Positions 1-64,000 of a DNA stretch of 64,000 nt are shown here, piece by piece (position 1 is the stretch's first letter; the number at the start of each line of letters is the position of its first letter). Source of the stretch: Myxococcus landrumus (lineage in GTDB: Bacteria; Myxococcota; Myxococcia; Myxococcales; Myxococcaceae); contig NZ_CP071091.1 of NCBI RefSeq assembly GCF_017301635.1, forward strand, positions 7,866,501 to 7,930,500, written 5' to 3'. Under the pieces are notes generated by a model that saw only the letters and a list, made by a program, of their open reading frames with translations, made no database searches and had not been told where the DNA came from. The position numbers and the translations under genes are program-made.

Positions 1-312
1 GCCTGGGTGGAGCGGCTGGACGCGGTGGCGCGCGAGGAGTCGCACCGGCTGCGTCCTCATCCGCTGGAGACGGTGTTCGACCAGAGCCCCCTGCTCAAGT
101 CGCTGGAGCCGGAGGAGCTGAGCATCGACCCGGAGGACTCCGTGCTGGACGAGTCCTTGTTCGAGGCCCTGCGTGGTGGGGAGGACGGGCTCTTCGCCTC
201 CGGCATCCGGCTCCTGTCGCGCTGGTGGGTGGGGGCGGCGGAGGAACGCCCACACCGGGCGATTCTACCGGCGGGCTCGGATGACGAGAGGGGCCACCGC
301 GACGGAGGATGA
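1..312 (+). CDS. 3' end of an unrecognised protein (partial)
   Basis: The reading frame is open from the first base of the window to a TGA at 310-312, giving the last 103 residues of a protein whose start lies outside. The visible part is acidic in its middle (Glu/Asp-rich around EPEEL and DPEDSVLDESLFE) and becomes Arg-rich at the end. No catalytic motif or membrane segment can be seen and I do not recognise a family. The codon pattern (strong third-position G/C) fits a real gene, but the last 30 residues look less constrained. The 123 bases that follow before the next gene show nothing clear. Confidence 0.5.
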   Translation, partial: AWVERLDAVAREESHRLRPHPLETVFDQSPLLKSLEPEELSIDPEDSVLDESLFEALRGGEDGLFASGIRLLSRWWVGAAEERPHRAILPAGSDDERGHRDGG

Positions 313-435
313 GGGACCTTCCGTATCGCCGATGTATCACCGGGCGCGTGCGTGTGCCGAGGCTCGGCAGTGCCACCCACACGATGTGGGTCGAGGACTT
401 CGCGAGTCGGCGGGGCCGGGTAGGATTGGGGGACG

Positions 436-1830
436 ATGACCGGCGCCACCCCCCTATTCGTCCTCTTCGCCCTCGTCTCCAACCAGAGCTCCACCATCAC
501 CGAGGAAGGGCCCGAGTCCACGGGACGCCAGGACACCCCCGTGTCCAAGGCCCGCCTGGATGAGCCCGCGCCTCCCGGGAGCAATGCGGGAGGAGAGGGC
601 TTCGGCTTCACCGCGCAGCTCGAGGTGGGCGGGCTGAGCCTGCCCTCGGGGACGCCCGGTGGAGGACAGGACTTGTTCATCCGGGCGTATCCGGTGCTGG
701 GGCTGACGAAGGGAGACTCCTTCGTGCTCCGGCTGGGCGCCAACCTGCGCATGCGCATGGTGGACGAGGAGCCCAAGCAGACGGAGGGCGACTACGGCGC
801 CCGCCTGCGCCGCGAGGACTGGGATGAGCTGAGCGACGCGGGCCAGGTGGTGCGCATGCTGCGCATCGGCCGGGAAGGGGAGTCGTTCTATCTGCGCGTG
901 GAGCCCCTGGTCGACGAGTCGCTGGGCCGAGGCTATCTGGTGGGCCGCTACAGCAACGTGCTGTCGCCGGACTATCACCCGGCGGGTGGCTCGGTGACGG
1001 TGGCGAAGGGGCCGGTGCGCGCGGAGGTGCTGGCCAGCGACGTGCTCGCGGCGCGGCTCTTCGCGGGCGAGCTGATGCTGGACATCGGCCGCGCGGCCAG
1101 CGACGACGCGAGCAACTTCGACCGCTACCTCGTGCGGTTCTCCGCCGCGCACGACGCGGGCCGCGCGGGTGGCAAGACGCCCAACATGACGCTGGCGTCG
1201 CTGGGAGGCGACGTGGCGCTGTACAAGGGGGAGCGCCTGCGGGCATGGGCGCTGGCGGGTGGTGGCGCGCGCTTCTCGGAGTCGCACACGCCCGCGGTGG
1301 GCGGCCTGCTCGGTGTGGCGCTGGAGGGCCAGACGTCGAGCGGCACTCAAATCAGCGTGACGCTCCAGGGCCGCAACCAGGGAGGGCGCTTCCGCTTTGG
1401 CATGTTCGGTCCCGACTATGAGCTGGGCCGCTTCTCGGGCACGGGCCTGGCCGAGCAGCCCATCTCCGAGGAGGAGCTGCCCCGGGGCTTCGCGGGCTAC
1501 CTGGAGGCGTCCATCGCGAAGGGCGGCGCGGACTCGACGCTGCTGTTGGGCAGCCTGGCCGCGCAGTACTACGGCTTCGGCCGCACGGACCTGGATGTGT
1601 CCGCGGGCTTCGAGCTGCCCGGAGGCCGCACCCGCGCCCTGGCTCGCGCGGTGCTGACGGCGCTGGGAGACCGGCCGCGCTACTCGCTGGGCGTGGAGGT
1701 CCGCCAGCGCTTGATGAACCACCTGTACGCGTGGGGCTCGGGCGGCACGGTGCACTTTCCCCAGGCCAACAACCAGCTCGTGCGCGGCGTGACGGTGGGC
1801 GCGGGCGTGGGCGTGGACTTCCAGCGCTGA
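436..1830 (+). CDS. Putative outer-membrane beta-barrel protein of unknown function
   Basis: The product is 464 residues. It begins with a short hydrophobic stretch (FVLFALVS, residues 8-15) that could be a weak signal peptide, followed by a Pro/Ser/Gly linker. From about residue 55 to the end the chain alternates polar and apolar residues with many Gly, Tyr and Arg turns, and it closes with GVGVDFQR, as expected of barrel strands of surface proteins. No named family is recognised. The start is the ATG after a G-rich stretch (ATTGGGGGACG). It is convergent with the histidine kinase next to it, 9 bases between stops. The call of secreted barrel rests on residue pattern only; a soluble beta protein is the alternative. 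Confidence 0.7.
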   Translation: MTGATPLFVLFALVSNQSSTITEEGPESTGRQDTPVSKARLDEPAPPGSNAGGEGFGFTAQLEVGGLSLPSGTPGGGQDLFIRAYPVLGLTKGDSFVLRLGANLRMRMVDEEPKQTEGDYGARLRREDWDELSDAGQVVRMLRIGREGESFYLRVEPLVDESLGRGYLVGRYSNVLSPDYHPAGGSVTVAKGPVRAEVLASDVLAARLFAGELMLDIGRAASDDASNFDRYLVRFSAAHDAGRAGGKTPNMTLASLGGDVALYKGERLRAWALAGGGARFSESHTPAVGGLLGVALEGQTSSGTQISVTLQGRNQGGRFRFGMFGPDYELGRFSGTGLAEQPISEEELPRGFAGYLEASIAKGGADSTLLLGSLAAQYYGFGRTDLDVSAGFELPGGRTRALARAVLTALGDRPRYSLGVEVRQRLMNHLYAWGSGGTVHFPQANNQLVRGVTVGAGVGVDFQR

Positions 1831-1839
1831 CGCCGCGCC

Positions 1840-4188
1840 TCACCCGGTGTCTCGAGAGGACGGAGGCTCCAGCGGCAGGGTGAAGCGGAAGGTGGAGCCC
1901 TGGCCCACCTCCGTGTCCACGCCGATGTGGCCTCCGTGGCGCTCGACGATGTCGCGGCAGATGTAGAGCCCCAGCCCCAGTCCCCCGAAGCCGGAGATGG
2001 GGGCGTTGCGCGCGCGGAAGAAGCGCTGGAAGAGGTGCTCGCGCTGGTCCTCGGGGATGCCGATGCCCGAGTCGCGCACCGACACCCGGGCCTCGCCACC
2101 TTCGCGCTCCACCATCAGCCGGACGATGCCCCCGGTGGGGCTGTACTTGAAGGCGTTCTCCAGCAGGTTCATCAACACCTGGGCCAGCCGTCCCCGGTCG
2201 CCCAGGACGATGAGCGGCTCGGCGGTCTCCTCGTATTCGAGCGTGTGCTGCGTGCCCAGCGGGCGCGCCTCCGCGAGCACCTCGCGCGCGAGTGACTGGA
2301 GCTCCACGGGCTTGCGGTGCAGCTCCAGCCGTCCCGCCTCGATGCGCGTGGCGTCCAGCAGGTCATGCACGAGCGTGGACAGCCGCGTCACCTGGGCCAG
2401 CGCCTTGTCCACGTGGTGGGGCTTGGGCACGTGGCCCTCGGCGGCCTGCTGCTTCATCATCTGGAGGTGCAGCTTGAGGGGCGTCAGCGGCGTCTTCAGC
2501 TCGTGGGCGGCGATGGACAGGAAGTCGTCGCGGACGCTGATGGCCTCCTGGGCTTCCTTCAGCAGTCGCTCGCGCTCCTCCTGGGCGCGGTGCTCGTGCG
2601 TCAGCTCGACGACGACGGCGCCCAGGCCCACGATGCCTCCGCTGAGGGTGCGCACCGGGTAGTAGCTGACGCGCCAGTGGCGCAGCTCGTGGGGCGTGGA
2701 GGGGACGTAGCCGGACATCTCCAGGTCGCTCAGGGACTGGCCCGACTCCATCACCTGTCGCATCAGCGGTTCGAGCGTGGGGGCCATGGTGGGATTCATC
2801 TCCCGCACCGTGTGCCCCAGCTCCTCGTTCCTGTTGCGTCCATGCAGTGAGGCGAGCGCGTCGTTGATGCGCAGGTAGCGCAGCTCCCGGTTGACGAACG
2901 CGAGGCCCACGGGCGCGTGGTTGAGGAACGTGTCGAGCAACGCGAAGGACTCCTCCAGTCGCTCGCGCGCGTTCTGCTCCGCGACCAGCAGGCGCTCGCG
3001 CTCCACCTTCGCGCGGCGCTCCTCCGTCACATCGCGGTAGCTCCACACGCGTCCGATGACGGTGTCTCCCATGCGCTGGGGAAGGGAGGTGGCTTCCAGG
3101 GTGCGTCCATCCTTGAGCTCGTGGGTGTCCACGGTGATGGCCTCCGAGGGCAGGAACTGGCCCTGGACGCGCGCGACGAACCGCGCCGGCTCCTTCGTCA
3201 GGGGCGCCGCGTTCGCCAGGGCCCTCGCCGCGACGCGCGACTCCATCACCTCGTCGCTCAGTCCCCACATGTCCTGGAAGCGCTTGTTGAAGGCCACGAT
3301 TCGCTGGTCCTCATCGACCACGACGATGCCCTCCGCGATGGAGTCGAACGTGGCGCGCAGCACGGAGTGGGTGTGCTCCAGCTTCTCCCTGGCGCGACGC
3401 CGCTCGGTGACGTCCACCATCAGCCCGCGCAATCGCATGGGGTGGCCGTCCTCCGAGATGGCCGTGACATGCGCGCGCATCCAGACGATGTGCCCATCCG
3501 CCGCGAGCATGCGGTACTCGAGCTCTTGAGGCCGCGACTGCCGCCACGCGCCCAGGCACGCGGAGAGGACCTCCGGCCAGTCATCCGGGTGGACGTGCCG
3601 GGCCCAGAAGTCCGGCTGCCGCACCCACTGCTCCGCGGGCACTCCCAGGAGCCGCTCGGCTTGTCGGCTCACATAGGTGAAGTGGAACTCGGCGTTCGCC
3701 TCCCAGACGATGCCGTCGATGCTGCCGATGAAGTCCTCGTAGCGCTCCCGGATGCGAGACAGCTCCGTGCGGGTCGCGCCGCGCGCGGACTCCAGCGGCG
3801 CCATGGGTTGGAGCCGCACGCAGGCGCCCAGGAGCACGTGGTCGTCTCCGTACACGGCGAGCGCCAGGGCCCGTTGAGGTTGTCCGTGCGCGACGCCGTC
3901 ACCCAGCCCTTGTCCGCTCGTCAGCGCGTCGCGCACCGTGCGGGTGAGCCAGGGCATGCGGGCGAGCACCACGTCCACCGCCTGGCCGTGGACGTCGTCG
4001 CGCACGCCCCCCGCGGCGAGGACCAGCTCCGGCTCCATCCACAGAACCTGTCCCTGGGCCTCGACGATGAGCGTGGCGTGCAGGCTCCTGCCCACTTGCA
4101 GCAGCCGCTCGCGTGCGGGGGAAGGGCGCGTCCGAGGAGAGGCGCCTCGCCCTGCCTGCCCTCGCCGCAATCGCCTGAGCATTCCCAA
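1840..4188 (-). CDS. Three-PAS sensor histidine kinase
   Basis: This 782-residue cytoplasmic kinase has no membrane segment. A basic N-terminus leads into an unassigned sensory region (about 25-140), then three PAS folds at about 143-270, 278-395 and 415-535. The first two end in the usual PAC signatures DVTERRRA and DVTEERRA. The HisKA helix carries AAHELKTPL with the phospho-acceptor His at about residue 562. The ATPase domain has the N box (NLLENAFKYS), DSGIGI and GLGLGLY. There is no receiver domain, so the partner regulator is elsewhere. It is divergent from the BlaI gene, and the 140-base spacer carries the BlaI-type operators, so the repressor might also touch this promoter. What the PAS domains sense cannot be read from the sequence. 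Confidence 0.9.
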   Translation of the reverse strand: MGMLRRLRRGQAGRGASPRTRPSPARERLLQVGRSLHATLIVEAQGQVLWMEPELVLAAGGVRDDVHGQAVDVVLARMPWLTRTVRDALTSGQGLGDGVAHGQPQRALALAVYGDDHVLLGACVRLQPMAPLESARGATRTELSRIRERYEDFIGSIDGIVWEANAEFHFTYVSRQAERLLGVPAEQWVRQPDFWARHVHPDDWPEVLSACLGAWRQSRPQELEYRMLAADGHIVWMRAHVTAISEDGHPMRLRGLMVDVTERRRAREKLEHTHSVLRATFDSIAEGIVVVDEDQRIVAFNKRFQDMWGLSDEVMESRVAARALANAAPLTKEPARFVARVQGQFLPSEAITVDTHELKDGRTLEATSLPQRMGDTVIGRVWSYRDVTEERRAKVERERLLVAEQNARERLEESFALLDTFLNHAPVGLAFVNRELRYLRINDALASLHGRNRNEELGHTVREMNPTMAPTLEPLMRQVMESGQSLSDLEMSGYVPSTPHELRHWRVSYYPVRTLSGGIVGLGAVVVELTHEHRAQEERERLLKEAQEAISVRDDFLSIAAHELKTPLTPLKLHLQMMKQQAAEGHVPKPHHVDKALAQVTRLSTLVHDLLDATRIEAGRLELHRKPVELQSLAREVLAEARPLGTQHTLEYEETAEPLIVLGDRGRLAQVLMNLLENAFKYSPTGGIVRLMVEREGGEARVSVRDSGIGIPEDQREHLFQRFFRARNAPISGFGGLGLGLYICRDIVERHGGHIGVDTEVGQGSTFRFTLPLEPPSSRDTG

Positions 4189-4265
4189 ACATGGGACCTC
4201 GTCCCACTCTCGCGAAAGGGTTGCTCCTCGCCTCGTGCCCTCGCCACGTCCTCGCGCGCACTGGC

Positions 4266-4294
4266 TTGACTACGGCTGTAGTCACGCGTACCTT
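4266..4294 (+). promoter_or_regulatory. Candidate sigma-70 promoter of the blaI-M56 operon
   Basis: TTGACT at 4266-4271 and TACCTT at 4289-4294 are separated by 17 bases. The upstream operator palindrome overlaps the -35 element and the second one lies just downstream of the expected start site, a layout suited to repression by the BlaI-family product encoded next. Confidence 0.5.
4268..4283. promoter_or_regulatory. BlaI-type operator, upstream copy
   Basis: GACTACGGCTGTAGTC is a perfect inverted repeat with a 6-base arm and a 4-base centre. Its TAC-N4-GTA core matches the shape of the TACA/TGTA sites bound by BlaI/MecI repressors. It lies 46 bases before the repressor start codon. Confidence 0.65.
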
Positions 4295-4299
4295 CCTTC

Positions 4300-4319
4300 G
4301 TGACTACAGTTGTCGTCAC
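4300..4319. promoter_or_regulatory. BlaI-type operator, downstream copy
   Basis: GTGACTACAGTTGTCGTCAC is a near-perfect palindrome containing TACAGTTGTC, close to the TACA-N2-TGTA core of BlaI/MecI operators. It shares GACTAC and GTC with the site 32 bases upstream. It ends 9 bases before the ATG, where bound repressor would block transcription start or early elongation. Confidence 0.65.
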
Positions 4320-4328
4320 GGAGTCGCC

Positions 4329-4712
4329 ATGAAGAAGCCGGTGGGTGAGCAGGAGCTGGCGGTGCTGCGGTACGTGGCCGAGCGCGGGCCAGCGACGGTG
4401 GGGGAGGTGGCGGAGCGATTTGGCGAGCCACAAGGCCTGGCGCGCTCCACCATCCTCACGGTGATGGAGCGGCTGCGGCTGAAGGGCTACCTCACGCGGC
4501 GCAAGGTGGAGGGCGTGTTCCAGTACGCCTCGCCGGTGCCGGAGGGAGAGCTGCTGCGGGACGTGGTGGGGGACTTCGTCCAGCGGACGCTGGCGGGTTC
4601 CCTGTCGCCCTTCGCGGCGTATCTGTCCGACGCGGATGACGTCTCCGACGCGGAGCTGGCGCAGCTCCAGGATGTCGTGGCGCGGCTTCGCTCGAAGAAG
4701 CGGAAGGACTAG
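4329..4712 (+). CDS. blaI: BlaI/MecI-family winged-helix repressor
   Basis: The 127-residue product is all winged helix plus a short helical dimerisation tail, the usual BlaI size. The N-terminal part (residues 1-75: EQELAVLRYV, the STILTVMERLRLKGYL recognition helix, then a wing) is typical of the family, which binds TACA/TGTA palindromes as dimers and is released by proteolysis. I chose the ATG at 4329 because the family begins at this point (MKKPVGEQEL) and because the two operators lie just before it; a longer in-frame extension would run through them. The next gene, 3 bases downstream, is the M56 protease expected to inactivate it. The gene controls itself most probably; the inducing signal is unknown. 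Confidence 0.9.
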   Translation: MKKPVGEQELAVLRYVAERGPATVGEVAERFGEPQGLARSTILTVMERLRLKGYLTRRKVEGVFQYASPVPEGELLRDVVGDFVQRTLAGSLSPFAAYLSDADDVSDAELAQLQDVVARLRSKKRKD

Positions 4713-4715
4713 CCC

Positions 4716-6728
4716 ATGCGGACCGATTGGCTGACGGAGATGGGGTCGTGGCTTGCGTCGTGGCCGGAGGGACTGTGGCGCGCGTCGTGGCAGGGCGCGC
4801 TGTGCGCCGCGCTGGTGTGGGCCGTGACGCGCGGGTGGACGCGGATGCCGGCCTCGCTGCGCGCGGGCCTGTGGTGGTTGGTGGCGCTCAAGTTCGTGGT
4901 GACGTTGGCGGCGCCGCGTCCGTTCTCGTTGCCGGTGTTGCCCGCGACGCTCGGGGCCTTCCTCGAGCAGCCGCTGGGCCTGTCGGCACCCAAGCCCCAG
5001 GAGAAGGCTTCGTCTTCCTTCTCCGCGCGGGAGCCGGGCGTGCGGGTGATGGAGGTTTCCCCCGTCGCGCCAGCCCTTCGGCGCGAGGACGCGCGCGCGA
5101 ATGGCTTCGTGCTCGTGGGGGATGTGTCGGGGGCGCGCGTGTCGGAGCGCTCGGTGAGGGCCCTCTTCCAGGACTGGAAGCCGGTGCTGCTCCTGATGTT
5201 GCTGGGGGCCTGGGTCGTGGGCCTGCTGTGGCAGGTGCGTCATCAGGCGCGCAGCTGGACCTTGATGCGCCAGCTTCGCCGGAGCGCGCGTCCGCTGGTG
5301 CATCCCGAGCTGGAGGAGGAGGTCCGCGAGCTGTCCGTCAGCGCGGGACTGAAGCGGGTGCCCGCGCTGCTCGTGTCGGACGCGGTGACGAGCCCGCTGG
5401 CCACGGGGCTCTTGTCGCCCGTGGTGGTGCTGCCCGCGAAGGCGGTGCGCTTGCTGCCGGTGGAAGGGCTGCGCATGGCGCTGGCGCATGAAGTGGCGCA
5501 CCTGAAGCGCGGGGACTTGTGGCTGGGCTGGGTGCCCGCGCTCGCGGAGGCGCTGCTGTTCTTCCATCCGCTCGCACGACGGGCGGCCCGCGAGTACGCG
5601 CTGGCTCGCGAGGAGGCCTGTGACGCGGAGGCGCTGCGTCTCACGGGCGCCGAGCCCGCTGACTACGGGGAGCTGCTGCTCGCGTTTGGAGTCGCCCGTC
5701 CCCACGGTACCGCCGCCGCGCTGGGTGCGTCGGCTCACGTTCAAGCGTTGTACAGGAGGCTGAGCATGCTGGAGCACGTCGAAGTGGAGTCCTCTCGTTC
5801 CCGTCGTGGCTGGAAGTGGGCGTTCTCCTTGTTCGGGCTGATGGCCCTGGTGCCCTTCCAGGTGGTCGCGCGTCAGGAGTCGAAGCCGGAGACGGCCGCG
5901 CCCGTCGCGGCGGGCCCCGCGCAGGTCCGCGAGGCACCTCGTGCTCCGGTGGCGCCCCTGGCGCCCTCCGCGCCGCGAACGCCGGCGCCCGTGGTGGCCG
6001 TGGCGAGGGCGGCTCCCACCACGCCTCCGACGCCGCCGAAGCCTCCTCGTCGCATCGAGTCGGAGGACGACTTCGGCTACGTGCTGCTCTCTGGCGACGG
6101 CGCGACGATGAATGGCAGCACGGTCGACCTGGAGCTCGCGAGGATGTTCCAGGGCAAGAAGGACGGCGAGCTGCTCTATGTCCGTCGAAAGGGTGAGGCG
6201 TTCATCGTTCGCGACGAGGCCACGATCAAGGCGCTGCGCGCGGTGATGGAGCCCATGCGGGCCCGGGGCAAGATGCAGGGCGCCTTGGGGGAGAAGATGG
6301 GCGCGCTGGGGCACGAGCAGGGCAAGCTGGGCCTGAAGCAGGGGGCCCTGGGCATGAAGCAGAGTGAGCTGGCGATGCGCCATGCCGAGCTCGCCCACAA
6401 GCGGGCCGGGCTGCACCTGGAGTCCAATCGCATCGATTCACTCCCCGAGGCGGAGCGTGACCGCCGCCAGGCGGAGCTGGACAAGCAGGAGAAGGCGCTC
6501 GACCAGGAGATTGACGCGCTGGACACGAAGCGGGAGGCCATCGACGAGGAGCAGGAGGTCCTGGGCCGCGAGCAGGCGAAGTTGGGTGAGCAACAGGCGG
6601 CCCTGGGCCGCGAGATGGAAAAGGTCAGCGAACAACACGAGGACGAGGTCCGCGACGCCGAGAAGGCCATCCGCACCCTCATCGACGAGGCGCTGCGCAA
6701 GGGCCTGGGCAAGCCGCTGCCCACCTGA
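4716..6728 (+). CDS. BlaR1-like M56 metalloprotease with C-terminal coiled coil
   Basis: The 670-residue membrane protein resembles the antirepressor proteases that cleave BlaI-type repressors. Hydrophobic segments lie near 15-35, 45-65 and 150-175, and another near 365-385. The zinc site is HEVAH (His258, Glu259, His262) with the downstream Glu in EEACD near residues 299-303. Unlike BlaR1, no penicillin-binding sensor domain follows. A Pro/Ala-rich stretch (about 395-450) leads to a region of about 75 residues and then a charged coiled coil from about 520 to the end. This starts with consecutive heptads of the form xxLGxxQ and continues with Gln/Glu-rich helices. It lies 3 bases after the repressor gene, so the two form an operon. 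The coiled coil is probably the signal-sensing or partner-binding part, which is inference. Confidence 0.85.
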   Translation: MRTDWLTEMGSWLASWPEGLWRASWQGALCAALVWAVTRGWTRMPASLRAGLWWLVALKFVVTLAAPRPFSLPVLPATLGAFLEQPLGLSAPKPQEKASSSFSAREPGVRVMEVSPVAPALRREDARANGFVLVGDVSGARVSERSVRALFQDWKPVLLLMLLGAWVVGLLWQVRHQARSWTLMRQLRRSARPLVHPELEEEVRELSVSAGLKRVPALLVSDAVTSPLATGLLSPVVVLPAKAVRLLPVEGLRMALAHEVAHLKRGDLWLGWVPALAEALLFFHPLARRAAREYALAREEACDAEALRLTGAEPADYGELLLAFGVARPHGTAAALGASAHVQALYRRLSMLEHVEVESSRSRRGWKWAFSLFGLMALVPFQVVARQESKPETAAPVAAGPAQVREAPRAPVAPLAPSAPRTPAPVVAVARAAPTTPPTPPKPPRRIESEDDFGYVLLSGDGATMNGSTVDLELARMFQGKKDGELLYVRRKGEAFIVRDEATIKALRAVMEPMRARGKMQGALGEKMGALGHEQGKLGLKQGALGMKQSELAMRHAELAHKRAGLHLESNRIDSLPEAERDRRQAELDKQEKALDQEIDALDTKREAIDEEQEVLGREQAKLGEQQAALGREMEKVSEQHEDEVRDAEKAIRTLIDEALRKGLGKPLPT

Positions 6729-6815
6729 GGACGCTCCGTCCCGGGATTCATGGCGCGGGGGAAGGGGCCCTTCTAACTTGAGAAGGCCACCCACTTCTTC
6801 CGGAGGTCCCCTCCC

Positions 6816-8534
6816 ATGGGTCTCGCCGCCAGTCCCCGCAACACTCCCGCCAGTACGCTCGACTCCGTCATCCAGCGGGTCAAGGCGGGCTCCCGGACCT
6901 GGGTGAAGCTCGGAGTGCCCGAGCGCCTCGCCCTCCTGGAAGAGCTCAGCCGGGGCTACATGGCCATCGCCGAACAGAGCGTGCGCGCGGCCTGTGAGGC
7001 GAAGGGAATCGACCCCAACAGTTCCGTGGCGGGAGAGGAGTGGCTGGCCGGCCCCATGGTGGTGGTGCGCAACCTGCGCCTGCTGGCCACTTCGCTCCGG
7101 GACATCCAGCAGTACGGTGTCCCGCGCATCCCCGCCTCGCGGCTGCGCACGCTGGCGGACGGCAGGCTCGCGGCGCGCATCTACCCCATGGACGCGCTCG
7201 AGGGGATGTTGCTGCCGCGCAACGAGGGCGAGGTCCACTTCCTGCCCGGCGTCACCGCGGCCAACCTCCCCGAGCACCAGGCGTCGTTCTACCGCAAGCC
7301 CCATGACGGCCGGCTGTGCGCGGTGCTGGGCGCGGGCAACGTCAACTCGATTCCCCCCGCGGATTGTCTCTACAAGCTCTTCGTCGAGGGCGCCGCCTGC
7401 GTGCTCAAGATGAACCCGGTGAATGCCTATCTGGGGCCCTTCCTGGAGCAGGCGTTCGCGCCGCTGGTGCGACTGGATGTCTTCGCCGTGGTGTATGGCG
7501 GAGCGGAGGAAGGCGCCGCGCTGGTGGGGCATCCGGCGGTGGATGAGATTCACATCACCGGCAGCGACAAGACGCACGACGCGCTGGTGTGGGGGCCTCC
7601 GGGGCCGGAGTCGGACGCTCGCCGCGCTCGCAACGAGCCGCTGCTGCGCAAGCCCTTCACGAGCGAGCTGGGGAACATCTCCCCGGTGGTGGTGGTGCCG
7701 GGGCCGTATTCGGAAGGAGAGCTGCGCTTCCAGGCGGAGAACATCGCCGGCATGGTGGTCAACAACGCGTCGTTCAACTGCAACTCGGCCAAGCTGCTCG
7801 TGCAGCCGAAGGGGTGGGGGACTCGCTCGCGGGTGGTGGACGCGGTGGCGGCGAGCCTGGGCAAGGCCGCCGTGCGGCGCGCGTACTACCCGGGCGCGGA
7901 GCAGCGCTGGCGCCAGTTCACCGAGGGCCGCGCCCACTTGCGCAAGCTGGGCCACGCGCACGAGGGGGAGCTGCCCTATGCGCTGATTGCAGACGTGGAC
8001 CCGGGGCACCCCGAGGACCGCGTCTTCCATCACGAGCCGTGGTGCACCGTGTTGTCGGAGACGGGCCTGCCCGGTGGCGATGACCCGGTGTCCTTCCTGG
8101 CCAGCGCGGTGGCGTTCCTCAACGAGAAGGTGTGGGGGACGTTGAACGCCACGCTCGTCGTGCATCCCAGCTCACTGAAGGACCCAGCGGTCTCCGCGGC
8201 GGTGGAGAAGGCCATCCGGGAGCTGCGCTACGGCACGGTGGCGGTGAATACCTGGCCGGCGGCGGGGTATGCGCTCGTCTCCCTGCCCTGGGGCGGGCAT
8301 CCGTCCTCGACGCCTCGGGACATCCAGAGCGGGCTGGGCTGGGTCCACAACACGCTCATGCTGGAGCAGGTGGAGAAGTCAGTGCTGCGCGCGCCGCTGA
8401 CGAACCTGATGGCGCCGCCGTGGGTGCCGGGGCATCGCGGCGCGAGGGAGCTGGGGACCCGGCTGGTCGACTTCGAGCGGGCCCCGTCGTGGCTCAAGCT
8501 GCCGGGCGTGGCGGCGGCGGCCCTGCGCCGCTGA
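6816..8534 (+). CDS. Aldehyde dehydrogenase family protein, divergent active-site context
   Basis: At 572 residues this is longer than the usual 480-500 of NAD(P)-dependent aldehyde dehydrogenases. The fold is recognisable from the cofactor-binding stretch (residues about 165-250) and from KPFTSELGNISPVVV, in which Glu284 corresponds to the general base of the ELGG motif. The presumed nucleophile is Cys322 in SFNCNSAK, in place of the common GQxC context. No membrane segment is present. The start follows a GGAGG ribosome site at 6801-6805. It stands alone between the M56 gene and a TPR gene with about 85 bases on each side. The substrate cannot be predicted; loss of the standard motif means activity should be tested rather than assumed. 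Confidence 0.8.
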   Translation: MGLAASPRNTPASTLDSVIQRVKAGSRTWVKLGVPERLALLEELSRGYMAIAEQSVRAACEAKGIDPNSSVAGEEWLAGPMVVVRNLRLLATSLRDIQQYGVPRIPASRLRTLADGRLAARIYPMDALEGMLLPRNEGEVHFLPGVTAANLPEHQASFYRKPHDGRLCAVLGAGNVNSIPPADCLYKLFVEGAACVLKMNPVNAYLGPFLEQAFAPLVRLDVFAVVYGGAEEGAALVGHPAVDEIHITGSDKTHDALVWGPPGPESDARRARNEPLLRKPFTSELGNISPVVVVPGPYSEGELRFQAENIAGMVVNNASFNCNSAKLLVQPKGWGTRSRVVDAVAASLGKAAVRRAYYPGAEQRWRQFTEGRAHLRKLGHAHEGELPYALIADVDPGHPEDRVFHHEPWCTVLSETGLPGGDDPVSFLASAVAFLNEKVWGTLNATLVVHPSSLKDPAVSAAVEKAIRELRYGTVAVNTWPAAGYALVSLPWGGHPSSTPRDIQSGLGWVHNTLMLEQVEKSVLRAPLTNLMAPPWVPGHRGARELGTRLVDFERAPSWLKLPGVAAAALRR

Positions 8535-8618
8535 CGCGGAGTGCCGGGACCCGCTCTCCCAGCGGAGGACGCGGGGCGTGGACTGCCGGGGCCGGGGACC
8601 TCGTGGTAAACCCGGCGC

Positions 8619-9791
8619 ATGTCATCGACGCATGCTCGGGAAGGCGGACGGTTGCTCCAGGTGGGGCAGCCGCAGGAGGCGGTGAAGAGTTTCCAGAAGG
8701 GACTCGCCATCGACCCGGACGACGTGGAGTGTTTGATTGGGCTCGTCCGGACGTACCTGAGCGTGGGGGCCGCGCGTGAGGCGGAGGCCTCGGCGCTGCG
8801 GCTGCTGAAGGTGAAGCCGGACCACGCCGAGGGGCAGGCGCACCTGGCGATGCTGCGCGCGCAGGCGGGCAACGCGGAGGCGCTGGAGGCCCTCAAGGTG
8901 CTGGCCGCGGCGCCGACGTCGGGCTACTTCGAGCGCTTCAACCTGGGCGGGCTGCTGCTGGACCGGGGAGACTTGAATGGCGCCCGGGCCGCGTATGAGT
9001 CCGCGTTGCAGGTGGCCCCGGACAGCGCGCATGTCCACTTCGAGCTGGGCCGCATCCACCTCCAGCAGGGCGCGCCGGGGGCGGCGGTGACGCACTTCCA
9101 GAAGGCCGCCGGGGGCGCGTCCCAGGAGGCGATGCCGCTGTTGATGCTGGCGCGCGCGCATTCGGCGGAGGGCGCGCTGGGGCTGGCCATCCAGGCGGGG
9201 ACGCAGGCGTTGGACAAGGCGCAGGGGAGCGTGCGCCGCGCGGTGCTGGAGGACCTCTTCAAGCTGTACCTGTCCGCGGGGAGCCCGGAGGGGGCGAAGC
9301 GCACGGCGCAGGAGCTGCGGCAACTGGAGCCGGCCCACGTCAACTACGTCTACCTGCACGGGCTGGCGGTGATGAGCGCGGGCACCTTCGCGGAGGCCAA
9401 GGCGCTCTTCGAGGAGGCGCTGGCGATGGCGCCCAGGAGCTGGCAGACGCTGACGGCGCTGGCGCAGATGCACGGCGCGCTGGGCGAGCGCGAAGAGGCG
9501 CGCCGGCGGCTGGAGGAGGCGGTGGCGCTGGTGCCCACCGAGCTGGGGCCCGTGAACGACCTGGCGATGCACTTGATGCAGGACGATGAGCACTCGCGCG
9601 CGAAGCCGCTGCTGGAGCGGGCCCTGGCCGCGCACCCCGCGGACGCGACGACGAACCTCAACATGGCGGTGGCCACCTTCATGACGGACCGCACCGCGTC
9701 GCTCCACCACGCGGAGCGGGCGAGGACGCTGGGACAGGGCGAGATTCGCGAGCAGGCCCAGCGCATCCTGAAGGCCCTGGGCGTGGCCTGA
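8619..9791 (+). CDS. Tetratricopeptide-repeat protein
   Basis: The 390-residue product is almost entirely TPR helices: successive 34-residue units with the signature small/Gly/Ala pattern can be followed, for example QPQEAVKSFQKGLAIDPDD at residues 17-35 and DLNGARAAYESALQVAPDS near 117-135. There is no signal peptide, so it is probably a cytoplasmic scaffold. Nothing in the neighbourhood gives it a defined partner. The 3' end is convergent with the RCK-domain gene, with a perfect hairpin between them. Confidence 0.85.
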   Translation: MSSTHAREGGRLLQVGQPQEAVKSFQKGLAIDPDDVECLIGLVRTYLSVGAAREAEASALRLLKVKPDHAEGQAHLAMLRAQAGNAEALEALKVLAAAPTSGYFERFNLGGLLLDRGDLNGARAAYESALQVAPDSAHVHFELGRIHLQQGAPGAAVTHFQKAAGGASQEAMPLLMLARAHSAEGALGLAIQAGTQALDKAQGSVRRAVLEDLFKLYLSAGSPEGAKRTAQELRQLEPAHVNYVYLHGLAVMSAGTFAEAKALFEEALAMAPRSWQTLTALAQMHGALGEREEARRRLEEAVALVPTELGPVNDLAMHLMQDDEHSRAKPLLERALAAHPADATTNLNMAVATFMTDRTASLHHAERARTLGQGEIREQAQRILKALGVA

Positions 9792-9801
9792 GGTCCGCGG
9801 C

Positions 9802-9826
9802 GTGGGGCTCCACTCCGGAGCCCCAC
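9802..9826. terminator. Perfect hairpin between convergent genes
   Basis: GTGGGGCTCC at 9802-9811 and GGAGCCCCAC at 9817-9826 form a 10-base-pair stem with a 5-base loop. There is no T-run on either side, so it may act as a transcript end stabiliser or Rho-assisted terminator for both convergent genes. Confidence 0.55.
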
Positions 9827-9840
9827 CGGGACATCGGCCC

Positions 9841-10971
9841 CTACCGTCCGAAGAGGCCCCAGCGCTTGGAGGGTTTGATGCCCTGCACGCGCGACAGGCG
9901 CTCGCCGAGGATGCGGCTCATCTCCAGCGCCACGCCTGGGTTGGCCATGACGACGCTGCGGAAGTCGTCGCGGCCCACCGCCGCCAGCTCACACGCCGTG
10001 GCCGTCACCGCCGTCGCCGTTCGGGGCTCTCCCGTCAGCAACGCCAGCTCTCCGAAGAAGCCCCCCTGCTTCACCAGGGCCACCGACTGGCCCCCGGTGT
10101 CCTTGAGCTGCACCTCTCCCGACAGCACCACGTAGAAGTTCTCGCCCGCGTCGCCCTGCCGGAAGAGCTCCGTGCCCGCGGGGCGCTGGAGGTGCTCGGC
10201 GCCGCGCGCCACCGTCTCCAGCTCCTCCGTGTTCAGCGGCGCCAGGAAGTCCACCTTGCGCAGCGTGGAGGCCAGCATCGCCACGCCCGTGGTGCCCACG
10301 GGCTCACGGGTGAGGAACGTCACCGCCTCCGCCAGATGCGCGCGCCGGGCGACGAGGATGACGGTGTGCCCCGCGCGCAGCACGGTGTTCCCATCCGGGA
10401 GTGTCGCGCGGCCCTGCGGGTCCACCACGCCGATGAATACGCACTCGCGCGGGAAGCCCTCCATGCTTCGCACCTGCGCCACCGTCTGCCCCGCCACCTG
10501 GGCGCGCATGGGCAGCGCCAGCTCGAAGAGCACCGTGTCGCCATCCCCCAGCGGCAGCGAGCCCGCCACCTGCGGGAAGTCGATGGCGGTGGTCATCTTC
10601 GCCACGACGACTTCGGCCTCGGCGACCAGGTCCTTCACGCCCGCGAGCCGGTACGCCTCGCGGTAGCTCGTGTCCAACATGCGCACCATGAGGCGCGCCG
10701 GGGACATGCTGCGAACCAGCATGGTGAACGCCAGGTTCTCCGAGTCGCGCGCCAGCACGCCCGCCACCACGTCCGCGGACGTGACGCCCGCGGCCTCGAG
10801 CATCTGCGGATTCGTCGCGTCGCCACACACCGTCACCACGCCCACCTCCTCGAAGAGGCGTGTGCACGTGGCCGCGTCCCGCTCGATGACCGTCACGCTG
10901 TGCTGTTCGGCCACCAGACGCGCGGCCAGCACACTGCCCACCCGTCCACCTCCCGCGATGACGATTTTCAC
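9841..10971 (-). CDS. RCK (TrkA-type) regulator fused to a cyclic-nucleotide-binding domain
   Basis: The 376-residue protein starts with a TrkA-N/RCK Rossmann domain (MKIVIAGGGRVGSVLA, then the CGDAT motif that follows the second strands, residues 1-120). A TrkA-C type domain follows at about 140-225 (TVLFELALP to HTVILVARR). The last third, about 235-355, is a CRP-like cNMP-binding beta roll with FRQGDAGENFYVVLSG and FFGELALLTGEPRTATA; the GELAL-x6-R-TA phosphate cassette is present, so cyclic nucleotide binding is plausible. The ATG overlaps the stop of the antiporter gene by 4 bases, so the two are translated together, and I infer that this protein gates that antiporter in response to NAD(H), nucleotides or cNMP. 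It has no membrane segment. Confidence 0.88.
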   Translation of the reverse strand: MKIVIAGGGRVGSVLAARLVAEQHSVTVIERDAATCTRLFEEVGVVTVCGDATNPQMLEAAGVTSADVVAGVLARDSENLAFTMLVRSMSPARLMVRMLDTSYREAYRLAGVKDLVAEAEVVVAKMTTAIDFPQVAGSLPLGDGDTVLFELALPMRAQVAGQTVAQVRSMEGFPRECVFIGVVDPQGRATLPDGNTVLRAGHTVILVARRAHLAEAVTFLTREPVGTTGVAMLASTLRKVDFLAPLNTEELETVARGAEHLQRPAGTELFRQGDAGENFYVVLSGEVQLKDTGGQSVALVKQGGFFGELALLTGEPRTATAVTATACELAAVGRDDFRSVVMANPGVALEMSRILGERLSRVQGIKPSKRWGLFGR

Positions 10972-12554
10972 GACGCCTTCCTCCCGGGCTCCACCGTCTG
11001 CTCCTCGCCGTGCAGCACCTTCTCCAGATTCAGCGTCCGCTCATCCAATTGCGCCAGCATGTGCTCCGCCGTCGCCTCCGGGATGAGTCCGCTGCGGCGC
11101 GCACCCTGAAGCGCCGTGCGCTCCGCGTCGATGAGCCGGCGTCGCATCGCGATGAGGTCTCGCGCCCCTTGTGTGAGGTGATGCTCGTTGAGCCGCCGCA
11201 GCTCGCGCTCGGCCCGGGCGATGTTCACCTGGTACTCGCTGCGCAGGTGGTCATACGCCGCCCGAGGCACCAGGCCCTGCTCATGCAACACCGCCAGCTC
11301 CTGGTGCGCGGCGCGGCTGGCGATGAGCCGGCCCCGCTGCTCGGACATGGCCAGGGCCACTTCGTCCTGCCGGAAGAGGCCCAGCCACTTGAGCGCGCGC
11401 GTGAGCATCAAGCCCTGGCCCACCAGCGACACCAGCGTCACGCCGAAGGCGATGGCCACCAGCTTCTCCCGGCCCGGCGTGGCCGCGGGGAGTCCCAGCG
11501 CGAGGCCGATGGAGAGCGCGCCCTTGATGTTGCCCACGATGAAGACGTGCTGCCAGCGAGGCGGCACCGCCTCCGCGGGGCGGATGAACCTCAACAGCAG
11601 GAAGGGGCCGTAGATGGCCACCGCGCGCCCGGCCAGCACACACGCCACCGCGATGAGTGTCTCCGGCACATAGCCGCGCAGCGTCTCCGGCTTCGTGGTG
11701 AGCCCCACCGCCAGGAAGAGGAAGGTGTTCACTCCGAAGGTGGCGTACTCCCAGAAGGAGTGGATGGCCACCTGGCTCTGCGGTGACACGTTCTTGCGCA
11801 TCCCGACGCCCACGGCCAGGCCCGCGACGACCGCGGAGATGGCGCCGGACAGGTGGAGCTGCTCGGCCACCACGAACGAGGCCAGCGCCACGGCCGTGGT
11901 CACCATGATTTCGGCCAGCGGGTCCTCGGTGTGGCGGATGACGAAGCCGCCCAGCATGCCCACCGCCAGCCCCACCACCGCGCCACCCGCCGACGCGAGC
12001 AGCACGCGCGCGGCCAGCATGGGCAGCGAGGGCGCCGCGGCCCCGGCCACCACGCTGGCGATGGCCGCGTAGGCCACCAGGGCCGTGCCGTCGTTGAAGA
12101 GGCTCTCGCCCTGCATGATGCCGGACAGGCGCGGAGGCACGGGGGCTCGGCGGAAGGCGTAGAGGATGGAGACGGTGTCCGTCACGGACAGCAGCGCGCC
12201 CAGGAGCAGCGCGGGCCAGATGGCCAGGTCCACCAGGAAGTGGAGCGCGGTGCCCGTGGCGCCAATGGCTAGCACCATGCCCAGGGTGGAGAGGATGAGG
12301 ATGGGCAAGGCATTGGCGCGGATGCCATTGAGGTCCGCCATGATGCCGCCCTCGAACAGCAGCGCCGGCAGGCAGACGAGGAACACCACCTCCGGGTTGA
12401 GGGGCGGCACGCCAGGCAGCAGGTTGCCCACGGAGATGAGCAGGCCTCCCACGACGAGCGCCACGTTGTAGGGCATGTTCGCCCGCTTGGCTGCGATGGC
12501 CAGGACGATGGCGGCCACCATCAATCCAATGACGAGAGGCATCTCCAAGTGCAC
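10968..12554 (-). CDS. CPA1-family Na+(K+)/H+ antiporter
   Basis: The 528-residue membrane protein has about twelve hydrophobic helices over residues 1-400, and a charged cytoplasmic tail of about 130 residues. LPALLFEGG and the SLFNDGTALV stretch, with its ND ion-site pair, identify the NhaP/CPA1 family that exchanges Na+ or K+ for protons across the inner membrane. I chose the GTG at 12554 because GGAAG lies 10 bases upstream, and an ATG four codons later is the family-like alternative; a longer start adds an unlikely basic leader. It is followed by the RCK-cNMP gene with a 4-base overlap, suggesting a regulated K+ or Na+ efflux system. The long Glu/Arg tail is where the RCK partner could dock. 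Confidence 0.9.
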   Translation of the reverse strand: MHLEMPLVIGLMVAAIVLAIAAKRANMPYNVALVVGGLLISVGNLLPGVPPLNPEVVFLVCLPALLFEGGIMADLNGIRANALPILILSTLGMVLAIGATGTALHFLVDLAIWPALLLGALLSVTDTVSILYAFRRAPVPPRLSGIMQGESLFNDGTALVAYAAIASVVAGAAAPSLPMLAARVLLASAGGAVVGLAVGMLGGFVIRHTEDPLAEIMVTTAVALASFVVAEQLHLSGAISAVVAGLAVGVGMRKNVSPQSQVAIHSFWEYATFGVNTFLFLAVGLTTKPETLRGYVPETLIAVACVLAGRAVAIYGPFLLLRFIRPAEAVPPRWQHVFIVGNIKGALSIGLALGLPAATPGREKLVAIAFGVTLVSLVGQGLMLTRALKWLGLFRQDEVALAMSEQRGRLIASRAAHQELAVLHEQGLVPRAAYDHLRSEYQVNIARAERELRRLNEHHLTQGARDLIAMRRRLIDAERTALQGARRSGLIPEATAEHMLAQLDERTLNLEKVLHGEEQTVEPGRKAS

Positions 12555-12617
12555 GGCGCGCAGTCTTCCAGAACAGGTGCGCGCGGTCACTCCCCCTTCA
12601 CGTGAGGCTTTTGAGTC

Positions 12618-13784
12618 CTAGCGCCTCAAACGGAGGATGAGGTCCTTTTGGGGCCCGCAGTCTCCGCGGCCATCGCAGTTGCTCGTGGTGACGTAGAGGT
12701 GGCCATCGGGACCCATCACCACCTCGCGCAGGCGGCCATACGTGTCGCGCAGGTACACCTCGTGACGGGCGACCCGGGCCGGGTTGTCCGAGGCGAACTC
12801 CACGCGGTGCAGGTGTCGCGAGCCGAGCGTGCCCACGAGCAGCGAGCCGGTCCACTCGGGGATGGACGTGCCCGTGTAGAGGGCGGCTCCTCCGGGAGGC
12901 ATGGCGTCCGCGAAGGTGAGCGAGGGGGTGACCTGCCCTTCGTGAAGCTCGCACGAGTAGATGCCGGGCCAGCCCAGGTTGGCTCCCGGGCGGGCGAGGC
13001 TTATCTCGTCATGTCCCCGGCGCAGCGTCTCGCCGCTGGGGCCGTGGTCCGTGATGTACAGCGTGGCGGCATCCTTCCAGTCCCAACCCTGGAGGTTGCG
13101 CAGGCCGATGAGGAAGGCGGGGGACCCGGGAAAGGGATTGTCCTGGGGCACCTGGCCTTCGGGCGTGAGGCGGAGCAGCTTGCCCGCGGAGTCCTTCACG
13201 TCCTGGGAGCGGTCCGGGTCCCTGGCGTCGCCGGTGCCCGCGTAGAGCATGCCATCCGGGCCGAAGCGCAGGCGTCCTCCGTCATGGTAGGTCGCGGAGG
13301 GGATGCCGCTGAAGATGACCCGGTCGAACGTCGCGGTGGTGTGGTCCTCGGAGAGCGTCCAGCGCTCCACGCGGTTCTCGTCGCGGCCGCTCGCGTCGGT
13401 GGTGACGTAGACGTAGACCTGACGGTTCGTGGCGAAGTCTGGATGGGCGGCGATGCCGAGCAGTCCACCCTCCGCGGCCTCGGTGATGCGCACGGTGGCC
13501 ACGGGCTTGGATTGAAGGACGCCTGCCTTGAGCAGCCGGATGCGGCCGGGTCGCTCGGTGACGAGGGCGTCACCGCCGGGCAGCCAGGCGATGCCCCAGG
13601 GGACTTGGAGGCCCTCGGCCACGACGTCCACGGTGAAGGGCACGGTGCCGTCCGCGCCCCAGTCGTCCGCGACACGCACGCAGTCCTGCGGAGAGGCGGT
13701 GCCCTGTGCCTGGCTCTTGCGGCAGGCGGAGGTGGACACGGCGAGCACCAGGGCGGCGGAGGCGAGCAGGCGAGAGGCGCGCAT
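12618..13784 (-). CDS. PQQ-dependent sugar dehydrogenase-like lipoprotein
   Basis: The mature protein resembles the soluble glucose/sorbosone dehydrogenase propeller family. Visible family features include VPWGIAWLPGG near the start, TERPGRI, LLGIAAHPDF, and YHDGGRLRFGPDG with the following TGD, which supply catalytic His and metal or PQQ contacts in the family. I chose the ATG at 13784, giving 388 residues, because it begins a clean signal peptide (MRASRLLASAALVLAVSTSAC) with Cys21 as a probable lipidation site; the -3 residue is Thr rather than Leu, so the lipobox is weak. It would oxidise sugars or related aldoses in the periplasm or at the outer membrane. It is divergent from the PfpI-family gene. 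The exact substrate is unknown. Confidence 0.85.
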   Translation of the reverse strand: MRASRLLASAALVLAVSTSACRKSQAQGTASPQDCVRVADDWGADGTVPFTVDVVAEGLQVPWGIAWLPGGDALVTERPGRIRLLKAGVLQSKPVATVRITEAAEGGLLGIAAHPDFATNRQVYVYVTTDASGRDENRVERWTLSEDHTTATFDRVIFSGIPSATYHDGGRLRFGPDGMLYAGTGDARDPDRSQDVKDSAGKLLRLTPEGQVPQDNPFPGSPAFLIGLRNLQGWDWKDAATLYITDHGPSGETLRRGHDEISLARPGANLGWPGIYSCELHEGQVTPSLTFADAMPPGGAALYTGTSIPEWTGSLLVGTLGSRHLHRVEFASDNPARVARHEVYLRDTYGRLREVVMGPDGHLYVTTSNCDGRGDCGPQKDLILRLRR

Positions 13785-13975
13785 GGGGCGATTAATGTCC
13801 GGGGGGACGGTCCCACGCCAGCATTGAGGGCAGGGGAGCGGACGCGAGTCGGTGGGCCCGTGTCGGCAGGGGAGCCAGGCGGGCGGGTTGCCCGGGCGAG
13901 GCTGTGGCGGTGCCAGGCGCGTGGGCACCTTGGTCGAGCGGGACAACCTGCCCGTGAGGAACAAGGAGACGTTGC

Positions 13976-14560
13976 ATGGCGCGCATCGCGTTCATCCTGG
14001 CCGACGACTTCGAGGACGAGGAGTTCCGCGTCCCCTATGACCAGGTGAGGCAGGCAGGCCACGAGGCGGTGGTGGTGGGCCTGGAGGCGGGGCAGGCCGT
14101 TCGGGGCAGGCAGGGGCGCGAGGTCGTCACACCGGAGCGGGCGGCGCGGAATGTGAGCTCCCGGGAGTTCGACGCGCTGGTGATTCCGGGGGGCTACTCG
14201 CCGGATGTGCTGCGCCTGGACATCGACATGGTGGGGCTGGTGCGCGACTTCTTTCGGGCGGAGAAGCCGCTGGCGGCCATCTGTCATGCGGCGTGGCTGC
14301 TGGTGGAAGCGGACATCGCGGAGGGGCGGACGCTCACCTCATGGCCGTCGCTGAAGACAGACCTCATCAACGCGGGCGCGCGGTGGGTGGACCGGGAGGT
14401 GGTGGAGGATGGGAACCTCATCACGTCGCGGCATCCGGGGGATGTCTGGGCTTTCTGCGAGGCGTTGCTGCGGCAGGTGGCCCTGGGCAGTGCGCCTCCG
14501 CGAGTGGCTGTTCCGCTCGTGCAGGATGAGGTCTGGGTTCAGCCGCTCATGGTGCATTGA
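13976..14560 (+). CDS. DJ-1/PfpI-family protein (type 1 glutamine amidotransferase-like)
   Basis: The 194-residue product matches PfpI-like proteins in size and order of motifs: ILADDFEDEEF at the N-terminus, FDALVIPGGYSPD in the middle and the nucleophile elbow AICHAAWLL with Cys103-His104. Family members act as intracellular peptidases, deglycases or stress chaperones; which of these applies cannot be told. AAGGAG at 13963-13968 gives a strong ribosome site. It is followed by a GC hairpin and then by the first helical-protein/chaperone cassette, with no sign of co-transcription. Confidence 0.9.
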   Translation: MARIAFILADDFEDEEFRVPYDQVRQAGHEAVVVGLEAGQAVRGRQGREVVTPERAARNVSSREFDALVIPGGYSPDVLRLDIDMVGLVRDFFRAEKPLAAICHAAWLLVEADIAEGRTLTSWPSLKTDLINAGARWVDREVVEDGNLITSRHPGDVWAFCEALLRQVALGSAPPRVAVPLVQDEVWVQPLMVH

Positions 14561-14562
14561 GC

Positions 14563-14582
14563 GCGTCAGGCGGGCCTGGCGC
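14563..14582 (+). terminator. GC hairpin after the PfpI-family gene
   Basis: GCGTCAGG and CCTGGCGC pair over 8 bases (one G-T wobble) around a CGGG loop, two bases after the stop codon. A weak TTG follows rather than a T-run, so termination strength is uncertain. Confidence 0.4.
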
Positions 14583-14644
14583 TTGAGAGGGCTCCGCGCC
14601 GGGAGATGGGACATGTAACCGGTAGGAGGACAGGGGCGTAGAGG

Positions 14645-14672
14645 AGGCAGAGGTTCACGAACACCTCCGCCT
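14645..14672 (+). promoter_or_regulatory. Leader hairpin just before the first cassette gene
   Basis: AGGC-A-GAGGT at 14645-14654 pairs with ACCTC-C-GCCT at 14663-14672 around an 8-base loop, one mismatch. It ends 5 bases before the GGAG ribosome site at 14678-14681 of the helical-protein gene. It could terminate readthrough from upstream or shape translation of the cassette. Confidence 0.35.
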
Positions 14673-14687
14673 GCCCTGGAGCCCTTC

Positions 14688-15944
14688 ATGTCTCCGCTTC
14701 CTCCCGTGGATCGCAAGGTCCGGACACCTTCTTGGGTGAACAAGCCTTCTTCGACCACGCCGAACCCTGTCCAGGGGGCGGCGTCGACTCCGCCGAAGAA
14801 GGGGCCGTCTTCAACGGACTCCTTCCAGCCTCAGAGGCTGATAGGGCCGGTGGCTCCGCCTCCCGGGTCGAAGGGGCAGAAGATCACGAACGTCGAGACT
14901 CCGCTGCCCAAGAAGGAGGACCCGAAGGGCTTCGAGAACATCGAGACGTATCCCAAGCTCGTGGATACGCCCATCTCGACGGCGCAGCAGGTGGGCGCGT
15001 TCAAGGACAAGCTGAAGGATGTCTATACCCCCAGCCGCGAGGCGGGGAATGGCCGCATCAAGAGCGTGTGGAATGGGGGGCTTCGGGAGAACTACCGGAA
15101 CTTCCAGTTGGAGAGCGCGAACCCGAAGGATTTGGGGACGAAGCCCTGGGCCAACGTGGCGAACAAGGGCAATCCTGTCGTCACGAAGTTGGGTTTTGGT
15201 GCGGTGGACCTCCTCGGCAGGGGAAAGGGGAGCGCCGCACTGGATGCCCTGAATGGAGGTCTGACGAGCGGCAACCCGGAAACGCGCCGCCAGGCCCTGA
15301 GCGACGTGGCCGAGGGTGGGAAGGCCGCGACGGAGGCGCTCAAGGCGGGGCTCGAGACGAGACGTGACATCCAGAAGTACGGGAGTGCGTACCGGGCGGC
15401 CAGCAAGTCACTGGCCGCCGATGCTCCCAATCTCAAGGGCACGGCTCGCGCTTCAATCTCTCTCAACATCGCCAAGACAGCCTTCAACCATGTCGACGCG
15501 GGAGACATGGCGCCCGACGCGGCGGACACGAAGTTCGATGCGCTCAAGAAAGACACGCGTGCCTTTGTCAATGAGACCACCGCCAAGGCGCATGGCGCTG
15601 GCAGCAACGAGGTGAAGCGGCTGCTCAACAACGGGACGGGGAAGACCCTGAAGTCCGCTGACGATGCACTCAAGGCTGGCATCCATGCGGGTGCCAAGGC
15701 GGCGGGCAGCGGGCTCGCGAAGGGGGTGGGACGGTTTGTCCCTGGGGCGAACGTGGCCATCGCGGCTTTCGACACCGCGAAGTTCGCCTCGACGTTGACG
15801 GACCCCGAAGCGAATGCGGGCGAGCAGATAACGGCTGGCATCACCGCCGCGGGCTCCATCCTCGCGGCGACGAACATCCCCCTCGTGAGCCAGGCGGGTG
15901 CGGCCATCTCGACGGTGTCTGACTTCGTGGGCAGCTTCTTCTAG
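14688..15944 (+). CDS. Ala/Gly-rich helical protein, cassette copy 1 (unknown family)
   Basis: The 418-residue product is not a family I recognise. Residues 1-95 are Pro/Ser/Lys-rich and probably disordered; a helical Ala/Lys/Gly region follows. The last 71 residues, from GRFVPGANVAIAAF to VGSFF, align without gaps with the end of the protein at 20846-21874: I count 45 identities, including ATNIP, VSQ and STVS. This C-terminal module is hydrophobic with GxxxG-like spacing and could form a membrane-inserting helical hairpin. There is no signal peptide. Its stop is 8 bases before the trigger-factor-like gene, whose homologue also follows copy 2. A secreted or pore-forming effector, or a structural matrix protein, are possible roles; this is inference. 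Codon use is ordinary here, unlike copy 2. Confidence 0.8.
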   Translation: MSPLPPVDRKVRTPSWVNKPSSTTPNPVQGAASTPPKKGPSSTDSFQPQRLIGPVAPPPGSKGQKITNVETPLPKKEDPKGFENIETYPKLVDTPISTAQQVGAFKDKLKDVYTPSREAGNGRIKSVWNGGLRENYRNFQLESANPKDLGTKPWANVANKGNPVVTKLGFGAVDLLGRGKGSAALDALNGGLTSGNPETRRQALSDVAEGGKAATEALKAGLETRRDIQKYGSAYRAASKSLAADAPNLKGTARASISLNIAKTAFNHVDAGDMAPDAADTKFDALKKDTRAFVNETTAKAHGAGSNEVKRLLNNGTGKTLKSADDALKAGIHAGAKAAGSGLAKGVGRFVPGANVAIAAFDTAKFASTLTDPEANAGEQITAGITAAGSILAATNIPLVSQAGAAISTVSDFVGSFF

Positions 15945-15952
15945 AGGGTGCC

Positions 15953-17068
15953 ATGCACTTCCAAGACGATTCCAGGGGGATGGTACCGCCGTTCTCCATG
16001 GGAGAACTCCAGGGCCTGGGGATTCTGGCCAGGTCGCCGGGCGCGCTGGCCTTCCGGAGCACGGCGTCCGTCAGACTCCCGGCTGTGTCGGAGGCTCCTT
16101 CGTTGGAGGGGCTCCAAGTGACGGTCCCCGCTCCGGCCCCCATCACCCCGGAAGGTGTCCTCGAGCGCTACGAGGCGTTGAGCCGCGCTGTCGCCTCGCG
16201 AAGGGACCGCGCCCCGGGCGAAGGGGTGGCACTTGGGGATGATGTCCTCCTGGATGTCATTGGCTTCGTGAACGGAAGGCTCCTTCCCTTCTCCGCGCGT
16301 TCGGAGTGGTGGACGGAAGCCGCCCCGGACCCCTTGTTCCCGGGGTTCTTCGAGTCGCTGCCAGGCTCGAAGGTCGGTGAGACCCTCTCGGTGGAGTTCA
16401 TGCTCCCCATGGACTACCCGGTGGAGTCGCTCCGGGGTGTGGTGGCGCTGTTCGCGGTGGAGCTCAAGGCCGCGCGTGAAGTGAGTCCGCTGGACGAACA
16501 GTCCCCGGAGTTCTTCACCGCGCTCAGGCGAGGCGCCACGCTCGACGAGGTGATGGAGCACATCGCGGGAGAGCTCGCCGTCGAGCGAGATGCCCAAGCC
16601 GCGCGGAAGTGCCAGGACGAGGTTCTGCGGGAAGTGGCGCGCCGCACTCGCATCGAGGTGCCTCGGAGTCTCGTGGACGAGGAGCTTCGTCGGCGCTGGT
16701 CAGAGGCCGAGTACCCGGTGCTGGTCCGGCTCGGGATTCCTCTCGAGCAGATTCCCGAGGCATTCGAGGGGTGGTTGCAGGATGCGGGCATGCGGGGCGA
16801 CGCGGAGCATCGGCTTCGGCTGGGGCTGGGCCTTCGGGCCATCGCCACGCATGAGCGCCTGAGGCCCGTGCGTGAGGATGCGAAGGCGTTGTTCGACATC
16901 CTCGCGGACCGCACGAGGATGAGCCATGAAGCGCTGGGACAACTGCTTCAGTCCAACAGGGACGTCCAGCGGCGCTTCGACAGCCTGGCGATGCACGCGA
17001 CGGCCGTGAGCCATGTGCTGTCGAAGGTCCGGGTCGTCGAGGAGCCCACCGCGGCCGCGGCGGGGTAG
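15953..17068 (+). CDS. Trigger-factor-like chaperone without ribosome-binding domain, copy 1
   Basis: The 371-residue protein has the central FKBP-like and C-terminal arm domains of trigger factor. The FKBP-like part covers about 100-180 (LGDDVLLDVIGF ... GSKVGETLSVEF, then DYPVESLRG, as in trigger factor's PEDY-xxE-xLxGK). The arms follow (ATLDEVMEHIAGEL, IEVPRSLVDEELRRRW). The N-terminal ribosome-docking domain and its GFRxGKxP loop are absent; the first 75 residues are instead a short proline-containing leader. AGAGGG sits 4 bases before the ATG. It is translated right after the helical protein, and I infer that it holds or folds that partner. Cytoplasmic location follows from the lack of a signal peptide. 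Clear homology to 21996-23093 makes the call firm. Confidence 0.85.
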   Translation: MHFQDDSRGMVPPFSMGELQGLGILARSPGALAFRSTASVRLPAVSEAPSLEGLQVTVPAPAPITPEGVLERYEALSRAVASRRDRAPGEGVALGDDVLLDVIGFVNGRLLPFSARSEWWTEAAPDPLFPGFFESLPGSKVGETLSVEFMLPMDYPVESLRGVVALFAVELKAAREVSPLDEQSPEFFTALRRGATLDEVMEHIAGELAVERDAQAARKCQDEVLREVARRTRIEVPRSLVDEELRRRWSEAEYPVLVRLGIPLEQIPEAFEGWLQDAGMRGDAEHRLRLGLGLRAIATHERLRPVREDAKALFDILADRTRMSHEALGQLLQSNRDVQRRFDSLAMHATAVSHVLSKVRVVEEPTAAAAG

Positions 17069-17101
17069 CTCCCGGCTTCATCCACGCGGACTTCGAATCC
17101 G

Positions 17102-18031
17102 TCAGTGGTCGCCGGAGCGCTTCTCGCCGGCTTCCACGCGCAGGGCCAGGCGGTTGCCGCGCGGAGGCAGCGGGCACGTGGCGAAGCGGGTGAAGGCGCA
17201 GGGCGGGTTGTAGGCGCGGTTGAAGTCGAGCACCACCTGTCCATCCTTCGGCATGTCCGCGTAGAGGAAGCGGCCCGCGCCGTAGGTGGAGTCGCGGTTG
17301 GTCTCATCCGCGAAGATGACGAAGAGCTTGTTGGAGCCATCCTCCACGGGCGTGAGGCGGTGCTCCTTGCCGTCCACGGTGAAGACGAGGACGCCGGGGG
17401 CCTTCATCTCCTCCGTGGTGCCGAGCACGTTGGGCACCTGGAGGGTGCGCGGCGTGGCGGCGGGCTCGAAGCGCGCGGTGACCTTCCATGCGGCGCTGGC
17501 GGGGTACGTGGGGATGCCGTGGAACTGCTTGCGCGCGGGGGACTCGGAGTCCTTCACGCGCACGCCCAGCTTGTCGCCTCGCTGGATGACGTGGAAGTTG
17601 AGGCTGCCGAGCTGCACGACATCGGGGGAGCCCGTCTCGTCCGACTTCAGCTCGCCGCCGGTGAAGGGCTGGCCGTTGCGGGTGAGCTGCACGCCGGGCG
17701 CGGGCTGGAAGGTGGCGGTGTTGCCCTTGCGGGTGAAGGTGCCGAGCTTCGCCGGGGTGTTGTCGGGGAAGTCCAGGGCGCTGTCGGGTGCGGAGCCCGC
17801 GGTCTGCTCGCCTTCCTTGAGCCAGAAGAGGCCGACGAGGGAGAGCCAGCCGTCCTCGGCTTGGAGGCGCTGGAGGCGCTGCTCGTGCCAGGCGCGGGTG
17901 GAGGAGGCGAGGTCTTCGGTCGTCGAGGGGGCGGTCATGCTCTTGGCGGGGGGCTTCGAGGGCGGGGTGGCCTTGGGGGCGGCGGGCGCGGCATGGAGAG
18001 CGACGGACAGGGCCAGGGCAAGGGGCGTCAT
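17102..18031 (-). CDS. DUF1684 secreted protein
   Basis: The 309-residue product starts with a signal peptide (LALALSVALHAAPAAP), followed by a Pro/Lys linker, then the DUF1684 fold with EDGWLSLVGLFWLKEG, YPASAAWKV and the end motif FNRAYNPPCAFT. The family is widespread, its enzymatic role unproven. I chose the ATG at 18031 for the signal peptide and the upstream GAGG; a longer open frame exists but reads as random Arg-rich sequence. It lies convergent with the cassette chaperone and divergent from the acyltransferase-like gene. Confidence 0.85.
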   Translation of the reverse strand: MTPLALALSVALHAAPAAPKATPPSKPPAKSMTAPSTTEDLASSTRAWHEQRLQRLQAEDGWLSLVGLFWLKEGEQTAGSAPDSALDFPDNTPAKLGTFTRKGNTATFQPAPGVQLTRNGQPFTGGELKSDETGSPDVVQLGSLNFHVIQRGDKLGVRVKDSESPARKQFHGIPTYPASAAWKVTARFEPAATPRTLQVPNVLGTTEEMKAPGVLVFTVDGKEHRLTPVEDGSNKLFVIFADETNRDSTYGAGRFLYADMPKDGQVVLDFNRAYNPPCAFTRFATCPLPPRGNRLALRVEAGEKRSGDH

Positions 18032-18149
18032 GTCGGGGGCCTCGAAAGAGAGGGGCTTCCTGCGGTGGCGTTGTCTAACAGGGTGGGGGGCGCGGCGCAG
18101 GGTGGGGTTGCAGGCGCGGGGGCTCCGTGCGAAGCGGGAGGGACATCCC

Positions 18150-19007
18150 GTGAACCTCGACCTGAAGCCGGCGCCGCCGCCGGGAGTCTTCCGCAAGCTC
18201 GCCCTGGGGGCCTGGCGCTCGCCGAGGGACCCGAGTGCCTATGCGTCCCTGGACGTGCGGATGGAGAAGGCGCTGGAGTTCCTCGAGGGATGGCGGGTGC
18301 GCACGGGGCAGCGGCTCACGGTGACGCACCTGGTGGCGAAGGCGGCGGCGGACGCGCTGCGCCAACACCCCGAGGCCAACGTGCTCCTGCGCTGGAGGGC
18401 GCCGTCACAGCGTGCCGACGTGGGGGTGTGCGTGCTCGTGGTGCAGCCGGAGGAGTCGGGGCGGGTGGACCTGACCACGGCCACGGTGCCTCACGCGGAC
18501 GGGTTGTCGTTGGAGGCGTTCGGGCGGGAGCTGGAGCGCAGGGTGGGGCGGGTGCGTTCGCGCGCGGACGTGGACATCGAGCGGGGCAAGCGCCGGTCGT
18601 ATCGAATCCCCGGGATGTTGATGGGGTGGGCGCTGCGGCTGTTGTCCTTCGTCTGGTTCACGTTGAACGTGGATCTCCGCTGGGTCGGGATGCCGAGAGA
18701 TCCATTCGGCTCGGTGGTGGTGACGAGCCTGGGCTCGCTGGGCCTGGAGCGGGGCTACGTCGCGACGGTGCCGTACACGCGGGTGCCGCTGGTGCTGGCG
18801 CCGGGCTCGGTGCGGACCGTGCCGGTGGTGGATGCGGGAGCGCTGGTTCCGGGCAAGACGATGACGCTGACGTGTACCTGGGACGCGCGAGCCCTGGACG
18901 TGGAGGTGATCTCCCGCGTGCTGCGGCATGTCGGCGCGGCGCTGGAGTCACCCGGGGACTGCTGGGACCCCTCGTCTGGCTCGGAGGGTGCCGCGAGAGT
19001 GGGGTGA
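18150..19007 (+). CDS. 2-oxoacid dehydrogenase E2-like acyltransferase domain, catalytic His lost
   Basis: The 285-residue protein looks like a free-standing catalytic domain of the E2/chloramphenicol acetyltransferase fold without lipoyl or E1-binding domains. The start contains TVTHLVAKAAADALRQHPEAN, typical of this fold, and the central FGSVVVTSLGSLGL corresponds to the E2 FTITNxGxxG strand. Near the end the E2 signature DHRxxDG is replaced by DARALDV, so the catalytic His is Ala and the Gly is Val. A normal acyl transfer is therefore unlikely and the protein could be a binding protein. I chose the GTG at 18150 because a GGGAGGGAC ribosome site precedes it. It is divergent from the DUF1684 gene. 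Confidence 0.8.
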   Translation: MNLDLKPAPPPGVFRKLALGAWRSPRDPSAYASLDVRMEKALEFLEGWRVRTGQRLTVTHLVAKAAADALRQHPEANVLLRWRAPSQRADVGVCVLVVQPEESGRVDLTTATVPHADGLSLEAFGRELERRVGRVRSRADVDIERGKRRSYRIPGMLMGWALRLLSFVWFTLNVDLRWVGMPRDPFGSVVVTSLGSLGLERGYVATVPYTRVPLVLAPGSVRTVPVVDAGALVPGKTMTLTCTWDARALDVEVISRVLRHVGAALESPGDCWDPSSGSEGAARVG

Positions 19008-19111
19008 GCGCGCACCTGCTTCGACGAGGTGCGAGCCCCAGAGGGATGTCGGAGTGACTTGGTAGCCCCGGCTTGATTGCACCGCGAGTGGTGCGAAGCC
19101 TGGAGGACGCC

Positions 19112-20317
19112 ATGAGAGTGGGGTGGGGAGGCGTGGCTCTGCTGTTGGGGAGCCTCGTGATGGGCTGCGCGACGACGCGAGCGGTCCACTTGGACCTGGG
19201 AGAGGGCGAGCCGCTCCTCTACCGCCCGCCGAGGAGTGAGCGCCCCATCGTGATTGACGAGGGCGAGTTCCAGCAGGCGATGACCCGGCTCGTGCTGGAC
19301 ATGCACTTCTCGATTCGTCCCGAGGCAGCGGCGCGTCCACGGACCCAGCTCGCCTCCTGGGAGGGAGGGGCTCGCACGGCGGGGCGGGACTATGGCGCAT
19401 GGTGTTCGCGGCAGGACCAACCAGGCGAGTGCCTCTCCTTGTTGGAGGATGGCTTCGCGGTTCTTGATGCCCGTGCGCGGCGGAAGCTGGCCCTGTCATT
19501 CGCCTGGGATGGCGTGTGGGAAGGCGTGCAGGACGCGGTGAAGGACGTCGTGAACCCACTCGCGCTCAAGGCGATGCTGACGTCGGCGATGGCCGCATAC
19601 ATGTTCCTGGTCGTGGCGCCCGAGCCCCTGACCAAGGTCGTGGCCATCGCCCTGACGACCTACGTCATCGCGTACATCGGCTTGGACTCCTTCACGAACA
19701 TGGTGGGGGGATGGCAGCGACTCTCCATGGCTGCGGAGCACGCCCTCTCCCTGGAGGAATTGGAGGAAGCTGGGCGCCACTTCGGAAGGGTGATGGGGGA
19801 GAACGGCGCGCGTGTCCTGATACTCGCGCTGACGGCGGTGTTGGGAGGCGGTGTGGCGAACATGGCCGCGAAAGGCCCGATGCTGCCGGGCTTTGCCCGA
19901 GCCGCGTTGGCCGCCGAGACCCAGATGGGTCTGCGGATGTCCGCGGCATTCACCGGTGGCGTTCGTTCCATCTTCCTGGCCGAGGGCATCCTGACCGTGG
20001 GGGTCACCGCCGGTGCCGTGGCCATGACGGCTTGGAACAACGGAGAGGGAGGAGGGGCGGAGCGCAGTCCCCACGGGGAGCAGCGCGCGAACGAGGCCCG
20101 CGAGGGTGACGCGCACCGGCAGGTGGGGGATGCGAACCGAGTCCTTCACGAAGGGCGGAAGTTCACGGACGCGGAGACCGGGAACGTGGTGTATGTGTCC
20201 GGCGACAGGGTCGTCATCACGGACGCGCTGGGGCGGATCATCACCCAGTTCAAGAACCCCCGGGCGAACACGCAGGCCCGAATCCAGAGTGGCAGATGGG
20301 TGCCGGTCCATGAGTAA
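19112..20317 (+). CDS. SitA5-like polymorphic lipoprotein toxin
   Basis: The 401-residue product has a lipoprotein signal peptide (lipobox LVMGC) then the CATTRAVHLDLGEGEPL beginning typical of the SitA5-type toxins of myxobacteria. The body also fits that family: YGAWCSRQDQPGECLSLLEDG, a hydrophobic segment near AAYMFLVVAPEPLTKV and a second long hydrophobic region to about residue 300. SitA proteins are moved between sibling cells by TraAB outer-membrane exchange and kill relatives lacking the immunity protein. The last 75 or so residues (after RSPHGEQRANE) form the variable toxin domain, with VVYVSGDRVVITD and IQSGRWVP motifs that recall BECR-type RNases such as colicin-like tips; that activity is inference. 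GGAGG precedes the ATG. The stop overlaps the next gene by 8 bases. Confidence 0.85.
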   Translation: MRVGWGGVALLLGSLVMGCATTRAVHLDLGEGEPLLYRPPRSERPIVIDEGEFQQAMTRLVLDMHFSIRPEAAARPRTQLASWEGGARTAGRDYGAWCSRQDQPGECLSLLEDGFAVLDARARRKLALSFAWDGVWEGVQDAVKDVVNPLALKAMLTSAMAAYMFLVVAPEPLTKVVAIALTTYVIAYIGLDSFTNMVGGWQRLSMAAEHALSLEELEEAGRHFGRVMGENGARVLILALTAVLGGGVANMAAKGPMLPGFARAALAAETQMGLRMSAAFTGGVRSIFLAEGILTVGVTAGAVAMTAWNNGEGGGAERSPHGEQRANEAREGDAHRQVGDANRVLHEGRKFTDAETGNVVYVSGDRVVITDALGRIITQFKNPRANTQARIQSGRWVPVHE

Positions 20318-20591
20318 GCAGCTTCTGTACAAGCCCGTGGATGTCTACCGGCGCCTCGATGGCAACGAGGCTGTGATCTACCGGTGTCTCGAGCTGCTCC
20401 CAGGCGGTGGTTTCATCGTCCAGAGCGCCGACAGAGTGCGGCTCCCATTCGACGCGGGGACGTTGACCCGGCACGAACGGCAGTTCTGGGAGCTGTTCTG
20501 CGAGGTCGCGCCCGAAGAGAGGACACCGCCGTCCCCCTCCATCGAAGAGGCCATCGCCCTCTTCGATTCCGAGTTCGGAAACGGGGGATAG
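20310..20591 (+). CDS. Putative SitI-type immunity protein
   Basis: This 93-residue protein begins inside the end of the toxin gene (8-base overlap, ATGAGTAA), the usual position of a SitI immunity gene. It has no signal peptide or membrane segment and is acidic towards the end (APEERTPPSPSIEEAIALFDSEF), as would suit a binder of a basic nuclease domain. I do not recognise the sequence family, so the role rests on gene order and size. Confidence 0.65.
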   Translation: MSKQLLYKPVDVYRRLDGNEAVIYRCLELLPGGGFIVQSADRVRLPFDAGTLTRHERQFWELFCEVAPEERTPPSPSIEEAIALFDSEFGNGG

Positions 20592-20845
20592 GACCCCTCG
20601 TCTGGATCAGGAATACCGGTGGTGACGGGCTGAGCGAAATCACGATTGGAATGGGTGGACTGATTCGCGGGGTAAAATCACCGCGACCGTCATATTCCAA
20701 AATACCGAGTGATTTCAAGGCCCTGGCGCTTCAGTGGCACTGTTCCCGCCAAGTTCCAAGAAGCGAAAAGGTTCTACGCAACTTCCGCAAGGGCGCTGCG
20801 ATAACTCATTCAAGTTCCACTCAATTTCATCTTCGCGAGGCCCAC
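20592..20845 (+). other. AT-richer leader region upstream of the second cassette
   Basis: This stretch has visibly lower GC than its neighbours, with GGGGTAAAATC, CATATTCCAAAATACC and AACTCATTCAAG runs. No open frame with coding character is present. It contains the sigma-54-like element at 20724-20739 and probably the promoter and 5' leader of the helical-protein gene. Confidence 0.5.
20724..20739 (+). promoter_or_regulatory. Candidate sigma-54 (-24/-12) promoter
   Basis: TGGCGC-N5-TGGCA keeps the GG and GC pairs at the required 10-base separation of the TGGCAC-N5-TTGCA consensus, with one change in each half. It lies about 107 bases before the ATG at 20846. Myxobacteria use sigma-54 widely for developmental and starvation genes. 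No enhancer site was identified, so this is a candidate only. Confidence 0.4.
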
Positions 20846-21874
20846 ATGGGTTTCCCCGACATCAAGAAGACCTTCAACACCGTCCGCGCCAACGTCCAGA
20901 AGACCTTCCAGGAGAACAAGGAAGTCATCAAGGGCGGGGCCGCTGTCGTCGCCCAGAGCGCGAAGGCCTTTGCTTTCAGCAAGGACACCTTCCAGCAGAT
21001 CAAGAACATCAAGAACGGCGCTGAAGGCCTCCTCGGGAAGACGAACTTCGACTTCGTCAAGAACCCCACCTTCAAGGAAGGCTTCAAGGGTCTGTCCAAG
21101 CTGGGCGCGAACATGAACGCCGCCCTCCGCTTCGCGGGCATCCCCGCGGCGGGCATGTCCATCGCGACCGCGGCCAAGGACATCCGTCAGGCCATCCGCA
21201 CGGGCAGCAAGGACGACATCATCACGGCCACCCGCTCCGGCCTGGATGCGACCAAGGCCACCATCACGGCGGCCACCGGCGGCATCCTCGGCGGCAAGGT
21301 GATGGGCGGCATCCTCGGCGGCACCCTGATGAAGGGCAAGCTGGACTCCGGCAAGGCGGCCCTGGACGCGTTCAAGAAGGCGCTCCCGAACGCCAGCGAC
21401 GACGTCCTCAAGGCCGTCAAGAACGCCGCCACCAAGGGCGTGATGGAGGGTGCGTCCCTGAAGAACGTGGGCCGCGCCATCAGCTCCGCCGCGGGCGACG
21501 CCGCCAAGGCCGGCAGCTCCCTGGCCAAGGGCATCCTGGGCAGCGGCACCCGCTCGGCCGCCAAGGCCGCGCTGGCCACCGTCGGCCGCGAGGCCGGTGA
21601 GGCCGCCCTCAAGCAGGGTGCGAAGGCCGCCGCTGGCACCGCCGCCAAGGCCCTGGGCCGCTTCGCCCCGGGCGTCAACGTCGCCATCGCCGCCGTCGAC
21701 GTGGCCAACGCCGGCGCGACGCTGATGGACAAGAACGCGGGTGTGGGCAAGAAGGTGACCTCGGTCATCACCGCCGTGGGCTCCATCGCCGCCGCGACCA
21801 ACATCCCCATCGTCAGCCAGGTCGGCGCCGCGGTCTCCACGGTGTCCAGCATCGTGGGCGCCTTCTTCAAGTAA
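20846..21874 (+). CDS. Ala/Gly-rich helical protein, cassette copy 2, high-expression codon use
   Basis: The 342-residue product starts MGFPDIKKTFNTVRANVQ and is rich in Ala, Gly, Lys and Ser, mostly predicted helix, without signal peptide or Cys. Glycine-rich hydrophobic stretches (GGILGGKVMGGILGGTLM near residues 148-165) suggest membrane contact. The last 72 residues, from GRFAPGVNVAIAA to VGAFFK, match copy 1 with 45 of 71 positions identical. Codons end almost always in C or in AAG (GCC, GGC, ATC, AAC), much more biased than flanking genes, which suggests high expression. A strong hairpin follows the stop, then the chaperone gene. The most likely reading is an abundant secreted or assembled protein, possibly a bacteriocin-like pore former; nothing proves this and the family is unknown to me. 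Confidence 0.85.
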   Translation: MGFPDIKKTFNTVRANVQKTFQENKEVIKGGAAVVAQSAKAFAFSKDTFQQIKNIKNGAEGLLGKTNFDFVKNPTFKEGFKGLSKLGANMNAALRFAGIPAAGMSIATAAKDIRQAIRTGSKDDIITATRSGLDATKATITAATGGILGGKVMGGILGGTLMKGKLDSGKAALDAFKKALPNASDDVLKAVKNAATKGVMEGASLKNVGRAISSAAGDAAKAGSSLAKGILGSGTRSAAKAALATVGREAGEAALKQGAKAAAGTAAKALGRFAPGVNVAIAAVDVANAGATLMDKNAGVGKKVTSVITAVGSIAAATNIPIVSQVGAAVSTVSSIVGAFFK

Positions 21875-21902
21875 GCGGTCAATCTTTCGCGGTTTGTCAG
21901 AG

Positions 21903-21950
21903 CGGCTCGGCTGGACTAAGCCTTAGTCCATGCCGAGCCGTCGCTTTGTT
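21903..21950 (+). terminator. Strong intrinsic-type hairpin between effector and chaperone genes
   Basis: CGGCTCGGC (21903-21911) pairs with GCCGAGCCG (21932-21940) and, inside it, GGACTAA pairs with TTAGTCC around a 3-base loop; 16 base pairs in total. TCGCTTTGTT follows, a broken T-run. It would end most transcripts 29 bases after the helical-protein stop and allow some readthrough into the chaperone gene, setting a stoichiometry in which the first product is in excess. Confidence 0.75.
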
Positions 21951-21995
21951 CCCCATTGGCGCGGACGCTGGCACGCCTATCTTCCGGGAGCATCC

Positions 21996-23093
21996 GTGAG
22001 CAGCAGCAGCAGCAATCAAGGTTCAGGTCGGGGCGTCGAGCGTCTGTTGAAGATGAGCCCCGTGGTGAGCACCGCCTCCGCGGAGTCGCTCAAGCTCCCC
22101 AACGTGGAGGCCCCTTCCCTCGACGGGATTGCCGTCCTCGTCCCCACGCCCGAGGACTTGACCGAGGACGACCTCCTGCGCGCCTTCCACGAGAAGCGCC
22201 GGAGCGTCGCCACCACGCGCGACCGCGAGAAGGGGGAGTCCCTCGAGCTGGGCGACAACGTCCAGCTCAACGTCGTGGGCTACTGCGACGGTGTCCTCAT
22301 CCCCTTCTCCGCGCGCTTCGGCATGTCCACGGAGCTGGCCCCCATCGAGGCGATGCCCGGCTTCTGCGAGACCGTGGCCCAGGGCGGCAAGGTGGGCGAG
22401 TCCATGCAGATTGCCCTCGAGCTGCCGGAGGACTACCCGGTGGAGGCGCTCCAGGGGAAGCCCGCGCGGTTCCTCATCGACGTCGTCGGCGCCCAGCAGG
22501 TGACGATGCTGTCGGAGAGCTCGCCGGAGTTCTTCGAGAAGCTGGGGATGGGCGGCACGCTGGATGAGGTGCTGAACAACATCCGCGAGGAGCTGGAGGA
22601 CGAAGTCGCCGGCCAGCTCTGGGTGCAGGCCCAGGACATGGTGCTGGACGAGGTGGCCCGGCGCACGCCGGTGGAGCTGCCCAAGGCGCTGGTGGAGGAG
22701 GAGATTCGCCGCCGCTGGGTCCAGGCCGAAGGCCAGGCGATGGTCGAGTACAACTTCGACGTCGAGGAGCAGCAGGAAGCGCTCCGAGGCTGGCTCGCGG
22801 ACCCCACCACGCGCGCGGACGTCGAGCGCCGGCTGCACATCGGCCTCGCGCTGAAGGCCGTCACCGAGGCGGAGAAGCTTCAGCTCACTCCGGAGAAGCT
22901 CGAGGAGCTGATTCGCGAGCACATGGAGCCCTTCGGGTTCGGCGCGGAGGAAGTCGCCGCCGCCCTGCGCGAGACGCCGGAGACGACCAAGAAGCTGGTC
23001 GAGCTGGGCTGGTACCTGTTCGCCGTCGAGCACGTGATGAACAAGGCGAAGGTCACCTTCGAGGGCGCGGACGAGGGCGCGGCGCAGGGCTGA
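21996..23093 (+). CDS. Trigger-factor-like chaperone without ribosome-binding domain, copy 2
   Basis: The 365-residue protein carries an FKBP-like domain at about 85-165 (LGDNVQLNVVGYCDGV, GKVGESMQIALELPEDY, PVEALQGKPARF) and the trigger-factor C-terminal arms (TLDEVLNNIREELEDEV, VELPKALVEEEIRRRW). The region that in trigger factor binds the ribosome is missing, replaced by a Ser-rich leader. I chose the GTG at 21996 because GGGAG lies 5 bases upstream; an earlier in-frame ATG at 21930 falls inside the terminator hairpin and is unlikely. It is the homologue of 15953-17068 and follows the helical-protein gene as that one does. I infer a dedicated holdase or prolyl isomerase for that protein. 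A clear terminator ends the unit. Confidence 0.88.
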   Translation: MSSSSSNQGSGRGVERLLKMSPVVSTASAESLKLPNVEAPSLDGIAVLVPTPEDLTEDDLLRAFHEKRRSVATTRDREKGESLELGDNVQLNVVGYCDGVLIPFSARFGMSTELAPIEAMPGFCETVAQGGKVGESMQIALELPEDYPVEALQGKPARFLIDVVGAQQVTMLSESSPEFFEKLGMGGTLDEVLNNIREELEDEVAGQLWVQAQDMVLDEVARRTPVELPKALVEEEIRRRWVQAEGQAMVEYNFDVEEQQEALRGWLADPTTRADVERRLHIGLALKAVTEAEKLQLTPEKLEELIREHMEPFGFGAEEVAAALRETPETTKKLVELGWYLFAVEHVMNKAKVTFEGADEGAAQG

Positions 23094-23125
23094 GCCTCAG
23101 CGAGCACACCATGCGTCGTCCAGGA

Positions 23126-23165
23126 GGAGCTCGTCCCGTTTCGAGGGACGGGCTCCTTTCGTTTC
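23126..23165 (+). terminator. Rho-independent terminator ending the second cassette
   Basis: GGAGC-T-CGTCCC pairs with GGGACG-G-GCTCC around a 7-base loop, then TTTCGTTT. The stem is 11 base pairs with one mismatch. It lies 32 bases after the chaperone stop and just before the convergent membrane-protein gene. Confidence 0.75.
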
Positions 23166-23171
23166 AGCGTC

Positions 23172-23549
23172 TCAGCTCTCGCTGAACCACAGCCCCAGGC
23201 CAGCGAGGACGCCCAGGCCCAGGAACAGCGCGGCCATTCCCCAGGTCTGCCGGCGGGACCAGCGCAGCGACTCGCCATAGCGGTGGCCGCACACGAGGAT
23301 GAGGACGGAGAAGCCCAGGCAGATGGTGACCGGGCCCAGCGCGATGAGGGCCTTGCGTGCCGTCCCGCTCACGTCCAGGACGCCCAGCGCGACCAGCGGC
23401 CAGAAGCCGACGACCAGCAACCCCATCAAGAGTCCGAGGCCCCGCATGCCCTCGGGGCTGGACAGCTCCATGTAGTCGAGGAACCGATGCCAGCGGGAGC
23501 GGGGCGGCTCCTGGGGGTCGCGATGACGTTGGGGGAGGGTGGGCGGCAC
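23172..23549 (-). CDS. Small three-helix membrane protein
   Basis: The 125-residue product has a basic, proline-rich N-terminus and three hydrophobic segments at about 38-60, 68-90 and 102-122. No enzymatic motif is visible and I do not recognise a family. It is convergent with the cassette and stands alone. An inner-membrane location is expected. Confidence 0.7.
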   Translation of the reverse strand: MPPTLPQRHRDPQEPPRSRWHRFLDYMELSSPEGMRGLGLLMGLLVVGFWPLVALGVLDVSGTARKALIALGPVTICLGFSVLILVCGHRYGESLRWSRRQTWGMAALFLGLGVLAGLGLWFSES

Positions 23550-23680
23550 GCTCGTGGGCTCCAGGCCGCACTTTCTAGTGCAACCCGGTGCCCATTTGAA
23601 GCCAGCCCGGGGTGGTGGGGCTGCGAGCGGCGAGGGGGTGGAGTAGAACGGGGGGCGTCGTCTCCGCCGGAGGTCTCGTC

Positions 23681-23914
23681 ATGTCCGTGGATACCAACCG
23701 CCGCGTCGCGTCCGCTCGTCCCGTGGGGCGTGCCCTGGGAGGGCAGGACCGCTACGACAAGGAAGCCCTCGAAGGTCCCGCCGAGGGCTCCCTGGCGATG
23801 ACCCGGAGGCAGCGGTTGGCGAGCGCGCAGGGCCGGGGGGATTCCGAGAGCCCGTTCGCCGCGAAGATGCGCGAGCTCGCGGAGGCCCGCGCGCCCAAGG
23901 ATGGAGAGCGCTGA
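23681..23914 (+). CDS. Small basic protein of unknown function
   Basis: The 77-residue product is polar, rich in Arg, Ala and Gly, and lacks membrane segments or Cys. GGAGG at 23669-23673 precedes the ATG at a good distance, and codon use is typical, so it is likely to be a gene. It lies 11 bases before the cyclic-phosphate receiver-domain gene and may be co-transcribed with it. No family is recognised. Confidence 0.6.
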   Translation: MSVDTNRRVASARPVGRALGGQDRYDKEALEGPAEGSLAMTRRQRLASAQGRGDSESPFAAKMRELAEARAPKDGER

Positions 23915-23925
23915 GTCTTGTGGGC

Positions 23926-24222
23926 ATGAAGGTCTATCTCGACGACGAACGCCCGACGCCGGAGGGCTGGGTCTCCGCGCGCTGGCCCGAGGATGTCATC
24001 GCGTTGCTCGAAGGCGGACAGGTGGCCGAGCTGAGTCTCGACCACGACCTGGGCGATGACGAGCACGGCACGGGCTACGACGTGCTGCTGTGGCTGGAGG
24101 AGGCCGTGGCGACGCGCGGCTTCGTCCCTCCGCGAGTCCGGGTGCATTCGGCGAACAGCTCCGCGCGCCAGAAGATGGAGCTGGCCATCACTCGCATCGA
24201 GCGCTTCGTTCGAGAGGTGTGA
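23926..24222 (+). CDS. Cyclic-phosphate-processing receiver-domain protein
   Basis: The 98-residue product is a single stand-alone domain. It matches the family named cyclic-phosphate processing receiver (cREC): an N-terminal strand with YLDDERPTPEGW, then SLDHDLGDD, TGYDVLLWLEEA and VRVHSANSSAR near the end. The paired acidic residues at LDDER and LDHDLGD are the expected active site. The family is thought to act on cyclic phosphate ends of nucleic acids or nucleotides, but this is by prediction. I chose the ATG at 23926; a GTG two codons earlier is possible. It follows a small basic gene, perhaps an operon partner. Confidence 0.75.
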   Translation: MKVYLDDERPTPEGWVSARWPEDVIALLEGGQVAELSLDHDLGDDEHGTGYDVLLWLEEAVATRGFVPPRVRVHSANSSARQKMELAITRIERFVREV

Positions 24223-24230
24223 GGGCCGCG

Positions 24231-25199
24231 TCACTTCCGTCGTGGCGCCACCTGGATGCGTGTCGCGGCGGAGTGTCCGTCCCCGAAGAGGTTGTACGAG
24301 GCCTGGACCGAGGTGCCCTCACGCAGATGCTCGAGCGCGATGCGCTTGCCGTCGTGGAGGACCTGGGTGTTCTGGCCGACGCGCAGGTTGTAGAGGTCTC
24401 CGGTCTCCGAGTCCCGGACCACGATGCGCTGCGCGGACGTGGAGGTCACCTGGCCGCGCATGACGACGTTGGCGACCACCGTCTTCGCGGGGTCCGCGTT
24501 CGGTGTGTTGTCCTCGTTGGAGGCGTCCGCGCCCGAGCCGCCCGTTCCATTGTTCGCGCCCTGATGCTTCGCGCTCAGGCCGTTGACCTGTCGCTGGAGG
24601 CGCAGCACGTCGGAGCGAAGCATGGCGACCTCGCGAGTCAGCTCCTCGGGACTCTGCTTCCGGCCGGAGGACGCGGCCTCCGCGCTGCCGCCATGTGCGT
24701 CGCCCATCGCGTCGTGGGGCTCGGTGCCTTGAGGGGTGGCGGGAGCCCTCTCCCCCGCGTCACCGGAGCCTCCCGTGCCTGAATCCGCGCCGCGGGTTCC
24801 GGAACCTCCTGTCCCAGCGTCCGCGCCCACGATGACTCGAGTGCCCGTGTTGCCCGAAGCGGCGGAGTTCGCGCCGCTCCCGCCCGTGCCCGCGTCGTCA
24901 CTCCGCGAAGCCGCGCTCCCCTGCGTTCCACTGCCGCCCGTGCCGCCGTACGAGCTGCCCGCGCCAGTCGGAGGGCTGCCCGCGCTGTCCTCCGCGCCGG
25001 TCGAGCCCTCGGGAGTGGGGGCATAGTCCCCCGGCTCGAAGGATCCTGGCTCCTGTGGGTAGCGGCCACCCGAGCCCCCAGTTCCTTGCTGTGCCTGGGC
25101 CGGCATTCCGGGCGAACCGGCCCCCGCGGCTTGCGCGAAGACGAGAGGCGACGCCAGGACGCTGAACGCCAGGGCCGCGGTGGAGAGTGCTCGTCGCAT
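24231..25199 (-). CDS. Secreted GTGGSG-repeat protein with coiled coil
   Basis: The 322-residue product starts with a signal peptide (ALAFSVLASPLVFAQ). A low-complexity region to about residue 190 holds GTGGSG six times with Ser/Ala/Gly/Pro linkers. A short coiled coil follows (LTREVAMLRSDVLRLQRQVNGL), then a C-terminal domain of about 90 residues with VVANVVMRGQVTSTSAQRIVVRD and the DLYNLRVGQNTQVL pattern, possibly a small beta barrel like that of periplasmic OB-fold proteins. I chose the ATG at 25199 for the signal peptide and the AGGAAAGGA ribosome site. The role is unknown; a periplasmic or surface binding protein is likely. It is divergent from the next gene. Confidence 0.75.
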   Translation of the reverse strand: MRRALSTAALAFSVLASPLVFAQAAGAGSPGMPAQAQQGTGGSGGRYPQEPGSFEPGDYAPTPEGSTGAEDSAGSPPTGAGSSYGGTGGSGTQGSAASRSDDAGTGGSGANSAASGNTGTRVIVGADAGTGGSGTRGADSGTGGSGDAGERAPATPQGTEPHDAMGDAHGGSAEAASSGRKQSPEELTREVAMLRSDVLRLQRQVNGLSAKHQGANNGTGGSGADASNEDNTPNADPAKTVVANVVMRGQVTSTSAQRIVVRDSETGDLYNLRVGQNTQVLHDGKRIALEHLREGTSVQASYNLFGDGHSAATRIQVAPRRK

Positions 25200-25426
25200 G
25201 GCGAAGTCCTTTCCTCGGGCTTGAGCCTTCAAGGTTGAGGCGCCGGAGCCCGGCGACAAGCGGGCCTCGCGGAAGCTCGCGTGCTCGCTCCCGGGCAAGG
25301 GGCGGTGCGAGCGCGCCCGCTCGAATCGTGCTGTGCTGGAAGCCAGCCTCGGGGTGGGTGGCCTGGCTGAAGGCCGGGCGCTATGCCGTGGAGGGCGAGG
25401 ACGCAGCACCGTCGCGAGGAGTCACC

Positions 25427-26314
25427 TTGAGTGGACGCGAGAGCGCGGTGACCACCGGAAGGAAAGGCGCGCGCGCGTCCGCCAGGAACACCCGCGCGCG
25501 CAGCCTCCGTCCCTGGCCGCTCACCTTCGCCACCGCCGTCTCGCTGGGCCTCCTCGTCTACATCGCCACCACGAGCCTGCCGTACCTCGTCTCGTCCCCC
25601 ACCACGGACCCGAACTTCGGCGCCCTCAACCACTGCCTCGCACGAGCACTCCCAGAGGCCCGCCTCGGCTGGGCCGTCTCACCCGATGCCTCGCGCGCCG
25701 CGGTCTTCAGCCCTCACGCCGTCGCCGTGTGCGGCCCGGGTGACAGCACCTCGCTGCGAAAGCTCGCGGGGACACTCGCCATCGCGTTCGACAGCGACAA
25801 CCACCTCTGGCTCTCCGCCGGAGGCCGCTTGTTGCGCGACGATGGCGCCACCTTGAGCCCCATGGGCGACTTCGCTCCCATGGCCCTGGCCGGAACCGCG
25901 CGAGGCATGCTGGCCCTCGATGCCTCCGGGCACCTCGTCTCCGTGGACTCCAGCGGCACGGTGCTCGCGCAGACCTTGCTGCCGGGCAACGCGGGCCGGC
26001 TCTTCGTGGGCGCCGAAGGACTCCTCGCCGCCGTGCTCCTGGATGGCCACCTGGGCGTCTACGACACGCACACGCTGGCGCCTCGCGAGCTGGACATCCC
26101 CTGTCCCGTCGAGTCGCTGTGGTGGCTGGATTCACCCGACCAGATGTTGATCGGCTGCACGCCCCCCGGCGCACCGTCCTACGTCCTCGATGCCCGCACC
26201 GGGACCCGGCGGGAGGTCCCCGCACGTCACCTCGCCCCTGCCCGCAGGCTCTCCGGCCGGCCGCTCTATGTGCAGGGCTGCGATGGATTTCCCTGCACGG
26301 CCCCGCCTCCCTGA
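25427..26314 (+). CDS. Membrane-anchored beta-propeller-like protein
   Basis: The 295-residue product has a basic N-terminus (GRKGARASARNTRARSLR), one membrane helix (LTFATAVSLGLLVYIATT, about residues 31-48) and then an extracytoplasmic part built of short repeated strands such as HLVSVDSSGTVL and GHLGVYDTHTLAPREL, resembling a small propeller. The TTG at 25427 is chosen because GAGGAG lies 5 bases upstream; a GTG at 25448 is the alternative. The protein has six Cys, including CDGFPC near the end. Function unknown. Confidence 0.65.
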   Translation: MSGRESAVTTGRKGARASARNTRARSLRPWPLTFATAVSLGLLVYIATTSLPYLVSSPTTDPNFGALNHCLARALPEARLGWAVSPDASRAAVFSPHAVAVCGPGDSTSLRKLAGTLAIAFDSDNHLWLSAGGRLLRDDGATLSPMGDFAPMALAGTARGMLALDASGHLVSVDSSGTVLAQTLLPGNAGRLFVGAEGLLAAVLLDGHLGVYDTHTLAPRELDIPCPVESLWWLDSPDQMLIGCTPPGAPSYVLDARTGTRREVPARHLAPARRLSGRPLYVQGCDGFPCTAPPP

Positions 26315-26516
26315 CCTGTTGGACAAGGGCTCCCGGTCCTGCGGGTTTCACCCGCGGTATCCGGAAGTTGGGGTTCAAAGTTCAGTACGCGACAAACCCT
26401 CCCGCAGAGTGGGGACTTGAATCGACAAGTCCGCGAACTCTCAGGAGATTCGGTCGGATTTGCCCGTCGGGCGACCGCGGTGCGCGGCGCTCAAACCGAT
26501 CAGAAGGGTTCTTCTC

Positions 26517-33902
<7,386 letters not shown>

Positions 33903-34017
33903 AGGGGTTGAATGATGGTTAGCGCACGACTCCACCTCGACGGACTTGGGACCGACGAGCGCCGCGCCTAGCCTGTCCGGCCAGTGAACGGTCTGGGCAT
34001 ACCGTGCTCCTATTTCA

Positions 34018-36000
34018 ATGACGCCTAGCGAACACAACTCCGCCGAACGTCCTCTTGAGGGTGCCAGCCGTCCTCGGGCCAGCATCCTGATGGTGGACGA
34101 CCACCCGTCCAACCTGCTGGCGCTCGAGGCCATCCTCGAGCCGCTGGGACAGGAGCTGGTCAAGGCGACCAGCGGCGAGGAAGCGCTCAAGTTCCTGCTC
34201 CAGCGGGACTTTGCCGTCATCCTGATGGACGTGCAGATGCCGGGCCTGGATGGCTTCCAGACGGCCACGCTCATCAAGCAGCGCGAGCGCACGCGCACCA
34301 TCCCCATCATCTTCCTGACCGCGCTCAGCCGCGATGCGGCCCACATCTTCAAGGGCTACGCGCACGGCGCGGTGGACTACCTGCTCAAGCCCTTCGACCC
34401 GGAAATCCTCCGCTCGAAGGTCAGCGTCTTCGTGGATTTGTTCCTCAAGGAACAACAAATCCAGCGGCAGGCGGCGCTCCTGCGGCAGCGCGACCGGGAG
34501 GCGCTGGAGCGACAGAGCGAGCTGCGCTACCGGCGGCTCACGGAGTCGCTGCCGGAGATGATGTGGGCGGCGCGCGCGGACGGCTCCTTCACCTACGCGA
34601 ACAGGGCGGGGCGCGACTACACGGGCATCCACGAGGAGCAGCCGCTGTCGCTGTCCACGTTCCTGGAGTTCGTGCACCCGGCGGACCAGGAGGAGATGCG
34701 CATGGCGTGGGAGCTGGCCGTGCGCTCCAGCCAGCGCGTGGAGCGCGAGTTCCGCCTGCGCCGGTTCGACGGGGTGTATCGCTGGCACCTGGCGCGCGCG
34801 GTGCCGGAGCGCGACGAGACGGGCCACGTGGTGGGCTGGATTGCCATCGCCACCGACATCGACGACAAGCGCCGCGCGGAAGAAGCGCTGGGGCGCTTCA
34901 AGATGACGCTGGACGCGACGCTCGACTGCGTCCTGATGTTCTCCCCGGACTCGCTCACGCTGACGTACGCCAACGCGGGCGCGGCGAAGCAATTGGCCAG
35001 CAGCACGGATGAGCTGGTGGGGCTGTCGGTGCTGGAGGTGGAGAGCGCCTTCGACGAGGCGGGCTTCCGCAAGCTGCTCGCGCCGCTGGTGAGCGGCACG
35101 CTGCCCAGCCAGACGTACTCGACGACGCACCGGCGCAGGGATGGCACCGAGGTGCCCGTGGAGGTGGTGCTCCAGTTCGTGGCGGCGGCGGAGGGCCCCG
35201 GGCGGTTCATCTCCGTGGCGCGCGACATCACCGAGCGCCAGCGCGCGGAGACGGCGCTGCGGCTGGCCAGCGACGCGAAGGATGCGTTCCTCGCGGCGGC
35301 GAGCCATGAGCTGCGCACGCCGCTGGCGGCGGCCAAGGGCCACGCGCACCTGGCGCTCTTGAAGCTGGGCGGCGAGACGGAAGCGGGCCCGGGCAAGTCG
35401 CTGAAAATCATCAACCGGCAGATCGACCGGATGGCCAAGCTGGTGGAGGACCTGCTGGACATCAGCCGGTTGCAGGCGGGCCGGTTGTCGCTGGAGCTGG
35501 AGACGTTCGACCTGGGCCAACTGGTGCAGGAGACGCGCGACCGGATGGCGGTGCTGTCACAGGGCCACGAAATCCAGGTGGAGACACCCGAGCACCTGGA
35601 GGGGACGTGGGACCGGGGACGGCTGGACCAGGTGCTGACCAACCTGTTGTCCAACGCCATCCGCTACTCACCCGAGGGTGGGACGGTGCTGGTGCGCCTG
35701 AGCCGCGAGGGGAAGGAAGGCGTGCACCTGTCCGTGAAGGACAGCGGCGTGGGGATTCCCAAGGACAAGCAGGCGCTCATCTTCGAGCGCTTCGGCCGCG
35801 CGCACGGCAGCAAGTACGGCGGACTGGGCCTGGGGCTCACCATCAGCCAGGGCATCGTCGAGCAGCACGGCGGCCGCATCTGGGTGGAGTCTCCCGGTGT
35901 GCCCGGCCAGGGCTCCACGTTCAACGTGTGGCTGCCCCGGGAGACGGAGCCGTCGAGTGTCAGCGTGCACCACGCGCACGGCACTCGCACCGCGAGCTGA
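34018..36000 (+). CDS. REC-PAS-PAS histidine kinase
   Basis: The 660-residue soluble protein begins with a receiver domain (about 22-140, ILMVDDHPSN, Asp71 in ILMDVQMPG, then the LKPFD loop). Two PAS domains follow at about 165-285 (DIDDKRRAEEA after it) and 290-410 (DITERQRAET after it). The kinase core has [13 protein letters not shown] with His430, NLLSNAIRYS, DSGVGI and GLGLGLTISQ. Having a receiver at the N-terminus suggests it takes phosphate from another kinase, with the neighbouring poly-HAMP hybrid kinase the natural candidate; they are separated by 115 bases. The ATG is preceded by a weak ribosome site. The signal is unknown. Confidence 0.9.
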   Translation: MTPSEHNSAERPLEGASRPRASILMVDDHPSNLLALEAILEPLGQELVKATSGEEALKFLLQRDFAVILMDVQMPGLDGFQTATLIKQRERTRTIPIIFLTALSRDAAHIFKGYAHGAVDYLLKPFDPEILRSKVSVFVDLFLKEQQIQRQAALLRQRDREALERQSELRYRRLTESLPEMMWAARADGSFTYANRAGRDYTGIHEEQPLSLSTFLEFVHPADQEEMRMAWELAVRSSQRVEREFRLRRFDGVYRWHLARAVPERDETGHVVGWIAIATDIDDKRRAEEALGRFKMTLDATLDCVLMFSPDSLTLTYANAGAAKQLASSTDELVGLSVLEVESAFDEAGFRKLLAPLVSGTLPSQTYSTTHRRRDGTEVPVEVVLQFVAAAEGPGRFISVARDITERQRAETALRLASDAKDAFLAAASHELRTPLAAAKGHAHLALLKLGGETEAGPGKSLKIINRQIDRMAKLVEDLLDISRLQAGRLSLELETFDLGQLVQETRDRMAVLSQGHEIQVETPEHLEGTWDRGRLDQVLTNLLSNAIRYSPEGGTVLVRLSREGKEGVHLSVKDSGVGIPKDKQALIFERFGRAHGSKYGGLGLGLTISQGIVEQHGGRIWVESPGVPGQGSTFNVWLPRETEPSSVSVHHAHGTRTAS

Positions 36001-36021
36001 CCCCCGTGAGGGGCGCGGGCT

Positions 36022-38316
36022 TCAGAGGTTGAAGCCCACGTTGCCCACGGAAATGCTCGGTCCGAAGATGAAGGACCAGCGGCTGGATGGGACGACGGAA
36101 CCGTCGGAGCGGCGGGTGATGTCGTCGCGGAACTCGCGCGCCACCCACGCCTGGGCGCCCACCGCGGCGCCGGGGCCGATGGGCACTCGCAAGCTCAGGC
36201 CCATCACCACCGCGAGCGTCGGCGGGAATTCGATGTCTCCGGACTGCGGGATGAGGCCCATGCCCATCAGCCCCATCTCGATGCCGAGCAGCCGCTCCTG
36301 GCCCTCGTTGTTGAGCAGCGCCAGGCGCGACACCACGCCGAAGTTGAGGATGAGCTGCCCGCTGGGCTCCGTGGCGCGGTAGAGGCCCGCGGGAATCGTC
36401 GCCGTCGTGTAGAGGCGGAAGCGCCCTCCGCTGACGATGGCCGTCCACTGCGCGGACGGCAGGCCCGAGCGGTCCGAGGTGCTCAGCGCGTAGCGCGACT
36501 CGTCCGCGACGAGGGAGACCTGGACGAGGATGCGGTCGTACTGGCCCAGTTGTCCCGGGACGGGGATGACGCGCGCCTCGCCCTGGGGCCGCAGCAACAT
36601 GCGCTGCTCCACGCGGCTCTCGCTCCGCGCCGAACCATCCGGCTTGGTGACGTCAATGCGCAGGACGATTTCCTGCGTGCCCTGCTCGGGCTTGAGCCGC
36701 TCGCGATGGATGATGACCCGGCACGAGTTGCGCATCGCATAGGCGACGCGGTGCGGACGGCTGGGCTCCAGCACCTGGTCCTTGCCCTCCTTGTCCGCGC
36801 ACACCAGCTCCACCACGTTCTCCACGCGGATGGGCACGCTGGCCTCGCGCACCGAGCGCTGCACCCGCTCGTTGACGATGAACAGGTCCGTCGTCGCCAG
36901 CTCTCCGGGCAGCGTGGGGAGCTGGTAGCCGAAGCGCAGCGCCACGAAGCCGCCCGCGGTGGGCTCGCCCTGGATGTACGTGGTGCCGTCGCGCGTGGTG
37001 ACGCTATAGGCCCCCGCCACGGGTCGGGGCACGAAGCGGCCCTGCTCTCCACTGGAGGCCACGTGCAGCTCCGCGGGGCGGTTGATGGGGATGAAGTCGA
37101 TGGCGCCTTCACTCGCCAGCTCCAGCGACGCGCGGGGCACCGGCAGGGGCAGCGTCTTCGTCGTGTCCGACGCGACGACGGAGCCCTCGACGCGGGAGGT
37201 CTGCGCGCTCACGGTGACTTGCTGCTCGGAGGTGCCGCCGGTGCGCAGCAGCACGTAGACGCCATCGGGCGCCTTCACCACGCGCTCCACGCGCGCGCGC
37301 TGGTCGTTCATCGACCACAGGAGCTTGCGCGGGTCGTGCTGGCAGGAGGAGTCCAGCCGCACCACCATGGCCGCGTTCTCCGCGTCGCGCAGCACCGTGC
37401 CATCCACGGCGAAGAGGGGACAGGCGAGGACGGGGAGCGTCTCCTGGATGACCTGCTCCAGCGCCTCGCCGCGCAGGAAGTAGATGCGCGGCGACAGGCG
37501 CAGCTTCAGCGTCACGCTCACGTCCACGCCCGGCACGTTGCGCAGCGACACGGTGCCTTCGTTGATTTCACAGCGCACCGGTCCGCAGTCCACGGAGGAC
37601 ACCGCCTCCGAGTGGCTCAGCGCGACGGAGCCCGGTCCGCGCGACACGTCCACGCCGCCCGACTGGATGAGCGGCTGGGTGAGGATGGTGCGCCCGGGCC
37701 GCAGGCGGAACGTTTCCAGCTCCACCACGTTGCCGGAGACGTCGTAGGTGGTGACGTCGCGCCCCTGCCGGCCGTGCGGCGGAGTCCAGTAGAGCGCCGT
37801 GTCCGTGGGAAGTCCCTTCGCCACCGGCACCGTGCAGCTCGCGGGGCCCTTCTCCGCGGAGGGCGCGAGGCAGAGGTCCTGTCCCTCGATGAGCTTGGCG
37901 TTGGCCTCGTTGCGCGGCGTGCCGCTCCAGTAGATGCCCACGTGGTCCAGGCCCACGCCGCGCAGCTCCACGCGGCCGTCGTCCGGGAAGAAGTTCGTGG
38001 CGGAGGCGTCCACGCGGGGGAACGTGCCCGTGGCGATGACGGTGACGCGCTCCTCGGTCGTCTCACACTGCGCGGCGGTGGCGGCGACCTTCAGCTCCTG
38101 CACGCGTGCGTCGTCCTGCTCCACGCGGGGAGGTGGGCGCAGGGTGCGGCCGTCGGACGCCAGCGTCCAGCCAGGGCGCAGCGGGCCACAGACGATGCCC
38201 TTGGCGATGACGGGGACACCGGCGCCGCCCTCGGGCACCTGGACGACCGGGGTGGCGGCCGTGGCGAGCCCCGCCACCAGCAACCACGCGACACAGAGGG
38301 CGCGGACGAGTTCCAT
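36022..38316 (-). CDS. Large secreted protein with C-terminal beta-barrel-like part
   Basis: The 764-residue product starts with a signal peptide (LCVAWLLVAGLATA). Six or more Cys are spread in the first half (for example IVCGPLRPG, QCETTEE, DLCLAPS, VDCGPVRC), which suggests extracellular disulphides. From about residue 640 the sequence takes on barrel-type alternation (GRFRLYTTATIPAG, LSLRVPIGPGAAVGAQAW) and ends with VGNVGFNL. I do not recognise a family. It lies convergent with the REC-PAS kinase, with 21 bases between. An envelope-associated role is likely. Confidence 0.75.
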   Translation of the reverse strand: MELVRALCVAWLLVAGLATAATPVVQVPEGGAGVPVIAKGIVCGPLRPGWTLASDGRTLRPPPRVEQDDARVQELKVAATAAQCETTEERVTVIATGTFPRVDASATNFFPDDGRVELRGVGLDHVGIYWSGTPRNEANAKLIEGQDLCLAPSAEKGPASCTVPVAKGLPTDTALYWTPPHGRQGRDVTTYDVSGNVVELETFRLRPGRTILTQPLIQSGGVDVSRGPGSVALSHSEAVSSVDCGPVRCEINEGTVSLRNVPGVDVSVTLKLRLSPRIYFLRGEALEQVIQETLPVLACPLFAVDGTVLRDAENAAMVVRLDSSCQHDPRKLLWSMNDQRARVERVVKAPDGVYVLLRTGGTSEQQVTVSAQTSRVEGSVVASDTTKTLPLPVPRASLELASEGAIDFIPINRPAELHVASSGEQGRFVPRPVAGAYSVTTRDGTTYIQGEPTAGGFVALRFGYQLPTLPGELATTDLFIVNERVQRSVREASVPIRVENVVELVCADKEGKDQVLEPSRPHRVAYAMRNSCRVIIHRERLKPEQGTQEIVLRIDVTKPDGSARSESRVEQRMLLRPQGEARVIPVPGQLGQYDRILVQVSLVADESRYALSTSDRSGLPSAQWTAIVSGGRFRLYTTATIPAGLYRATEPSGQLILNFGVVSRLALLNNEGQERLLGIEMGLMGMGLIPQSGDIEFPPTLAVVMGLSLRVPIGPGAAVGAQAWVAREFRDDITRRSDGSVVPSSRWSFIFGPSISVGNVGFNL

Positions 38317-38499
38317 CCCCCCGTTAAACAGCCAGGGTGGGCACCAGCGTCAAGCACCGTCTGCCCCTTCGCCCCCGGGTTGACACGGCACGTATGGTCC
38401 CCGAGGACGGCAAGTCCGCGAACCGCCTCTTCGAGCCCCCCGCCGTCCTCGATAAGCCGCGAGAGCCCGGCCTCCCACTTGCGCCGGGCCGCGCGTGTT

Positions 38500-39426
38500 T
38501 CAGCGTTTGCGTGTCAGCAGCACGACGGCGCTGAGAATCGCCGCCATGGCGACCCAGGCCATGGGGGTCATCGTCTCGCCCGCGAAGATGACGCCCAGGA
38601 GCACCGCCACCACCGGGTTGACGTACGCGTAGCTGGTGGCCAGCGAGGGGCTGGCGTGCCGCATCAGGTACGCATACGCGCTGTAGCCCAGGAGCGAGCC
38701 GAAGGTGACCAGGTACGCGAAGGCCGCCAGCGCGCGCGGCTCTGGCATGGCGGAGATGTGCTCACCGCGCAGCAGGCCGAACGCCAGCATCAGCGCGCCA
38801 CCGCACAACATCTGCGCGGCGGGCGCCATCAACCCCTTCGGCAGCGACATGCGACGGCCCAGCACGGAGCCCAGCGCCCAGCTCATCGGCGCCACCATGA
38901 GCACCACCATGGGGAGCACCCGGCTCCCCAGCTCGGTGCCGAGGTTGAGCAGGATGATGCCGCCGAAGCCCAGCGCCAGCCCCCAGCGCTCCAGCTTTCC
39001 GGGCCACTGGCCGAACAGTCCGCCAAACAACGCGGACCACATGGGCAGGCTGCCCACCACCAGCGCCGCCACCCCCGAGGGCACCGTCTGTTGCCCGTAC
39101 ACCACCCCGCCGTTGCCCACGCCCAGCAACATCGCACCCACCACCGCGCACGCGCCCCACTGCTTCGCGGTGGGCACCGGTGCGCCCCGGAGCCACAACA
39201 CGATGAACAACAGCGCCCCCGCGGTCAGGAAGCGCGCGCCCGCGGTGAGGAACGGCGGCATGCCTCCCTGGAGCACGAAGCGGATGCCCAGGTAGGTAGA
39301 GCCCCAGACGAGGTACAGGGTCAGCAGGCACAGGAGGATTCGGCCGCGCTGGGCGCCTGCCTGGAGTGAGTCATTCCCAGGCGAGACGACGGCGGGAGGG
39401 GTCGAGGAGATGGTCGAAGCGGACAC
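38500..39426 (-). CDS. EamA/DMT-family drug and metabolite transporter, YedA-like
   Basis: The 308-residue protein has ten hydrophobic helices arranged as two EamA halves. YLVWGSTYLGIRF at the start and YVNPVVAVLLGVIFAGETMTP near the end are signature stretches of the DMT family. It would export small metabolites, possibly amino acids or toxic compounds, across the inner membrane. A short Ser/Thr/Pro leader precedes the first helix. It is divergent from hrcA. The substrate is not predictable. Confidence 0.9.
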   Translation of the reverse strand: MSASTISSTPPAVVSPGNDSLQAGAQRGRILLCLLTLYLVWGSTYLGIRFVLQGGMPPFLTAGARFLTAGALLFIVLWLRGAPVPTAKQWGACAVVGAMLLGVGNGGVVYGQQTVPSGVAALVVGSLPMWSALFGGLFGQWPGKLERWGLALGFGGIILLNLGTELGSRVLPMVVLMVAPMSWALGSVLGRRMSLPKGLMAPAAQMLCGGALMLAFGLLRGEHISAMPEPRALAAFAYLVTFGSLLGYSAYAYLMRHASPSLATSYAYVNPVVAVLLGVIFAGETMTPMAWVAMAAILSAVVLLTRKR

Positions 39427-39551
39427 GGTGCGCGGCTATTAGCGCCCGGCCACCCCGTGGGCCATGTACGCATTGCCATACCCCACAGTCGAGGAATCAG
39501 CCGAGCGGTACAGTGCGAGCGCACGCCTGGTCGGGGATGAGGTCGGGTGGA

Positions 39552-39580
39552 TTGAACGCCCGGACGCGCTTTCTTAGACT
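39552..39580 (+). promoter_or_regulatory. Candidate sigma-70 promoter of hrcA
   Basis: TTGAAC at 39552-39557 and TAGACT at 39575-39580 are spaced by 17 bases, 63 bases before the chosen start codon. No CIRCE operator (TTAGCACTC-N9-GAGTGCTAA) is visible around it. Confidence 0.5.
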
Positions 39581-39643
39581 TGGGTTTCGTGGAGCGCGCG
39601 CGGCAGCTTGGGGCGCCGCTTGCTCCAGAGTGAGAGCGTCTGG

Positions 39644-40675
39644 ATGTCCGAAGAGCTGGGTGAACGCGAGAAGGACGTCCTGCGAGCGGTGGTGCAGGAG
39701 TACATCTCCACCGGAGGCCCGGTGGGGAGCCAGCAGCTCGCTCGCCGCCCTGGTTTCGACGTCTCCTCGGCCACCATGCGCAACGTGCTGGCGGACCTGG
39801 AGGAGCTGGGCTTCCTCGAGAAGCCGCACACCTCCGCGGGCCGTGTCCCCACCGACGCGGGCTACCGCTTCTACGTGGACACCCTGGTGAAGCTGAAGGA
39901 GCCGCCGCCCCGTGACAGGGAGCTCATCCACGCGGGCCTCTTCCACGACACGAACCTGGAAGAGGTGCTGGGCGAGGCCAGCCGCATCCTCCACTCGCTG
40001 ACGCGGCATGCGGGCGTGGTGGTGACGCCCCGTCCGGACTCGGCCGTGTTCCGCCGCATCGAGTTCGTCCGCCTGCGCGAGGACCGGGTGCTGGCCATCC
40101 TGGTGGGGCAGAGCGGCCAGGTGCACAACAAGGCCATCACGGTGGACTTCCCCATCACCTCGGACGAGCTGATGCGGGCCAGCAACTACCTGTCGGAGCT
40201 GCTGTGCGAAGTCCCGCTGGAGGAGGCGCGAGAGCGCATCCGCGCGGAGATGGACCAGGAGCAGGCGCTCTACAACGCGCTGACGGCCAAGGCGCTCAAG
40301 CTGGGCGCGGCGGCCACGGACCTGCCCACCACGGAGCGGGTGCTCATCCAGGGCACGGGCTCCTTCCTGGAGCAGCCGGAGTTCGCGGACGTGGAGCGCA
40401 TGCGCGCGCTCTTCAAGGCGCTGGATGAGAAGCACCGCCTGCTGACGCTCCTGGACCGGGTGCAGCGCGCGAACGAGATGCAGATCTTCATCGGCGCGGA
40501 GAGCAACTTCTGCGCGGGCGGCGAGGTCTCCGTCATCGCCAGCCCCTACGGAAACCAGGAGCAGGTGCTGGGCACGGTGGGCGTCATCGGCCCCACGCGC
40601 ATGGATTACCGCCGTGTGATTCCGCTGGTGAACTTCACGGCCCAGGTGCTCTCGCGCGTGCTGGAGAAGGTGTAG
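39644..40675 (+). CDS. hrcA: Heat-inducible transcription repressor HrcA
   Basis: The 343-residue product is clearly HrcA: winged helix at the start (REKDVLRAVVQEYISTGGPVGS, residues about 6-27), the SSATMRNVLADLEELGFL recognition helix, HTSAGRVPTDAGYRFYVD, and the effector domain with IFIGAESNF and VIGPTRMDYRRVIPLV close to the end. HrcA represses chaperone operons by binding CIRCE and depends on GroEL for activity. I chose the ATG at 39644 because the family begins with SEELGEREKDVL; a longer start adds atypical residues. The usual grpE-dnaK partners are not adjacent; the next gene is an unrelated lipid kinase on the other strand. Confidence 0.95.
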   Translation: MSEELGEREKDVLRAVVQEYISTGGPVGSQQLARRPGFDVSSATMRNVLADLEELGFLEKPHTSAGRVPTDAGYRFYVDTLVKLKEPPPRDRELIHAGLFHDTNLEEVLGEASRILHSLTRHAGVVVTPRPDSAVFRRIEFVRLREDRVLAILVGQSGQVHNKAITVDFPITSDELMRASNYLSELLCEVPLEEARERIRAEMDQEQALYNALTAKALKLGAAATDLPTTERVLIQGTGSFLEQPEFADVERMRALFKALDEKHRLLTLLDRVQRANEMQIFIGAESNFCAGGEVSVIASPYGNQEQVLGTVGVIGPTRMDYRRVIPLVNFTAQVLSRVLEKV

Positions 40676-40690
40676 CGCGTCGGCTCCCGC

Positions 40691-41623
40691 TCACGTGGGC
40701 GCGGGGGCGTAGACGCGCAGCGCCGCGGAGGCCACCTCGAAGTGCATGGGCGTGCGCCCGATGAGCTCTCCATCCGCGTTGACCTCGCGCGCGGGCGTGG
40801 CCTCCACGTACAGCCGTGAGGCGTGCAGCGAGGTGACGGCGGGATTCTCCACGTGCTCTCCGGTGCGCGTCGACAGGGCCACGCGTGCGAGCGTGGCCAG
40901 GTCCTGGAGCTGGCCCAGGCCCGTGCCCTCGCGGCCGGAGCTCGAGGAGGGCGCGGCGACGGCGTAGACGTGAAGCCTGCGGTCATCGAGCCGGGCGTCG
41001 GGGTCCACCATGTTTCCGGCGCCGTGGTACAGGCCGTTGCCCACCACGAGCTGAAGCACGTCCAGCTCCAGCTCCTGTGCGTCGGCCTTCACGCGGACGC
41101 GGAAGGGCCGCAGCTCGCGGGCCTCGGCGGCGGCGGCCATGGGATAGGCGAGCTTGCCCAGGCGCTGCTTGAGTCCCTTCGTGAGCCGCCGCGCGATTCC
41201 CGCGGTGAGGCCCAGGCTCGCGGCGTTGAGGAAGGGGCGCCCGTTGGCGAGTCCCACGTCCACGCGCACGGTGTGCCCGCGAGCGATGACGTCACACGCG
41301 GCCTCCAGGTCGGGAGGGATGCCCAGTGTGCGCGCGAAGTCATTGCCGGTGCCGAGCGGGAGCACGCCGAGCGTCACGTCGCGTCCCAGGAGGTGGGCCA
41401 CCGCGCCGCTGAGCGTCCCGTCTCCCCCTCCGATGAGGATGCGGCGCGTGCCTCGCTCCAGGAGCTGCTCCAGCACGTGTCGCAGCCGTCGGCTTCGCGA
41501 CAGCGCGTGGCTCTCCGTGAGGGCGACACCTCGCGCCGCGAGGGCGTTTCTCGCGAGGCTGAAGGCTTCCCGGCCCAGGCGGGAATGCGTATTGACCACG
41601 AGCGCCGCGGTCCCAGGGGCCAC
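40691..41623 (-). CDS. Diacylglycerol/lipid kinase family protein, YegS-like
   Basis: The 310-residue protein has the DAGK catalytic fold: GGGDGTLS near residue 65, the LPLGTGNDFARTLG phosphate loop near 90, and DARLDDRRLHVYAV near 210. Members phosphorylate diacylglycerol, sphingoid or similar lipids in the cytoplasm. The start is a GTG with a weak ribosome site. It is convergent with hrcA and is followed by the 545-base non-coding stretch. The acceptor lipid is unknown. Confidence 0.9.
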   Translation of the reverse strand: MAPGTAALVVNTHSRLGREAFSLARNALAARGVALTESHALSRSRRLRHVLEQLLERGTRRILIGGGDGTLSGAVAHLLGRDVTLGVLPLGTGNDFARTLGIPPDLEAACDVIARGHTVRVDVGLANGRPFLNAASLGLTAGIARRLTKGLKQRLGKLAYPMAAAAEARELRPFRVRVKADAQELELDVLQLVVGNGLYHGAGNMVDPDARLDDRRLHVYAVAAPSSSSGREGTGLGQLQDLATLARVALSTRTGEHVENPAVTSLHASRLYVEATPAREVNADGELIGRTPMHFEVASAALRVYAPAPT

Positions 41624-42168
41624 GGCGCGTTCTCGGGGGAGCTCGATGAGCGCGGGTTCCAGGGGCCTCCTCCTTTTGACGTGCCAGATAAGATGCGTAC
41701 GCGAAGGCGCGAGGACCAGGGGACCTCGGGGCGAGTGACACCGTCACTTCGTGCTCGGAGGGGAGCCTGGGGGGCGAGGGCTCCGCGCTTCGCGGGAGGG
41801 CCACGGGCGAGCGCCTGCGGCCAGCGTCGTGGGCGGCGTTCATCCGGTGCGCGGTCGCTGGTCGTGCTGGGCGTCAGTGATATCCACGAGGGCGAAGCGC
41901 CGCGTGATGCGCGGGCGCGCTGTTCGTCGGCGGTGCGGCCAACGCTCCAGCGATGACGCCCGGTCCGCGCTCGACGTTGTTCGAGCCCCGCGCTTGCGAG
42001 TCATCGTCGTGGGGTGCGCGCACGGTGTGCGCACGGTGCGGAGATGCGCAGTGACGCCTCGGTGGACAGAGGTGGCGGGTGCACCCCTTCCCCGCGACAG
42101 TGGGGCTGCGCACCTTCCAGGCGCGGCCGGCTCCTTGCCGGCGAAGCGCAATGCCTGGAGGTGGATGC
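41624..42168. other. Gene-free stretch with inverted GTGCGC repeats
   Basis: This 545-base interval lies between the divergent lipid-kinase and histone-like genes. Long open frames cross it, but they are Arg/Ala/Gly-rich and lack normal codon structure, so I see no gene. It includes GTGCGCGCACGGTGTGCGCACGGTGCG near 42016-42042, which contains two self-complementary blocks, and TTTTGACGTGCC near 41673. These may be regulatory, but no promoter is convincing. Confidence 0.4.
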
Positions 42169-42684
42169 ATGGCGAGAGGCAGCAAGGCGAAATACACGGC
42201 GAAGCAGAAGCGGATGGCCCGTCACATCGAGAAGGGCTACGAGGGCCGAGGGTCGGCGGAGAAGACGGCCGAAGCTCGCGCCTGGGCCACGGTGAACAAG
42301 GTCACCGGGGGTGGGCTGAAGAAGCGCAAGGCGAAGTCCGCGCGCCGCAGGCTCAAGTCGCGTGTCGGCGCGAGGAAGACCGCGGCGCGCAAGAGTGGTG
42401 GGCGCGTCGCGGCGAAGCGTGTCTCGAGGACCGCCGGAGCCCGGACCGCCGCGAGGAAGGCGGGCAGGCGCGTCACCGCGAAGCGCGTCACGAGGACTCG
42501 TCGGCCCGTGCGTGCCGTGCGCTCCGGAAGCAAGACCACCGCGCGCAGCGGAACCGCGGGCCGCAGGGCCACCGCGCGGCGGAAGTCCACGAGCGTGCGC
42601 TCCCGAGGGGGGGCGCGCACGACGCGTCGAACCAGCACCGTCAGGCGCACGGGTGTGCGAAGCCGGGGTGGTTCGCGCAGGTAG
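42169..42684 (+). CDS. Plasmid-stabilisation-like domain fused to a histone-H1-like basic tail
   Basis: The 171-residue product starts with about 50 residues of the small domain often annotated as plasmid stabilisation protein (KRMARHIEKGYEGRGSAEKTAEARAWATVNK). It then becomes a Lys/Arg/Ala/Thr/Ser-rich tail with repeated elements such as ARKTAARKSGGRVAAKRV, TAARKAGRRVTAKRV and SVRSRGGARTTRRTSTV. The tail resembles eukaryotic H1 or bacterial KR-rich chromatin proteins and would bind DNA. GGAGG at 42157-42161 sits 7 bases before the ATG, well placed; longer in-frame starts add unlikely sequence. Nucleoid compaction in spores or stress is a reasonable inference, not shown. Confidence 0.8.
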   Translation: MARGSKAKYTAKQKRMARHIEKGYEGRGSAEKTAEARAWATVNKVTGGGLKKRKAKSARRRLKSRVGARKTAARKSGGRVAAKRVSRTAGARTAARKAGRRVTAKRVTRTRRPVRAVRSGSKTTARSGTAGRRATARRKSTSVRSRGGARTTRRTSTVRRTGVRSRGGSRR

Positions 42685-42699
42685 CACGAGCGCTCTTCG

Positions 42700-42724
42700 G
42701 CCCCAGCCCTTCGTGGGGTGGGGC
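42700..42724. terminator. Hairpin between convergent genes
   Basis: GCCCCA-G-CCC at 42700-42709 pairs with GGG-G-TGGGGC up to 42724, one mismatch, around a TTCGT loop. It lies 15 bases after the histone-like gene's stop and 14 bases before the convergent HAD gene's stop. No T-run follows. Confidence 0.45.
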
Positions 42725-42737
42725 GCGAGGAGTCGCC

Positions 42738-43454
42738 TCAGCGGGACTCGTCATCCTTGCTCGCGGAGACCGCGCCCGGCCCGTTCCAGGGCCAGTCGGC
42801 GGAAGACTCCTCATCCAAGCGCAAGAGCTCCGCGGGGTCCTTCACCAGGGCACGGCACCCCGCCGCGCGCAGGTCCTCGGCGGAGAAGCCTCCCGACAGC
42901 ACCCCCACCGTGGCCAGGCCCAGCTTGCTGGCGGCCAACGCGTCGTGTGGCGAGTCGCCCACCACCACCGTCACGGTGGCCTCGGGCTTTCCCAGCCGGG
43001 CGAGCGCGGCCTCGAAGATGTCCGGCTCGGGCTTGCTCGCCGCCGCGTCCTCCTTGGACGTCCGCGCCTCGAACAGGCCCTCGATGCCGCACAGGCGCAC
43101 GTAGTGCTTGAGCTCCTCGTCCTTCGCGCTGGAGGCCAGGGCGATGCGCCGGCCCTTCTGGTGCAGCCGCTGGAACAGCTCCCGCACGCGGGGAAGCGGG
43201 CGCACCTTGGGGAGGAACTCCCTCAGGAAGAGGGTGGCGCGGTACTCCTCCAGCTCCTTGCCGAAGCGCTCCAGCTCTTCGTCGTTGAAGAAGATGGGGA
43301 TGAGCTGGTCGGCGCCCTTGCCAATCTGGCTGCGCACGTGCGCGAAGGGGATGTCCCGGCCGAAGTGCAGGAACGCGCGCCGCCAGGCTTCGGCGTGCTC
43401 ATCCACCGAGTCCACCAGCGTGCCGTCCACGTCGAAGATGACGTTCTCCACCAT
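42738..43454 (-). CDS. HAD-superfamily phosphatase, phosphoglycolate-phosphatase-like
   Basis: The 238-residue protein has the four HAD motifs: IFDVDGTLVDS (nucleophile Asp near residue 8), the Ser in LASSAKDEEL, the Lys region ASKPEPDIF and VVGDSPHDALAA. A helical cap lies between residues 20 and 90. Such enzymes dephosphorylate phosphoglycolate or sugar phosphates in the cytoplasm. A 13-residue Ser/Asp/Trp tail is unusual but not obviously important. It is 42 bases upstream of, and on the same strand as, the lipoprotein gene 43497-44297. Confidence 0.92.
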   Translation of the reverse strand: MVENVIFDVDGTLVDSVDEHAEAWRRAFLHFGRDIPFAHVRSQIGKGADQLIPIFFNDEELERFGKELEEYRATLFLREFLPKVRPLPRVRELFQRLHQKGRRIALASSAKDEELKHYVRLCGIEGLFEARTSKEDAAASKPEPDIFEAALARLGKPEATVTVVVGDSPHDALAASKLGLATVGVLSGGFSAEDLRAAGCRALVKDPAELLRLDEESSADWPWNGPGAVSASKDDESR

Positions 43455-43496
43455 CGCGCGCCTCCGGGGCGAAAGTGGGGACGGCTCGGGTGTCGG

Positions 43497-44297
43497 TCAA
43501 CCACCCGAGGGTGGGTTCTGGGTGGCCGACTCCACGAGTGTTCGCGTCTGCACATCGTAGCCCTCGGGCGCGACGAGGGTGAAGGCGTCGTTGGGGGGAG
43601 GGCTCGCCAGCTCCACGCGAGAGAGCACGGTCTCGCCCACCTTGCGGCCCCCCAGCCAGCGGGTGAGGCGCTTGGGCACGCACAAGCCCAGGGCTTCGTC
43701 GCAGTGCTCCTCATCCATGCGCACCTCCGCCTCCGTGCCGTCCGGCGCGCGCGTGCGCTTCTCCAGGAAGTCCAGCCCGGGCCAGCGCAGCACGTACACC
43801 AGGGCCACGCCTCCGGCTTCCTCGCCCAGTGTCAGCGAGAGCTCCACGGCCTCGGGGGCGCGGGCGTGCTGGGTGCGGCGGAGGGTGGCGCCTCGGGACA
43901 CGAGCGGCGCGCGGAAGCCCTCCGGCGTGAAGACACCAAAGGTCTCGGTGAGGAAGCCCGCGAGCTTGGCGGGGGGCAGCTCCGACTTGAAGGTGGTGAA
44001 GCGCTTCTCGCCATCAAGTTGCTCGAACAGGTGGGTTCCATCCCAGGCGAAGATGCGGGAGGCGGGGGCGCCCAGCGTGCCGCGCATGCGCTGGGGGGCG
44101 CGGTACTGGAAGGAGAAGGGAACGGCGTCCAGGCCCTCGTCCTTCACCGTGCCGGCGATGTGGTAGCCGCCCAGCTTCGTGTCGCGCTCCACCAGCCGTT
44201 GCTTCACCTTCGCGGACAGCTCCGCGGTGTCATCCGACTTGCGAGTGCAGCCGGAGAGGGTGAGCACGAGACAGGGCACGAGGACGCGAAGGGACAT
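43497..44297 (-). CDS. Outer-membrane lipoprotein, LolA/DUF4292-like fold
   Basis: The 266-residue product begins with a lipoprotein signal (LVLTLSGC; Cys in LSGC). The body has alternating strands reminiscent of LolA/LolB-like lipid-binding halves, with FQYRAPQRMRGTL and WDGTHLFEQLDGEKRFTTF. It also carries a Cys pair in HCDEALGLC near residue 210. I chose the ATG at 44297 for the signal peptide; a longer open frame has no signal. Function unknown, probably an envelope lipoprotein that handles lipid or hydrophobic ligands. Confidence 0.75.
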   Translation of the reverse strand: MSLRVLVPCLVLTLSGCTRKSDDTAELSAKVKQRLVERDTKLGGYHIAGTVKDEGLDAVPFSFQYRAPQRMRGTLGAPASRIFAWDGTHLFEQLDGEKRFTTFKSELPPAKLAGFLTETFGVFTPEGFRAPLVSRGATLRRTQHARAPEAVELSLTLGEEAGGVALVYVLRWPGLDFLEKRTRAPDGTEAEVRMDEEHCDEALGLCVPKRLTRWLGGRKVGETVLSRVELASPPPNDAFTLVAPEGYDVQTRTLVESATQNPPSGG

Positions 44298-44326
44298 GGG
44301 GCGGGAGTGGGGCAGGAGGAGGGCTG

Positions 44327-44363
44327 AAAAGCAAGGAGGCCCGCCTGTCGCCAGGGGGCCTCC
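44327..44363 (-). terminator. Rho-independent terminator of the small lipoprotein gene
   Basis: Read on the minus strand, GGAGGCCC and GGGCCTCC (44335-44342 and 44356-44363) form an 8-base-pair stem with a 13-base loop, followed by TTGCTTTT. It lies 33 bases after the stop codon of the gene ending at 44397. Confidence 0.75.
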
Positions 44364-44396
44364 CAAAAGTTGCCGCCGTGTGGGCCGGCAGCTCGA

Positions 44397-44744
44397 CTAC
44401 TTCACCGCCACGCCAGTGGCCGTGGAGGAGGTCACGCCGATGATGGTGCCGAACAGGGCGTAGATGCCGTGACGGGGCGTGGTGGCCGCACCCTTCAGGT
44501 CAACCTTGGACGCGCCCATGGCCTTGGCCTCGGCGATCAGGAGCTTGTTGACGACGGTGTCCAGGTCGCTCTGGACGATGTCGATGATGTGGAAGATGGC
44601 GGTCAGGCCCAGCGCGTTGGTCTGGATGACGGCCACGGCCTCACCGTTGGCGGCAATCTCGTTACCGGAGACAACGGCGCTCTCGACGCTGGTGCAGCCG
44701 ATGAGGCTGGACGCGGCAACGGCCGACAGGATGAGCTTCTTCAT
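44397..44744 (-). CDS. Small lipoprotein, possibly TRL-like
   Basis: The 115-residue product has a lipoprotein signal (ILSAVAASSLIGC). The mature part is about 98 residues, with NALGLTAIFHIIDIVQSDLDTVVNKLL and GIYALFGTIIGVTSSTATGVAVK at the end. Size and the ending recall the TRL-like family of small lipoproteins, but the match is weak. It has a clean promoter and terminator, so it is a stand-alone transcription unit that may be well expressed. Confidence 0.75.
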   Translation of the reverse strand: MKKLILSAVAASSLIGCTSVESAVVSGNEIAANGEAVAVIQTNALGLTAIFHIIDIVQSDLDTVVNKLLIAEAKAMGASKVDLKGAATTPRHGIYALFGTIIGVTSSTATGVAVK

Positions 44745-44830
44745 GGTTTTCCCCTCTGGATGATGCTTGTACGGTGGTCAAGCTCCCCGAAGGGCTCTTG
44801 ACCGTTCGATTGAGACCTCAAGCGGCGGCG

Positions 44831-44858
44831 TTCGTACCAGATGTCGACTCCATGTCAA
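44831..44858 (-). promoter_or_regulatory. Candidate sigma-70 promoter of the small lipoprotein gene
   Basis: On the minus strand, consensus TTGACA (44858-44853) is followed after 16 bases by TACGAA (44836-44831). A transcript would start near 44825 and carry a leader of about 80 bases before the ATG at 44744. Confidence 0.6.
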
Positions 44859-44950
44859 GGTCCGTCCGGACACACTGTGTGTCCGTTGGGACTGCGTGCT
44901 CGCGTTGCAATGCCCATCTCGCCTTGCTAGCCCCAGCACGAGGCTCCTGA

Positions 44951-45946
44951 ATGGACATGGTCCCCGCCGCGCGACCCGCACCCCGGTACTGGCTTCACCT
45001 GTTGCTGTTGTTGTTGACGGTGGTGACGACGTTCACGTCGTACCTGCTCTACTTCCACTTCCAGCGGCCCTACTCCCCCGGGGAGATTTCACCGGAGGCG
45101 GCCTCGCGGGCGCTGTCGTTCAGCCTGTCGCTGCTGGCCATCCTGGGCTCGCACGAGATGGGCCACTACGTGCTGGCGCGCATCCACCGGGTGGACACGT
45201 CGCTGCCCTACTTCATCCCCTTGCCCGTGTTGGGCGTGGGCACGCTGGGCGCCGTCATCCGCATCCGCGACCGCATCCCGAATCGCAATGCGCTGGTGGA
45301 CATTGGCGCGGCGGGACCGCTGGCGGGACTGGTGGTGGCGCTGCCCATCCTCTTCTGGGGGCTGTCGCACTCCACGGTGGTGGACGCGCCGCGAATCCCC
45401 TCGCAGTTTCCGGGCGACTCGTCGCTGTGGGTCTACGGCCGGGAGCTCTTCACCTGGGTGATGGCGAAGGTGACCCACGCGCCGCCCGCGCCGGAGGAGG
45501 CCTTCCATGGCGTCCAGACGGTGTTTGGTGACAGCCTGTTGATGAAAGGGCTGACATGGCTGGCACTGGGGCCCGTGCCGGAGGGGAAGGACGTGCTGGT
45601 TCATCCCGTGGTCATCGCGGGTTGGTTCGGGTTGCTCGTCACGCTGCTCAACCTGATGCCGATAGGGCAACTGGACGGGGGGCACCTGGCCTTCGCGCTC
45701 CTGGGCCGTCATGCGCACTGGGTGGGCCGGGCCATGGCCGCGCTGCTGTTGTTCCTCACGTTGTTCGTCACCGCGTCCTGGGGGCTGTGGCTCCTGGTGA
45801 CGAGCAAGGTGGTGGGCTTCGGGCATCCGGAGGTCATGGAGCCGGGGGCGCCGCTCAGTCCCTCTCGCAAGCTCATCTGTGCGCTGTGCCTCTTGGCCCT
45901 CATCGGCTGCGCGATGCCCGTGCCGCTGCGTCAGGTGGTGTCATGA
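44951..45946 (+). CDS. Site-2-protease (M50) family membrane metalloprotease
   Basis: The 331-residue protein has six or more membrane helices. The zinc site HEMGH (His68, Glu69, His72) and the second motif LMPIGQLDGGH (about 238-248) are those of M50 intramembrane proteases. Such proteases cleave anti-sigma factors or other membrane regulators; here no anti-sigma gene lies next to it. The stop overlaps the next gene's ATG (ATGA), so the two are coupled. A second in-frame ATG two codons later is possible. Confidence 0.88.
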   Translation: MDMVPAARPAPRYWLHLLLLLLTVVTTFTSYLLYFHFQRPYSPGEISPEAASRALSFSLSLLAILGSHEMGHYVLARIHRVDTSLPYFIPLPVLGVGTLGAVIRIRDRIPNRNALVDIGAAGPLAGLVVALPILFWGLSHSTVVDAPRIPSQFPGDSSLWVYGRELFTWVMAKVTHAPPAPEEAFHGVQTVFGDSLLMKGLTWLALGPVPEGKDVLVHPVVIAGWFGLLVTLLNLMPIGQLDGGHLAFALLGRHAHWVGRAMAALLLFLTLFVTASWGLWLLVTSKVVGFGHPEVMEPGAPLSPSRKLICALCLLALIGCAMPVPLRQVVS

Positions 45947-46773
45947 AGTTCCAGTGCGAGGCCTGTGAGCGGCTGATTCCGCTGGAGTCCTTCCGGATGG
46001 AGGCGGCCGTCCTGGTGGTGACGTGTCAGCGGTGCGGTGCGGAGAGCCGCGCGCGCACGACGGTGCGGGCCTCCGGCGAAGGCGCGAGCCCGGCGCAGGT
46101 CGCGACGGTGGGGGGCGCCCCGGCGATGGCGGTGTCGGGGGGCATCACAGGCTCCGCGGTGTCGGCATCCGGCGAAGGTGCGGGCCCCTCGCGTGCGCCC
46201 GTGGACGCACCCTCGGGGGCATCACCCGAGCGCGCCGGTGTCGCGCCCCTGCGGATGGTGCGGGGCGCGACGCCGCAAGGCCCCCAGGACGACGAGGCCC
46301 TCTTCACTCCGCCCGCGGGCCACTGCCCCAAGTGTGTCTCGGTGCGGCGGCCGACGGCGCTGTCCTGCTCCCAGTGCGGCTTGGTCTACGCCAACTTCGT
46401 GGCGGAGGACCACACGCCCTCGGCGGAGCTGATGGCCGCCTGGCGCGCCCTGGCGGCGTGCTGGGAGGAGTGGCCCGAGCATGAGCGGTTCCTGTCGACG
46501 GCCATGGGGCGTGGAGAGCTGGCCTCGGCGGGTCGCCTGTACCGCGTGAGGTTGGCGCGGGTGCCGGACGACGCGATGGCCCAGCGGGCTCGCGAGGAAG
46601 TGGTGCGCCGGGCCACCCTGGTGGTGACGACGGAGGCGGAGCCGCAGGGCCCCTCCTTGTTGAAGCGTCGGCTGCGAGGCGGCGCCATCGCCGTGCTCTC
46701 CCTGGTCATGCTGGTGCTCCTCACGTACGTCATGCAGCGCATGCGGATGTTGTTCGCCGGCAACGTGCCCTGA
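45943..46773 (+). CDS. Zinc-ribbon membrane protein of unknown function
   Basis: The 276-residue product begins with a zinc ribbon MKFQCEACER (CxxC) that pairs with CQRCGAE near residue 27. After an Ala/Gly/Ser-rich linker of about 70 residues a second ribbon appears as CPKCVS and CSQCGL (about 128-150), followed by a helical segment. A single membrane helix (GGAIAVLSLVMLVLLTYV) lies near the C-terminus. It overlaps the M50 protease gene by 4 bases, so it could be its partner or substrate. The family is unknown to me. Confidence 0.8.
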   Translation: MKFQCEACERLIPLESFRMEAAVLVVTCQRCGAESRARTTVRASGEGASPAQVATVGGAPAMAVSGGITGSAVSASGEGAGPSRAPVDAPSGASPERAGVAPLRMVRGATPQGPQDDEALFTPPAGHCPKCVSVRRPTALSCSQCGLVYANFVAEDHTPSAELMAAWRALAACWEEWPEHERFLSTAMGRGELASAGRLYRVRLARVPDDAMAQRAREEVVRRATLVVTTEAEPQGPSLLKRRLRGGAIAVLSLVMLVLLTYVMQRMRMLFAGNVP

Positions 46774-46903
46774 CCGGGCGGGGCGCCTCCCCGTGGGGCG
46801 GCCTGCCATGCGCCAGGGCCACGGGGACGGTGGACGGAAACGGGCTCCCAGCGCGGCTGGCTGCTATCGTGTCGGGCCGCTCCCGCGAGACCCACCACTC
46901 CCG

Positions 46904-48901
46904 ATGCCGCTTTCCGCCTCCCCCACACTCTCCGTCGACACCTTGCTGGGCCCCGGAGGCGCGCTCCAGGTGGCGCTGCCCGCGTACGAGCACCGCCCGG
47001 AGCAACTGCAGATGGCGCGCGCCGTGGAGCGCGCCTTCGCCGAGCGCAGCTACTTGCTGGCCGAGGCGGGCACGGGGACGGGCAAGACGCTCGCCTACCT
47101 GGTGCCCGCGTTGCTGGCCGGACGCCGCGTGGTGGTGTCCACGGCGACAAAGACGCTGCAGGACCAGATCTTCTTCAAGGACCTGCCGCTGCTGCGCGAG
47201 AAGATGGGGCTCACCTTCGAGGCCGCGTACCTCAAGGGGCGCAACAACTACCTGTGTCTGCACCGCTATGCCGCCTTCGCCAAGGAGCCGCAGTTCGGCT
47301 CGCGGGAAGAGTCGCGCTACTGGCCCAAGCTGAAGGCCTGGGCGGAGGACACGCAGACCGGAGACCGCAGCGAGCTGGACCTGCCCGAGTCCTTCAGCGC
47401 GTGGCCCCGGCTGTCCACCACGTCCGAGACGTGCGTGGGCACGCGCTGCCCGCTGTATGAGACGTGCTTCGTCACGCGCATGCGCAAGCGCGCGGAGAGC
47501 GCGGACCTGCTGGTGGTCAACCACCACCTCTTCTTCGCGGACCTGTCGCTGCGAAGCTCCGGCAAGCGCACCGAGGGCGTGTTGCCCTACTACGAAGCCG
47601 TCATCTTCGACGAGGCACACGCGCTCGAGGACGCGGCCAGCGGCCACTTCGGCGTGGGCGTGTCCAACTACCGCCTGGAGGAGCTGGCGCGAGACGCGGT
47701 GGCATCGCTGAAGGAGGACGACGCGCGGCACGCGATGCTGCGCGCGTTGTCGGCGCGGCTGCGCACCGGCGCGGATGCCTTCTTCGCGCAAGCGCCTCGC
47801 GCGCTGGGCCTGTCCGGACATGAGTCCTCCGTGGCGCTCCAGGCGGAGGCCATGGGCAAGCTGTCCAGCGCGTTGGGGGGTGTGCGCGAGGGGCTGGCCG
47901 CGCTGTCCGCCTTCACCGCGGGCGAGCGCGAGCCGGAGCTGGCCGCGATTACGCGTCGCGCGGACGAGCTGGAAGAGCAGCTCTCCTTCCTGGAGAAGGC
48001 GGAGTCCTCGGACCACGTGTACTGGGCGGAGCAGCGGGGCAAGGGGTTGTTCCTGCGCGCCAGTCCCATCGACGTGGCGAAGGAGCTGCGCGAGCGGATG
48101 TACGGCGCGCTCGACACGGTGGTGTACACGTCCGCCACGTTGGCGGCGGACAGCCGCTTCGACTTCTTCGCCCGGCGCATGGGCTTGTATGGCGAGGATG
48201 GCCAGCCGGTGACGCGCGTGCGCACGCTGGCGGTGCCCAGTCCGTTCGACTACCCGAGCCAGGCCGCGCTGTACCTGCCCACGCACCTGCCGGACCCGAG
48301 CGCCCCGGGCTTCATCGAAGCGGCGGCGGAGGAAATCATCCGGCTCTGCGAGGTGTCGGGAGGCCGGGCCTTCGTGCTCTTCACGTCACTGCGCAACATG
48401 GTGCGCGCGTACGAGCTGGCGGCGGGGCGGCTGCCGTATCAGGCGCTGCTCCAGGGCGAGCGGCCCAAGGCGCAGCTCCTGGAGGCGTTCCGCGACACGC
48501 CCAGCGTGCTCTTCGCGGCGCACAGCTTCTGGGAGGGCGTGGACGTGCCGGGGGATGCCTTGAGCCTGGTCATCATCGACCGGCTTCCCTTCGCGTCACC
48601 GGGGGACCCCCTGGTGGCGGCGCGCATCAAGCAGCTCCAGCTGCGGGGCGAGGAGCCCTTCGAGCAGTACCAGCTCCCCCAGGCGGCGCTCGCGCTGCGA
48701 CAGGGCTTCGGGCGGTTGATTCGCACCCAGTCGGACAAGGGCATCGTCGCGATGCTGGACCGGCGGATTCGCACCAAGGCGTATGGCCAGGTCTTCCTGG
48801 ACAGCCTGCCGGATGCGCGGCGGGTGGATGACCTGGTGGAGCTGAGCCGCTGGTTCAACGGGCCCGTGCGCCCGCTGCGGGCCTTGCGCCCGGTGGACTG
48901 A
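46904..48901 (+). CDS. DinG-type ATP-dependent helicase (XPD-like, Fe-S)
   Basis: The 665-residue protein has helicase motif I AEAGTGTGKTLAY (about 54-66), motif II DEAH near residue 236, and the C-terminal ATPase motifs SFWEGVDVPG and RQGFGRLIR. Four Cys suited to an Fe-S cluster are present: in NNYLC near 119, CVGTRC near 180 and ETCF just after. This defines the XPD/DinG superfamily of 5'-3' DNA helicases, which act on R-loops and damaged DNA. The start at ATG 46904 gives a family-like N-terminus; longer starts are poor. It is 130 bases after the zinc-ribbon gene. Confidence 0.92.
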   Translation: MPLSASPTLSVDTLLGPGGALQVALPAYEHRPEQLQMARAVERAFAERSYLLAEAGTGTGKTLAYLVPALLAGRRVVVSTATKTLQDQIFFKDLPLLREKMGLTFEAAYLKGRNNYLCLHRYAAFAKEPQFGSREESRYWPKLKAWAEDTQTGDRSELDLPESFSAWPRLSTTSETCVGTRCPLYETCFVTRMRKRAESADLLVVNHHLFFADLSLRSSGKRTEGVLPYYEAVIFDEAHALEDAASGHFGVGVSNYRLEELARDAVASLKEDDARHAMLRALSARLRTGADAFFAQAPRALGLSGHESSVALQAEAMGKLSSALGGVREGLAALSAFTAGEREPELAAITRRADELEEQLSFLEKAESSDHVYWAEQRGKGLFLRASPIDVAKELRERMYGALDTVVYTSATLAADSRFDFFARRMGLYGEDGQPVTRVRTLAVPSPFDYPSQAALYLPTHLPDPSAPGFIEAAAEEIIRLCEVSGGRAFVLFTSLRNMVRAYELAAGRLPYQALLQGERPKAQLLEAFRDTPSVLFAAHSFWEGVDVPGDALSLVIIDRLPFASPGDPLVAARIKQLQLRGEEPFEQYQLPQAALALRQGFGRLIRTQSDKGIVAMLDRRIRTKAYGQVFLDSLPDARRVDDLVELSRWFNGPVRPLRALRPVD

Positions 48902-48979
48902 GCGCCCCTTTCGGTGGGAAACAGCCCGAATCGGCTGCTCGTTGCGTATGCCGTTGTACCCCCGGCCCAAGGGTCCACC

Positions 48980-50149
48980 GTGGATGGTCTCGTGTCCCCT
49001 CGTCTCAGTCTGACCCTGCTCGCCGCCGCGATGGTGGTGGGCGGGTGTGAGCCCATCACGCTGGCGAAGCAGGAACTCCCGCTGGAGGTCGAGGATGTCG
49101 ACGAGCGGATGACGCCCTGGGGGCCGTGCGAGGGCGGCTGGCAGACGCGCACGGTGCTTCCGCTGGGGACCAAGGCGAACCCGGACTTCGGGCTGGACGC
49201 GGACGGGCATGCGTACTTCCTCGAGTACGGCGACGACCTGCTGCGCGTGGTGACGACGCGGCCCGGGCGGCGCTTGGAGAAGGTTCCCTGGATGGGGATG
49301 TACCCGTGGATTGGGGGCGTCCGAGTGGATGCGCAGGGGGAGGTGCACCTCGCGGTCAGTCCCCAGTTCCAGGATGGGTCCGCCTCCGTGCCCACCTACT
49401 TCTTCCGGTCCTCCCAGGGCGCGTGGTTGTCCGAGCGACTCGTGAGCGGGTGGGTCCACGACTTCGACATGGACGCGCAAGGGGAACTCCATGCGCTCAC
49501 GGTGATGCCCATCGGCAACTACCCGATGCGGCTCATTCATGGCCCGCCCGAGGCGTTGGTGACCGACGAGCCCTTCGCCGTCCTCCAGAATCGGGACCGG
49601 ATGCACAGCATGCGCGTGGACGACAAGGGCCACGCGCATGTCGTGTATCAGTTCACGGGATTGCCTCGGACGAGCTCCATCCAGTACGCCACGAATGCCT
49701 CGGGGAGCTGGGTGACGGAGCAGATTGCCCCGGAGGGGACCTTCCCGCTCATCGCGGTGACGCCCTCCGGGACGCCTCATGTCGTGTGGAATGTGGGCGG
49801 AGATGTGTGGCTGGGCGTCCGGCGCGCCGAGGGCGGTTGGGATGTCTCCCCGACGGGGATTTCGGGAGGGTCACCCGGGTCCATGACGGTGTCCGACTCG
49901 GGTGAGGTGCATCTGCTCGATGACTTGGGCCAGAACCTGAACCACTGGGTGCGCTCCGCGCGGGGATGGGAGAAGACGACCCTCAGCGTCGCCGGTGAGG
50001 ACGCGTTCGCGATGCCTTTCTCCGCCTCTCATCTGGAGTTGGACGCGCGGGGGCGTGTGCATGCCATCTATGCGTTGGTGATTGAGACGGAGCTGAACGG
50101 GGAGCCGCGGGTCCTCAAGCGCTTCGACTATTCGCGCCAGTGTCCGTAA
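48980..50149 (+). CDS. Secreted lipoprotein with repeated beta-strands, propeller-like
   Basis: The 389-residue product starts with a signal (LSLTLLAAAMVVGGC, lipobox VGGC). The body has repeated motifs of the form DADGHAYFLEYGDD, DAQGEVHLAV, DAQGELHALTV, DDKGHAHVVYQF and DARGRVHAIYAL at spacings of 45-60 residues. They suit a propeller exposed on the cell surface. I chose GTG 48980 for the AAGGG 6 bases upstream; GTG 48992 is possible. The function is unknown; a surface-binding or adhesion protein is possible. It is convergent with the TonB-dependent receptor, 9 bases apart. Confidence 0.75.
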   Translation: MDGLVSPRLSLTLLAAAMVVGGCEPITLAKQELPLEVEDVDERMTPWGPCEGGWQTRTVLPLGTKANPDFGLDADGHAYFLEYGDDLLRVVTTRPGRRLEKVPWMGMYPWIGGVRVDAQGEVHLAVSPQFQDGSASVPTYFFRSSQGAWLSERLVSGWVHDFDMDAQGELHALTVMPIGNYPMRLIHGPPEALVTDEPFAVLQNRDRMHSMRVDDKGHAHVVYQFTGLPRTSSIQYATNASGSWVTEQIAPEGTFPLIAVTPSGTPHVVWNVGGDVWLGVRRAEGGWDVSPTGISGGSPGSMTVSDSGEVHLLDDLGQNLNHWVRSARGWEKTTLSVAGEDAFAMPFSASHLELDARGRVHAIYALVIETELNGEPRVLKRFDYSRQCP

Positions 50150-50158
50150 GGGCGTGAT

Positions 50159-52510
50159 TCAGAGGGCGTCGCGGAGCCGCAGTCCCACGCGTGCGAGCAG
50201 GGGAGGCCCCAGCGTGTCCACACCCGCGCGGCCCGCGAGGTACTCGCGGTCGAAGAGGTTCTCCACCGCGGCGAAGAGGTCCACCTTCCAGAAGAGTCGC
50301 CGGCTGAGCGCGGCGTCCACCACGAGCGCGCCCCCCATGCGCCGCTCGTTGAGGTCATCCTCGAACTGAGGGCCGGTGGCGCGAAGCTGCACGGTGGCGG
50401 TGAGGAGGGAAGGGTCCTCGAAGGTGAGGCTGGCGGTGCCTCGGTGTCTGGGGTCCTGTGCGAGCTGCCGGCCCACCAACTCGGGCTGACCGGGCGCGGC
50501 GGTGACGGTGGGGTCCACGAAGGTGTACGCGAGGAGCGTCGTCCACCGGCGAGACAGGCGCCAGTCGAGGCTGGCCTCCACGCCGCGCACGCGAGCCTGG
50601 CCCAGGTTCTGGCGTTGACGTCCGGTCCCTCCGGGCAGGGTGACGTTGGTGATGGGGTCCTCGAGGACGTTCCAGAAGCCGGTGACGCGCGCGGTGAGGG
50701 TGCGGAGGGGCTCGACCTCCACGCCGGCCTCCGCGCCCCAGAGTCGCTCCGCGCGAAGGTCCGCGTTGGCGGCGGTGAGCACGGTGCCGACCTGAAAGGG
50801 ACGATAGAGCTCGTTGAGGGTGGGGGCTCGGAAGGCGCGGTAGCCGGAGGCGCGGAGGGTGAGGGCCTCCCAGGGGCGCCAGCGCAGGCCGAGGCGAGGG
50901 CTGAGCTGGTTCTCGGTGCGGTCGTCGAAGGTGGTGGAGTCCGAAGCGCCGCTGACGCGGTCCACGCGTTGGAGGCCCTGGGTATTGCGCCACACGTCGA
51001 GCCGGAGCGCGGCGGACAGCTCCAGCGCCGGGGTGATGGCGTAGAGGTCCTGGAGGAAGAGGCCGCTGGCCCACTGGGTTCCGCCGGCTTCTCGCGAGAC
51101 GACGGTGTCGGGGGACTGCGTGGGTGGGAAGAGTCGCTCGCGGGAGGTGCCCGCGAGGCGTCGGGTGTCGATGCCCGCGGAGAGGTGATGGACTCCGCCC
51201 GCGGTCCAGCCTGGCGCGGTCCACACGAGGGAGGCGCCCTGGTCATTGGCGGGAACAGCCTGCGAGGCCGCGAGTGATTCGGCGGCGCGGTCCTGCGCGA
51301 CGCGGGCGCGGTCCTGCTCGAAGCGGAGGGTGCGTCCGAAGAGGTCGAGGGAGAAGGTGCCGAGCGTGTCTGTCTGAAGGCGTGCGTTCGCGCTGAGCTG
51401 GGCCAGCTCCACGCGGGCGGTGGTGAAGCGGGTGCCTCCGTTCTGGTTCTCGCGGAAGAGGTTGGCGCGAGCGCTCAGCGAGAGGGCGTCGGAGGGCTGG
51501 GCGTCGACGCGGCCATTGAGGACGACGTGGTTGCTGGGCGTATCGCTGTCGATGGCGCCGCGTTGGGTGGGCGTCACGATGGGGTAGCCGTTGCTGGTGA
51601 GCAGCTCGGTCTCGAGGGCGGCGGCGATGGGGCCCCAGCGCTGGGCGCCTCGTGCGGCGAGCAGGCCCGTGCCCCGGTTGCCGTAGGTGACGTCCGCGTC
51701 GAGCGCCGGGCCGGTGATGGGACGGGAGATGAGCTGCACGACGCCGCCGAGGGCGGAGCTGCCATAGAGGGCGGAGCCGCCACCGGGGACGACCTCGATG
51801 CGTTCGAGGCCGAGGCGGGGAAGGGAGCGCCAGAAGACCCAGCCGCCGAGCGGGTCATTGACGGGGACACCGTCGAGGAGGACGAGCGTCCGTGCGACGC
51901 CCGAGGGCGCGAGGCCGCGCACGTTGAGTCCTTGCGCGGTGGGGTCGGCGACGAGGCTCGGCGTGCGGCGGAAGGTGGCGACGGAGGGCAGGGTGCGGAC
52001 GAGGGAGTCTTGAGTCAGCGTGGGGCTGCGGTTGATCTCCTCGCGAGGAAGCACCACGGTGGTGGAGGGGACATCACGCACCGGTCGCGGCATCCGAGTG
52101 CCCGTGACGACCGTGCGCGCGGGAGCGTCTGGCTCCGCCAGAGGGGGGTCAGGTGTCGCCGCTCCGGCTTCGGCGAGAGGGGGAGGTTCCCGTGTCGAGG
52201 CGTCGGAGCTGGAGGATGCCGCGGGAGTCCGTGCGTCTCCGGAGATGACGTGGGGCGTGGCCGCTTCAGCGGGCGCATGCGACTCGTCTGGTGTGGCCTC
52301 GGAGTGCGCCACCGTGGCGGGAGCACCTGGCCCGCTCGGAGTGCCATGGAGGGTCGCTGTCGCGGAGGGCGCCTGGCTTGCTGCGACCGAGGTCTCAGCG
52401 GAGGCGGGCCCTGTGGCGCTGTCGCCCGGCTGGGCCAGCGCCATCGAGGGGAGCAGGAGCCACGGAAGAAGGCGGTGCGCTGACGTGATGACGGACGACC
52501 TGCGCGGCAT
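50159..52510 (-). CDS. TonB-dependent outer-membrane receptor with long N-terminal extension
   Basis: The 783-residue protein has a signal peptide (LLPWLLLPSMALA), then about 105 residues rich in Ala, Pro, Ser and Thr that are probably disordered. Next are a TonB box-like stretch (ARTVVTGTRM) and a plug domain with TLVLLDGVPVNDPLGG and IEVVPGGGSALYGSSALGGVVQLI. A barrel follows to the end, RVGLRLRDAL. The plug resembles BtuB/FepA-like importers of vitamin B12, siderophores or similar ligands. No cobalamin riboswitch or Fur box is visible upstream. The extension could interact with other periplasmic proteins. The ligand is unknown. Confidence 0.9.
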   Translation of the reverse strand: MPRRSSVITSAHRLLPWLLLPSMALAQPGDSATGPASAETSVAASQAPSATATLHGTPSGPGAPATVAHSEATPDESHAPAEAATPHVISGDARTPAASSSSDASTREPPPLAEAGAATPDPPLAEPDAPARTVVTGTRMPRPVRDVPSTTVVLPREEINRSPTLTQDSLVRTLPSVATFRRTPSLVADPTAQGLNVRGLAPSGVARTLVLLDGVPVNDPLGGWVFWRSLPRLGLERIEVVPGGGSALYGSSALGGVVQLISRPITGPALDADVTYGNRGTGLLAARGAQRWGPIAAALETELLTSNGYPIVTPTQRGAIDSDTPSNHVVLNGRVDAQPSDALSLSARANLFRENQNGGTRFTTARVELAQLSANARLQTDTLGTFSLDLFGRTLRFEQDRARVAQDRAAESLAASQAVPANDQGASLVWTAPGWTAGGVHHLSAGIDTRRLAGTSRERLFPPTQSPDTVVSREAGGTQWASGLFLQDLYAITPALELSAALRLDVWRNTQGLQRVDRVSGASDSTTFDDRTENQLSPRLGLRWRPWEALTLRASGYRAFRAPTLNELYRPFQVGTVLTAANADLRAERLWGAEAGVEVEPLRTLTARVTGFWNVLEDPITNVTLPGGTGRQRQNLGQARVRGVEASLDWRLSRRWTTLLAYTFVDPTVTAAPGQPELVGRQLAQDPRHRGTASLTFEDPSLLTATVQLRATGPQFEDDLNERRMGGALVVDAALSRRLFWKVDLFAAVENLFDREYLAGRAGVDTLGPPLLARVGLRLRDAL

Positions 52511-52646
52511 GTCTGGAGGTTCCTTCTCGCGGGGAGAGTCGCGGCGTCAGTATGACCGCATCACCTGGACCGGCACTCGCTCGGAGCGCCATCGTCCACT
52601 TCGCAACGGCGTGGCGGAACTCAGCGGACGGGCACAAGCCCTCGCC

Positions 52647-52925
52647 TCACCCACCCGCATCGCGCGTCGCGAGCCCACGCACGGTGACCACCGCCGTGTC
52701 GACCTCCGCGAGGATTCTCCGCGCATGGTGCAGGAAGACCTCTCCCGCGGGCAGCAGTCGCATGCCCTGCCGCGTGCGCTCGAAGAGTCGCGTGCCCAAC
52801 TCCTCCTCCAGCGCGAGGATGTGCCGGCTGAGCGGCGGCTGGGTGAGGTGGAGCCGCCGCGCGGCCCGGCCCACGTGCCTTTCCTCGGCCACGGCGACGA
52901 AGGACTGGAGGTGCGTGATGCTCAC
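52647..52925 (-). pseudogene. Truncated LysR-family regulator (HTH domain only)
   Basis: The 92-residue frame is the N-terminal winged helix of a LysR regulator: ITHLQSFVAVAEERHVGRAARRLHLTQPPLSRHILALEEELGTRLFERTRQG with the linker helix after it. LysR proteins are about 300 residues; here a TGA ends the frame after the linker and only 136 bases remain before the TonB gene. The effector domain is absent, so it is probably a remnant, although a small DNA-binding protein made on purpose cannot be excluded. Confidence 0.75.
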
Positions 52926-53028
52926 GGCCGCAGACTACCGCGAGCACCTCCCTCACGCACCCTGTCCCTCGGCGCGATGCCGAAACAGCATTGGACGGGA
53001 CGCGAGCCCAGGGCCACCTTGCTCCGCC

Positions 53029-53814
53029 ATGGGAACACCACTGTTCAAGGGCGCCGAAGTGGAGCGCCTCCGAAGCGCGGGAGCAGCAGCCGCTGGCACG
53101 CTCGCCTGGGTCGCTGAAAAGCTGGCCCCGGGCATCTCCACCGAAGACATCAACACCTGGGTGCGAGAGGACACGGCTCGCCGAGGTGGCACCCCCAGCC
53201 AGCTCGGCTACCACGGCTTTCCCGCCACGGTCTGCACCAGCCGCAACAACGTCGTCTGTCACGGCATCCCGCGCCCCGACGAGCGGCTGAAGCCCGGAGA
53301 CATCATCAACGTGGATGTCACCACGTGCCTGGACGGCTACCACGGCGACACCTCCGCGACGTTCTGCATCGGAGACGTCTCCGCCGACGCGCGACACGTG
53401 GTGGACGTGGCACGCCGGTGTCGTGACGTGGGCATCTCCGTGGTGCGCCATGGCGTCAAGCTGGGCGACGTGGGCGCGGCCATCCAGGAGCTGGCGGAGA
53501 AGGAAGGGTGCAGCATCGTGCGGGACTTCGGCGGGCACGGCATTGGCCGCTCGATGCACGCGCCACCGCATGTGCCTCACTTCGGAAAGCGCGGCACGGG
53601 GCTCACCTTGCGCTCCGGAATGGTCATCACCATCGAGCCCATGGTGAACCTGGGCCGCCCGGAGATTCGCATGCTCCCGGATGGTTGGACGGTGGTGACG
53701 GAGGACGGCAGTCTCTCCGCGCAGTTCGAGCACACCCTCCTTGTCACCCGAGAGGGCTGCGAGATTCTCACGCCCGCCCCGCGGCCGGTGTTGGCCCTCG
53801 TCGAAGCCCGGTGA
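53029..53814 (+). CDS. map: Type I methionine aminopeptidase
   Basis: The 261-residue enzyme removes the N-terminal Met from new proteins. All metal ligands are present: Asp in INVDVTT, Asp in GDTSATF, His in GGHGIGRSMH, Glu in ITIEPM and Glu in QFEHT. The catalytic His in YHGFP is also present. The N-terminus KGAEVERLRSAGAAAAGTL is typical of the short bacterial form. It starts at the ATG 53029, just after the LysR remnant on the other strand. Myxobacteria often carry more than one copy; whether this is the housekeeping one cannot be told. Confidence 0.93.
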   Translation: MGTPLFKGAEVERLRSAGAAAAGTLAWVAEKLAPGISTEDINTWVREDTARRGGTPSQLGYHGFPATVCTSRNNVVCHGIPRPDERLKPGDIINVDVTTCLDGYHGDTSATFCIGDVSADARHVVDVARRCRDVGISVVRHGVKLGDVGAAIQELAEKEGCSIVRDFGGHGIGRSMHAPPHVPHFGKRGTGLTLRSGMVITIEPMVNLGRPEIRMLPDGWTVVTEDGSLSAQFEHTLLVTREGCEILTPAPRPVLALVEAR

Positions 53815-53824
53815 GCCGGAAGCC

Positions 53825-54355
53825 TCACCCGACGACGTAGAGCCTGTTCGACACACCCTCGAGTGGAATCTCGCGCTCGAGCTTCAGCCCGAGCCGCTCC
53901 GCCACGCGAATGGAGGCCGTGTTCTCGGGGTGGATGATGGCGACCAGGGGAACCTCGGGGATGTGCTGTCGCGCCATCTCCAGGGCCATGCGAGCGATTT
54001 CCGTCGCGTACCCGGCGCCATGGGCGTGAGGCGAGAGCCGGTAGGCGAGGTTCAACACCGTCCGTCCCTCGAGCTGCTTGTGCCGGATGCCGCCGACACC
54101 CACCGCGACGCCGGGCTGCTCGCGCCGCTCGACCATCCAGTACCCCACGCCGTGCTTCGCCCAGTCGCTCAGCCACAGCGACAACAGCTCGTGTGCGGCC
54201 TCTTTCGAATGGAGCTGAGCGGAGGCGAGAAACCGGTTGGACTCCGCGTCGGAGTGGAGCGTGAACACCTCATCCACATCGCTCTCGCGAAAGGCGCGAA
54301 GCAGCAGCCGGTCGGTGGTGAGGTGCTCGAGCCCCTGAATCCTGTGGGTCATCAC
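53825..54355 (-). CDS. GNAT N-acetyltransferase, RimJ/RimL-like
   Basis: The 176-residue protein begins TTDRLLLRAFRESDVDEVF, and carries the acetyl-CoA loop region AHGAGYATEIARMALEMA and the final IHPENTASIRVAERLGL element of RimJ/RimL-type acetyltransferases. It would acetylate an N-terminus or small molecule in the cytoplasm. It lies 9 bases downstream of the unknown gene 54365-55234 on the same strand, probably co-transcribed. Confidence 0.9.
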   Translation of the reverse strand: MMTHRIQGLEHLTTDRLLLRAFRESDVDEVFTLHSDAESNRFLASAQLHSKEAAHELLSLWLSDWAKHGVGYWMVERREQPGVAVGVGGIRHKQLEGRTVLNLAYRLSPHAHGAGYATEIARMALEMARQHIPEVPLVAIIHPENTASIRVAERLGLKLEREIPLEGVSNRLYVVG

Positions 54356-54364
54356 ACCTGGAGG

Positions 54365-55234
54365 TTACTTGGATTCACCCGATGATGCCTTCGCGTGTTT
54401 CCTGGCACCGTGTTTCACCAGGAAAGGCAGGCTCGCCAGACTGCGGACCGGAAGGGCCGCCACCGTGGCGGTGAGGTCTCCTCCCAGCCGGTGGAAGGTG
54501 TCCAGGAACTTCAGCGCGGGACAGCGCGTCGAGGCGTATTGGTCGGAATGCCACGAGCGCAGGGTCTTGTCGTGGGTCCCCAGGTCATCCAGGAACGAGA
54601 GCACGTCATGCATGCCCAGCAGCAGCCGGAGCGCTCCACTGCCGTGCAGGACGACATGCTCCTCGCCGTCTCGGCCCAGCTTGCGCGACCAGCTCTCGGC
54701 ACAGGACTGCTTGAGGTAGGTGTTGAAGGTCTTCTGCCCATCGGGGAGCAGGAGCAGCGTGCGAAGGAGCTGGGCCTGCAGCCCGCGCTCTTGCGTGAGG
54801 GACCTGCGAACGCTCGCGCGCCAGGCTTCGCGTGACGCCAGCTCGGTGGCCGTCATGAAGTGTTTGTCCCCGCGCAAGTGGGAGAGCGCGTGGCTGCCGA
54901 TGACTCCCGCCGGGAGGGCGCCGCGCATCAGCCCCACGCGGAGCTCCCGGGGCTGGTCCTGGGTTCGCGACCGGGCCCACCGGATGAAGGGATTGACCTT
55001 GTCGGCCTGGCGCCGGTACCAGACCACTCCCCGCATGTCGGAGGTGGAGTCCTCGTCCAGCTCGGCGCAGTCGTCCGCGAACTCGGGGTCCCGGAGGAGC
55101 TGGGCGATTCGAGTCTTGGAGGCGCGGCGGGTGGTGCGGCTCACGAAGGTCCGCGCGGAACGCACCTTCTTCCGACGGGTCGACGGCAACAGGCTTCGCG
55201 CCATTTCACGTGACTTGGAATCGCCGTAGAGCAT
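54365..55234 (-). CDS. Protein of unknown function
   Basis: The 289-residue product is basic at both ends, has no signal peptide or membrane segment, and shows helical character with several Leu-rich stretches (RGLQAQLLRTLLLLPDGQ; SGALRLLLGMHDVLSFLDDL). Two short N-terminal Arg/Lys/Ser blocks could bind nucleic acid. No catalytic motif is evident and no family is recognised. It precedes the GNAT gene by 9 bases and is divergent from the large membrane protein gene. Confidence 0.7.
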   Translation of the reverse strand: MLYGDSKSREMARSLLPSTRRKKVRSARTFVSRTTRRASKTRIAQLLRDPEFADDCAELDEDSTSDMRGVVWYRRQADKVNPFIRWARSRTQDQPRELRVGLMRGALPAGVIGSHALSHLRGDKHFMTATELASREAWRASVRRSLTQERGLQAQLLRTLLLLPDGQKTFNTYLKQSCAESWSRKLGRDGEEHVVLHGSGALRLLLGMHDVLSFLDDLGTHDKTLRSWHSDQYASTRCPALKFLDTFHRLGGDLTATVAALPVRSLASLPFLVKHGARKHAKASSGESK

Positions 55235-55398
55235 CGGAGTCTCCGTTCCTCGCGAGCGACGGCAGGGAGCCTCATCCCTGACGCTCGCTCTTCCACCACT
55301 GTGCCGTGGGCGACAGGGTTGCCGCTGTCGGACTCCAGCCTGAACATGAACCTGGCGGGTGAGCCGTGCGGGCCCGGGCGCACGTGAGGCCGGGCTTC

Positions 55399-57783
55399 AT
55401 GGGGGGCGCTAGCGTGGTCTTCGTCGATGCATTCCTCCGTGGATGGGGGACCCTGTTCGTGGTGTCGCTGCTCGTCTGCGGTCTGCTCGTGGGGGCGAGA
55501 AGACTCTGGCCCAAGGGCGCGGGCCTGTTCCCACGCATGGCCGCCATCCCCTGGCCCTATCTCCCCTTGGGCGTCCTGATGGCTGGAGCCTGGGTGGGCG
55601 TCGCGCTGCTGCTGGCCTGGGCCATCGCGATGCTGTGGCGGGAGCAGTTGCTGCTCTGGGAGCAGGGGGTGTCCTCGCTTCCTGGCCTGGGGATACTCGG
55701 GTGGCTCTGGCCCTCGCTGCCCTTGGTGGTGGGCGTCGTCTCGGTCCTGGCCCTGGCGGCCCGCTTCCTGTCGAGGCGCGTCTTCCACCTGGCCGTGGTG
55801 ACGGTCGCGCTCGGCACCGCGTTGGGGCTCTCCGCGCAGTGGGAGTGCACGCTCGCGGGAAACCAACCGACCATGGGGTGGGCGGGCTGCGGCTTCAACC
55901 ACGTCACGGGGCGCTACTTCACGGACAACGTCATCTCTCCGCTGGTGGCGCAGACCTCCACGCCCGCGAAGCTGGTGACGCTGCTGCTCATCGGCGCCGG
56001 GGTGGTGGTGCTGCTCATGGTCTTCGAGCGGAGCAACCTGCGTCAGTCGCTGCGGCCCATCCGGGTGGGTGGTATCTCGGATGCGTCGGGGACCCGGCAT
56101 CCCGCGCTGGAGCAGTTGGTCCGGGAGTGCATCCATCGCAACGCGCCCCATGCGCCCACGCCCTTGCCTGGGGGGCCGCTCACCTACTGGCAGGACTTCG
56201 TCGAGCAGGACACCGTGAAGGACGACCGCTGGTGGTCCCGGGTCGTCGCGTTCGTGCTGCGGTTGATGAAGCCTCCCAGCGAGCTCGAGGTCTCCGGCAA
56301 CATCCTGTACAGCGAAGCGGAGGCGCTGCATGGCATCCGCGTCAACATGGTGGATGTGTATTCCGGCCAGACGTTGATGGCGCGCACCTTCTGGGACGCG
56401 GAGAAGGTCGAGCACGCCGTCGAGCGGGCCGCGTACTGCGCCGCGGAGCGCGCCTTGGAAATCTGCACCACGCTGCCGGAGTGGTCCTACTGGCGAGAGG
56501 GAGATGGCCTCGCGCTGAGGGAGTACCACGAGGGTGTGAGGGAGATGCGCAAGGGCGCCAAGGGACACGGAAGTCGCGCCGAGGAGTGCTTCCGTGAGGC
56601 CGCGACCCAAAGTCCAGGAAGCGCGCCGGCCCGGCTCCAACTGGCGCAGGCGCTGGAGGCCCAGGGCAACTATGTGGAAGCCATCGGCATCTACCTGGAG
56701 CTGGCGGAGCGCTTCCCACACCTCGGCATCGTCCGGTTTCGCCTGGCCTCCGCGTGCCGCTCGGCCTGCAAGTGGGCGCCTCGGTTGAGTGATGCCCGGC
56801 CCGGGCAGGATGAACGCTGCCCGGATGCATGGAAGTGCCTGCGAGATTCGCTAGAGAACCAGCGCATCCTTCCGCTGTCCCGCATCCAGGACGTGGACAT
56901 GGCGCGGCTCTGGGTGACTCGGGATGCCCTGGGCCTGGAGTACGTGATGCTGTTGCTCGCGCGCGAGTGCCTCCAGCGGCTGCTGACGGCGATGCGCTGG
57001 CGCATCCTGGGGTGGTGCGTGAGGAGAACCTCCGACCGGCGCTTCTTCTGGAGGACCTTCCTCTGGCCGCCTCGAAGGCGGTGGACCCAGGTCCTCACGG
57101 TGGAGACCGCGCTCGCCTGCGTGGAGCTGCGGCTGAGTCATGTGCGGTTGCTCGATGCCTCCCTCTTCTGGAACGAGCTCATGATGCGGCCGTTGTCGTT
57201 GCGCCGGCTGACCCGGTGGCAGGACATGCAGCGAGGCATCGAGCGGTATCAGCCATCGCTGTCCCGGAAGGAGCGGCGGGAGCTCCGGCTGGGAGTGCTG
57301 GGGGAGGAATGGGTGATGGGAGAGCGCTGGGTCGAGCGGACCTACCAGCAGGAGCAGGAGCGCTTCACCGACTTGCGCCGGCGCATCGGGAGAATCTCGG
57401 CCGAGGCCACCTCCGCCTCCCGGGAGACCCAGGCGCAGTGGTGGGGTGGACTCAGCTACACCCTGGCTTGCTTCTACTCACTGTGCCGCGTGCTCGGGCC
57501 GCAGCTCCGGACGGGCTCGCGCCCCACGAGCGGGCCGCGTGAGCGGGTCGAGGACACGACGGAGGAGGATGGGCGCAGGGCGGTCCTCCATCTGTCGCTC
57601 TCGCTGCGGGACCCGGAGGGGTTGTTCAGCCGGGGCACGTGGAACTGGCTGTTGAGCTACCCGGACCTCGAGCCGTTGCAGGCACACGATGGCTTCGAGA
57701 ACTGGAAGCGCATCCTCATGGGCGACAAGGCCACCGTGGTGGCTACGCCTTCATCGACTCCGGGAGCACCCAGTCCGGCTTGA
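55399..57783 (+). CDS. Multi-pass membrane protein with TPR-like middle, unknown family
   Basis: The 794-residue product has four hydrophobic segments in the first 210 residues (LFVVSLLVCGLLVG, LPLGVLMAGAWVGVALLLAWAI, SLPLVVGVVSVLALAARF, LVTLLLIGAGVVVLLMVF). A soluble part follows with TPR-like helices near 400-450 (SAPARLQLAQALEAQGNYVEAIGIYLEL), then a long Arg/Trp-rich helical part to the end. It does not match a family I know. I chose ATG 55399 for the GAGG upstream; GTG starts at 55366 and 55384 are possible. Its last 41 bases overlap the convergent PilT-like gene. Confidence 0.7.
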   Translation: MGGASVVFVDAFLRGWGTLFVVSLLVCGLLVGARRLWPKGAGLFPRMAAIPWPYLPLGVLMAGAWVGVALLLAWAIAMLWREQLLLWEQGVSSLPGLGILGWLWPSLPLVVGVVSVLALAARFLSRRVFHLAVVTVALGTALGLSAQWECTLAGNQPTMGWAGCGFNHVTGRYFTDNVISPLVAQTSTPAKLVTLLLIGAGVVVLLMVFERSNLRQSLRPIRVGGISDASGTRHPALEQLVRECIHRNAPHAPTPLPGGPLTYWQDFVEQDTVKDDRWWSRVVAFVLRLMKPPSELEVSGNILYSEAEALHGIRVNMVDVYSGQTLMARTFWDAEKVEHAVERAAYCAAERALEICTTLPEWSYWREGDGLALREYHEGVREMRKGAKGHGSRAEECFREAATQSPGSAPARLQLAQALEAQGNYVEAIGIYLELAERFPHLGIVRFRLASACRSACKWAPRLSDARPGQDERCPDAWKCLRDSLENQRILPLSRIQDVDMARLWVTRDALGLEYVMLLLARECLQRLLTAMRWRILGWCVRRTSDRRFFWRTFLWPPRRRWTQVLTVETALACVELRLSHVRLLDASLFWNELMMRPLSLRRLTRWQDMQRGIERYQPSLSRKERRELRLGVLGEEWVMGERWVERTYQQEQERFTDLRRRIGRISAEATSASRETQAQWWGGLSYTLACFYSLCRVLGPQLRTGSRPTSGPRERVEDTTEEDGRRAVLHLSLSLRDPEGLFSRGTWNWLLSYPDLEPLQAHDGFENWKRILMGDKATVVATPSSTPGAPSPA

Positions 57784-58849
57784 GCCGCTGGATGACCTTG
57801 GCCAGGTTCTCCTTGTCCTGGGCCTTCTCCAGCGCGGCCTCGGGCGTGACGATGTTGTCTCGCACCAGCCGCTCCAGGTGCATGTCGAGCGTCTGCATGC
57901 CCTGGCCCTGGCCCGCCTGCATCTTGGAGGCAATCTGGAAGACCTTGCCCTCGCGAATCATCGAGGCGATGGCGGCGCCGCCCACCAGGATTTCCAGCGC
58001 GGCCACCCGGCCCTTGCCATCCGCCGTCTTGATGAGCTGCTGCGCGACAATCCCGGCGAGGCTCTCCGCCAGCATGCCTCGCACCTGCGCCTGCTCGTCG
58101 GCGGGGAAGGAGTTGATGATGCGGTCGATGGTGGCGGGCGCGCTGTTGGTGTGCACCGTGGCGAACACCAGCACGCCGAAGCTGGCCAATTGGAGCGCCA
58201 GCTTCATCGTCTCGTTGGTGCGCAGCTCGCCGATGAGGATGACGTTGGGGTCCTCGCGGCCCGCGGAGCGGATGGCCGTGGCGAAGCTGGAGGCGTGAGG
58301 CCCCACCTCGCGGTGCGTGACTTGCGACCGGGCGGATTCGTGGACGAACTCCACGGGGTCCTCGATGGTGAGGATGTGCGCCGGGCGCGTGTGGTTGATG
58401 TGATGGACCATCCCCGCCAGCGTCGTGGACTTGCCGCTGCCCGTGGGGCCCGTCACCAGCACCAGACCGCTGCGCCGGTCCGCCAGCTTGCGCACCACCT
58501 CCGGCGTCTTCAGGTCCTCGAGCGTCAGCACCTTGCTGGGAATGGTGCGGAACACCGCGCCCAGCCCCGTCTGCTTGTAGAAGTAGTTGGCGCGGAAGCG
58601 GGCCTTCGACCCGTAGCCGTAGGCGAAGTCGAGGTCCAGCTCCTCGACAATCTGCCGCTTCTGCTGCGGGTTGATGAGCTCGAACAGGAGCCCCTCGACC
58701 TCCTGGGTCGTGAGCAGCTCCTCGCGCAGCGGTACCAGCTCACCACGGACGCGGGCCATGGGCGGGTAGCCCGTGCTCAGGTGCAGGTCGCTGCCCTTCT
58801 GCTCCAGCAGCGTGTCGAAGAACGCGGCGATGCGAGGCGTGGTGCTCAT
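57743..58849 (-). CDS. PilT-family type IV pilus retraction-type ATPase
   Basis: The 368-residue protein is a complete PilT-like ATPase: N-terminal PAS-like domain (SDLHLSTGYPPMARVRGEL), Walker A GPTGSGKST (134-142), Asp box ILTIEDPVEFVH, Walker B-region VILIGELRTNET and His box FATVHTNSA. These hexamers power pilus retraction and twitching or S-motility. It lies 1 base after the second PilT-type gene and is probably translated with it. As neither pilin nor pilB lies nearby, it may be a paralogue rather than the main PilT. The C-terminus lacks the usual AIRNLIRE peptide, replaced by IASMIREGK. Confidence 0.9.
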   Translation of the reverse strand: MSTTPRIAAFFDTLLEQKGSDLHLSTGYPPMARVRGELVPLREELLTTQEVEGLLFELINPQQKRQIVEELDLDFAYGYGSKARFRANYFYKQTGLGAVFRTIPSKVLTLEDLKTPEVVRKLADRRSGLVLVTGPTGSGKSTTLAGMVHHINHTRPAHILTIEDPVEFVHESARSQVTHREVGPHASSFATAIRSAGREDPNVILIGELRTNETMKLALQLASFGVLVFATVHTNSAPATIDRIINSFPADEQAQVRGMLAESLAGIVAQQLIKTADGKGRVAALEILVGGAAIASMIREGKVFQIASKMQAGQGQGMQTLDMHLERLVRDNIVTPEAALEKAQDKENLAKVIQRLKPDWVLPESMKA

Positions 58850-58850
58850 C

Positions 58851-60689
58851 TCAGCCGCCCTTCCTTCCCATCAGCGAGCCCATCTTGCTGAGCAGCCGCG
58901 CACCGTCCTGCGGCGTCTCTGGCGCGGCCACGGCGGCGCCCGGACGGCGTCCGGTGACCATGGCCTCCAGCTCGTCCGGGTTGTCGACGAAGCCCTTGGC
59001 CACCTCGAGCTTCACCTTGCCCGCGCGCACCAGGTCCGTCAGGGAGTCCTCGAAGCGGATGATGCCCAGGCTCTTGCCTCGCTGCTGGAGGGAGGGAATC
59101 TGGTACGTCTTGTTGTCTCGGATGAGGTTGCCCAGCGCCACGGAGCCGGGCAGCACCTCCGCCGCGGCCACCATGCTCTTGCCGTCCGCGCCCAGCATCA
59201 GCCGCTGGCTGACGATGAGGCGCAGGCCACTGGCCAGGGACAGGCGCACCTGCTGCTGGTCCGCGGGCGGGAAGAGGTCGATGAGCCGGTCGATGGTCTT
59301 CGCCGCGCTGGGCGTGTTCATGGTGCTGATGAGCAGGTGGCCCGTCTCCGCGGCCGCCAGCGCCATGCGCACCGTCTCCGTGTCGCGAAGCTCGCCCACG
59401 ACGATGACGTCCGGGTCCTCGCGGAGGCTTCCCTTGAGCGCGCTGCCGAAGGTCTTCGTGTGGGTGCCCACCTCGCGCTGGCTGATGAGCGCCTTCTTGC
59501 GCGGGTGGACGAACTCCACCGGGTCCTCCACGGTGAGCACGTGGTGCGACGTCTCGCGGTTGATGAGGTCCACCAGCGCGGCCAGGGTGCTCGTCTTGCC
59601 GTGACCGGAGGGGCCGGTGACGACGATGAGGCCCTGGTGGTGATGGGTCGCCTTCGCGATGTCCGCGGGCAGGCCCAGGGACTCCAGCGTGGGCACCTCG
59701 CGGGCAATCACGCGGAAGGTGCCCTTGAGGCCCGTGCGGTGACGGGAGACGTTGACGCGAAAGCGCCCCATCGCCGGCGAATCGAGCGAGAAGTCACAGC
59801 TTCCGTCGCGCTCCAACACCGGACGCAGCCGCTCCGGCACCACGGGCATGAGCATGCCCTCCACCCGCGCGCTGTCGAGCGCGCCACCCTGCGGCACCAG
59901 GTCTCCCGCGAGGCGGAAGAGCACCGGCCGCTCGGCCACCACGTGGACGTCGCTGGCGCCGCTGGCGCGTCCCTGCTCCAGCACCACGGCGAGGTCGCGG
60001 GCTCCCCCCGTCAGACGTGACAGGGCCTGTGCTCGCGCGGCCTCCTGCGCACCCGAGGCCGCGGCGGATGCGGCCTGGCCAGCACCATGCTGCTGCGCGG
60101 AGGCGCTGTTCCCGGAGGGGGCGTAGCCAGCACCGCTCTGTTGCGCGGGAGCGAGGTTCCCGGAGGGTGCGTAGCCAGCACCACTCTGTTGGCCGGAAGT
60201 GCTCGTCCCCGAACCGGCGGAACCACCACCGCCCTGCCTCGCTGCGGACGTCGCCGAAGTCTGTCCAGCGCCCGCGTACTGCGCGGATGCGCCCGTCTGT
60301 CCCAGCGCGGAGGCCGCACTGGCACTCGCCCCCGCCGCCGCACGCGTGGGCGAAGGCGCGGGTGCGGCAGCCGTGGCCGCCGCCTCCGCCGCGCGTGACA
60401 GCCGCAGGTGCATGATGTCGCCGCGCCGCATGGCGGCGATGGACAGCGCCCCCAGCCCGTTCGCGGTGATGGACCATTGCGAGGGCGCGTCCGTGACGGT
60501 CGACGCCCGGGCGATTCCCACCATGGCCTGGAGCGCCCGGACGACGTCATCCGTCGTCACGTTCACCGAGTCCACCGGCTCATGGTTGCCGCCCCCTGCG
60601 CGAATCATGGGGGGCCGTCCCGTCGCCAGTGTCAGCTCCGTCACTCCGGGCCGCGACAAATGGCGCAACAGTTCAGCGAGAGGTCTCAT
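58851..60689 (-). CDS. PilT-like ATPase with extra N-terminal domain and low-complexity linker
   Basis: The 612-residue protein starts with about 95 residues that look like a degenerate PilT N-domain (VTELTLATGRPPMIRAGG). A linker of about 130 residues (98-230) rich in Ala, Gly, Ser and Gln follows, with two copies of QQSGAGYAPSGN and a third broken one. The second half is a full PilT core: SDVHVVAERPVLFRLAGDL, Walker A TGPSGHGKTST (358-368), VEDPVEFVH and VIVVGELRDTET. The Walker A sequence departs from the usual GPTGSGKS. The Walker His box (HTNS) is altered to MNTPS. I chose ATG 60689 for the family start. It forms an operon with the PilT-family gene behind it; perhaps a regulator of the same hexamer. 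Confidence 0.85.
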   Translation of the reverse strand: MRPLAELLRHLSRPGVTELTLATGRPPMIRAGGGNHEPVDSVNVTTDDVVRALQAMVGIARASTVTDAPSQWSITANGLGALSIAAMRRGDIMHLRLSRAAEAAATAAAPAPSPTRAAAGASASAASALGQTGASAQYAGAGQTSATSAARQGGGGSAGSGTSTSGQQSGAGYAPSGNLAPAQQSGAGYAPSGNSASAQQHGAGQAASAAASGAQEAARAQALSRLTGGARDLAVVLEQGRASGASDVHVVAERPVLFRLAGDLVPQGGALDSARVEGMLMPVVPERLRPVLERDGSCDFSLDSPAMGRFRVNVSRHRTGLKGTFRVIAREVPTLESLGLPADIAKATHHHQGLIVVTGPSGHGKTSTLAALVDLINRETSHHVLTVEDPVEFVHPRKKALISQREVGTHTKTFGSALKGSLREDPDVIVVGELRDTETVRMALAAAETGHLLISTMNTPSAAKTIDRLIDLFPPADQQQVRLSLASGLRLIVSQRLMLGADGKSMVAAAEVLPGSVALGNLIRDNKTYQIPSLQQRGKSLGIIRFEDSLTDLVRAGKVKLEVAKGFVDNPDELEAMVTGRRPGAAVAAPETPQDGARLLSKMGSLMGRKGG

Positions 60690-60962
60690 GCGGATGTCGG
60701 ACTCGGTTCGGACTGAGCACGGGCTGCGGGGGCCCCCAGGATAGTCCACAACGCTGCGAACGTGCCCCCCTCTGGACGGACGCCCAGCCCTCCCCACGCG
60801 GGCAGGACACGGCCCTCCTCCAGGCGGTGGGCTTCACACCCACCCCACGAGGGAACCCACGCTCGTCAGGCTGTGTTGGGGAGAGGAACTCCGGGACCCA
60901 GGGGGCCCGCGCGGAGCGAAGGCTCGGCGGGAGGCGAGCGCCATCCCGCCGGCCACTGCGAA

Positions 60963-61499
60963 CTACAGCTCGCGGGACATCAGCAGGCGAAGCTTGCCGG
61001 ACTTCTTGGAGACCACCGTGGCCACCGTGGTGAAGCCCGCCTTGCGGTAGAAGCTCACCGCGGGCGCGTTCGACGGGTCCACGCGCAGGGCAATGGTCTT
61101 GCGGTACATGTCCCGAGCGGCTCGGAGCGCCTGCTCCAGCACCACCATGCCCAGGCCCTTCTTCCGCAGCTCCTGCTTCACGACGATGTTGCGCAGGTAC
61201 GCCGCGCCGGGCACCGGACCATCCCGCTCCACCGTGACGTAGCCGACGATCTGGTTCTGCAGCTTCGCCACGTGCACGTTGGGCTTGAGCTGGGAGAGCG
61301 CCTTGAGGCTGTCTTCCTGGGTCTCACCCCGGCTCTTCCAGGGCTCGGAGCCGGCGCGCAGGGCCGCCACCGCCGTCATGTCCTCGTCGGTGGGCAGGGT
61401 GAACTTCACCGCCGCCGTCAGGTCGTTGGGGAGGCCCACCGCTTCCAGCACCGGGGCTGGGGCCATCTCCACGCCCGGGTCCACCTGCTTCATCGTCAT
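60963..61499 (-). CDS. GNAT-family N-acetyltransferase
   Basis: The 178-residue protein has a polar leader of about 30 residues, then a GNAT fold with AYLRNIVVKQELRKKGLGMVVLEQALRAAR (acetyl-CoA loop RKKGLG) and DPSNAPAVSFYRKAGF near the end. It would acetylate a small molecule or protein N-terminus or Lys. It is flanked on both sides by about 270-290 bases without genes. The substrate is unknown. Confidence 0.9.
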   Translation of the reverse strand: MTMKQVDPGVEMAPAPVLEAVGLPNDLTAAVKFTLPTDEDMTAVAALRAGSEPWKSRGETQEDSLKALSQLKPNVHVAKLQNQIVGYVTVERDGPVPGAAYLRNIVVKQELRKKGLGMVVLEQALRAARDMYRKTIALRVDPSNAPAVSFYRKAGFTTVATVVSKKSGKLRLLMSREL

Positions 61500-61722
61500 C
61501 GCCTTCTCCTCCGTCGCGCTGCGATCCTAACCGCACCCCCGCCACCGGTGCACGCGGGGATTCCGCGCACATTGTCTTCTCAAGTGAGGAGATTGTCTCC
61601 CCTGGCGATGGGAGGGCCGGATTCCGGTCAACCCAAGCGTTGCCCACTCCATTCCAGGACCTGGCTCCGCCTTCACCCACGGCTGGAGTGCGGCCGGCCT
61701 TCCGCGCCGGACGCCTTCCCAC

Positions 61723-61728
61723 TATAAA
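61723..61728 (+). promoter_or_regulatory. Candidate -10 element for the MglA-like operon
   Basis: TATAAA, within a TATAAAAA run, stands out in a GC-rich spacer, 64 bases before the chosen TTG start. The hexamer 17 bases before it (TTCCGC-like) is a weak -35. A direct repeat of TTGTCT at 61572 and 61590 lies further upstream and could be an activator site. Confidence 0.35.
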
Positions 61729-61792
61729 AACCCTGGTCGTCCACGGAGGGCTGGCCTCCCCTCATCTCGATTCCCGCCTGCCCGAGCATCCC

Positions 61793-62512
61793 TTGCAACT
61801 CAACCACGCCCAGCGCGAGCTGACGCTCAAGATCGTCTACTACGGGCCCGGACTCAGCGGGAAGACGACGAATCTGCGCCATCTCCATGCCCGCGCGTCC
61901 CCGGAGGTGCGTGGTCGGTTGCTGACGGTGGAGACCCACGACGACCGGACGCTGTTCTTCGATCTGCTGCCTGTCTTCTTCTCCACGTCCGCGGGCTTCA
62001 AGGTGAAGGTGAAGCTCTTCACCGTCCCGGGCCAGGTCATCCACAACGCCACCCGGCGCATCGTGCTCCAGGGCGCGGACGCGGTGGTGTTCATCGCGGA
62101 CAGCCGGCACAGCGCGACGGCGGAGAACAACGCCTACTGGCGCAACCTGCAGGACAACATGAAGGAGAACGGGCTGGAGGCGGAGCAGGTGCCCGTTGTC
62201 ATCCAGTTCAACAAACGCGACCTGCCGGACGCTCGCACGGAGGCGGAGCTGGAGGAGGCGCGCAAGCGGGGCGGGGAAGAGGTGGTGGGCGCCGTCGCGC
62301 TCCGAGGCGAGGGCGTGCTGGAGACCTTCCACGCGGTGGCTCGGGCGGCCTACCGTCGCCTGGATGCCCGCGCGCACCTGGCGCGCAACGTGGCGCTGAC
62401 GGAGCAGGAGTTCCTCGCGCAGATTTTCGGACGCATGGACCTGTCCGGCACGGCGCTGGCCGGGCGGTACACCGGGGTGGGCCGAGACGACCAGGTGGGG
62501 GGCGGGCGATGA
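61793..62512 (+). CDS. MglA-like small Ras-family GTPase
   Basis: The 239-residue protein resembles the polarity GTPase MglA of Myxococcus. It has Walker A YYGPGLSGKTTNL (residues 15-27), the PM3 LFTVPGQVIHNATRR segment, and the guanine-specificity motif NKRDLP near 142. I chose the TTG at 61793 because it begins LQLNHAQRELTLKIVYYGPG as MglA-type proteins do; ATG starts further upstream add a poor leader. There is a C-terminal extension of about 40 residues compared with MglA (195 aa). It overlaps the PocR-domain kinase by 4 bases, suggesting a joint signalling pathway. Cognate GAP or GEF is not nearby. Confidence 0.88.
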   Translation: MQLNHAQRELTLKIVYYGPGLSGKTTNLRHLHARASPEVRGRLLTVETHDDRTLFFDLLPVFFSTSAGFKVKVKLFTVPGQVIHNATRRIVLQGADAVVFIADSRHSATAENNAYWRNLQDNMKENGLEAEQVPVVIQFNKRDLPDARTEAELEEARKRGGEEVVGAVALRGEGVLETFHAVARAAYRRLDARAHLARNVALTEQEFLAQIFGRMDLSGTALAGRYTGVGRDDQVGGGR

Positions 62513-64000
62513 GCGGAGGCTTCCAGGGGAACGCTCCTCCGGAGGGTGCCCCCAGCTCCCGCCGCGAGTCGGTCCTCCAGCGGCGCCTGACGCTTGGCGA
62601 GATGTTGGATGTGCCCTCGTTCGCGGAGGTGGTGAAGAGCTTCAGCGAGCTGTACCGCGTGGGCATCAAGGTCCTGGACACACGCGGCACCAAGCTGGCC
62701 GACGTGAAGGTGGGCCACGGCGACTTCTGCGCGTATGTCTTCTCCTTCCCGGAGGGGCGCTCGCGCTGCACCGCGACGGTGTCCCGGGTGAAGGACGGCC
62801 CCGTGACGCCGGGCCACGGCGCGCGGCTGGCGCAGGGCGATGGCGCGGAGGAGGCGGGGCTCATCGCGCTGCCGTGCTTCACCGGCCTGCGCTACCTGGT
62901 GATGCCCGTGCGCTGGGAAGGAGACCTGTTGGGTCGGGTCATCCTGGGGCCCTTCACCCCCGAGGAGCTGGGTGACTTTCCGGAGACGCTCACGGACATC
63001 TCCGGGCTGGAGCTGTCGCGCGCGCAGGAGCTGGTGTCCAAGGTGCGGCGCGCCCCCGAGCGCACGGCCGCGCAGGTGCTGACCCACTTCGGACAGGTGC
63101 TCGCGGCGCTGGTGGCCAGCGGACACCGCACGCACCTGACCACGCAGCTCCACATCGAGGCGATGCTGGAGACCCACCGCGAGCTGGAGTCGCAGAACTC
63201 GCGGCTGGCGCAGGTGAACACCCGGCTCAAGGAGCTGGACCGCCTGAAGTCCACCTTCCTGGGCACGGTGAGCCACGAGCTGCGCACGCCCCTGGCGTCC
63301 ATCATCGGCTACTCGGAGATGCTCGCGGAGGGGTTGGCCGGCGCGCTCAACCCCGAGCAACTGCTCTACGTGCGCACCATCGTGGAGAAGGGGGAGTCGC
63401 TGCTCAACCTCATCTCCTCCATCCTCGACCTGAGCCAGATTGAAGCGGGCCGGCTGCGTCTGGCCATGGGCCCGGTGGACCTGGCGGGCGTCATCCAGAC
63501 GGCCGTGTCCAGCGTGATGCCGCAGGCGCAGCGCAAGGGCGTGGAGCTGGAGGTGCGGCTGCCGCCGTTGCCTCGGCCCCGGCTGGCGGGCGACGCGGAC
63601 AAGCTGCGTCAGGTGTTGGTGAACCTGCTGGCCAACGCGCTGAAGTTCACCTCGTCCGGAGGACGCGTCTCGGTGGTGATGTCGGAGGTGGGCCTCCAGG
63701 ACATGCTGGGCGCGCCGGGCTACCGCGTCTGCGTGGAGGACACGGGCGTGGGCATCCGCGAGGACCAGTTCGAGCGCATCTTCCAGAGCTTCTACCAGGT
63801 GGACGGTAGCTCCACGCGCGAGCACGGCGGGGCGGGGCTGGGCCTGGCCATCGTCAAGAGCCTGGTGGAAGGCCACGGCGGCAAGGTGTTCGTGGAGAGT
63901 GAGTTCGGGCGCGGCTCGCGCTTCACGGTGGTGCTGCCCATGCAGCCGCCCATCCCCGAGCACGGCGTGTTGACGGCGCCCGCGCCGGTGCCGGAGCCGC
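62509..64000 (+). CDS. PocR-domain sensor histidine kinase (3' end outside window)
   Basis: The frame is open to the window end (497 codons). Residues about 25-175 resemble the PocR ligand-binding domain: VPSFAEVVKSFSELYRVGIKV, then DFCAYVF and SRC spaced like its Cys pair, and YLVMPVRWEGDLLGRVILGPF. A short coiled coil leads to HisKA with [13 protein letters not shown] (His256) and a HATPase domain with NLLANALKF, EDTGVGI and GLGLAIVKS. After that a Pro-rich stretch begins (APAPVPEP), which may lead to another domain such as a receiver. The ATG overlaps the stop of the MglA-like gene. Confidence 0.88.
   Translation, partial: MSGGFQGNAPPEGAPSSRRESVLQRRLTLGEMLDVPSFAEVVKSFSELYRVGIKVLDTRGTKLADVKVGHGDFCAYVFSFPEGRSRCTATVSRVKDGPVTPGHGARLAQGDGAEEAGLIALPCFTGLRYLVMPVRWEGDLLGRVILGPFTPEELGDFPETLTDISGLELSRAQELVSKVRRAPERTAAQVLTHFGQVLAALVASGHRTHLTTQLHIEAMLETHRELESQNSRLAQVNTRLKELDRLKSTFLGTVSHELRTPLASIIGYSEMLAEGLAGALNPEQLLYVRTIVEKGESLLNLISSILDLSQIEAGRLRLAMGPVDLAGVIQTAVSSVMPQAQRKGVELEVRLPPLPRPRLAGDADKLRQVLVNLLANALKFTSSGGRVSVVMSEVGLQDMLGAPGYRVCVEDTGVGIREDQFERIFQSFYQVDGSSTREHGGAGLGLAIVKSLVEGHGGKVFVESEFGRGSRFTVVLPMQPPIPEHGVLTAPAPVPEP

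Follow-up and report, generated by a model that had tools for sequence, protein, structure and literature searches.

Trigger-factor homologues without a ribosome-docking domain look like private helpers of an adjacent alanine-rich protein family

By standard teaching, trigger factor (TF) is the general chaperone that acts first at the bacterial ribosome. Copies lacking the N-terminal domain (N-less TFs) have so far been explained as duplicates that escape a dosage limit. Those of the Cystobacterineae have already been described by Wan et al. 2024 (PMC11559001). According to the portions of that paper available to us, a single TF occurs in 97.44% of TF-containing genomes, and within Myxococcales multiple TFs are limited to Cystobacterineae, where up to seven are found and the extra copies are without the N domain; extra TFs of Clostridia were also counted. 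In M. xanthus, the complete TF was the only one of four homologues to co-sediment with ribosomes, while the three purified N-less proteins did not. GAPDH was refolded by all four TFs, whereas aggregation was prevented by the complete one only. Deletion of TF genes resulted in stress and sporulation phenotypes, and single deletions grew like the wild type at 30 °C. The pull-down lists of the individual TFs overlapped partly and were mostly unique, and the potential substrates of the three N-less TFs include ribosomal proteins and OmpA. The toxicity of TF overproduction was eased by removal of the N domain, and the authors concluded that the TF copies are subfunctionalised. In the main text of the paper, as available to us, operon, adjacent and genomic context are absent as terms, and neighbor occurs once.

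A second system of relevance is that of the Eag (EagR) chaperones of type VI effectors which, in the parts of the sources available to us, are co-encoded with one partner class and shield its hydrophobic helices (PMC7773334, PMC12881460).

The window analysed here is a stretch of 64,000 nucleotides from Myxococcus landrumus. It contains two pairs, each consisting of a partner gene and a TF gene, with the following features.

14688-15944, + strand: partner 1 (putative client), 418 aa, with a Pro-rich N-terminus and an Ala/Gly-rich body, from the open reading frame and domain homology
15570-15941, + strand: shared C-terminal domain of partner 1 (RFxPGxNVAIA...GSxxAATNIPxVSQxGAxxS), from an alignment of 25 sequences
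15953-17068, + strand: TF 1, N-less TF homologue, 371 aa, Trigger_C E 4.7e-15
20846-21874, + strand: partner 2 (putative client) of 342 aa, without Cys or Trp and with a net charge of +25; its start Met is conserved among relatives
21485-21871, + strand: shared C-terminal domain of partner 2, from an alignment of 25 sequences
21898-21948, + strand: inverted repeat at the junction of partner 2 and TF 2, either an RNA hairpin or a palindromic DNA site, from folding and alignment
21930-23093, + strand: TF 2, N-less TF homologue, 387 aa, Trigger_C E 1.4e-17, with an AlphaFold2 model
21930-21995, + strand: conserved basic/aromatic leader of TF 2 (MPSRRFxPHWRGRWxxYLPG), from the relatives' alignment and codon counts

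The original prediction held that both chaperones had lost the ribosome-docking domain and had kept FKBP-like and C-terminal regions, and the analysis bears this out. TF 1 and TF 2 both matched Trigger_C (Pfam), and neither matched Trigger_N even at E ≤ 1. Against the NCBIfam tig profile TIGR00115 (410 positions), the alignment begins only at position 101 for TF 2 and at 96 for TF 1, with 139.5 and 113.5 bits, respectively, both below the curated cut-off of 180.2. The open frames (388 aa for TF 2 and 381 aa for TF 1) are too short for an N domain upstream. By Pfam, FKBP was weak in TF 1 (E 0.18) and gave no match in TF 2 at E ≤ 1, but it is clear in the AlphaFold2 model of TF 2 (pLDDT 83.6, 33-row alignment), which fits PPIase domains with Z of about 10 and rmsd of about 2, among them the M. 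genitalium TF PPIase (1hxv, Z 10.4) and SlyD (Z 10.5). The same model aligned with residues 108-422 of the 432 in E. coli TF (1w26) at Z 16.0, a flexible multi-domain fit with an rmsd of 11.8 over 303 residues; the second-best structural match was chloroplast TIG1 (7zgi, Z 15.3), an organelle TF of another lineage. The window TFs thus have the FKBP PPIase domain and the C-terminal body in common with canonical TF and differ from it in being without the N domain and the GFRxGKxP loop.

Among 33 aligned homologues, Trigger_C was present in all, FKBP_C (Pfam, E ≤ 1) in 18, and Trigger_N was absent in 32. The one exception, a Sericytochromatia protein, matched only from profile position 61 on. The divergent TF_N that would refute the original prediction is thus absent from 32 of the 33. 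The genome of the source strain (10.37 Mb) has a single Trigger_N gene, the canonical tig (425 aa), which carries GFRQGKVP, and four Trigger_C genes, namely tig, TF 1, TF 2 and a third N-less copy (G000:C1:5383789) 2.5 Mb distant from the window. The M. xanthus N-less TFs MXAN_6153, MXAN_1178 and MXAN_1713 come from the same bacterial group and likewise combine domain loss with one canonical TF alongside (PMC11559001, in the portions available); the window TFs very probably belong to the same family, a comparison made at family level and not gene by gene.

Among phage protein families, TF 2 also matched phrog_26774, which has no assigned function (E 2.6e-26, over positions 112-422 of 435), and TF-like genes therefore occur in some phages. 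Among plasmids, nine records matched TF 2; the eight listed have 24-28% identity, and five of them are annotated tig.

The original prediction needs correction at the start of the second gene, placed there at 21996. ATG 21930 is probably the start rather than GTG 21996, because the 22 residues ahead of 21996 (MPSRRFVPHWRGRWHAYLPGAS) are conserved among relatives and codons 5-22 look to be under purifying selection. In a crude count over 13 sequences, the nonsynonymous/synonymous ratio was 0.25 for codons 5-13 and 0.38 for codons 5-22; it was 0.72 both for codons 1-4, which lie within the repeat arm, and for codons 23-42, the latter value being inflated by ungapped indels. GGGAG precedes GTG 21996, and an internal start of TF 2 there is less likely. 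In the TF 2 subgroup, the leader occupies the place of the TF_N domain.

The region 21875-21960 has a folding energy of -40.2 kcal/mol (z -4.65), and the 3' arm of the inverted repeat contains the ATG of TF 2. Both arms are near-invariant in 12 sequences, the window among them, and covariation is uninformative because the stem pairs hardly vary. The exact pattern was found as a single occurrence in each of 42 of 237 scanned loci, which overlap partly and of which some are copies of one place. The repeat may set TF output as an attenuator or act as an operator.

In both window pairs the partner gene is directly upstream, and TF 1 starts 8 bp past the stop of partner 1. The C-terminal domains of partners 1 and 2 are 51% identical (E 1.6e-24). 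This domain of about 130 residues has three copies in the source genome (search at E ≤ 0.01), and the three N-less TFs and three domains all form adjacent pairs with the domain gene directly upstream. A slightly longer query covering the partner 2 domain was 94-100% identical in the best 18 matches and 82-100% in the best 34, from several genera.

The window partners matched no Pfam family over cut-off and no NCBIfam, PADLOC or PHROGs family at the limits used, and no Pfam effector domain exceeded the cut-off in the partners tested. A Csm3 match of one partner relative (PADLOC, E 0.008) was at chance level. A tape-measure match (PHROGs, E 2.4e-25, residues 756-810) was confined to one 813-aa relative and is probably repeat-driven. 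Searches for the partner domain in IMG/VR contigs and for partner 2 in phage records found no relative. Compared with solved structures, the partner profiles best matched designed helical proteins (best E 0.0057), which reflects composition, with otherwise chance-level matches and no pore-former. The AlphaFold2 model of partner 2 is all-helical at low confidence (pLDDT 51, pTM 0.38), and the partner is probably a helical protein.

Across 31 partners, A+G+S+T+V made up 0.46-0.65 of the residues, compared with a TF mean of 0.35, net charge was +11 to +38, and there were 0-2 Cys and 0-3 Trp. Their best 19-residue hydropathy was 1.30-1.67, which in 29 of the 31 is below 1.6, the usual transmembrane threshold. 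Cationic charge is not general for partners, because the three in a Sericytochromatia genome have net charges of -37, -11 and +6. The N-termini of the partners are variable, and the C-terminal domain is conserved and semi-hydrophobic. A chain of this kind could plausibly serve as a holdase substrate, and the partner may be a pore-former, an exported protein or a structural protein.

The pairing was assessed in 96 genomes of the host family, which gave 144 strong N-less TF matches (70 genomes) and 149 domain matches (71 genomes). TF matches weaker than E 2.3e-35, six of them among the matches listed and the rest beyond the listing, were counted as canonical and kept outside the 144; one that was checked (L089) has GFRPGK. 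Two weak Trigger_C matches (L172, L173) were SurA-like by eye and were dropped. The domain was found upstream, on the same strand and within 1.5 kb, of 134 of the 144 N-less TFs, with a gap of 57-643 bp (median 149) between the matched parts. Apart from these, a TF and a domain lie within 5 kb of each other only in genomes G069 and G072, each of which has a shortened TF 1 in the vicinity of partner 2. Both genes were present in 70 of the 96 genomes, the TF only in none, the domain only in one (G053) and neither in 25 (Fisher p 3e-22, a nominal value as the genomes are related).

Scanning 84,980 species genomes of a named collection, whose species overlap with those of the family, gave 66 domain loci. 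A TF adjoins in 60 of these, in 59 behind the partner (eight of them judged from overlapping stop-to-stop frames) and in one, from Sericytochromatia, between two partners. Among the unpaired loci, the sequence ends 126 and 283 bp past the partner in L111 and L113, and in L151 the contig end is 843 bp ahead of the partner; in L145, L147 and L155 flanking sequence is available and the TF is absent.

The exceptions within the family consist of 10 of the 144 N-less TFs and 15 of the 149 domain matches. The features concerned, together with related ones from metagenome-assembled genomes (MAGs), are as follows.

L081:4371-5783, + strand: protein with SSLAHGAxSGHGPLAQAI-type repeats ahead of the N-less TF in G034, a third partner type
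L084:9946-11511 and L085:10197-11777, - strand: TF 1 kept and partner 1 missing in the close relatives G069 and G072, from a profile match
L059:5728-6279, L060, L061, L062, L063 and L064: solitary proteins of the genus Myxococcus with a divergent partner domain, frames of 156-190 aa, no TF adjoining
L066, L067, L069 and L070: partners rich in Pro (PPPP...) whose middle holds an additional conserved region, no TF nearby
L171:3-635, + strand, and L170:2748-3236, - strand: Gly/Leu repeat proteins (GGIGGILKGLLGGILGG...) directly ahead of N-less TFs in two MAGs

In three of the ten unpaired TFs, at most 209 bp separate the contig start from the beginning of the TF; five are without the domain upstream and two are shortened. 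In G040 (C13), a partner-like stretch without the domain shares one open frame with the TF. In G042, the TF at C101 is without a partner and a partner that by eye matches it in kind lies unlinked at C10, while the TF at C21 has another small protein upstream. The TFs of G033 and G034, which are near-identical (L082 and L081), follow an Ala/Gly/Ser/His repeat protein (read in G034 only). The shortened TF 1 copies of G069 and G072, where partner 1 is absent, match the profile of about 342 positions only as far as 305-306 and are read as one event of decay.

The 15 unpaired domain matches comprise the six short solitary proteins, the four Pro-rich partners, an intact partner beside a 76-aa TF remnant (L068), those of G042 and G053 and two at contig edges. 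Of the latter, the domain at G065:C191 lies at a contig start, and that at G019:C586 probably lies at a contig end, judged from its likely counterpart L113.

TF and partner also diverge in a correlated manner. Over 57 pairs, TF distances and partner distances gave a Mantel r of 0.62 (0 of 2000 permutations as high), a test which does not separate co-evolution from co-inheritance, and in only 36 of the 57 did the closest relative of the TF also rank among the three closest judged by partner. When 42 N-less or loop-less TFs and seven canonical TFs were placed in a tree, a single branch separated the two kinds (SH-aLRT 99, quick method). Grouping the two loop-less TFs of the Sericytochromatia genome G096 with the canonical TF of that genome was rejected (p-AU 0.0047), in a test chosen after the tree had been seen and affected by long branches. 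Because of the long branches and the differing residue make-up, the tree is support, not proof, that N-less and loop-less TFs form one old lineage.

In the host phylum, the domain was found in 73 of 195 genomes, 71 of them in the family and two outside it; in the phylum of G096, it was found in 9 of 292. Genomes G096, G203, G209 and G228 contain canonical TF as well as, in total, eight TFs without the GFRxGK loop (by eye), six of which are adjoined by the partner domain. The domain is strong in L156/L163, L230 and L236 and weak in L168 (E 1.6e-4), L231 (4.9e-7) and L232 (2.2e-3), with the E-values computed within our small ORF set; none was found within 1.5 kb of the loop-less TFs L235 and L237. 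In G096, one TF stands between two partners, so that the order varies and adjacency holds. The other five of the nine genomes (G212, G217, G222, G237 and G097), like G053 in the family, show the domain but no additional TF in the assembly, and in G097 the partner sits at a contig end.

Trigger_N (Pfam, E < 0.01) was detected in five of the eight loop-less TFs, three of them over the cut-off, from profile positions 61-71, which we take to lie past the ribosome loop. It was doubtful in L231 (E 0.06) and absent in L237 and L232. Loop-less TFs with a partial N domain suggest a possible route in which the ribosome loop was lost first and the whole domain later. Three further MAGs, which by title are Deltaproteobacteria, Myxococcales and a bacterium, carry TF-partner pairs; two of them have four more N-less TFs, two behind the Gly/Leu repeat proteins, which are a second, unrelated partner type, and two without a clear partner.

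These observations make the N-less TFs look like private helpers of the alanine-rich partner family. We consider it likely that an old TF paralogue lineage, freed from the ribosome, has become the co-encoded chaperone of one protein class. The N-less TF would then probably bind the product of its neighbour off the ribosome and shield its semi-hydrophobic stretches until placement; here we infer physical binding, the holdase role and the final function of the partner from the arrangement of the genes. The partner gene would be translated first, and its Ala/Gly/Ser/Val-rich, semi-hydrophobic product would be prone to early aggregation or membrane insertion. Made just behind it, the N-less TF would cradle stretches of the partner with its two C-terminal arms and FKBP head. 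It would do so post-translationally, away from the ribosome, for as long as the partner has not arrived where it belongs. A bolder form of this reading, which we regard as doubtful, is that the TF lineage left the ribosome once and early, and in two phyla came to escort a class of Ala/Gly-rich helical proteins that are exported or act on membranes, with Sericytochromatia and relatives keeping an intermediate that is without the front of the N domain, ribosome loop included, and retains the remainder.

The original prediction had further held that the two proteins look like dedicated chaperones tied to one client, a reading that is partly supported. The partner upstream of 134 of the 144 TFs speaks for dedication; the M. 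xanthus pull-down lists and the deletion phenotypes, which concern stress and sporulation rather than a single evident client (PMC11559001, in the portions available), the unpaired cases and the genomes with the domain only argue against strict one-client exclusiveness. Because the pull-down lists are varied and unrelated Gly/Ala-rich genes also stand upstream, the client is at best a class and not one protein.

According to the published view, N-less TFs are general chaperones that split the duties of TF, the N domain was lost against dosage toxicity and the neighbour is incidental. Refolding of GAPDH by all four M. xanthus TFs, ordinary TF substrates in the pull-downs, the stress and sporulation phenotypes and the relief of overproduction toxicity without the N domain (PMC11559001, as far as available to us) are in its favour. 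Against it stand the near one-to-one pairing in 70 genomes, seen again in another phylum, and a tree placement that is one-sided and not that of repeated late duplications, with the G096 grouping rejected (post hoc and with long branches). We regard this view as unlikely.

It is also conceivable, although we rate it as quite improbable, that the two genes are a toxin-antidote pair in which a membrane-active partner (pore-forming, colicin-like) is kept harmless to its producer by the TF until release. The hosts are predatory, the partners are poor in Cys and Trp, Ala/Gly-rich and, in Myxococcota, cationic, their semi-hydrophobic C-terminal domain is conserved behind variable N-termini, and in one case the TF is shortened where the partner is lost. 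However, single TF deletions in M. xanthus grow like the wild type at 30 °C (PMC11559001, in part), the partner profiles match no solved pore-former and hydropathy is below the transmembrane threshold in nearly all partners. The domain is also highly similar between several genera (82-100% in the best 34 matches), unlike fast-changing toxins. Among the best 45 neighbour rows, from 33 loci, only antisense frames of the pair and protein kinases were seen by reading, and no secretion-system, effector/spike or immunity-like gene was among them.

That the TF shares the stress or developmental cue of the partner by co-transcription only and folds other proteins, for which the tight spacing and the conserved inverted repeat suggest shared expression control, is very improbable, as a Hyalangium versicolor partner and its matching TF (by eye) are unlinked in one genome, and as gene order in Sericytochromatia varies while adjacency holds, so that a direct functional link fits better than one shared promoter.

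If the bolder reading is true, TF has taken the role held elsewhere by Eag or type III chaperones. Eag chaperones have a fold different from that of TF. To our knowledge, chloroplast TIG1 has no known partner gene. The likeness to Eag lies in the adjoining partner, with service to that neighbour being presumed for the TFs, and the difference in the conserved neighbours of the pairs, among which (best 45 rows, 33 loci) no secretion-system gene is present. Compared with the copies of Wan et al. 2024, read there as subfunctionalised in the portions available, the TFs described here come with a partner gene beside them, and in another phylum they have relatives that keep part of the N domain. As far as our literature searches go, and these covered sources in part, what is new is the class of co-encoded partners, the occurrence in a second phylum and the intermediate without the loop. 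A near-constant partner gene provides a testable case of a general chaperone turned private, offers a candidate substrate for the M. xanthus N-less TFs and opens a family of partner proteins in predatory, sporulating bacteria.

Other genes of the window lie close to the two pairs. Between them stand a SitA5-family polymorphic toxin (19073-20317, + strand; NCBIfam NF050093, 268.6 bits vs a cut-off of 160) and, after it, a 93-aa frame (20310-20591, + strand), possibly the immunity gene of the toxin. Past the second pair, on its downstream side, a 2480-aa frame (26460-33902, + strand) contains many near-identical repeats, HAMP-like by eye, followed in the ORF translation by histidine-kinase and receiver-like sequence.
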